33,369 bases of DNA from NCBI GenBank assembly GCA_031271905.1, contig JAISUT010000050.1, forward strand, positions 1 through 33,369, read 5' to 3'. This DNA comes from Acidobacteriota bacterium. GTDB taxonomy: Bacteria; Acidobacteriota; UBA6911. The notes under the pieces were generated by a model. It saw only the letters and a list, made by a program, of their open reading frames with translations, was not told the DNA's origin and ran no database searches. Shown piece after piece: positions 1 to 33,369 of this stretch; the stretch's first letter is position 1, and each line of letters begins with the position of its first letter. The position numbers and the translations under genes are program-made.

Positions 1-104
1 ACCTAGTGGACAATGACAGCAGCCCACGGTTTTCTCTTTTTTTCTATGCGCTGACGGAACCATGCCCGCCACAGGACGGCCCCGTCAGGAAGGAGTAGTG
101 AATC

Positions 105-3100
105 ATGGGGTCGATTTCCCCGTTGGATGATAATCTGACCATCGGAAACTACGAGATCATCGAAAAATTGGGTGGCAGGAACTCGGGTTCCGTCTATCGC
201 GGTCTCGACCCGGAGTTCGGACGGGCGGTCGTCATCCGGGTGTTGCGCGAGAACATCGCCTGGACTCCGGGGTTGGAAGAACGGTTCCGTCGGGACTACG
301 CCCCCAGCGCAGACCTCAAGCATCCCAACATCGCCGCCGTCTACGAAATAGGCAAGGAGGGGGCGTTCCCCTACGTCGCGATGGAGTCGCTCGGCCCCAA
401 GAACATCAAAAGGCTGGTCGATCAACAGGTCGAACTGACGGTCGAGGACAAGCTGTCGATGCTGATCCAGGCGGCGACAGGCATAGGGCACGCCCACCAA
501 AACGGCGTCCTGCACCTGAACCTCTCCCCGAGCAAGATCCACGTCACGCCCGACGGTACCACGAAGGTGCGAGACTTCAACCTCGCAAACCTGCTGGCGC
601 AATATCCGCCGCCGGCAGCGCCCGGAGAGCCCTCCGCCTACGCCGCCCCCGAAACCGCAGAAGGCAAGATGGGCGGGGTGCAGGCGGACATCTACTCGCT
701 GGGGGCGGTGTTCTACGAATGCCTCACCTTGCGCCGACCTTCGTGGAAAGCCTCCGGGGAAGTGCACTTCCCCGAATTCGAACAGGTCGCGGAGATACCG
801 CCCGGACTGTGGATCATCTTAAAGACCTGCCTGGAGCACAACCCGGACGACCGTTACCGCAACATGGGCGATCTGGTCGCCGCCGCCCAAGAACTGATCG
901 ACAGCCTTGCCGAGGACAAACGGCTGATGCAGACGGAGCTTTACTCCGCCATCGAACCGTTGCGTCGGTTCGCCGCCCGGCCGGATACGCCCCCCGAATC
1001 GTCCCTCGGGGCGCACAAGCTCCTTCACGAAATCCAGTTGTTGGCCAGCGGGGAGTCTGCGGCGCACTACGCCCTTTTGGAGCGGTTGCTGAACACGCTG
1101 CTCGCCCTGTATCCGCAATACGCCCAAGACGCCGCCGCCACGGCGGACGGCGAGCAACCGGCGTCGTTCACGGAGGCGCTGCAACCCGCCCCGCCTTCCG
1201 AGGGGATGCGTTCGGAGGCGTCGGATGCATCCCCGGAAGAAACCGGCGACGCGGCTTCTGGCGCGACAGCATCTGACGCGGCTCCCGCTGGCGAGGCTGG
1301 CGGACAGTCTGCGCCTGAGACCGCGCCAGGACGGGAGGAAGTCCTTCCGGCATCGGGAGAAGCAGACCCCTTCGCAGAACCCGTGATGGAAATAACAGTG
1401 GAAATCGAGGCGCGCCCCGAACCCTCCGGCATGGCGGCGGCGTCCGCCGAAACGCAGGCACAACCCGCATCCGCCCCCGAAACCGGCGCCCGCGCCAATT
1501 TCACCCCGATGCCTGCGGAGTCTGGCTATTCCAACCTCAGCATGCTCATGGACGAGCTCATCCAGTCGCATCCCAAACTCCAAGACATCGACAGCAACGC
1601 GGATTTCGAGATGTACGCACCGCCTTGGGCGGCGGTGCCGACTGCGGCGAACGCCAACCCACCGCTGACGACGGAAGCCGCGCCTGCTCCGGCACCTGTT
1701 CCAACGCCTGCGGCGGCGACTGCACCTCCGGCGGCGATGCCCGCCCCGGCGCCTTTGGCACCTGAGCCAGACGCCCCGGCGGTTGAACCGCAACGGATTC
1801 CGCTGGCATTGACCAGCACGCCTTCGGCACCTGCGCCCGCACCCGATGCGCCCCAGCCTCGACCGGTCGCGGCTGGGCCGGAGGCGCCGGAAGCCGCAGC
1901 ATCCAAAGAGCCACCGTCTCAACTGGCGAAGGCGTCCGTGTCCAGTTTCCAAGACCAGCTCCAACTGGTGACGGAAAAAGAAAAGGCGAAGGAGCAGACC
2001 AACCAGGAATTGTCGTCCTCCTCCTCCGCAGCATTGCCGAACCCGGACAGGAAAAGGTTGCCGAAGACGCCCCTTGCAACGGCGGGAGAACGTGAAGGCG
2101 CGGCGAAAAAGTCCATGTCGTCGTGGAAGACGGGCGTCTTGATCGCGGCGACCATCATCCTCCTGATCGCAGGTATCGGGCTTGTCTTCAAGCTCGACAC
2201 GGAAAAGCCGGAGGAGCTATCCGAAACGACCGAAGCGCCCAAGGAAATCGAGTTCGCCACACCGCCGCTCACGCCGCTGGAAACCACCCTCGGCACCGTG
2301 AACCACGTCCAAGAAGAGGAAGTGGATGAGCCCCCGGAAATCGCCCAGGCGATGCAAAGGCCGTTGGACGATGCGGGGCGCAATCGGTTGAAGAAAGTCC
2401 GTGGCTGGATCGAATCCGGCAACCTCAATGCGGCGAAAGTCGAATTGAACAAGTTGGTCAACCTCTATCCGGGGGCGACGGAGCTGGCCGAGACGCGCAA
2501 GAAGTTGCGGACGGCGGAGAAAAACGCCTTGGCCGCCAAAGCGGAGGAGGAGAAGCGCCAGTCGCAGCTAAACCAGCGCGAAGGGGAGTTCAACAAACGG
2601 GCGAGCGCGTACTTCACGCAAGGTCAATACGCCCAGGCCGCCCAAGAGCTGGCGAAATGGAGGAGCGAAAACCCCAACAGCGCGCTGGCGAGGGACTTGT
2701 CCACCAAGGTCGAGCTGATCCAGACGAACTTGCGGGCATACGATACGTTCATATCGCGGCGACTCTACCAGGACGCCGACGCCGCCCTGCAAATCGTGGA
2801 ACAGTACAATCCCCACGATCCGAAATTGGAAACTTTGCGACGGCAGTTGGAAGTCCGGCGGTCGAACGCCCAGGCGCGGTTGACGATCGAACGGTTGGGT
2901 GCCAAGGGCGACCTGCTGATGGACGGCAAGACCATCGGATCGAACGGGGAGGTCTCGAACCTGTCCATCGGGATCGGACCGCACACGATCTCCATCGAAA
3001 GCAACGGGAAGGTGGTGGCGTCTCAAACCATCAACTTCGCCGACACCCAGCAAGAGGCGATGGTGTACGACGTGGCGCAACGCATCTTGCGCAAGAAGAA

Positions 3101-3428
3101 CGAGGGCGACCGCGAACCGATCAACCGACGGCGCCAGTTGGAGCAGGGGATACCCTTCGATGTGGAGCACCCGCACGGGACGTGGCGCGGCAACTGCAAA
3201 GGGACGTTGGTGATAACCGACACCACCATCACGTTCTCCTCGCTTAATGGCGAGCACTCCTTCTCCACGCCGACGGGGCAGACGAAGATCGGAGCGATCA
3301 ACAACAAAGACAAGAGCCTGGAGCTCCTTGACAGCGACAACAAGAAGATCGAACCCCTCAAGTTCAAGAACGCTAACGACCTCCAGAATTTCCGCAAGAC
3401 GTTGGAGGAAGTGGCTGCGAGAAGGTGA
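105..3428 (+). CDS. Membrane-anchored Ser/Thr kinase-like protein (probable pseudokinase) with PEGA-like and PH-like C-terminal domains
   Basis: The 1107-residue protein starts at ATG 105 behind a strong ribosome site (AGGAAGGAG). Residues about 15-270 have the Hanks-type kinase fold, but key residues are changed. The glycine loop reads LGGRNSGSV (second Gly is Arg25), the VAIK lysine is Arg45, the helix-C glutamate position is Asp64, HRDLKPSN reads HLNLSPSK (catalytic Asp is Asn139), and DFG reads DFN (157-159). The APE motif (181-183) and the DIYSLG segment are kept. An Ala/Pro-rich linker (about 340-660) leads to one membrane helix (about 676-697). Beyond it lie a coiled-coil/TPR-like stretch (about 745-900), a PEGA-like domain (about 925-995) and a PH-like domain (about 1010-1107). 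I infer a signalling or scaffold protein that binds a partner rather than an active kinase. It stands alone, and no phosphatase or substrate gene is adjacent. Confidence 0.85.
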   Translation: MGSISPLDDNLTIGNYEIIEKLGGRNSGSVYRGLDPEFGRAVVIRVLRENIAWTPGLEERFRRDYAPSADLKHPNIAAVYEIGKEGAFPYVAMESLGPKNIKRLVDQQVELTVEDKLSMLIQAATGIGHAHQNGVLHLNLSPSKIHVTPDGTTKVRDFNLANLLAQYPPPAAPGEPSAYAAPETAEGKMGGVQADIYSLGAVFYECLTLRRPSWKASGEVHFPEFEQVAEIPPGLWIILKTCLEHNPDDRYRNMGDLVAAAQELIDSLAEDKRLMQTELYSAIEPLRRFAARPDTPPESSLGAHKLLHEIQLLASGESAAHYALLERLLNTLLALYPQYAQDAAATADGEQPASFTEALQPAPPSEGMRSEASDASPEETGDAASGATASDAAPAGEAGGQSAPETAPGREEVLPASGEADPFAEPVMEITVEIEARPEPSGMAAASAETQAQPASAPETGARANFTPMPAESGYSNLSMLMDELIQSHPKLQDIDSNADFEMYAPPWAAVPTAANANPPLTTEAAPAPAPVPTPAAATAPPAAMPAPAPLAPEPDAPAVEPQRIPLALTSTPSAPAPAPDAPQPRPVAAGPEAPEAAASKEPPSQLAKASVSSFQDQLQLVTEKEKAKEQTNQELSSSSSAALPNPDRKRLPKTPLATAGEREGAAKKSMSSWKTGVLIAATIILLIAGIGLVFKLDTEKPEELSETTEAPKEIEFATPPLTPLETTLGTVNHVQEEEVDEPPEIAQAMQRPLDDAGRNRLKKVRGWIESGNLNAAKVELNKLVNLYPGATELAETRKKLRTAEKNALAAKAEEEKRQSQLNQREGEFNKRASAYFTQGQYAQAAQELAKWRSENPNSALARDLSTKVELIQTNLRAYDTFISRRLYQDADAALQIVEQYNPHDPKLETLRRQLEVRRSNAQARLTIERLGAKGDLLMDGKTIGSNGEVSNLSIGIGPHTISIESNGKVVASQTINFADTQQEAMVYDVAQRILRKKNEGDREPINRRRQLEQGIPFDVEHPHGTWRGNCKGTLVITDTTITFSSLNGEHSFSTPTGQTKIGAINNKDKSLELLDSDNKKIEPLKFKNANDLQNFRKTLEEVAARR

Positions 3429-3571
3429 CGGCGGGAACCGGGAGGCGGCTGCCGCGCCGCGACAAGGAGCCGTGGGCTTTTTGGCGTTTGACGGCGACGC
3501 CGCTTGGATGGCGCCGCCCTAAAAAAACGTTCGGATGGTTCGGCGCGCGGCAGGCTTGAGGATTCCGCCGG

Positions 3572-4312
3572 TCATTCCACCGAAGGTTGCGCCGATTCCG
3601 GTTTCGGCGGCTCCCGGTAGAAGAGGATGCGGGAGCAACTGTCGCAAAACAGGATCGCCTCGGTGCGGATCAGGTCTGCGTACATCTGGGGTCGGATGCG
3701 GACGTGACAGGCGGAGCACAGCTCGTCCTTGGCCTCGGCGAGCGCCACCCCCTTGCGTCCCCCGGCGATTCGCCGGTACTGGTTCATCAACTCGCGGCTG
3801 ATCTGCGAGGCGACGCCCGCCTGCTCCTCTTGCAACTGCTCCAACTCGCTTTCTAAGGCTGGGGCGGCGGCGGTGACCTTGTCAATGTCCGACTGGAGCG
3901 CGGCGCATTCCTCGCGCATCGCCACTTCCGCCAGCTTCAACTCCTTATCGCCGGTCTCCAACGCCTCCATCACCTCCAAAATCTTGTCCTCCTCGCCCCG
4001 GATCTGGTTTTCGGCGCCTTTGATCTCGTTGAGCATGGCGGAATATTCCTTGTTGGTCTTGACCGTCATGAGCTGCTCTTTGAGGCGCGCCAAGCGCGTG
4101 CGCGCGAGTTCCACCTCCCCTTCGAGCGTCCGACGGCGCTCGGCGAGTTTCTTCGCCGCCTCGTCCTTCGCCTCATACGAAGACTGGGCGCGTTGCCGCT
4201 TGGCTTCCAGCTCACCGGTTTTCAATGGGATTTCGGAGATTTGCTTGTGGAGTTCGGCTATTTTCAGGTCGATGTCCTGCAGGGCTATTAACTTCTGGAG
4301 GTCGGGATTCAC
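3572..4312 (-). CDS. C4-type zinc-ribbon, coiled-coil protein (COG1579-like)
   Basis: This 246-residue protein begins MNPDLQKLIALQDIDLKI, followed by a long charged coiled coil (about residues 10-170). A C-terminal zinc ribbon has two CxxC pairs (CSAC and CDSC) about 20 residues apart. That matches the COG1579 family of putative nucleic-acid-associated zinc-ribbon proteins, whose biochemical role is not settled. I chose the GTG at 4312 because the open frame upstream is Arg/Pro-rich and unlike the family, and because the promoter at 4461-4490 would start transcription below the next upstream start codon (4462). The likely ribosome site, AAAGGGG, lies inside a small hairpin (CCCCT at 4320-4324 with AGGGG at 4331-4335). 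A 39-codon reading frame upstream ends in a GTGA overlap with this start. Confidence 0.85.
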   Translation of the reverse strand: MNPDLQKLIALQDIDLKIAELHKQISEIPLKTGELEAKRQRAQSSYEAKDEAAKKLAERRRTLEGEVELARTRLARLKEQLMTVKTNKEYSAMLNEIKGAENQIRGEEDKILEVMEALETGDKELKLAEVAMREECAALQSDIDKVTAAAPALESELEQLQEEQAGVASQISRELMNQYRRIAGGRKGVALAEAKDELCSACHVRIRPQMYADLIRTEAILFCDSCSRILFYREPPKPESAQPSVE

Positions 4313-4428
4313 CGGCGCGCCCCTTTCGCGAGGGGTTCGCGACCGTCTGCCGCGAGCACGCGCCGCAGACGGGACACCCCGCCTTCCTCGCGGCGGCTCG
4401 CCTTCCGTCTCCTTGTGCGGCTTTCCAT
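4309..4428 (-). CDS. Possible Arg-rich 39-residue leader peptide
   Basis: An ATG at 4428 follows an AAGGGGGG ribosome-site-like tract. It opens a 39-codon frame whose TGA overlaps the GTG start of the zinc-ribbon gene as GTGA. The product would be very basic (MESRTRRRKASRREE at the start) and resembles no family I know. It lies wholly within the predicted 5' leader of the zinc-ribbon gene. The overlap and the hairpin that covers the downstream ribosome site fit translational coupling, but the frame could equally be chance in GC-rich DNA. Confidence 0.3.
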   Translation of the reverse strand: MESRTRRRKASRREEGGVSRLRRVLAADGREPLAKGARR

Positions 4429-4460
4429 GCGCCCCCCTTCTTTCAACTGAAGACGGTTGC

Positions 4461-4490
4461 ACTATACACTTAGGAAACTCCGCATGTCAA
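4461..4490 (-). promoter_or_regulatory. Sigma-70-type promoter of the zinc-ribbon gene
   Basis: On the minus strand a perfect TTGACA (4485-4490) is separated by 18 bases from TATAGT (4461-4466). Predicted transcription starts near 4454, giving a leader of about 140 bases before the GTG at 4312. Confidence 0.7.
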
Positions 4491-4502
4491 TCACCATGCC
4501 GT

Positions 4503-4560
4503 CGAGTATTCGAGTATTCGACCCGGCACCCGCCCCGAAGCGCCCCGAAGCGCCCCGAAG
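4503..4560. repeat. Short direct repeats between divergent promoters
   Basis: CGAGTATT occurs twice in tandem, followed by CG (4503-4520). Then CGCCCCGAAG occurs three times head to tail (4531-4560). Both lie between the minus-strand promoter at 4461-4490 and the plus-strand promoter at 4575-4604, where an operator would sit. Replication slippage is the simpler explanation for the three 10-base units. Confidence 0.75.
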
Positions 4561-4574
4561 TGCAGAAAGTACAC

Positions 4575-4604
4575 TTGATTCCATCGGTCATCCTTGCGTA
4601 AGAT
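4575..4604 (+). promoter_or_regulatory. Promoter of the YHS-like gene
   Basis: TTGATT (4575-4580) and TAAGAT (4599-4604) are spaced by 18 bases. Predicted transcription starts at about 4611, only about two bases before the ATG at 4613. That agrees with the absence of a ribosome-binding site there. Confidence 0.5.
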
Positions 4605-4612
4605 CCCCCCGT

Positions 4613-4879
4613 ATGGGCGCAATCATCTTGAGGATACTGGGGGTTGTGATCGTCCTGTGGCTGATACGGCGCATCATCGCCTCTTTCGGGGTCGGCGGGA
4701 GAGCCCCCCAGAGGAGGGCGGAGGCGCAGGACAGCAACGTCATGGTCAAAGACCCGGTCTGCGGCATGTACATGGACACCCGCCTCGCCGTCCATCTGGA
4801 GCAGCGGGGCGAGACCGTCTACTTCTGCTCCGAGGAATGCAAGGCGAAGTTCCTAGAGCGTGCCGTCACGAGGCTCTAA
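4613..4879 (+). CDS. Small membrane-anchored YHS-like protein (PP0621-like)
   Basis: An 88-residue protein with an N-terminal membrane helix (about residues 3-26) and a short linker. A C-terminal YHS-like metal-binding segment contains DPVCGMYMD (Cys50) and YFCSEECKAKF (Cys72, Cys76). The pattern matches small PP0621-family proteins, whose function is unknown; YHS domains generally bind metal ions. The ATG at 4613 is preferred because the frame upstream runs through the direct repeats and promoter. There is no clear ribosome site, and the predicted transcript is nearly leaderless. The gene is divergent from the zinc-ribbon gene and faces the oxidoreductase operon tail to tail. Confidence 0.8.
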   Translation: MGAIILRILGVVIVLWLIRRIIASFGVGGRAPQRRAEAQDSNVMVKDPVCGMYMDTRLAVHLEQRGETVYFCSEECKAKFLERAVTRL

Positions 4880-5055
4880 CCCGTTTGCGACCTGGGGATG
4901 GTCGCCGCGAACAGATTTTCCTTTTCGTCGTTGACTGGCTCGATGTCGGGTTGTTCAGGGCATTGTCACGAAAGAATCCGGGAAAAGCAACATTGCGGAA
5001 TGGAAGGTGGGACAGCGCATTGCGCCATCCCCATGCGCTGAAGCTGTGGGCGGTT

Positions 5056-5078
5056 GTCCCCGCCCCGCCAGCGGGGAC
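5056..5078. terminator. Hairpin between convergent genes
   Basis: GTCCCCGC and GCGGGGAC form a perfect 8-bp stem with a 7-base loop, between the convergent YHS-like gene and the oxidoreductase operon. There is no T tract, so a role as a two-way terminator is only plausible. Confidence 0.35.
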
Positions 5079-5127
5079 GCGCCGCGGCGCGCCCCCTTGA
5101 AGTTTGCATATTTCGGTGCGTTTCCGG

Positions 5128-5694
5128 CTAGCAGCGGGTGGCGACCCAGCCGCTGCCGCACAGGTTGAAGCACTCGCCGCAGGCCCGGCAGGAAAGCTCC
5201 GAGCCCTCCACCAGCGCCGGCTGACGCTCGATGCCGCGCCCCTTGAAGTAGAGCCGGTTCTCCTTCTTGACCTCCGCGCAGTACCGGACGCACAGCCCGC
5301 ACAGGCTGCAATCGGTCATCCCCGTCTTGAACCGCGAGGAGGTCACGCCGTACTCGTCGGCGTAGGCCTGCCACGACGGCCAGAGCAGCTCGATGATCAT
5401 CTTGCGGATCTTGCGCACCTTCTCGGTGTCGGTCTGGACTTTCAGCCCCTCCTCCACCGGGTAGACGCAGGACGCCACCAGACGCTTGCGCCCCCAGGAG
5501 GTCTCGATCTCCACCATGCACATCCGGCAGGCGCCGTAAGGCTCCATCCTGCCGTTGTAGCACAGGGTCGGGATGTTGATGCCGACGCCCCGCGCCGCGA
5601 CCAGGACCGACGTCCCCTCGGCGGCCTCGACCTCCTTGCCGTCGATCACCAGCTTGACTGCCTTGCCGTTCTTCCCTTCTTTCTTCTCTGCCAT
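5128..5694 (-). CDS. HoxU/NuoG-N-terminus-like iron-sulfur subunit of an NADH oxidoreductase module
   Basis: The 188-residue protein begins at ATG 5694 after a GGGAGG site, 14 bases past the stop of the NuoF-like gene. Residues about 11-80 form a plant-type [2Fe-2S] ferredoxin domain with ligands Cys45, Cys56, Cys59 and Cys76. Two [4Fe-4S] sets follow: Cys129/132/135/139 (CSLCGLCVRYC) and Cys169/172/175/179 (CRACGECFNLC). The His/Cys3 cluster motif usually found after the [2Fe-2S] domain of NuoG or HoxU is not visible. It probably passes electrons between the NuoF-like flavoprotein and an unknown partner in the cytoplasm. It is the last gene of the three-gene operon, and no catalytic domain (hydrogenase H-cluster or molybdopterin) is fused to it. 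Confidence 0.87.
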   Translation of the reverse strand: MAEKKEGKNGKAVKLVIDGKEVEAAEGTSVLVAARGVGINIPTLCYNGRMEPYGACRMCMVEIETSWGRKRLVASCVYPVEEGLKVQTDTEKVRKIRKMIIELLWPSWQAYADEYGVTSSRFKTGMTDCSLCGLCVRYCAEVKKENRLYFKGRGIERQPALVEGSELSCRACGECFNLCGSGWVATRC

Positions 5695-5708
5695 TGGGCG
5701 ACCTCCCG

Positions 5709-7595
<1,887 letters not shown>

Positions 7596-7596
7596 G

Positions 7597-8709
7597 CTAC
7601 GCCTCCTTCCCTGTTGTCGCCTCTTCGGCGCCGCCCGCGCCTTCGAGGGAGTTGATGAGTTTCGCGAGCTGGCTCTGCGACGGGTCGCGGTAATACTGCG
7701 AGCCGATCTGCACCACGGGGGCCAAGGCGCAACAGCCGAGGCAGTGGACGGTCTCAAGCGTGAAGCGCTGCTTGGCGTCGGTCTCGCCGGGCTGGATGCC
7801 CAATGCCGCGGAGACGCGGGTCAGCGTCTCGGTGGCGCCGCGCACATGGCAGGCCGTGCCGGTGCAGACCTGGATGGTGTGCCGTCCGCGCGGCTCGGTG
7901 CTGAACGCCTCGTAGAAGTTGGCGATGACGAGGATGTCCTTCAATGGGATGTTCAACCGCCCGCTTATCCAGTTCAGGATGTGGCGCGGCAGCCAGCGGA
8001 ACTTCTCCTGCACGTCGAGCAGGATCTGGATGAGGGCGTTCTTCTGGAAGTCGTAGTTCCACATGATCGCGTCCGCGTCCAGCAGGTCGTCGTGTATCTC
8101 CGCGATGGCCTCCTCCCTGGTCTTGGCTTCGCCGCGGCTGGCGGCGTTGGACTTCGCCACGTTCTCCAGGCGAGCCAGATCGTCGAGGAACTGCCGTTTC
8201 TCAAGGCCGATGGAGTAAGCCTCGCCCAGCACGTCGAGCCCTTCGAGCAACAGGTCGTACTTGTCGGCCTTCTCCTCCTTTGTCTCCGCCTCCCGCTGCA
8301 TCTCGCTGATGCCCACGGCTTGGCGCACCGTCTCCAGCAGCTTCTCGGGGCTGACGGGCTTGGACAGGAAGTCGAAGACCCCCATTTTCATCGCCTCTAC
8401 GGCGGCGTCCACGGTTGCGTCGGCGGTCGCCACGACAGGCACGATGTCGGAGTTGACATCCACCAATTCGTCCAGCAGGTCGAACCCCGCGATGTCGGAC
8501 GGGTCGGCGGCCTTCCAGTCGAGGAGCACCACGCCGGGCGCTTCGGCCTTGGCTGCCTCCAGCCCCTGTTTGCCGCTCGGGGAGACGATGATCTTATAGC
8601 CTTCGCCTTCGAGCGCCTGGCGACAGGTCTTTACAAAAGATTTGTCCGCGTCGATGACCAGGACGACTGCCCGGGCATCGGACGGAGGCGCGGTTTCATT
8701 TACATCCAT
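7597..8709 (-). CDS. Receiver domain fused to NuoE/HydC-like [2Fe-2S] subunit
   Basis: A 370-residue fusion. Residues about 14-133 form a response-regulator receiver domain: Asp20/Asp22 in VIDADKS, predicted phosphoacceptor Asp64 in VVLLDWK, Thr95 in VVATADA and Lys117 in FLSKP. In the acidic pocket the usual adjacent DD is D-A-D. A helical linker (about 134-225) leads to a NuoE domain (about 226-355) with both cysteine pairs of the thioredoxin-like [2Fe-2S] fold, CTGTAC and CLGCC. ATG 8709 follows AGAGG. It is the first gene of the operon with the NuoF-like and ferredoxin-like subunits. I infer that phosphorylation or partner binding at the receiver adjusts electron flow through the NADH module. 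No histidine kinase is encoded nearby. Confidence 0.92.
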   Translation of the reverse strand: MDVNETAPPSDARAVVLVIDADKSFVKTCRQALEGEGYKIIVSPSGKQGLEAAKAEAPGVVLLDWKAADPSDIAGFDLLDELVDVNSDIVPVVATADATVDAAVEAMKMGVFDFLSKPVSPEKLLETVRQAVGISEMQREAETKEEKADKYDLLLEGLDVLGEAYSIGLEKRQFLDDLARLENVAKSNAASRGEAKTREEAIAEIHDDLLDADAIMWNYDFQKNALIQILLDVQEKFRWLPRHILNWISGRLNIPLKDILVIANFYEAFSTEPRGRHTIQVCTGTACHVRGATETLTRVSAALGIQPGETDAKQRFTLETVHCLGCCALAPVVQIGSQYYRDPSQSQLAKLINSLEGAGGAEEATTGKEA

Positions 8710-8727
8710 GCGAACCTCTATCGTTTG

Positions 8728-8850
8728 GGGGAACCTCTAAAAACCCCGGATGCTACGTCGCGCCTTGGTCGAAAATGCTCATTCGTCTTGGCAAACTCCG
8801 CTTTTCGACCTGCGGCGACGCCTTGTCTGCGTGCTTTTTAGAGACCCCCT
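8728..8850. repeat. Family 1 intergenic repeat, copy A (full length)
   Basis: The left end reads AACCTCTAAAAACCCCGGAT and the right end TCTGCGTGCTTTTTAGAGAC. Inside are GGTCGAAAA and TTTTCGACC, which pair as a 9-bp inner stem. It is homologous along its whole length to the reverse complement of 30104-30236. It sits just upstream of the receiver-NuoE gene. The rest of the 365-base gap (8710-9074) holds the hairpin at 8995-9046 and no credible gene or clear promoter. Confidence 0.85.
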
Positions 8851-8994
8851 TGGGTTGACTTTGGGTGCGCGACCCCGACGGTCGCAATTTCGGTTGATTT
8901 TACATGCTGGACGACCGCTCGCCCCGCCAAGTCGAAATCAACTGCCACATTTTAGGGGATGGGGTTGCGGGAATAAAGGGATGGATGCGGGTTT

Positions 8995-9046
8995 CCCCCC
9001 GGATTTTTCAAAAATCGGTACATTTTGTATCAATCCGGGGGGGGGG
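8995..9046 (-). terminator. Strong hairpin after the exported SPWA-motif gene
   Basis: CCCCCCGGATT (8995-9005) and AATCCGGGGGG form a perfect 11-bp stem. A small TTTTT-C-AAAAA hairpin is nested in the loop, and a run of ten G follows (9037-9046). It lies about 30 bases downstream of the minus-strand gene ending at 9075, which suggests a terminator or 3'-end stabiliser. There is no T tract. Confidence 0.45.
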
Positions 9047-9074
9047 ATGCCTTTACATCAGTCGCCCGCTTGCC

Positions 9075-9848
9075 TTAGTAGATCACCTCGCCGTTGAGCT
9101 TCATCTTGTCGGTCTTGAACTCGATGAACCCTTTGCCGTCGCCAAATTTGACCGCCCCGAAATTATCCTCGATGACCGGATATTCGAATTCCAGTTGCAG
9201 GCTCTTGTCGCCAGGCGCCAACACCGGCTTGCCATCGACCTCGCGTGGGAATATGAACTGGAATTCCGGGTTCCCCCCTTCGACGGGGACATATTGGGCG
9301 AGCGACGCCTTCTCCCCTTTGGAACCCCGCAGATAGACGGAGTTCTTGAGCAGATCGACCGTCTGGGACTGCCAATGCCGGATCAACGTCTGGAGATGGT
9401 TTTGGTTGTTGCTCTCGAAAGAAACCTGCGCCACCACGAAACCGGCGGGCGGGCCGGCGAGGAACTCTTCGAAGCGTTGGTCGAAAGACTTTTTATCTTC
9501 CGCCGACATCGCATCGTATTTGTTCACGATCTGCATCTGGCGCACGAGCGCCTGCCGGACAGGCAGGGCGGAGCGCAGTTGGACGGTGTACTTGATGTAG
9601 GGCGGCTGGCTGTCCATCGCACCGGAGGATTCGGAGCCCAAGTTCACCTGTGGAACGGTCAGGTTGAGTTCCTTCGCCCAAGGGGAATTGCTCAGCAACT
9701 TCTGACAGTCCCTTTGCGCCCACTGGTCATACGTCTTGGCTTCCCAAAAGTCTTTCGCCAAGGCGATGGCGCAGGTCGCAAGGACGATGGACGCCACGCA
9801 AAGGGTTTTAACAACGGATGGAGAGCGGAATCTTTCTGAACGGCGCAT
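9075..9848 (-). CDS. Exported protein of unknown function with QW...KLL..SPWA motif
   Basis: The 257-residue protein starts MRRSERFRSP and has a clear Sec signal peptide (hydrophobic residues about 12-30, likely cleaved after Ala31). The mature N-terminus has a conserved-looking pattern, FWEAKTYDQWAQRDC then KLLSNSPWAKE (about 34-60), that I recall from exported acidobacterial proteins often annotated with GWxTD-type domains. The rest is predicted soluble alpha/beta with no catalytic motif I recognise. ATG 9848 is preferred because the 46 codons upstream do not resemble a leader and run through a large hairpin (9871-9938). The ribosome site is weak. It follows the TPR gene in the same direction and is separated from it by a family 1 repeat fragment. 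Function unknown; likely periplasmic. Confidence 0.75.
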   Translation of the reverse strand: MRRSERFRSPSVVKTLCVASIVLATCAIALAKDFWEAKTYDQWAQRDCQKLLSNSPWAKELNLTVPQVNLGSESSGAMDSQPPYIKYTVQLRSALPVRQALVRQMQIVNKYDAMSAEDKKSFDQRFEEFLAGPPAGFVVAQVSFESNNQNHLQTLIRHWQSQTVDLLKNSVYLRGSKGEKASLAQYVPVEGGNPEFQFIFPREVDGKPVLAPGDKSLQLEFEYPVIEDNFGAVKFGDGKGFIEFKTDKMKLNGEVIY

Positions 9849-9870
9849 GTCGGTTTTCTCAAGGAAGCAA

Positions 9871-9938
9871 GGCGGTCGCGCCGCAACCGCCTTGTGTTTC
9901 ACAGACCCGACCGTATGGGCGACCGCGGCGCGACCGCC
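9871..9938 (-). promoter_or_regulatory. Long inverted repeat in the leader of the exported SPWA-motif gene
   Basis: GGCGGTCGCGCCGC (9871-9884) and its exact complement GCGGCGCGACCGCC (9925-9938) can form a 14-bp stem just before the start codon at 9848. It could be a leader structure, or a terminator for the gene upstream. Nothing in the sequence decides between them. Confidence 0.4.
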
Positions 9939-10012
9939 CATGCGCAACCATCCTCGCCTCATGGACGCAGCCGAAAAATCGCGCATGGCTTGAAAAAAAC
10001 CTGCGCCGTGGG

Positions 10013-10046
10013 CAACCCCTGCGTCTGCGAGGTTTTTAGAGGCTCC
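10013..10046. repeat. Family 1 repeat, copy B (right end only)
   Basis: The stretch ends GTCTGCGAGGTTTTTAGAGG then CTCCC, matching the right end of the other family 1 copies. It stops directly at the stop codon of the TPR gene (10047). The left part has either diverged or been lost. Confidence 0.6.
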
Positions 10047-11066
10047 CTACAGCGTCCCGCCCAATGCGGGGATCATGTCCTTGGCGATCTGCACCTGATC
10101 CGGCTTCTGGCCGATCTCGATATACCTCTTGAAGGCGGCGACGGCGTCCGGGAACGTCGCCTCGCTGCCGGAGAGGCTCATGCCGAGCTGGTAGTACGAC
10201 TCGGCGTAGTTCGGGTCGGCTTCGATCGACTGCTTGAACGCCTCGGCGGCCTTCACCATGTCGCCCGAGTTGACCATCGTGATCCCCAGGTTGTAGAAGT
10301 TCATCCCCGCACCCGCCGGATCGAGTTCCGCAGACTTCTTGAACATCTCCTGCGATTCCGCCGTCCTGCCCAACCGGCTCAACACCACCCCTTTCAAGGC
10401 GTACAGGTTGCCGTCGTCAGGCTCCATCTCGATCGCCTTGTTGTATGCCGCCAGCGCCTCTTCGTTCTTGTTGAGCTTGGTGTAGCAGTCGCCGGTGCGG
10501 GCGATGATGCCGGGCTGGTTGGGGTCGATCGCGAGCGCCGCGTCGAACTCGGTCAAGGATTCCTCGAACTGCCCGAGGTCGAACAGCTCGACGCCCTTGT
10601 CGAAATGGGCTTTGACCTCGGCCGAGAACTTCTGCCGCTTTTTCTGCTCCTCCAGCTTCTTCTGGTATTCCGCCCTGTCCGCATCGGTCATTTCAAACGG
10701 GAGCTTCTGGTCGGCGTTCCCCGGCTTGAGCTGGAAATCCGCGACGGCCTCCTCGCTCATCTCGGGGCGGAGGCTGGTTTTGAATGCGGGCTGGAAGCCG
10801 TCCTTGCGCACGATGACGCGATATGTGGCGGCCTGCGACCCCAAAAGCTGGAAGTATTCCCCCTTCTTGTTGGTCTTGAGGTTGAATTCGCGAGTGACAT
10901 CCGTCCCTTCGATCTTGACCTTGGCATCCGCCAATGGTTGTCCGCCCTCGTCGGTGACCTTGCCCTTGATCGCCCGGTTTTGCGCCTGGGCGGAAATCGA
11001 ACACATCAACAACAGCCCTGCGGCCAGGGCACCCGTAACGACGGACTTCAGAACCGAGATTCTCAT
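10047..11066 (-). CDS. Exported carboxypeptidase-regulatory-like and TPR protein
   Basis: A 339-residue protein beginning MRISVLKSVV at ATG 11066, after an AGAGGAGG ribosome site. The signal peptide is probably cut after Ala28 (SAQA/QN). Residues about 30-105 form a carboxypeptidase-regulatory-like (beta-sandwich) domain with GKVTDEGGQPLADAKVKI. A charged linker follows (about 130-165), then at least four TPR units (about 170-335) with the usual A..NLG and Y..LG patterns. Such proteins usually bind protein partners in the periplasm or at the outer membrane; no enzyme motif is present. A good promoter lies at 11111-11139. Confidence 0.85.
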   Translation of the reverse strand: MRISVLKSVVTGALAAGLLLMCSISAQAQNRAIKGKVTDEGGQPLADAKVKIEGTDVTREFNLKTNKKGEYFQLLGSQAATYRVIVRKDGFQPAFKTSLRPEMSEEAVADFQLKPGNADQKLPFEMTDADRAEYQKKLEEQKKRQKFSAEVKAHFDKGVELFDLGQFEESLTEFDAALAIDPNQPGIIARTGDCYTKLNKNEEALAAYNKAIEMEPDDGNLYALKGVVLSRLGRTAESQEMFKKSAELDPAGAGMNFYNLGITMVNSGDMVKAAEAFKQSIEADPNYAESYYQLGMSLSGSEATFPDAVAAFKRYIEIGQKPDQVQIAKDMIPALGGTL

Positions 11067-11110
11067 TGACGCCTCCTCTTTTTGAAATCTACAGGCCACA
11101 ACACGGCATG

Positions 11111-11139
11111 ATTTTATGGTGACGCACGCCGAGAGTCAA
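11111..11139 (-). promoter_or_regulatory. Sigma-70-type promoter of the exported TPR gene
   Basis: On the minus strand TTGACT (11134-11139) is 17 bases from TAAAAT (11111-11116). Transcription would start near 11104, about 38 bases before the ATG at 11066. Confidence 0.7.
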
Positions 11140-11317
11140 TCCGTTGTGAGAACAACCTGGTTGAATCGCCGGCGTCGAGACCGTTTCGCATCGGCGTTCC
11201 ACCCGCTCCATGCGAAAACCCATTAAGACCGTGACTCGGGAAATGCAACCCCCGCCCGCGCAAATCCCCAAATTCAAATTCCCGTCTCCGTCTCCCCTGC
11301 GGCCTTTGCCGCCGACC

Positions 11318-12241
11318 TTATTTCTCCGCCTGAAAGACCTTGGGGTCGATGTTCTGGGCGTTGAAGCCGATCTGGCGGGCGGAGAGCGTCCAGTCGGCGA
11401 TGAACCCGGATTGCGCCGTCCCGTCGATCGTGTAATGGAGGACGTAGCGGTGCGGCAAGGTCAACGCCCCCACTTTTTTGAAATCCTCGAACTTCTCGAC
11501 GAGCGTGTAGTACGACTCCCCCTTGACCCTGCCGATCAACATGTCGTTCGCCGGATTCTCTTCATCCGCGCTCATCAACCCGCCGGACGGGTTGTCCGGG
11601 TTGAAACCCGTAGTCATGTCGTTGTCCGTGCGGACTTTGTATTCGGTGCGCACGTGCCGAAACGTCTCCGGCTCGAAGTACATGCGGATTTTCATGTTGC
11701 CGTACCAGTCCTCGGGCTGGTATTCGAGCGAGTACAGCTCCACCTTGTCCACCTTGTCCTTGCCGGCCTTCATCCGCGCCTTGGGATGGTTCTGGACGTC
11801 CAGGAGGGGCCAGGCGTTGGAGAATACGCCGCCGACGATCCCCTGCTTCATCATCTTGTTGTAGCGGAATAGGAAGTCGGCGATGGGCGACTTCAGGCCG
11901 GGTTTGATGTGCCCCACGGTCACGTCCTTGCCGTCGAAGGCGAAATACTCCCCGGGATAGTTGACGTCGCCGAACTTGAGCATGACCGCGATGTTCGCCC
12001 CCTCGGACACGACCATGGCGACACCCTGCATGTGACCGTGCATGCCTTGGATGAAATTGACTTCGGCGTCGCCGACGAAGGTCACCGCTTTTATCTTCGC
12101 CAGCAGCTCCGGGGCGCCGATGGCTTTGACGTGTTCCGCCACCAGTTGCTCCGGGTCGGGGGCGTCCTCTCCGAACCCCGGCGTCTGAAACGCCAACAGA
12201 CAGCAGACGACCAACGACAACAGAATGCTTTTCCTCATCAT
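11318..12241 (-). CDS. Exported LolA-like outer-membrane lipoprotein-sorting family protein
   Basis: The 307-residue protein starts MMRKSILLSL. Either of two adjacent ATGs (12241 or 12238) suits the GGAGGGG ribosome site. A signal peptide covers residues about 1-24. The mature part opens with DPEQLVAEHVKAIGAPELLAKIKAVTF cut across two motifs: a helix, then a beta-rich fold typical of LolA/LolB-like lipid-binding proteins that test a substrate by its effect (LAKIKAVTFVGDAE). I infer a periplasmic protein with a half-barrel that may bind lipid or lipoprotein. The family level is likely, but the ligand is unknown. It is followed at some distance by the exported TPR gene on the same strand. Confidence 0.7.
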   Translation of the reverse strand: MMRKSILLSLVVCCLLAFQTPGFGEDAPDPEQLVAEHVKAIGAPELLAKIKAVTFVGDAEVNFIQGMHGHMQGVAMVVSEGANIAVMLKFGDVNYPGEYFAFDGKDVTVGHIKPGLKSPIADFLFRYNKMMKQGIVGGVFSNAWPLLDVQNHPKARMKAGKDKVDKVELYSLEYQPEDWYGNMKIRMYFEPETFRHVRTEYKVRTDNDMTTGFNPDNPSGGLMSADEENPANDMLIGRVKGESYYTLVEKFEDFKKVGALTLPHRYVLHYTIDGTAQSGFIADWTLSARQIGFNAQNIDPKVFQAEK

Positions 12242-12552
12242 TTGCCCCTCCGCAATCTTCTCGTGCCGACCACCCCGCCGCCGGCATCGACCTGAGTAGA
12301 TGCCCGCGACGGTTCCAGATGGTTTCAACCTTTCTCGCCCGGGCGTCCCCGGAGCCCGCAATCCTACCGCAAAACCCGTCTCGCCATAAAAATATTTACG
12401 CCACCCGCTCCGAACCGTTACGGCCCGGGCGGGGGCGGGGCGTTCGCGGGCATGGATCTGATTTGCGGCGACTCCGTGTTGGCGATGCGGGTGGTTTGGC
12501 GATATACTTCGCAAGGTTCTCGGCAAGTCATGCGACCCAAGGAGCTGGAACA
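12242..12552. other. Divergent intergenic region
   Basis: These 311 bases separate the LolA-like gene (minus) from the DUF6116-like gene (plus). They hold the plus-strand promoter at 12479-12508 and an AT-rich patch around 12390-12405. I found no convincing promoter for the minus-strand gene and no further reading frame with coding character. Confidence 0.5.
12479..12508 (+). promoter_or_regulatory. Promoter of the DUF6116-like gene
   Basis: TTGGCG (12479-12484) and TATACT (12503-12508) are 18 bases apart. The predicted start is near 12515, about 38 bases before the ATG at 12553. Confidence 0.55.
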
Positions 12553-12789
12553 ATGACACAAGTCCAATCATCGCTCATCCGCCGCGCCTTTGAGCGTCTG
12601 CATCTGCGCTTCCCGACGCTGGTCGCCATCCTGGGCGCCCTCACGCTGATAGACCTGTTCGTCCCCGACTTCATCCCTCTGATCGACGAGATCGTGCTGG
12701 CGCTCCTGACCCTGCTTTTCGGCATGTGGAAGGATCGTAACGCCGCGCCCCAAGGGGATTCCGGGCGGGAGGGGCGATGCGGGGATTGA
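12553..12789 (+). CDS. Small DUF6116-like membrane protein
   Basis: A 78-residue protein starting at ATG 12553 after an AAGGAG ribosome site. The core reads RFPTLVAILGALTLIDLFVPD then FIPLIDEIVLALLTLLF and WK, across two predicted membrane segments (about residues 20-38 and 43-60). This matches small DUF6116-type proteins, whose function is unknown. It forms a compact single-gene unit with its own promoter and an intrinsic terminator at 12804-12824. The last 20 residues are charged and probably disordered. Confidence 0.75.
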   Translation: MTQVQSSLIRRAFERLHLRFPTLVAILGALTLIDLFVPDFIPLIDEIVLALLTLLFGMWKDRNAAPQGDSGREGRCGD

Positions 12790-12803
12790 CGCCGCCGCCC
12801 GAA

Positions 12804-12824
12804 GCCGGGGAACCGGCGTTTTTT
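12804..12824 (+). terminator. Intrinsic terminator
   Basis: GCCGG-GGAA-CCGGC followed by GTTTTTT, 14 bases after the stop of the DUF6116-like gene. It is the clearest intrinsic terminator in the window and separates this gene from the MFS gene. Confidence 0.8.
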
Positions 12825-12904
12825 CCTACCTTGAATCTCGGCTTTTGAATTATCATCGGCGCGTTGTCCTGATTCCAATTTGCGTGATCGTAAGGAGGAG
12901 ACCG

Positions 12905-14152
12905 ATGAGTTCGCAAGCCCCCGCAGCAGCAGCACCCGTGAAGACGCCCCCGTATGCCTGGGCCGTCTTGTTCGCCCTTTACTTGGCGACGCTCTCCGCG
13001 CCGCTGAACATGTTCAAACTCCCGCCGGTGATGACCATGATCGAAAAGGCGTTCGGCATGGACAGCGTCGCGTCCGGCGACCTGATGTCGATCTTCTCCA
13101 TCATGGGGTTCGTGCTCGCCATCCCGGCGGGCTTCATCCTGAAGCGGTTCGGCATCAAGCCGACAATCCTGTTCTCCGTCGGCACGGTCGCGGTCGGCAC
13201 CGCGCTGGGCGCCATCGCCAAGACCTCCACCATGCTGTTCGTCGGACGGTTCGTCGAAGGCATCGGCATGGGCCTGGTCATGGTGGCGGCGCCCCTGGCC
13301 ATCAGCCTCTGGTTCCCGCCCCAGAACCGGGCGCTGCCCACGGGTCTCTGGGCCACCAGCGTCGGCGTCGGCAACGTCCTCACGCTGTGGGTCGCCCCCT
13401 CGGTGGCCAAGGAACACGGCTGGCAGTCGGTCTGGTGGGCGGGCGCGGCCTTCGCGGCGCTGGCCTTCGTCCTTTTCGCCGTCATCTTCCGCATGCCGCG
13501 CAACGACGAGATGCCGGAGGCGCCCGCGCCGCCGCCCGCCAAGGGAGAGGCCGAATCCTCGCCCGGCATCGCCAGCGGGATGCGCAACGTCAACTACTGG
13601 CTCATCGGCGTCGGCTTCGGCGTCTACAACCTGGTGGTCATGGCGATGCTCACCTTCCTGCCCACGTTCCTCGAGGTGGAGCGCGGCTATTCGCTGACCT
13701 ACGACGAGGGCCTGTTCATGAACGCCTCCTTCGTGACCGCGCTGGTCATGCTGGCGTCGGTCTTCTCCGCCCCCGGCGGCGGTTTCATCTCGGACAAGCT
13801 GGGGAGCCGCAAGGCGGTGGTGCTGGTTTCCTACGTGGTGATGACCCTGACGTTCCTGGTTCCCTTCAGCGTCACCGGCTGGCAGATACCGGCATACATG
13901 CTGGTGTTCGGCCTTTTCGGCGGGCCCATCGCGCCAGTCCTGCTGGCGGCGGTGCCGGAGGTGTCCAAGAAGCCGCAGTTGATCGGCATCGGCATGGCGT
14001 GTTCGGCCCTGTGCCAGAACGCGGGGATGTACATCGGCCCCTCGCTGTTCATCCGCATCCGGGTGGCGACCGACTGGGCGACCGCCGGGTATTGGATGAT
14101 CCCCATCTGCATCATCGGCATGCTCGCCGTCTGGAGGATCAAAGTCCGTTAG
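12905..14152 (+). CDS. MFS transporter (CynX/NarK-like major facilitator)
   Basis: A 415-residue, twelve-helix membrane protein starting at ATG 12905 after a strong AAGGAGGAG site. The first half contains the loop 2-3 pattern GFILKRFGIKP (a variant of the MFS G-x-x-x-D/R-R-x-G-x-K signature). The second half contains GGFISDKLGSRKAV, a better match to the same signature. A charged cytoplasmic loop of about 40 residues (about 200-215 onward) lies between the halves. It probably moves a small anion or organic acid across the inner membrane by proton coupling. The substrate cannot be read from the sequence. It stands alone, so context gives no clue. Confidence 0.85.
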   Translation: MSSQAPAAAAPVKTPPYAWAVLFALYLATLSAPLNMFKLPPVMTMIEKAFGMDSVASGDLMSIFSIMGFVLAIPAGFILKRFGIKPTILFSVGTVAVGTALGAIAKTSTMLFVGRFVEGIGMGLVMVAAPLAISLWFPPQNRALPTGLWATSVGVGNVLTLWVAPSVAKEHGWQSVWWAGAAFAALAFVLFAVIFRMPRNDEMPEAPAPPPAKGEAESSPGIASGMRNVNYWLIGVGFGVYNLVVMAMLTFLPTFLEVERGYSLTYDEGLFMNASFVTALVMLASVFSAPGGGFISDKLGSRKAVVLVSYVVMTLTFLVPFSVTGWQIPAYMLVFGLFGGPIAPVLLAAVPEVSKKPQLIGIGMACSALCQNAGMYIGPSLFIRIRVATDWATAGYWMIPICIIGMLAVWRIKVR

Positions 14153-14176
14153 GCGATGGAGGCGCGGCAAAGGCGA

Positions 14177-14216
14177 GGGCGGCGCACCTGCCTGTCGGCG
14201 GCAGGCCGCGTCGCCC
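14177..14216 (+). terminator. Hairpin after the MFS gene
   Basis: GGGCG (14177-14181) pairs with CGCCC (14212-14216), and an inner CTGCC/GGCAG stem stacks within it. It lies 24 bases after the MFS stop. No T tract follows. Confidence 0.35.
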
Positions 14217-14226
14217 TAACCGTCTC

Positions 14227-14284
14227 AATGCGGCGAAACCGCAGGCTGCCGGCACCCTGCGCCCGTGCGACACAAACCGCCGTT
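14227..14284. repeat. Family 2 repeat, copy 1 (internally deleted)
   Basis: It keeps the left end ATGCGGCGAAACCGC with GCTGCCGGCACCC, and the right end TGCGCCCGTGCGAC with a following AAACCGCCGTT. The roughly 100 bases between these in the copy at 23298-23482 are missing. It lies between the convergent MFS and pyruvate kinase genes. Confidence 0.75.
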
Positions 14285-14291
14285 CCGGATG

Positions 14292-15806
14292 TCACCCCAC
14301 GGTCTCGACGCGGATCATGTTCGTCGTGCCCTTGCGCAACAGCGGCAGCCCCGCGACGACGACCACCACGTCCCCCCGCTTGAGCACCCCCTCGCCCTTG
14401 CAACGCCCCAGGATGGTCGCCACCAGCGCGTCCATCCCCTTCCTCGCCCCGCCGGCGGGCTCCGGCACCGCCTCCGACAGCTCTTCGAACAAAAACGGGC
14501 AGACGCCCCAGTTCATCGCCAGTTGGTGGTAGACCGTCGCGTCGCGCATGAAGGCGAAGATCGGCATCTTCGGCCGCAGGCGTGACATGAGCTGCGCCGC
14601 GTGACCCGTCTCAGTGAGCACGACGATGCCGGCGGCGGCGACCTCGTAGGCGATGGAGAGCGCGCTGTAGGAGACCACCGCCGCCAGCTCGCCCGTGCGC
14701 GCGTGCTCCGGCGTGTTCGCATGGAAGGCCTCGTAGTCGAACTCGGCCTCGACGGCTTTGATGATGTCGCGCATGGTCTCGACGACCTTCACCGGGAAGC
14801 GTCCGATGGCGGTCTCCCCCGAAAGCATGACGGCGCTGGTCGAGTCGAAGCAGGCGTTGGCGACATCCGACGCCTCGGCGCGAGTCGGGATCGGTGCCTC
14901 GATCATCGATTCGAGCATCTGCGTCGCGGTGATGACCGGCTTGGCGGCGAGGAGTCCGGAACGGATCAGCTTCTTCTGCGCTATCGGCACCGCCTGGATG
15001 TCGATCTCGACGCCCATGTCGCCGCGCGCGACCATGATGCCGTCGGCGGCGTTGCCGATTTCTTCCGAGGCCGCCAACCCCTTGGCGCTCTCGATCTTGG
15101 CGATGAGTTTGACGACGGGATGGCGTCCGGCGCGCGGCCCCGACGGAATCTTGGTCCGCTGCACCAGGCGGCGCACTTCCTCGATGTCGGTGGCGTTGCG
15201 CACGAAGGAGAGGGCGATGTACTCGACCTCGTTCTCCACGGCGAAGGTGATGTCCTGGATGTCCTTGTCCGAGAGGAACGGTATCGGGTAATCGACGTTG
15301 GGGATGGTGAGATGCGCCTTTGGGCGCAGCTCCTCGGCGTTGCCGATGCGCACCGTGACGCACCCCGCCGCCTTTTCGACGACCTCGCCGGAGATGTTGC
15401 CGTCCATCAGCAGAACCCGCTGGCCGATGGCGCACAGCGCGTCGATGTCGGGCAGGTTGGTGTAGACCCGTTTCGGCTCGGGGGATGCCAGCGACTCGAT
15501 GCCTTCCGCCGGACGCGACTCGATGACGAGGGTGTCCCCGGCGGCGAGCGGCAGCTTCTGCGCGTAGCCGTACATGCGCACCGCCGGGCCCTTGATGTCC
15601 GCCATGACCGCCACCGGCATCCCCAGCTCGTCGCGGGCGTCGCGGATCCTGTCCACCGTCGCCCGGGCGGCGTCGGGGCTGGAGTGGGAGAAATTGATGC
15701 GGAAGACGTTCACCCCCGCCCCGACGAGGGCGCGGATGGTTTCAGGGTTGTCCGAGGCGGGGCCGACGGTGGCGACGATCTTCGTTCGTTTTCCAAGCAG
15801 GTGCAT
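14292..15806 (-). CDS. pyk: Pyruvate kinase
   Basis: The 504-residue enzyme converts phosphoenolpyruvate and ADP to pyruvate and ATP. It starts MHLLGKRTKIVATVGPAS at ATG 15806 after GGAGGAAGC. The family landmarks are present: GVNVFRINFSHSS (substrate Arg and Asn), LIAKIESAKGL with the catalytic lysine, the metal site VARGDMGVEI, and AVMLSGETAIG. The C-terminal allosteric-type domain is complete. The gene is a single transcription unit. A family 1 repeat and a GCCTGTTCC/GGAACAGGC palindrome lie upstream, near a possible TGGAAC-17-TAATAT promoter. Confidence 0.97.
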   Translation of the reverse strand: MHLLGKRTKIVATVGPASDNPETIRALVGAGVNVFRINFSHSSPDAARATVDRIRDARDELGMPVAVMADIKGPAVRMYGYAQKLPLAAGDTLVIESRPAEGIESLASPEPKRVYTNLPDIDALCAIGQRVLLMDGNISGEVVEKAAGCVTVRIGNAEELRPKAHLTIPNVDYPIPFLSDKDIQDITFAVENEVEYIALSFVRNATDIEEVRRLVQRTKIPSGPRAGRHPVVKLIAKIESAKGLAASEEIGNAADGIMVARGDMGVEIDIQAVPIAQKKLIRSGLLAAKPVITATQMLESMIEAPIPTRAEASDVANACFDSTSAVMLSGETAIGRFPVKVVETMRDIIKAVEAEFDYEAFHANTPEHARTGELAAVVSYSALSIAYEVAAAGIVVLTETGHAAQLMSRLRPKMPIFAFMRDATVYHQLAMNWGVCPFLFEELSEAVPEPAGGARKGMDALVATILGRCKGEGVLKRGDVVVVVAGLPLLRKGTTNMIRVETVG

Positions 15807-15830
15807 GCTTCCTCCAGAGAAGTGCGCGGG

Positions 15831-15943
15831 GACGCCTCTAAAACCCCGGACGCCGCGCCGCGTCCGAAAACAGCCGCCTGACGGTGCCGCCGCCGCATTC
15901 CAAGTTACGGCGCGCCTTGTCCGCGAGGTTTTCGGAGGCGTCC
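15831..15943. repeat. Family 1 repeat, copy C (diverged)
   Basis: The outer ends GACGCCTCTAAAACCCCGG and GAGGTTTTCGGAGGCGTC pair with one or two mismatches. The right part GCGCCTTGTCCGCGAGG matches the other copies, while the centre has diverged. It occupies the leader of the pyruvate kinase gene. The surrounding 402-base gap (15807-16208) also holds the palindrome at 15980-16000 and a plus-strand promoter, and no gene. Confidence 0.75.
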
Positions 15944-15979
15944 GCGCCCGCGATAGGGGAATATTACTCCCCGTCCGGG

Positions 15980-16000
15980 GCCTGTTCCAGCGGAACAGGC
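15980..16000. promoter_or_regulatory. Perfect 9-bp palindrome, possible operator
   Basis: GCCTGTTCC-AGC-GGAACAGGC. On the minus strand it covers the -35-like TGGAAC of a possible pyruvate kinase promoter (TGGAAC, 17 bases, TAATAT). It could be a repressor site or a simple hairpin. Confidence 0.4.
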
Positions 16001-16135
16001 GTTGGGCGGCACTTCGGGGTTGGGCGGCGCGACGTCCCACGTGGCCCCCGTCCCCGCGCCCGTGCGCCCTTTCCGCTGGCGCCACCCGCGCGCCGCATCC
16101 CCGACACCGCCTCGACACCGCCCCGAAGCCCGTGC

Positions 16136-16164
16136 TGGAATATGCACCGTTCCTGTGAGATAAT
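16136..16164 (+). promoter_or_regulatory. Possible promoter of the TPR-ispE operon
   Basis: TGGAAT (16136-16141), 17 bases, then GATAAT (16159-16164). Transcription would begin near 16171, about 38 bases before the ATG at 16209. The -10 match is good and the -35 match weak. Confidence 0.45.
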
Positions 16165-16208
16165 GCCCCTCGCGTTGTGATGCCTTAATTTTGCAAGGAT
16201 GTCCGCTT

Positions 16209-18272
16209 ATGGAACGTCGCTTTTTCCGCGTTTTTCACCGCCTGTCGGCGTGGTGTTGCATCTTAGGCGCCTGCGGCGCCGTTTGTGCGCAATCCCCGGC
16301 GTCGGGGCCCATCAACCTCGACCGCGCCCTGCAGGAAGACAGCCCGCTGGAGCCCGACCGCGCCACCAGCTACTACCATTACTCCCTGGGCAAGTGGTAC
16401 GAGGGCAACGGGGACGCGGCCAAGGCGCTCTCCGAGATGCGGCTGGCGCTGGAGACCAACCCCACGAGCTCCGGCATCCACTACGAACTCGCCTTCCTGT
16501 ACGCGCGCATGGGGGACGTCGCCGAGGCGACCCGTTACGCCGAGGAGGCGGTGAAGCTCGACGCAGCCAACCCCGACCCGCACTGGCTCCTGGCGAACAT
16601 CCACCTCGGGGCGCATGCGCGCATGCGCGGCGACCGGTCTGCGCCGTCCCCGTCCGCAGCCCCGGATGAGAACCTGCGCAACGCCGTGCGGGAATTCGAG
16701 GCCTTGGAGAAGTTGACGCCGGAGGATTCGCGCGTCTACTACAGCCTCGGCGGCGCCTATTTCGAGCTGGGCGAGCCGGCGAAGGCCATCGCGGCGTTCG
16801 AGAAGTACCAGAAATACGCCGGTTCGGACGCCGGCTACCGGGAGATCGCCCGATATTACGAGGGCATCGGGGACCTGGACATGGCGGCAGAGTACCTGGG
16901 CAAGGGGCTGGAGCTGCAACCTGAATCCGCCGAGACGCTCATGGCGCTGGGATCCATCTACTTGCGACAGGGCAAGAACAAAGAGGCGGCGCCGGTCTTC
17001 AGGAAGCTCCTCGAACTTTCGGACGGCAACGCCCGCGTCATGCGCTACCTGGCGGCTTCGCTGGTCGAGGCGAACGAATACGAGGAGGCTGTCAAGGCGC
17101 TGGAGGAGCTGGCCGCCAAGACGCGCCTGGACAGGACTGCGCAACTGCTCCTCGGCCGCAGCTACTTGGAGCTGGGGCGGCTGCCGGAGGCGGTCAAGAC
17201 CTTGAAGGAGGTGTTGGCGCAGGTTCCCTACGACATGGAGGCGCGATTCTACCTCGGCCGCGCCTATGAGGAGGGCGGGCAGTACAAGGACGCCTCCCAG
17301 ATATACGAGGCCTTGGTCAACGACCGGGACATCTCGGAGGCGGGCGGCAACTACGCCCTTTTCCAACAACGGCTGGGGGCGGCGTGGCTCGAACTCGGGG
17401 AATACGACAAGGCCATCGCGCTGTACGAGGAGATGGCGGAGACCGACCCGAAGGCCAACTTCCAACTACTGAACGCCTACCGCGCAAGCAAGCGCTATGA
17501 CAAAGGCTTGGCGCTGGGCAAGTCGATGGTCGCGAAAAACCCGGAGGACATCCAGCTCGGCATCGCCTACGCCTGGCTGTTGTCCGAGGCGGGCAAGGGG
17601 AAGGCGGGCGCGGAGCACCTGTCCGGCCTGCTGCAATCCCATCCCGAGAACACCGACTTGTACATCTACCTGAGCGAGATATACCGCGAGGACAGGCGCT
17701 TCTCCGACGCGGAGAAGGTCTTGTTGAACGGCGAGGGGCGCGTCAAAGGCGCCGCCGCCGTCGAGCAGCTCAAATTCCAGCGCGCCGCCATCTACGAGCG
17801 GCAGAAAGAGTACGACCGTGCCGAGACCCTGTTCAAGGAAATCCTGGACGCGAGCCCGGACGACGCCAAGGTTCTGAACTACCTGGGCTACATGCTGGCT
17901 GACCGCGGGGTGCGCTTGGACGAGGCGATCAGATACATCCAAGGGGCGCTCAAGGACAACCCGCGCAACGGGGCGTACCTCGACTCGCTGGGGTGGGCGT
18001 ACTTCAAGCGGAACGACTTGACGAACGCGGAGAAGTACCTGCTGGAGGCTTCGAATTTCGTCAAGAACGACCCCACCATCCACGACCACCTGGGCGACCT
18101 CTATTTCGAGCTGGGGCAACTCGACAAGGCTCGCGACTACTGGGCGGAGTCGGTGCGCATCAGCGAGAAAAACGCCGGCGCCGGGGACAGGAGCGCCGAT
18201 GATGTGCAGAAGGTGCGCCGCAAGCTGAACCAGGCGGAGGAGTCGTTGCGCAAAAGGAAGCCCCAGAAGTGA
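16209..18272 (+). CDS. Exported TPR-repeat protein
   Basis: The 687-residue protein begins MERRFFRVFH. The ATG at 16209 is preferred over the upstream TTG at 16191, with AAGGA as ribosome site. The N-terminal hydrophobic segment contains LGAC (19-22), a possible lipobox, but cleavage after Ala27 by signal peptidase I would also fit. The rest is an almost continuous array of TPR units (about residues 45-670). Repeated patterns such as YYSLGGAYFELGEPAKAI and YLGRAYEEGGQYKDA mark the units. It probably scaffolds an envelope complex. Its stop overlaps the ispE start as GTGA, so the two genes are translationally coupled; the same TPR-ispE pairing is known in several Gram-negative phyla. Confidence 0.9.
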   Translation: MERRFFRVFHRLSAWCCILGACGAVCAQSPASGPINLDRALQEDSPLEPDRATSYYHYSLGKWYEGNGDAAKALSEMRLALETNPTSSGIHYELAFLYARMGDVAEATRYAEEAVKLDAANPDPHWLLANIHLGAHARMRGDRSAPSPSAAPDENLRNAVREFEALEKLTPEDSRVYYSLGGAYFELGEPAKAIAAFEKYQKYAGSDAGYREIARYYEGIGDLDMAAEYLGKGLELQPESAETLMALGSIYLRQGKNKEAAPVFRKLLELSDGNARVMRYLAASLVEANEYEEAVKALEELAAKTRLDRTAQLLLGRSYLELGRLPEAVKTLKEVLAQVPYDMEARFYLGRAYEEGGQYKDASQIYEALVNDRDISEAGGNYALFQQRLGAAWLELGEYDKAIALYEEMAETDPKANFQLLNAYRASKRYDKGLALGKSMVAKNPEDIQLGIAYAWLLSEAGKGKAGAEHLSGLLQSHPENTDLYIYLSEIYREDRRFSDAEKVLLNGEGRVKGAAAVEQLKFQRAAIYERQKEYDRAETLFKEILDASPDDAKVLNYLGYMLADRGVRLDEAIRYIQGALKDNPRNGAYLDSLGWAYFKRNDLTNAEKYLLEASNFVKNDPTIHDHLGDLYFELGQLDKARDYWAESVRISEKNAGAGDRSADDVQKVRRKLNQAEESLRKRKPQK

Positions 18273-19225
18273 CCGACGGGGTCTTGCGCATCCGCTCCTT
18301 CGCCAAAGTCAACCTCGCGCTGGCGGTGCTGGGGCGACGCGGGGACGGCTATCACGACATCGAGACGGTCTTCCAAGGCATCTGCCTGCGTGACGACGGC
18401 ACCCGGCGTGTCCTGAGCGACGAGATCGAATTCCACCCCGCGCCCCCCCCTGCGGAAGCCGCCGGCCGCATCGAATTGGCTTGCGAGGAAATGCCGGGGG
18501 TCGCCCCAGAGGACAACCTGGTCTGGAAGGCGGCGGCGGCGCTCCGGGCGCAGGCTCCGGCGGGCGTCGCGGGGGTGCGCATCGTCCTCCGCAAGCGTAT
18601 ACCCTCGGGCGCGGGGTTGGGCGGGGGGAGCGGCGACGCCGCCGCGACCCTGCTGGGGTTGCGCCGCTTCTGGGGCTTGGCCGTCACCGACGCGGCGCTG
18701 CAAGGCATCGCGGAGGGGCTGGGTTCGGACGTGCCCTTCTTCCTCGCGGGCGGCACGGCGCTGGGGACGGGGCGGGGCGAGCGGCTGGTCGCGTTGCCGG
18801 ATCGTCCGGCGGAGCACCTGGTGGTCGTGTTCCCCGGCGTCGAGGTCTCCACGGCGACGGCGTACCGGGCGTTGAATCGCGGAAATTTACCGTTGACTTC
18901 CGGAGGGCTAGACCCTAGAATTCAACGGTTTTTGGATTCGGCGAAGGATGGCGGTTCGTCCCCAGCCGGTTTTTTTAACGATTTTGAAACCGTGATCCTG
19001 CCCGCTCACCCGGAGATCGCGGAGGCGAAAAGCCTTCTCGACCGGCTGGGGGCGGCGGCGACGTTGTTGTCGGGCAGCGGATCATCAGTCTTCGGGTTCT
19101 TCTCAGACGAAGAATCAGCGTGCGCGGCGTCCCGGTCGGTCAAGGCTGTCCGAGGGGCGAATTGGCGTGCGTTTCCGGCGGAGACCCTCGCGCGATCAGA
19201 GTACCTCCATCGCATGTTCGGGTGA
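18269..19225 (+). CDS. ispE: 4-diphosphocytidyl-2-C-methyl-D-erythritol kinase
   Basis: This 318-residue GHMP kinase phosphorylates CDP-methylerythritol in the MEP route to isoprenoids. It shows FAKVNLAL (Lys13), GRRGDGYHDI, the ATP-binding PSGAGLGGGSGDAA loop (about residues 110-124), SDVPFFLAGG with the catalytic Asp (about 153), and the C-terminal SGSGSSVFGFF motif. The start is GTG 18269, inside the TPR stop codon, with AAGGAAG upstream. The C-terminus is complete. It is followed by tRNA-Gln and prs, a gene order conserved in many bacteria. Confidence 0.95.
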   Translation: MTDGVLRIRSFAKVNLALAVLGRRGDGYHDIETVFQGICLRDDGTRRVLSDEIEFHPAPPPAEAAGRIELACEEMPGVAPEDNLVWKAAAALRAQAPAGVAGVRIVLRKRIPSGAGLGGGSGDAAATLLGLRRFWGLAVTDAALQGIAEGLGSDVPFFLAGGTALGTGRGERLVALPDRPAEHLVVVFPGVEVSTATAYRALNRGNLPLTSGGLDPRIQRFLDSAKDGGSSPAGFFNDFETVILPAHPEIAEAKSLLDRLGAAATLLSGSGSSVFGFFSDEESACAASRSVKAVRGANWRAFPAETLARSEYLHRMFG

Positions 19226-19333
19226 TTCGCCGGCGGGCGAAAGCCCGCGTGGGCGCAACGACCGGATTTATGAAGGCCGCCAAGGCGTCTGCCGCTAGGC
19301 AGATGCGCCTGCATGCGCCTTCGATGGAAATAC

Positions 19334-19408
19334 TGGGGCGTCGTCAAGCGGTAAGACACAGGCCTTTGGCACCTGCATTCGGAGGTTCGAATCCTCCCGC
19401 CCCAGCCA
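19334..19408 (+). tRNA. tRNA-Gln (anticodon TTG)
   Basis: Acceptor stem TGGGGCG/CGCCCCA closes a 75-base cloverleaf including an encoded 3' CCA. The anticodon loop CTTTGGC gives TTG, which reads CAA. The T arm GGAGG-TTCGAAT-CCTCC is perfect. U1-A72 is typical of glutamine tRNAs. The GGCGTCTGCC/GGCAGATGCGCC hairpin (19284-19309) precedes it, after ispE. Confidence 0.95.
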
Positions 19409-19417
19409 AAGACGCAA

Positions 19418-19439
19418 GGGACGCGGCGCGGCGCGTCCC
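19418..19439 (+). terminator. Hairpin after tRNA-Gln
   Basis: GGGACGCG-GCGCGG-CGCGTCCC is an 8-bp perfect stem ten bases past the tRNA. No T tract follows; it could end or protect the tRNA precursor. Confidence 0.4.
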
Positions 19440-19566
19440 CCAATGAGACGGGCGGCGCCGCGACAGGTCGCCGTTCGTCGCCGATGGAAAGGCTCCAGGG
19501 CGCCTTGATGCGCCACCGCGGCGCGGGCGGATGGAGCCTGTGCATTTCAGGGCGTTAGAAGAGATT

Positions 19567-20529
19567 ATGGAAAACATCGGTTACAAGCAGTCGAACAAAG
19601 GTTTGGCGGTCTTTTCGGGAAACGCCAACCGGCCGTTGGCGCAGGAGATATGCGACTATCTGCGCACGCCGCTGGGCGCCATCAACCTGACTTGCTTCAG
19701 CGATGGCGAGATATACTGCCAGATCATGGAGAACGTCCGGGGCAAGGACGTCTTCATCGTGCAACCCACGTGCAGCCCGGTCAACAGCAACCTGATCGAG
19801 CTGCTCATCATGATCGACGCATTCAAGCGCTCCTCGGCGAGCCGCATCACCGCCGTCATCCCGTATTACGGCTACGCGCGCCAAGACCGCAAGGACAAGC
19901 CCCGCGTGCCGATCTCCTCGAAGCTGGTCGCGGATCTGCTGACGGCGGCGGGGGTGGACAGGGTGTTGTCGATGGATCTGCACGCCGGACAGATACAGGG
20001 CTTTTTCGACATCCCGGTCGATCACCTGTACGCCACGCCGGTGCTGATCGAGTACCTGCGCAACCTGAGCATCCCGGAACTCATGGTCGTCTCCCCCGAC
20101 GCGGGGGGGGTGGAGCGCGCGCGGGCGCTCGCCAAGCGGCTGGAGGTGGGGCTCGCCATCGTGGACAAGCGGCGCACCGCCCCGAACGTGGCGGAAGTGA
20201 TGCACCTGATCGGCGATGTCGAGGGGAAGAACATCATCATCAGCGACGACATGATCGACACGGCGGGGACGCTGGTCAACACGGTCAACGCGCTCAAGGA
20301 GAAGGGGGCGGGGAAGATCTACGCTTGCGCCACGCACGGGGTGTTGAGCGGCCCTGCCATCGACAGGTTGCGCGCGGCACCGCTGGAAAAACTCATCGTC
20401 ACAAACACGGTTCCGCTGGATGAATCGAAGAAGTTGCCCAACATGGTCGTGTTGAGCGTCGCCCGCCTTCTAGGCGAGGCGATCAAGAGCATCCACGAGG
20501 AAACCAGTGTGAGTGGTTTATTCGTCTAG
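19567..20529 (+). CDS. prs: Ribose-phosphate pyrophosphokinase (PRPP synthetase)
   Basis: The enzyme makes PRPP from ribose 5-phosphate and ATP for nucleotide, His and Trp synthesis. Landmarks are FSGNANRPLAQEI near the N-terminus, YYGYARQDRKD, MDLHAGQIQGFFDIPVDHL split across the metal and ribose sites, VVSPDAGGVERA, the flexible-loop KRRTAPN, and the PRPP loop SDDMIDTAGT. I prefer ATG 19567 (321 residues) because it has an AGAAGAG site. The ATG at 19531 has no ribosome site and would add 12 residues. It is the first protein gene after tRNA-Gln and is followed by rplY after 21 bases. Confidence 0.95.
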   Translation: MENIGYKQSNKGLAVFSGNANRPLAQEICDYLRTPLGAINLTCFSDGEIYCQIMENVRGKDVFIVQPTCSPVNSNLIELLIMIDAFKRSSASRITAVIPYYGYARQDRKDKPRVPISSKLVADLLTAAGVDRVLSMDLHAGQIQGFFDIPVDHLYATPVLIEYLRNLSIPELMVVSPDAGGVERARALAKRLEVGLAIVDKRRTAPNVAEVMHLIGDVEGKNIIISDDMIDTAGTLVNTVNALKEKGAGKIYACATHGVLSGPAIDRLRAAPLEKLIVTNTVPLDESKKLPNMVVLSVARLLGEAIKSIHEETSVSGLFV

Positions 20530-20550
20530 CATCAGGAAGGAGTTGGATTC

Positions 20551-21204
20551 ATGCCAACAGTCATTGAAGCGCAAACACGGACGCCGGAAGGCAAGAACGC
20601 CAACAGGCGGCTTCGCAAGGCGGGGAAGATCCCGGCGGTGCTCTACGGTCCGGGCAAGCAGCCGACGGTGCTCGCCCTCGACCCCGACGTCATCAAGGAC
20701 ATCCTCCATTCGGAGGCGGGGCAGAACACGATCTTCACCGTCAACATCGAAGGTGCGGGGCAGAGCAACGCCATGGTGAAGGACTACCAGCTCGACCCTA
20801 TCAAGGGCGGGTTGATCCACGCCGACCTGCTGGAGATCGACATGAACCGGTCGCTCACCGTCGAGGTGAGCATCGAGATCGTCGGCGAACCGCAGGGGGT
20901 CAAGCTTGACGGCGGCACGCTCGATTTCGTGACGCGCGCCATCGAGGTCGAGTGCCTGCCTGCGGACATCCCGGATTCGGTCAAACTGGACGTGGGCGCC
21001 TTGAAGATCAACGACTACATCCGCGTGAAGAACCTCCAACTCGGCGACAAGGTCAAAGTCCTCACCGAGCCGGAGAACGTGATCGTGACGGTCGCGCCGC
21101 CGCAGAAGGAAGAGGCGACGGGCGACGCCGCAGCAGCAGAGCCCGAGGTGATCAAGAAGGGCAAGGCCGACGAGGCGGCTGCGGAGGACAAGGCCAAGAA
21201 GTAG
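20551..21204 (+). CDS. rplY: Ribosomal protein bL25, long Ctc/TL5 form
   Basis: A 217-residue 5S rRNA-binding protein with the N-terminal L25 domain (about residues 1-92; PEGKNANRRLRKAGKIPAVL in two pieces, VLYGPGKQP) and a C-terminal TL5/Ctc beta domain (about 95-185). An Ala/Glu/Lys-rich tail follows. The ATG at 20551 has an excellent AGGAAGGAG site. It lies next to pth in the usual order prs-rplY-pth. Confidence 0.95.
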   Translation: MPTVIEAQTRTPEGKNANRRLRKAGKIPAVLYGPGKQPTVLALDPDVIKDILHSEAGQNTIFTVNIEGAGQSNAMVKDYQLDPIKGGLIHADLLEIDMNRSLTVEVSIEIVGEPQGVKLDGGTLDFVTRAIEVECLPADIPDSVKLDVGALKINDYIRVKNLQLGDKVKVLTEPENVIVTVAPPQKEEATGDAAAAEPEVIKKGKADEAAAEDKAKK

Positions 21205-21287
21205 TGTCGAGCCTATGGAACAGGATGATGCGGGCGGTCGGCGCGTTTGACGCGACGGGCGGCGCCAAGGCGGGCGACGGAGGGGCG

Positions 21288-21881
21288 GTGGAACGCATCA
21301 TCGTCGGCCTGGGCAACCCGGGCGCGAAATACGAGCAGACCCGGCATAATGTCGGGTTCATGGCCTTGGACGCGCTTGCCCGCGAAGTTTCCGGCGCGTG
21401 GCGTTCCCGGTCGCCAAGGCTCGAAGCCCGAACCTGCCGGACGGTGATCGCGGGACACCCGACGCTCCTGGTCGAGCCGCTGACGTACATGAACGGCAGC
21501 GGTGACGTCCTGCCGCCGTTGCTCGGGGAATGCGGGCTGGGGGCTGGGGACGTGGTGGTCTTGCTGGACGACCTGAGCCTGCCGCTCGGACGCATCCGGG
21601 TGCGGGCGCGGGGATCGGCGGGCGGGCACCACGGACTGGAGTCGGTCATGGACGCGCTGGGCACGGACGAGGTCGTCCGGGTGAGGCTGGGCGTCGGCGA
21701 AGACGACATGCCCAAGGACAAGGTGGTTTTCGTGTTGGCCGAGTTTCCGCCGGAAAGGCGGGCGGAGCTGGACGACATGGTCACAAAAGCGGGCGACGCC
21801 GTCAAATCGATTTTGGGCGAGGGCGTCGCCAAGACAATGACGATTTTCAATGGCAGCACAAGCAAAGCAGTCAAGGAGTAG
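21288..21881 (+). CDS. pth: Peptidyl-tRNA hydrolase
   Basis: The enzyme recycles tRNA from stalled peptidyl-tRNA. I chose the GTG at 21288: GGAGGGG stands just before it, and it gives ERIIVGLGNPG at the N-terminus with Asn10 and the catalytic His20 (TRHNVGF) at the usual numbers (197 residues). Starts further upstream (GTG 21204 overlapping the rplY stop, ATG 21225 or 21228) would add about 20-28 atypical residues. TYMNGSG and LLDDLSLPLGRIR are present. One oddity is that the usual GGHNG loop reads GGHHG, so the tRNA-contacting Asn is a His. The gene stops three bases before the rpsF start. Confidence 0.93.
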   Translation: MERIIVGLGNPGAKYEQTRHNVGFMALDALAREVSGAWRSRSPRLEARTCRTVIAGHPTLLVEPLTYMNGSGDVLPPLLGECGLGAGDVVVLLDDLSLPLGRIRVRARGSAGGHHGLESVMDALGTDEVVRVRLGVGEDDMPKDKVVFVLAEFPPERRAELDDMVTKAGDAVKSILGEGVAKTMTIFNGSTSKAVKE

Positions 21882-21884
21882 ACC

Positions 21885-22322
21885 GTGAGAAATTACGAAG
21901 TGGTCTTTATTGCCGCTCCCACTCTGACCAGCGAGGAGCTGGACGCCTTCATCAACCATGCGCAGACCGTCGTCGAGGGAAAAGGCGGCAAGGTCGTCAA
22001 GGTTGACAACTGGGGCCGGAAGTCCCTGGCGTACAAGATCAACAAATTCCGGGAAGGCTACTACGTGGTTCTTTCCATCGAAGCGGAGGGGGGGGCCATC
22101 GCCGAGCTGGAGCGCCGCTTCCGGGTGACGGACTTCATCATCCGTTTCATCTCGGTCCGCATCGACGAAGACCTCAAGCGTTCCGAGAAGATCAAGGCCG
22201 CGCGGCGGCGCAAGGCGCCCAAGCAGGGCGAAGGGGCGCGGCAATATGCCGGCGCGGGGGAATCGGACCAGGCGACGGACGACGCCTCCGGGGAGTCTGA
22301 CGAGGAGAATTCCGACGAGTGA
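21885..22322 (+). CDS. rpsF: Ribosomal protein bS6
   Basis: The 145-residue small-subunit protein starts at GTG 21885 (MRNYEVVFIAAP) with AAGGAG inside the end of pth. The ferredoxin-like core (about residues 1-95) contains VDNWGRKSLAYKINK and GYYVVLSIEA, and a long Lys/Arg then acidic tail (about 100-145) follows. In the ribosome it pairs with bS18, encoded next. Confidence 0.95.
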   Translation: MRNYEVVFIAAPTLTSEELDAFINHAQTVVEGKGGKVVKVDNWGRKSLAYKINKFREGYYVVLSIEAEGGAIAELERRFRVTDFIIRFISVRIDEDLKRSEKIKAARRRKAPKQGEGARQYAGAGESDQATDDASGESDEENSDE

Positions 22323-22415
22323 CGCGCATCGGCGCGGAATCATCGGAACGGCGTTTGGCGGTTCGGGGATCCGGGCTCGGATCCATGCGACATTGAGATA
22401 GAAAGGCTGGAGAAC

Positions 22416-22649
22416 ATGGCAGGTCAAAGACGGTTTAGCGTGCGGCGCAAGAGGGTGTGCAAGTTCTGCGCGGAGAAGATCACATACATCGACTTCAAGG
22501 ACGGGAAGCTCTTGGGGCACTTCATCCCCGAGCGCGGCAAGATCCTCCCCCGGAGGATCAGCGGAGTCTGCTCGACGCACCAGCGCCAGCTAACGGAAGC
22601 TATCAAGCGCGCACGGCACATGGCGATCCTTCCGTTCGTCTCGGACTAA
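22416..22649 (+). CDS. rpsR: Ribosomal protein bS18, cysteine-containing form
   Basis: A 77-residue protein starting at ATG 22416 after CTGGAGAA. It shows the bS18 core: [29 protein letters not shown] and [20 protein letters not shown] in part. The CxxC plus CSTH set could bind zinc, as in the C+ class of bS18. It lies between rpsF and rplI in standard order. Confidence 0.96.
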
Positions 22650-22701
22650 ACTTTAATCCATCCGGGCGGACTGGACTTTTCCCAAAAGCAAAAGGTGGAA
22701 C

Positions 22702-23226
22702 ATGAAGGTTATTTTAAAACAGGACGTTGAAAAACTGGGCAAGACCGGCGACATCGTGAATGTCGCCCCCGGCTACGGGCGCAACTACCTGATCCCGAGG
22801 AAATTCGCCGTGCTGGCGACCCCCGGCAACATCAAGGTCGCCGAAATCGAAAGGCTCGCATTCGCCAAGCGCGACCAGCGCGACAAAGACGCCGCATCGC
22901 TGGTGGCGCAAGAGCTTGTGAAGATCACGGTCACCGTCACGCGCAAGACCGGCGAGGAGGGGATGCTCTACGGCTCGGTCACGGCGCTGGACATCGCGGA
23001 GTTCCTTGCGGCGCGCCAGATCGAGATCGACAAGCGCAAGATCCAGTTGGACGAGCCGATCAAGTCCATCGGCGAGTTCCAGGTTCCCATCCGGTTGCAC
23101 CGCGAAGTCACGGTGCCGATCAAGGTGGTGGTGGAGTCCGAGGACGGGGCGGCGGTGGCGGCACCCGAGGCGGCGGCATCGCCGGAGCCTCCCGCTTCCC
23201 CGGCGGAAGGGCCCGCAGAGCAGTAG
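22702..23226 (+). CDS. rplI: Ribosomal protein bL9
   Basis: A 174-residue protein starting MKVILKQDVEKLGKTGD. The N-terminal domain has the signature GYGRNYLIPRKFA, and a connecting helix (about residues 40-75) leads to the C-terminal domain (about 78-150). A short Ala/Pro/Glu tail is unusual but harmless. ATG 22702 follows a weak AAAGGTGG site. A perfect GC palindrome (GGGCGCGCGCGCCC, 23230-23243) lies just past the stop, before the family 2 repeat. Confidence 0.96.
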   Translation: MKVILKQDVEKLGKTGDIVNVAPGYGRNYLIPRKFAVLATPGNIKVAEIERLAFAKRDQRDKDAASLVAQELVKITVTVTRKTGEEGMLYGSVTALDIAEFLAARQIEIDKRKIQLDEPIKSIGEFQVPIRLHREVTVPIKVVVESEDGAAVAAPEAAASPEPPASPAEGPAEQ

Positions 23227-23297
23227 GCGGGGCGCGCGCGCCCTGGGTGCGCCGCCCTTGTTCCAATCAAAATCGCAATTTATCGCAGGGACGTTGC

Positions 23298-23482
23298 GAT
23301 GCGGCGAAGCCGCGAGCTGCCGGCACCCGCCATCGTCCACGGTCGCACGGGCGCAGGGTGGTGTGGATGCAAGGCGCGCGCGGGGCGGGCTCCGCAGGCG
23401 TACCCACGTACGTCGAGGAAGCCCGCCCAAGCGGCAACGCGGCAGACGTGCCGCCATGCGCCCGTGCGACAAACGGCGGTTT
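23298..23482. repeat. Family 2 repeat, copy 2 (full length), abutting dnaB
   Basis: It starts GATGCGGCGAAGCCGCGAGC and ends GTGCGACAAACGGCGGTTT, 13 bases before the dnaB ATG. Outer arms GTCGCACGGGCGCA (23342-23355) and TGCGCCCGTGCGAC (23457-23470) are perfect complements. Inner arms GGGCGGGCT and AGCCCGCCC pair inside them. It is homologous to the reverse complement of 32967-33118. Confidence 0.85.
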
Positions 23483-23495
23483 AGCGAAACACATC

Positions 23496-24890
23496 ATGGC
23501 CGACATCAGTCTGGAAAAGACGCTTCCCAACAACCTTGAGGCGGAACGCACAGTGCTGGGCGCGGTGCTTCTGGACGACAAGGCGTCCCTCGCCGTGTTC
23601 GAGAAGCTCCAGCCCGAGGACTTCTATTCCGACGGCCACCGGAAGATCTTCTCCGGGATGCTCCGGCTCTTGGCATCCTCCCAGCCTATCGACTTCCAGA
23701 CCCTCAGGGAAACCCTGAAAAAAGCCGACGAGCTGGAGGTCGCAGGCGGCGACGCATATCTCGCGGGTCTGACCGACTGGTTGCCGCGCACCCAGAACAT
23801 CGAGCATTACGCCGCCATCGTCAAAGAAAAATCGACTCTTCGCCGCATCATCAAGGCTTGCACCGAGACGACGGCGCGAAGCTACCAAGACGGGGAGCCC
23901 GTCGGGGAGGTCTTGCAGGATCTGGAGAAGACCATCTTCGACATATCCGGCCAGCAGTTCCGCAACGGCTTCGAGGAGATCGCCCCCATAGTCAAAAGGG
24001 TCTATGAAACCATCGAGGAGCGCTCCAACCGCAAGAACAAGGATGGGATCACCGGGCTGGAAACCGGCTTTTACGACCTCGACGCCAAGACCTCCGGCCT
24101 GCAACCCTCCGACCTGATCATCGTCGCTGCGCGCCCCGGTTGGGGGAAGACCAGCCTGTGCCTGAATTTCGCGACGCACCTCGCCATCCGCAAAGGCAAG
24201 AAGGTCGCCATCTTCAGCTTGGAGATGAGCAAGGAGCAACTCACCCAGCGCTTCGTCAGCAGCGAGGCGCGCATCGACCAGACGCGCATCCGTTCCGGGA
24301 GGCTGGGCACGGACGACTTCATCCGCCTGCGCCAGGTCTGCGATGACCTGGACAGGACCAACAACATCTACATCGACGACACCGCCAACGTCTCCATCGT
24401 GGAGTTGCGCACCAAGGTGCGCCGCCTCGCGCTGGAAAAGGGGATGGACCTGCTCATCGTCGATTACTTGCAATTGATGTCCGGCGGCGGCACCCAACGC
24501 TATGAGAACCGCACCTTGGAGATCGCCCAGATCTCCCGCGGCTTGAAGGGCATCGCCAAGGAGTTGCACATCCCGGTCATCGCCGTCTCCCAGCTCAGCC
24601 GGGCACTCGAAGGGCGCAACCGCAAAGACAAGGCACCCAAGCTTTCCGACTTGCGAGAGTCGGGCGCCATCGAGCAGGACGCCGACATCGTGATGTTCAT
24701 CGACAAGGCCACGGATGTGCAGCAGGGCGAAGGGGAGGCGTGGCAGGGCGAGGGGGGGCACGCCGACAACGGCATCGCCAAGTTGATCATCGCCAAGCAT
24801 CGGAACGGTGAAACCTGCGAAGGAGACCGCGCCATCCAGTTGGCATGGTCTGGGAAGTTCACGAAATTTGAGAACCTGTATCGGGAATGA
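23496..24890 (+). CDS. dnaB: Replicative DNA helicase DnaB
   Basis: The 464-residue hexameric helicase unwinds DNA at the replication fork. The N-terminal domain begins LPNNLEAERTVLGAVLLDD. The RecA-like ATPase has Walker A ARPGWGKTSL (the usual residue before GKT is Met; here it is Trp), KKVAIFSLEMSKEQL, Walker B LLIVDYLQLM, the sensor VIAVSQLSRALE, and LSDLRESGAIEQDAD. I chose ATG 23496. The frame stays open upstream, but that part is translated family 2 repeat. There is no Shine-Dalgarno match before this ATG. It ends the rpsF-rpsR-rplI-dnaB block and is followed after 14 bases by the methyltransferase gene. Confidence 0.96.
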   Translation: MADISLEKTLPNNLEAERTVLGAVLLDDKASLAVFEKLQPEDFYSDGHRKIFSGMLRLLASSQPIDFQTLRETLKKADELEVAGGDAYLAGLTDWLPRTQNIEHYAAIVKEKSTLRRIIKACTETTARSYQDGEPVGEVLQDLEKTIFDISGQQFRNGFEEIAPIVKRVYETIEERSNRKNKDGITGLETGFYDLDAKTSGLQPSDLIIVAARPGWGKTSLCLNFATHLAIRKGKKVAIFSLEMSKEQLTQRFVSSEARIDQTRIRSGRLGTDDFIRLRQVCDDLDRTNNIYIDDTANVSIVELRTKVRRLALEKGMDLLIVDYLQLMSGGGTQRYENRTLEIAQISRGLKGIAKELHIPVIAVSQLSRALEGRNRKDKAPKLSDLRESGAIEQDADIVMFIDKATDVQQGEGEAWQGEGGHADNGIAKLIIAKHRNGETCEGDRAIQLAWSGKFTKFENLYRE

Positions 24891-24904
24891 TAGGGAGGAC
24901 GCCT

Positions 24905-25531
24905 ATGTATTCGAGATTGCGCATCACCACCGCCATGGCGCTCGTCTTGGCGATTGTAGCGGCATTCGGGGCTTTCGAGGGGAGTTGGCGCACGGTTCTG
25001 GCGGAAGATGCGGCAAAACCCGCTCCGGAGGAGCAGGAGCCCACGGAGATGGGGAGCCCGGACGTGGTCTACGTCGGCACCCCCTACGACCTGGTTTCCG
25101 TCATGTTGCAAATGGCGAAGGTCAAGCAAACCGACCTGGTCTACGATTTGGGGTGCGGCGACGGGCGCATCTTGGTGCTGGCGGCGCAGAAATACGGCGT
25201 GCGCGGCGTCGGTTACGACATCGATCCTGAGCGGGTGACCGAGTCGCGGCAGAACGTGGCGAAGAACAAGGTGGAGCACCTGGTGAAAATCATCCAGGCG
25301 GACATCTTCACCGTGGACATCGGCGATGTGGACGTGTTGCCGATGTACCTGCACCCGGACATGACCAAGCGCCTGATCCCGCAACTGGAGAAGATGAAGC
25401 CGGGCTCGCGCATCGTCTGCCACGAATACGGGCTGGAGGGGTTCACGCCGGACGAGACCAAGACCGTGGTCTCCAACGAGGACAATGCAGAGCACCATCT
25501 GATGCTCTACACCATCCCCCTGAAAAAGTAG
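24905..25531 (+). CDS. Exported class I SAM-dependent methyltransferase
   Basis: A 208-residue protein starting MYSRLRITTA at ATG 24905 with a GGGAGG site; an upstream ATG at 24887 has none. A signal peptide or anchor covers residues about 8-33 (VLA/ED likely cut). The Rossmann fold has motif I DLVYDLGCGDGRILVLAA (78-94), motif II YDIDPER (104-110) and a HEYGLEGF segment late in the fold. The DVVYVGTPYDLV lead-in is typical of a known family of small methyltransferases that often carry a signal peptide. The substrate is unknown, and SAM is not expected in the periplasm. It may instead be anchored facing the cytoplasm. Confidence 0.85.
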   Translation: MYSRLRITTAMALVLAIVAAFGAFEGSWRTVLAEDAAKPAPEEQEPTEMGSPDVVYVGTPYDLVSVMLQMAKVKQTDLVYDLGCGDGRILVLAAQKYGVRGVGYDIDPERVTESRQNVAKNKVEHLVKIIQADIFTVDIGDVDVLPMYLHPDMTKRLIPQLEKMKPGSRIVCHEYGLEGFTPDETKTVVSNEDNAEHHLMLYTIPLKK

Positions 25532-25588
25532 GGCGGCAGTCGCGACGCCCCCCTGCCGGGCGACTTTTCCCGTCCCCTTCTCTCGTCA

Positions 25589-26044
25589 CTACTCGTCGCC
25601 GGGTTCGCCGTCCCCTTGGTTCTCCGGCGGCGCTTGCCGTTTTTTTCGGACGGCCGCGCAGTAGGCGAGGGCGAGGTTGCCGACGCCCAAGAGCCCGACT
25701 ATGGCCGCGCCGATGCCCAGCCACAACGCCGCGCGTTCGCTGAAAGCATGGAGGACCAAAAGCCAGGAGACGCCGAGGCCCACGCCGACGGAAAGCAGGA
25801 TCAGCCCGTTGCGCAGATAGTCCTCCGGCGTTGACGGCTTCTTGGGCGGGTGGCCGAATGCGTCCAGCGGCGGCGGCACCATCCCCCTTTCGATCATCAG
25901 CTCGCGTTCCCGGTATTTCATCTGCTTGACCCGGTAGTCCCAGTAAACGGCCCAGAACGCGACGCCGATGCCCATGACGATGGCGACAATGGGAATAGCG
26001 AGCGCCGCCGTTTGAGGTGTGATTTCAGGTGCGACAGGTGCCAT
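25589..26044 (-). CDS. DUF6249-like membrane protein
   Basis: A 151-residue protein starting at ATG 26044 after AGAGGAGGAAG. It has one N-terminal membrane segment (about residues 15-35), a cytoplasmic stretch with RERELMIERGMVPPP, and two C-terminal membrane segments (about 78-98 and 106-128). This layout matches DUF6249 proteins, which are often found beside ECF sigma factors, as here. Function unknown, possibly part of the sigma/anti-sigma regulon. It is divergent from the sigma gene; a family 1 repeat lies between them. Confidence 0.8.
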   Translation of the reverse strand: MAPVAPEITPQTAALAIPIVAIVMGIGVAFWAVYWDYRVKQMKYRERELMIERGMVPPPLDAFGHPPKKPSTPEDYLRNGLILLSVGVGLGVSWLLVLHAFSERAALWLGIGAAIVGLLGVGNLALAYCAAVRKKRQAPPENQGDGEPGDE

Positions 26045-26176
26045 GCTTCCTCCTCTGTTTTCCTGCTCCGTATCAGTTTGGCCGCCAGTTCATTTGTCCT
26101 TGCCCGCGCTTCGCGCGTTCCATACGTTTCCATGTGACGCCGCCTCCCCTTGCGCGGTTTCAAGATTTTGCCAAAA

Positions 26177-26239
26177 GGGGACCTCTAAAAACCCCGGACA
26201 CTGCGTTGCGCCTTGTCTGCGAGCTTTTTAGAGGTTCCC
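26177..26239. repeat. Family 1 repeat, copy D (short form)
   Basis: Only the two ends are present, joined directly: GGACCTCTAAAAACCCCGG at the left and TCTGCGAGCTTTTTAGAGGT at the right. The central GGTCGAAAA...TTTTCGACC part is missing. It lies between the divergent DUF6249-like and sigma genes. Confidence 0.85.
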
Positions 26240-26276
26240 AAGAGCCCGTCCAGCCGCCCGTCCCGCCGGGATTCTG

Positions 26277-26307
26277 TTGAAACCGGCGGGGGCTTCGGGC
26301 GTATCAT
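26277..26307 (+). promoter_or_regulatory. Possible promoter of the ECF sigma gene
   Basis: TTGAAA (26277-26282), 19 bases, then TATCAT (26302-26307). The start of transcription would fall at or next to the ATG at 26313. A perfect CCCGCCGG/CCGGCGGG stem (26262-26290) overlaps the -35. The spacing is longer than ideal. Confidence 0.35.
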
Positions 26308-26312
26308 GAGGC

Positions 26313-26945
26313 ATGGCGGACATGGCCGGAGCGGGAAGCGGAGGGGATGGCGAGGACGGGGACAGGGAGCTGGCTGCGCGGGTTCTGGCGGGGGACGAGG
26401 CGGCGGCGGCGCGCCTGGTCGAGGACTATTCCCGCATGGTGGGGACGGTCATCTGGCGGACGACCGGCGACGACCGCGCCGTCGAGGATTTGGCGCAGGA
26501 GACGTTCCTGCGGGTGTTTCGCGCGCTCGGGCGCTTTGACGGCCGGGGGCGGCTTTCCACTTGGATATACACCATCGCCAGCCGCGTCGCCGTCGATCAC
26601 CTGCGCCGCGACGCCCGCCGCCGCGCCGAAGCGCCGATGGTTGCGCTTGGGCCGTCCTCGCGCGAGGATGCCCGCGAAGAAGCCGCGGACGGGCCCGGCC
26701 CGGAAGACGAGTTGGCGCGGAAGGAGATTCGCGGTATCGTTCACCAGGAGCTGGAGCGGCTTCCCGAGGGCTACCGGCTGGCGCTGGTCTACACGGCTAT
26801 CGAGGGGTTGGACTACCCCGCGGTGGCAGCCATGATGGGGATTCCGTTGGGCACCCTGAAAACGTATGTTTTCCGGGGCAAGAAAATGTTGAAGGACAGG
26901 ATTGCCGATGCGATGCGGGGACGTTCAAAAACATCTCGCCGGTGA
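26313..26945 (+). CDS. ECF-family RNA polymerase sigma factor
   Basis: A 210-residue sigma-70-family protein. Region 2 (about residues 30-100) has DLAQETFLRVFRALGRFDGR and the -10-binding STWIYTIASRVAVDHLRR; region 4 (about 145-200) has LPEGYRLALVYTAIEGLDY and an HTH ending LGTLKTYVFRGKKML. The N-terminus is Gly/Asp-rich. ATG 26313 and ATG 26322 are both possible, and neither has a strong ribosome site. Its 3' end overlaps the anti-sigma gene by 38 bases. Confidence 0.9.
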   Translation: MADMAGAGSGGDGEDGDRELAARVLAGDEAAAARLVEDYSRMVGTVIWRTTGDDRAVEDLAQETFLRVFRALGRFDGRGRLSTWIYTIASRVAVDHLRRDARRRAEAPMVALGPSSREDAREEAADGPGPEDELARKEIRGIVHQELERLPEGYRLALVYTAIEGLDYPAVAAMMGIPLGTLKTYVFRGKKMLKDRIADAMRGRSKTSRR

Positions 26946-27390
26946 CGCCGGGAGCGCGGATGACGCGACAGCGCGGCGGCGGGCGGCGGAAATCCAAGAC
27001 CATCTGGAAGCGTGCCCGGACTGCCGGATGGCGCGGGAGATCTACGCCGTGATCGACGAAGAGCTCCGGGAGCGGCCTTTGTGGCAGCCGCCGCCGGGAT
27101 TCGCCGCCCGAGCGACCCGGCTGGCCCGCGTCGCGCCGGGCGCGGCACCCCGGGGACAGTCCGGAGCGAACGGTCCCCCGGCGGCGGTTTTCTCCGGCCT
27201 GCTGGTCGCGGTGTTGGGCATCTTGGTCTTTTGGCGGTTCGACGCCTTCGCGACCGGTTACGCGGAATGTTGCGCCGCGTTTTCCGGCGCGCTGGCAGAC
27301 AATGCGCAACAGGTCGCCTGGGCGGCAGCAGTCCTCTCCCTTTGCCTTTCCGCGTGGGTCGCCCGGCGCTCTCTGCGCCCTCAGGATTGA
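26908..27390 (+). CDS. Zinc-finger (zf-HC2-like) anti-sigma factor
   Basis: A 160-residue protein (TTG 26902 is an alternative start) with an N-terminal ASD-type zinc site, MRC...HLEACPDC (His32, Cys36, Cys39 and possibly Cys3). Two membrane helices follow (about residues 92-110 and 138-152). It should hold the sigma factor inactive at the inner membrane. The 38-base overlap with the sigma gene indicates coupled translation and balanced amounts. It ends before a 234-base gap that contains only the hairpin at 27585-27610. Confidence 0.8.
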   Translation: MRCGDVQKHLAGDAGSADDATARRRAAEIQDHLEACPDCRMAREIYAVIDEELRERPLWQPPPGFAARATRLARVAPGAAPRGQSGANGPPAAVFSGLLVAVLGILVFWRFDAFATGYAECCAAFSGALADNAQQVAWAAAVLSLCLSAWVARRSLRPQD

Positions 27391-27584
27391 CGGGCGGACC
27401 GTCGCCATCCCCCGCGTCTTTCTCCAGTCGGGCGGCCAAAGGGCGGACGACCATCTGCATCAGGCAGGTTCCGCTGGAGCATCTTCTCGTCGCGGCTTGT
27501 CTACACCTCGACGCTCCCCCGCCCGGTCGAGCACGTCGTGATCTCGATGTCGATGCGGCGTCCCCAACCAGCTCCGCCTATGCG

Positions 27585-27610
27585 GGAATAATCGCAGATG
27601 CGTTTATTCC
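27585..27610. terminator. AT-armed hairpin between convergent genes
   Basis: GGAATAA and TTATTCC pair around a 12-base loop, between the anti-sigma gene and the GH3 gene. It may end transcription from either side. Confidence 0.35.
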
Positions 27611-27624
27611 GTCCGCACGGCGCT

Positions 27625-29973
27625 TCATCTCACGGTCAGCACGGTTTTCTTCAAATCCTCATCGCGCGACGAGTTGCCGGCCATGACCTCGAACTCCCCC
27701 GGTTCCACCGCGTATTCCATGTCGATGCCGTAGAACGCCAGATGCTCCGGCGTGATGTCGAACACCACCGTCGCCGTCTCCCCCGGCTCCAGCCGGATGC
27801 GACCGAAGCCCTTCAGCTCCTTCACCGGGCGCGTCACGGAGCTCACGCGGTCGCGGATGTACATCTGCACGACCTCCTCTCCCGCGACCTCGCCGACGTT
27901 GGTCACATCCACCCTGACCGCCGTGGATTCGCCCTTTTTGATCACCTTCTTCTCAAGGCGCGGCGCTCCGAGATCAAATTTCGTATAGCTCAGCCCGAAG
28001 CCGAAGGGGAAGAGCGGACTCACGTCGTCGAACAGGTAGCCGCGCCGTGCGGCGGGCTTGTAGTTGTAATAGGCGGGCAGGTGCCCGACCGAGCGGGGGA
28101 TGGTGATCGGCAGCTTCCCGCCCGGGTTCACGTCGCCGAAAAGAACCTCGGCGACGGCGGTCCCCGCCTCCTGCCCCAAGTACCAGCACTCGAACAGCGC
28201 CTTCGCCTTCGCGGCGAGGTTGCGCACCGAGAGCGGCCGCCCGTTGAAAAGGAAGGCGACGACGGGCTTGCCCGTCGCGGCGACGGCGTCCACCAGCTCG
28301 TCCTGCAACCCCACCATGTCGAGCGAGGTCCGGTCGCCCATGTGGTTGCTCATCCAAGCCTCGCGTGAGGTCTGCTCGTTGCCGCCCAGCGCCAAGACCA
28401 CCACGTCCGCCTTGCGGGCGACGCGCACCGCATCCTGGATGCTTTTGCGGTCCGCCACAGGGTCGCTCGGCGTCACCTCGTCCTGGTTCCACGAGCCGCC
28501 GACGGTGATCTTGCAGCCTTCGTGGTAGAGCACCTTCACCTTGCCGCCAGCGTGCGCGCCGACGTAGGCGCGGATGCCCTCCAGCAGCGTGACGAACTGC
28601 TTGGGCTGCCCGCTGTAGCCGCCCAGCAGCACCCTGTCCGCGTTGGGACCGATGACGGCCAGCGTCTTGAGCGGCTTCGACCCGTCCAGCTTCAGCGGGA
28701 CGGCGGCGTCCTCGTTTTTGAGCAGCGTGACGGTCTTGCGCGCGGCCTCCAGCGCCAGCTCGCGGTGCGCGTCGCAACCTACGGTTTTTTCCGCGGCCGC
28801 GGGATCGACGTAGGGGTCGTCGAACAGACCCAGCTTGAACTTCCAGAGCAGCATCGGCGCCACCAGCCCGTCGATCAGCGACTCCTTGACGATCCCTTTT
28901 TTCACCAGCTCCACGATGTGCAGGTAGCAATCCGGGTCGGGCAGCTCGATGTTCACCCCCGCCTTGAGCGCCAGCGCGGCGGCCTCCTTGCCGTCGGCGG
29001 CGAGGTGGTTGCCGAAAAGCTCCGGCCGCTCGTCCAGCTCGCGCACGGCGTAGTAGTCGGAGACGACGAACCCCTTGAAGCCCCACTCCTTGCGCAGCAC
29101 GTCGCGCAACAGCCACTCGTTGGCGTGCGACGGCACGCCGTCGATCTCGTTGTAGGAGGCCATGACGCTGACCGCCCCGCCTTTTTCGATCGCCTGCTTG
29201 AAGGTCGCGAGGAAGGTCTCGCGCAGCACCCGCTCCGAGACGTTCACCGGGGCGCAGTTCGTCCCCGACTCCGGCTGGCCGTGCGCCGCGAAATGCTTGA
29301 GCGTGGCGATGACGCGCTTCTTGTCCTTGAACGAGGCGTCCCCCTGGAAGCCGCGCACCGCCGCGACCCCCATCATGGAGACCAGGTACGGGTCCTCGCC
29401 GTAGGTCTCCTCCACGCGCCCCCAGCGCGGCTCGCGGGCGACATCGACCACGGGGGTCAGCGCCTGGTGCGTCCCGCGCGCGCGCGCCTCCTCGGCGGTC
29501 GCGGCGAACACCCGCTCGACCAGCTCCGGGTCGAAGGTCGCGCCCAGGCCGATGGGCTGGGGGAAGCTGGTGGCGTCGATGGCGGCCTGGCCGTGCAGGC
29601 ACTCCTCATGGAAGATCACCGGGATGCCCAGGCGGCTCTTCTCGACGAAGAACCTCTGGATGGCGTTGGTCAGCTCCGCCGTCTCACGCGCGTTGCGCCC
29701 GCCGCCCGCGTCGGAGGGGCGCCCCACCTGCCCCAGCCCCGCGCGGTCCTTGAAACGCGCGGCGGCCTTCTGCTCGTCGAAGCGCCCCTTCTCGTCGACC
29801 AGCGCATTGGCCTTCTCGTTCCAGACGCAGATCATCTGCGCGGCCTTCTCTTTGAGCGTCATGCGCGCGAGCAGGTCTTTGACGCGCCTAGGCGCGGACA
29901 GGGACGGGTTGCGGTAGTCGGGGGTCTTCGACGATGCGTTCTTGGTTTTCGACGGGGCGTTGTTTTTTTCCAT
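27625..29973 (-). CDS. Glycoside hydrolase family 3 (beta-glucosidase/xylosidase-like)
   Basis: A 782-residue retaining glycosidase that releases sugars from the non-reducing ends of beta-linked glycans. The GH3 barrel (about residues 40-390) has HEECLHG (122-128), RWGRVEETYGEDPYL (183-197), LKHFAAHGQ (225-233) and the nucleophile Asp306 in GFVVSDYY. A C-terminal alpha/beta sandwich (about 410-620) and a Fn3-like domain (about 670-760) follow. There is no signal peptide: residues 1-20 are Lys/Ser-rich. So it should act in the cytoplasm on imported oligosaccharides, although no sugar transporter is adjacent. ATG 29973 is preferred over frames that run upstream into the promoter. Whether it cleaves glucosides or xylosides cannot be told. 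Confidence 0.93.
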   Translation of the reverse strand: MEKNNAPSKTKNASSKTPDYRNPSLSAPRRVKDLLARMTLKEKAAQMICVWNEKANALVDEKGRFDEQKAAARFKDRAGLGQVGRPSDAGGGRNARETAELTNAIQRFFVEKSRLGIPVIFHEECLHGQAAIDATSFPQPIGLGATFDPELVERVFAATAEEARARGTHQALTPVVDVAREPRWGRVEETYGEDPYLVSMMGVAAVRGFQGDASFKDKKRVIATLKHFAAHGQPESGTNCAPVNVSERVLRETFLATFKQAIEKGGAVSVMASYNEIDGVPSHANEWLLRDVLRKEWGFKGFVVSDYYAVRELDERPELFGNHLAADGKEAAALALKAGVNIELPDPDCYLHIVELVKKGIVKESLIDGLVAPMLLWKFKLGLFDDPYVDPAAAEKTVGCDAHRELALEAARKTVTLLKNEDAAVPLKLDGSKPLKTLAVIGPNADRVLLGGYSGQPKQFVTLLEGIRAYVGAHAGGKVKVLYHEGCKITVGGSWNQDEVTPSDPVADRKSIQDAVRVARKADVVVLALGGNEQTSREAWMSNHMGDRTSLDMVGLQDELVDAVAATGKPVVAFLFNGRPLSVRNLAAKAKALFECWYLGQEAGTAVAEVLFGDVNPGGKLPITIPRSVGHLPAYYNYKPAARRGYLFDDVSPLFPFGFGLSYTKFDLGAPRLEKKVIKKGESTAVRVDVTNVGEVAGEEVVQMYIRDRVSSVTRPVKELKGFGRIRLEPGETATVVFDITPEHLAFYGIDMEYAVEPGEFEVMAGNSSRDEDLKKTVLTVR

Positions 29974-30070
29974 GGCGTTATCATCCTTGCATGTTGTATG
30001 GCTCAACCAAGCATGTCGCGCGGCGCGCGATATTTGCGCTCGTCCTATCCGCGATGCGTAAAACGCCGCC

Positions 30071-30100
30071 ATTATCGCATAGACCGCGCACAGGTGACAA
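30071..30100 (-). promoter_or_regulatory. Promoter of the GH3 gene
   Basis: On the minus strand TTGTCA (30095-30100), 18 bases, then GATAAT (30071-30076). The predicted start is near 30064, about 90 bases before the ATG at 29973. A family 1 repeat lies immediately upstream of the -35. Confidence 0.6.
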
Positions 30101-30103
30101 TAA

Positions 30104-30236
30104 AGGGAGCCTATAAAACCTCGTATAAAACCTCGCAGACAAGGCGTCGCCGAGGTCGAAAAACGACGTTTGCCGAGGCGAACGGGCGTTTTCGACCAAG
30201 GCGCAACGCAGCGTCCGGGTTTTTAGAGGTCCCCTG
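30104..30236. repeat. Family 1 repeat, copy E (full length, opposite orientation to copy A)
   Basis: Its reverse complement matches copy A along its whole length, including both ends and the inner GGTCGAAAA/TTTTCGACC stem. One end carries a tandem duplication of ATAAAACCTCG. It lies between the 3' end of the apbE-like gene and the GH3 promoter. Confidence 0.85.
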
Positions 30237-30260
30237 AAACCACTTTCATCGGCACCGCAA

Positions 30261-31193
30261 TCACATCTCGAAAGGTATGGCGCCCCCGATGGCAGAACTG
30301 GCGTAGACTTCGCCCGCTTTGGTGACCAGCACCGCCTCGATGTCCGCGTCGCCTTCCACGAAGTCCAGCGCCTTGTCCAGCCCCATGATCACGAGCGCGG
30401 TGGAGTAGCCGTCGGCGTCGAGCGAACGCTTCGAGACGATGCTGGCGCCGAGCAAGTCGCTGACGGCGGGAAAGCCCGTCTTCGGGTCGAGGATGTGGTG
30501 GAAAAGGACGCCGCCCCGGGTGAAAGCGCGTTCGTAGATGCCGCTGGTGACCACGGAGCAGTCGCGGAGGAGCAGGGACGCGAAGTGCCCTTCGCCGTCT
30601 TGGGCGGAGAGCGGCACCGGGGTTCGCAGCCCCACGCGCCAAGCGCTGCCGTCGGGCTTTTCGCCCAGCACGGCGACGTTCCCCCCCAGGTTCACGATCC
30701 CGCTGGCGACGCCGCTTTCCTTGAGCTGCCGGACGAGCTCGTCCGCGATGTAGCCTTTGGCGATGCCGCCGAGGTCGATGCGCGCACGGGGGTCGTCGAG
30801 CCAGACGCCCGTCCCTTCGACATGGACGCCGCGGTAGTCCACATGCCGCAAGGCCTCCGCCACCGCGCTCCGTTCGGGGATGGTTTGCGCGTAGAAGTCC
30901 CAGAGCTCCACGACCCCTCCCATCGTAATGTCGAAGAGCCCTCCGCTGCGTTCGCAGTAAGCCAGCGCGGAAGCGACGAATGCCGCCACCTCCGGCGCCA
31001 CATCCACGCGTGCGCCCCCCGCCGCGTTGATGCGATGAATCTGGCTTCCGGGCAAGGTGCGAGAGAACAAACGCTCGAAACGTTCGCAGGTTCCGACCAC
31101 GGACTCCAGCGCGGCCGGGTCGTCCGTGTACGCAGTGACGCGGTTGAACGTGTTGAAGGCGAAGAAATCCTTGACCTGCGATGCCTGCGACAT
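30261..31193 (-). CDS. ApbE-like FAD:protein FMN transferase, cytoplasmic form
   Basis: A 310-residue protein starting MSQASQVKDFFAFNT at ATG 31193 after GGGGAGGGGGG. The family transfers FMN from FAD to Thr or Ser of target flavoproteins. Landmarks are INAAGGARVDVAPE, FDITMGGVVELWDF, the LGGIAKGYIADEL motif (141-153) and a C-terminal DADGYSTALVIMG that matches the usual metal-binding DAD..ATAL segment. Unlike most ApbE proteins it has no signal peptide or lipobox, so it would act in the cytoplasm. No flavinylation target gene (NqrC/RnfG/FMN-binding domain) is nearby. The promoter is close to consensus. Confidence 0.88.
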   Translation of the reverse strand: MSQASQVKDFFAFNTFNRVTAYTDDPAALESVVGTCERFERLFSRTLPGSQIHRINAAGGARVDVAPEVAAFVASALAYCERSGGLFDITMGGVVELWDFYAQTIPERSAVAEALRHVDYRGVHVEGTGVWLDDPRARIDLGGIAKGYIADELVRQLKESGVASGIVNLGGNVAVLGEKPDGSAWRVGLRTPVPLSAQDGEGHFASLLLRDCSVVTSGIYERAFTRGGVLFHHILDPKTGFPAVSDLLGASIVSKRSLDADGYSTALVIMGLDKALDFVEGDADIEAVLVTKAGEVYASSAIGGAIPFEM

Positions 31194-31218
31194 TCCCCCC
31201 TCCCCGTAAAAACGCCCC

Positions 31219-31248
31219 ATTATATGGAATCCCGCGCCAGGATCTCAA
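31219..31248 (-). promoter_or_regulatory. Near-consensus sigma-70 promoter of the apbE-like gene
   Basis: On the minus strand TTGAGA (31243-31248), 18 bases, then a perfect TATAAT (31219-31224). The start of transcription falls near 31212, about 19 bases before the ATG at 31193. Confidence 0.75.
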
Positions 31249-31278
31249 TTCCTGCGGGCACGGGGGCGCCGTGCAGCG

Positions 31279-31482
31279 GTCAACGGGATCATCGTGCTGG
31301 AAGTCATGATCCGCAAAGACGGCTCCGCCTCGCCGTTGAAGGTGGTTCGAGGCTTGGGTTACGGACTTGACGAAAGCGCTGTCGAAACGGTTAAGAAGAA
31401 ATGGAGATTCAAGCCCGGCATGAAGGACGGCAAGCCGGTCGAAGTGAAGGCCGACATCGAAATCCAATTCAGCCTATGGTGA
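31279..31482 (+). pseudogene. Truncated TonB C-terminal domain
   Basis: The reading frame encodes a good TonB C-terminal domain core: VNGIIVLEVMIRKDGS, then VVRGLGYGLDESAVETVKKK, then WRFKPGMKDGKPVEVK, ending IEIQFSLW. The frame is open back only to a stop at 31207, over the apbE promoter. The membrane anchor and proline-rich region of a TonB are therefore missing, and no start has a ribosome site (GTG 31294 is the first). I read it as the 3' remnant of a lost energy-transducer gene, though a small stand-alone domain cannot be excluded. Confidence 0.65.
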
Positions 31483-31559
31483 CGGCCTGCGCGACGGCTG
31501 CGGCTGGAACCAGCGATGCGGATGCGGGAAATGCGAAAAGCAGTCGCATGATTCATCCT

Positions 31560-31589
31560 TTGGATGCACAAAAAAATCCATGTTACAGT
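31560..31589 (+). promoter_or_regulatory. Possible extended -10 promoter of rtcB
   Basis: TTGGAT (31560-31565), 18 bases including an A7 run, then TACAGT (31584-31589) preceded by TGT. The start codon of rtcB is about 70 bases further on. Confidence 0.35.
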
Positions 31590-31661
31590 GAGCCGCCGAC
31601 GGCGTTTTCCCCCAGGTCGCATTCCCGGGGATTCCTGAATGTGTCGGTGAAGGGGGGACTC

Positions 31662-32885
31662 ATGCAGGAGATCGTAGGGAAATACAACACGGCCAAGGTC
31701 TTCACCGACAAGTGCGACGATTTCTCCCTCCAACAGGTCAAGACGCTCTGCGACCAAGCGTTCACGGCGGGGAGCAAGATCCGGCTCATGCCTGATGTCC
31801 ACGCCGGAGCGGGCTGCACCATCGGGACGACCATGACGATCAGCGACAAGGTCGTGCCGAACATGGTCGGCGTGGACATCGGTTGCGGCATGGAGACGCT
31901 GGTCGTTCCGGCGGAAAGCGAATTCGCCGCCGGTTTCGACCCGGCGAAGCTCGACGCGCTCGTCCGCGAGCGGATCCCCTGCGGGCGCGAGGTGCGCGAC
32001 ACGCCCCACCCGCTCATCGAGCAGGCGGGGCTGGACGCGATCCGCTGCCCCGCCATCCAGAAGGGTCGGGCGCGCAAAAGCCTCGGCACGCTCGGCGGCG
32101 GCAACCACTTCATCGAAGCCGACCGGGACGAGGACGGCAACCTCTACCTCGTCGTCCACTCGGGAAGCCGCCATCTGGGGCTGGAGGTCGCCGGATACTA
32201 CCAAGAGGAAGCTTGGGCGCAACTGAACCACAGCCGGTCGCAAGACATCAATGCGATGATCGCGGAACTGAAGGCGGCGGGGCGGACGAAGGAGATCCCC
32301 GGCGAGATCAGGCGGGTGCGCAGCCAGGCGCGCACGAACATCCCGAAAAGCCTCGCCTACGTGAGTGGCGACCTGTTCAACGACTACTTGCACGACATGA
32401 AGCTTGTGCAGCGGTTCGCCCTGTTGAACCGCAAGGCGATGATGCGCGTCATCCTCGACGGCCTGTCGATGCCCGTGGACGGCAGGCTCGAGCAATGGAC
32501 GACGATCCACAACTACATCGACACGGAGGAGATGATCCTGCGCAAGGGCGCGGTCTCCGCCAAAGCGGGCGAGAAGCTCCTCATCCCGATCAACATGCGT
32601 GACGGCAGCCTGGTCTGCCGGGGGCTGGGCAACCCCGACTGGAACTGTTCCGCCCCCCACGGCGCGGGGCGGGTGATGAGCCGCCAGAAGGCGTTCAAGG
32701 AATTGTCGCTTGAGGAGTACCAGGCGTCGATGCAAGGGATATATTCGACCTCGGTGGGTCGCGACACGCTCGACGAAAGCCCGATGGCGTACAAGACGAT
32801 GGACGACATCGCGTCGAACATCGGGCCGACGGCGGAGGTTTTGCGCGTCATCAAGCCGGTCTACAACTTCAAGGCCGCAGAATGA
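31662..32885 (+). CDS. rtcB: RtcB-family RNA ligase
   Basis: A 407-residue RNA ligase that joins 2',3'-cyclic phosphate or 3'-phosphate ends to 5'-OH ends using GTP. It starts MQEIVGKYNTAKVFTD at ATG 31662 after GAAGGGGGG; the frame upstream has no family similarity. Metal and substrate residues are visible: MPDVHAG (Asp45, His47), GVDIGCGM (Cys75), LGGGNHF (His149), HSGSRHLG (His166), TIHNY (His283) and the guanylylated His333 in SAPHGAGR. The length and N-terminus match the short bacterial type. No archease, RtcA or RtcR gene is adjacent, so the role (RNA repair or tRNA repair after damage) is inferred. Confidence 0.95.
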   Translation: MQEIVGKYNTAKVFTDKCDDFSLQQVKTLCDQAFTAGSKIRLMPDVHAGAGCTIGTTMTISDKVVPNMVGVDIGCGMETLVVPAESEFAAGFDPAKLDALVRERIPCGREVRDTPHPLIEQAGLDAIRCPAIQKGRARKSLGTLGGGNHFIEADRDEDGNLYLVVHSGSRHLGLEVAGYYQEEAWAQLNHSRSQDINAMIAELKAAGRTKEIPGEIRRVRSQARTNIPKSLAYVSGDLFNDYLHDMKLVQRFALLNRKAMMRVILDGLSMPVDGRLEQWTTIHNYIDTEEMILRKGAVSAKAGEKLLIPINMRDGSLVCRGLGNPDWNCSAPHGAGRVMSRQKAFKELSLEEYQASMQGIYSTSVGRDTLDESPMAYKTMDDIASNIGPTAEVLRVIKPVYNFKAAE

Positions 32886-32966
32886 GGCGGCGAACGATAC
32901 CAGCGCTTCCTATGTTGTACGACTGCCGGAGAAGGGATTTGGGTCGTTTCCCTCCATCGCCGGTGC

Positions 32967-33118
32967 GCAAAACCGCCGTTTGTGTCGCACGGGCGCAGGG
33001 CGGCGCGTCTGCCGCGTTGCCGCTTGGGCGGGCTTCCTCGACGCGCACGGGCGCGCCTGCGGAGCCCGCCCTGCGCCCGTGCGACCTTGCGATAACGACG
33101 GGTGCGGGGCGAAGCCCC
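32967..33118. repeat. Family 2 repeat, copy 3 (full length, inverted)
   Basis: Its reverse complement matches the copy at 23298-23482. Outer arms GTCGCACGGGCGCAGGGCGG (32984-33003) and the exact complement at 33066-33085 make a 20-bp stem. An inner GGGCGGGCT/GAGCCCGCC pairing competes with it. It fills most of the 367-base gap (32886-33252) between rtcB and the outer-membrane protein gene. The remainder holds small hairpins, CTCGGC/GCCGAG (33144-33158) and GTAACTT/AAGTTAC (33172-33195), and no gene. Confidence 0.85.
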
Positions 33119-33252
33119 ACCACCACAACCGCGAATCCGACCGCTCGGCTGAGCCGAGAAACGCCCTGCGGGTAACTTTGCCTAGATGAAGTTACTGGGC
33201 AGCGGTTGCAGAAGCCCTGAAGGGGTTGCGCCCTGTGCCGCCCCGCACCCCG

Positions 33253-33369
33253 TCAGAACTTGTACACCACGTCGAACTGGCCGACGCGCTGCGGGTTCCC
33301 GCCGTCCAGGTTCGTCATGTCGTAGAACGTCATCCCGAACGTCAGCGCCTTCGTCAGCCCGAACGCCGC
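33253..33369 (-). CDS. Outer-membrane beta-barrel protein, C-terminal end (partial)
   Basis: Only the last 38 residues and the TGA lie in the window; the 5' end is beyond 33369. The visible part has alternating hydrophobic residues (LTFGMTFYDMTN, VGQFDVVYKF) and ends in an aromatic Phe. That is the C-terminal signature recognised by the BAM machinery for outer-membrane barrels. Family cannot be told from this fragment; a porin-like protein is most likely. Confidence 0.65.
   Translation of the reverse strand, partial: AAFGLTKALTFGMTFYDMTNLDGGNPQRVGQFDVVYKF

Follow-up and report, generated by a model that had tools for sequence, protein, structure and literature searches.

A candidate receptor-like pseudokinase family with a TPR, PEGA-like and PH-like tail in Acidobacteriota

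The locus and the domain layout of its product

We analyzed a 33,369-nucleotide stretch of DNA from an Acidobacteriota bacterium (the window), which is all of contig C34 (GenBank accession no. JAISUT010000050.1) of a 3.40-Mb assembly (GCA_031271905.1) that is 99.8% complete. An uninterrupted open reading frame with coding-like codon use begins with ATG 105 bases from the contig end and closes with a TGA stop codon. The N terminus of its product (P0001), MGSISP, matches those of its relatives (MGTASP or MGAQSP). The features of the gene are collected in Table 1.

Table 1. Features of the P0001 gene and protein, in window coordinates
Feature	Position	Strand	Basis or remark
Whole gene, receptor-like pseudokinase	105..3428	+	1107 aa; ORF, codon use, N terminus in relatives
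Pseudokinase domain (residues 16-251), Hanks/PknB type	150..857	+	PF00069 (also own-genome search, same span); PDB StkP/PknB
Arg45 replacing beta3 (VAIK) Lys	237..239	+	Alignment; Arg in 12/12 family pseudokinases
Degenerate catalytic loop HLNLSPSKI (Asn139, Ser141, Lys144)	513..539	+	Alignment
DFN replacing DFG	573..581	+	Alignment; Asp kept in 12/12, Gly replaced by Ala/Asn within the window's genus
Conserved helical extension (residues 264-340) after the kinase domain	894..1124	+	A1 alignment
Long Ala/Pro/Glu-rich linker, low complexity	1125..2132	+	Sequence and length poorly conserved; dN/dS highest or near-highest in relatives
Single TM helix (residues 677-695)	2133..2189	+	Hydropathy
TPR-like helical repeats (about residues 759-910), predicted extracytoplasmic	2379..2834	+	Weak TPR matches
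PEGA-like beta domain (about residues 924-990)	2874..3074	+	PF08308 in one tail-alignment member; motif and strand pattern
PH-like C-terminal module (about residues 1010-1107)	3132..3425	+	PF17292, weak model, phylum copies
HxH...C.G...H signature (H1022, H1024, C1031, G1033, H1051), candidate metal site	3168..3257	+	62 aligned copies

The N-terminal domain of P0001 belongs to the Hanks-type kinase fold. It matches the Pfam Pkinase profile PF00069 across both lobes (E = 5.2e-24; 85.5 bits against a cut-off of 31.7; profile positions 1 to 252 of 263), and the PDB kinases StkP, PknA and PknB can be aligned to it over most of the domain. These two lines of evidence make the kinase alignment secure. 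The claim in the original prediction that the fold is kept rests on the same homology; AlphaFold models from the single sequence were of too low confidence to inform it (pLDDT 34 for the kinase part and 54 for the tail), and a fold search of the PDB gave no match under an E value of 0.001. The helical extension that follows the kinase domain has nine invariant residues in the A1 alignment (E270, M275, E278, L279, L286, L306, L325, L328 and L332).

P0001 had been predicted to be a membrane protein with a PEGA-like and PH-like tail. Hydropathy agreed with the first part, giving one TM helix in P0001 and likewise in every relative. The order of the tail in the family is TM-TPR-PEGA-PH, and profile support for its last two domains is weak to moderate. 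The best PEGA match (PF08308; E = 0.042, below the profile cut-off) came from 1 of 11 tail sequences, which is why we call the domain PEGA-like only, and the PH domain profile PF17292 (POB3_N) was matched by 4 of the 20 members of the PH-like module alignment (best E value, 3.6e-5), which is modest support. A low-confidence model of the PH-like module has strands followed by a C-terminal helix, with PH-type folds among its nonsignificant Foldseek matches. The charge bias flanking the TM helix is uneven and is reversed in one relative. The orientation that we infer, with the kinase domain in the cytoplasm and the tail in the periplasm, therefore derives chiefly from the cytoplasmic location of the kinase domain.

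Catalytic residues in P0001 and its family

At the aligned catalytic sites, P0001 has R45 in place of the VAIK Lys, HLN (N139) in place of HRD, S141 in place of the catalytic-loop Lys and K144 in place of the metal-binding Asn, so that all four substitutions named in the original prediction were confirmed. Loss of the VAIK Lys, the HRD Asp or the DFG Asp marks a pseudokinase, and P0001 lacks both the Lys and the HRD Asp. The glycine loop (GGRNSG) and the DFG glycine (DFN, about 27 residues from APE) are altered as well, as had been noticed earlier. The glycine-loop change, however, is largely particular to P0001, as its relatives largely keep GEGxxG. Judged by these residues, the kinase domain appears to have lost the capacity for phosphotransfer.

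The same architecture was found by whole-genome searches in the window's genus and in two other genera of the same taxonomic family (a direct scan of genome contigs gave distant kinases only). A profile of the tail was present in 11 of the 15 genomes of this taxonomic family, including 9/9 of those of good quality; no other genome was positive among 38 of the class at an E value of 1e-15. The 11 genomes hold 12 tail-matched pseudokinases. All 12 have Arg for the beta3 Lys, have lost the catalytic-loop Lys and keep the DFG Asp. The HRD Asp is lost in 10 (Asn in 8, Gly in 1 and Ser in 1) and retained in those of genomes G008 and G003; the metal-binding site has Lys in 8, Asn in 2 and Ser in 2, and the alpha-C Glu is kept in 8/12. 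An alignment of orthologues thus showed the core substitutions to be common to the family. The changes had been described as a coordinated set; of these, R45 and the loss of the catalytic-loop Lys are family-wide, whereas two relatives keep the HRD Asp.

Some of these residues bear on what the domain may still do. Nucleotide binding is possible, because every member has the DFG Asp and most have the alpha-C Glu. Residual or altered catalysis may also persist, since two members keep the HRD Asp and the DFG Asp and mostly the alpha-C Glu are retained. P0001 could then still be an enzyme with altered chemistry, in which Arg45 would stand in for the beta3 Lys and Asp157 would hold a metal, making it a weak kinase or another transferase, as with SelO and SidJ. 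In EphB6 and KSR1, a beta3 Arg does not preclude ATP binding (PMC12599244), and the glycine loop of the relatives fits this explanation too. We nevertheless consider it unlikely: the catalytic Asp and the catalytic-loop Lys are both gone in most members, the metal-binding Asn has mostly become Lys, and no conserved replacement base is apparent, whereas the intact relatives retain the Asp, Lys and Asn.

Two more tail-matched proteins are intact kinases (G011:C270 [L047] and G298:C422 [L185]), with AIK, HRDIKPGN and DFG. They share the TM-TPR-PEGA-PH tail and the helical extension with P0001 but are longer (1450-1558 aa) and have an additional repeat-rich region ahead of the TM helix. G011 and G298 each hold an intact and a degenerate version with the same tail, as would be expected if P0001 were a dedicated half of a heterodimer with an active same-tail receptor kinase, like HER3 with HER2. 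In the window's genus, however, only the pseudokinase form was detected, and eight genomes of this genus and G012 have the pseudokinase with no detected intact, tail-matched sister. Pairing is therefore not required in these genomes, unless another kinase (e.g., the canonical one on contig C25 of the window's genome) substitutes, and we give the heterodimer explanation little credence.

Descent, selection and proposed mode of action

We inferred a maximum-likelihood tree of 59 kinase domains, before the G298 kinase was found and with the 11 family pseudokinases then known. The 11 were monophyletic (100/99), and their sister was the intact G011:C270 kinase (100/99). Together they were nested among intact kinases (98/96), three of which have PH-only tails. 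Because the closest intact relatives share the tail and fall outside the pseudokinase clade, catalysis was probably lost once, at the base of the clade, from an active receptor kinase that already carried the tail. Intact orthologues could have meant recent decay in P0001; those found are only outgroup homologues with the same tail. Recent decay or a pseudogene is also rejected, given that the open reading frame is uninterrupted, that other family members share the changes and that dN/dS is low in relatives.

These values were obtained from relatives only, P0001 itself being too diverged for the measure. Among G004, G005 and G006, dN/dS was lowest in the kinase domain (0.20-0.21) and higher in the tail (0.37-0.46) and the linker (0.42-0.47), so that in these three close relatives the dead domain is under the strongest purifying selection of the parts compared. 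The suggestion that the domain is maintained by selection was thus supported in the close relatives. The branch of P0001 in the kinase tree is long (0.73), but the DnaB of its genome has a long branch as well (0.47, versus at most 0.19 in the others; pyruvate kinase was discarded as a poor comparison gene). The long branch is therefore a genome-wide property of the whole lineage, and relaxed selection peculiar to P0001 is unsupported.

The pattern of constraint also bears on whether the tail could be the working part, with the kinase domain a passive membrane-proximal fold or a vestige. Similar TM, PEGA, TPR and PH modules do exist without a kinase, behind a zinc ribbon, and one such protein is encoded in the window's genome (C12, L081). 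Their order (TM-PEGA-TPR-PH) differs from that of the P0001 family, though, and the kinase domain with its helical extension is the most conserved part of the protein, the dN/dS of the kinase domain being about half that of the tail. A passive kinase domain is hence improbable in our view.

Our preferred reading, to which we assign a probability of about 0.6, is that P0001 is a single-pass, receptor-like pseudokinase that acts by binding and not by catalysis, has an envelope-sensing tail and descends from one loss of catalysis. The kinase-fold domain and its conserved helical extension would lie in the cytoplasm, where they would hold or allosterically control a partner, either another kinase or a nonkinase effector. 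This control may be tuned by a nucleotide held by Arg45 and Asp157. The flexible linker and the single TM helix would couple the kinase fold to the extracytoplasmic TPR, PEGA-like and PH-like module, which may sense the state of the envelope or a ligand, possibly with the help of a metal at the HxH...C...H cluster. Bacterial pseudokinases in general mostly lack experimental description. Here, related genomes encode an active form resembling the ancestor, a dead counterpart that shares its tail, and proteins with a similar tail but no kinase domain, a natural series for asking what a kinase fold does once it no longer catalyzes and why dead kinases are accompanied by a particular sensor tail.

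The P0001 family fits none of the seven bacterial pseudokinase families named in a 2025 review (PMC12599244), although it may fall within a published classification of bacterial kinases into 42 families, and among the PMC papers searched that name both pseudokinases and Acidobacteria, no title was about such a family. ActPs2 shares with P0001 the changes of the beta3 Lys to Arg and of the HRD Asp to Asn (R45 and N139). Its DFG is mostly deleted, however, and it has an activation-loop insertion of about 250 aa and a 32-aa insertion before alpha-C (PMC12599244), whereas the P0001 family keeps the DFG Asp throughout and P0001 has a short activation segment and, by contrast, a TPR/PEGA/PH tail.

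EssB/YukC and MviN are noncatalytic transmembrane pseudokinases with scaffolding roles (PMC12599244) and are analogies for P0001, not family. EssB/YukC resembles P0001 in spanning the membrane and in having a degenerate kinase domain in the cytoplasm, and it is a scaffold without catalysis; it has another tail and functions in T7SSb. No type VII secretion genes were seen among the window genes examined, the P0001 gene lying at the contig edge. The MviN domain (ActPs3) is likewise a pseudokinase domain on a membrane protein, used for regulated recruitment: MviN recruits FhaA once phosphorylated by PknB. It differs in having VALT, no HRD, no DFG and no ATP binding, and it sits on a different membrane protein, one needed for peptidoglycan synthesis. 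The PASTA kinases PknB and StkP are of the same kinase lineage by sequence and have the same plan of a cytoplasmic kinase, one TM helix and an external sensor, but they are catalytically intact and carry PASTA repeats. The NCBIfam PASTA kinase model NF033483 gave P0001 158.4 bits, against a cut-off of 450.

Tailed kinases across the phylum and neighboring genes

The PH-like module occurred in 73 of the 297 genomes of the phylum at an E value of 1e-4. It is carried by many unrelated proteins and is not well covered by any Pfam family. In 62 aligned copies, some of them from close relatives, G1033 was conserved in all (62/62), H1022 in 60/62, H1024 in 57/62, C1031 in 56/62 and H1051 in 45/62. 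That these potential ligands are so conserved within an otherwise variable module suggests that the HxH...C...H cluster is a metal site. Some short proteins carry the HxH...C.G module as well, and others have two copies in tandem (e.g., L096, L097, L098, L112 and L122); the module also ends the long kinase-less proteins L089 (G003:C343) and L104 (G008:C242). By eye only, L089 resembles a sensor of the PAS/GGDEF/EAL type with a TM helix after it.

Among the loci read, the kinases with a PH-like module alone were all intact (3/3; L083, L084 and L121), and those with a TM helix, PEGA/TPR and PH comprised 18 degenerate and 2 intact kinases. The 18 are the twelve of the P0001 family plus L092, L094, L105, L113, L115 and L118. 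Five of the latter (L092, L094, L105, L113 and L118) form a separate pseudokinase clade in the tree; in most of this second set, a zinc ribbon lies at the N terminus and the order is TM-PEGA-TPR-PH. A single origin of the tailed pseudokinases as a whole was rejected (AU test, P = 0.0004), with the caveats that several branches are long and that the group was named after the tree had been seen. Most of the other kinases taken from related genomes were intact, but this sample favors high-scoring matches. We tentatively raise the possibility that kinases of this phylum that gained a TM helix and a PEGA/TPR/PH-like tail repeatedly (in at least two lineages) lost catalysis and became ligand- or metal-gated scaffolds, whereas those with PH only stayed intact. 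If this were true, dead kinases would relay signals from the HxH...C.G PH-like module, which would represent a new extracytoplasmic domain that senses a metal or a ligand.

The near-complete genome of the window has four PF00069 matches, of which only that on C25 has canonical residues. A second degenerate kinase, at G000:C33:15691-16488 (L048:5674-8586, P0003), has VALR, HGR and, in the catalytic loop, LT. Its best matches in three genomes of the same genus (L134, L141 and L143; 46-52% identity) are intact, and a recent loss in this lineage is possible. A third degenerate kinase domain, at G000:C43:20423-21040 (L049, P0002), has AGS for HRD and no DFG Asp; L151 (G006) is a degenerate relative of it.

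The genes neighboring the family pseudokinases were compared at 11 loci. Conservation was limited to close relatives, so that no operon partner is indicated. Few window genes recur at the loci of relatives: a convergent zinc-ribbon gene at 3572 has counterparts near the G005 and G006 loci, and elsewhere there were single matches. Farther along the window, a minus-strand gene at 7597-8709 encodes a fusion of a response-regulator receiver and a thioredoxin-like [2Fe-2S] ferredoxin domain (NuoE type), an unusual joining of signaling to redox. It adjoins a gene at 5709-7565 for a NuoF-like flavin/iron-sulfur protein.
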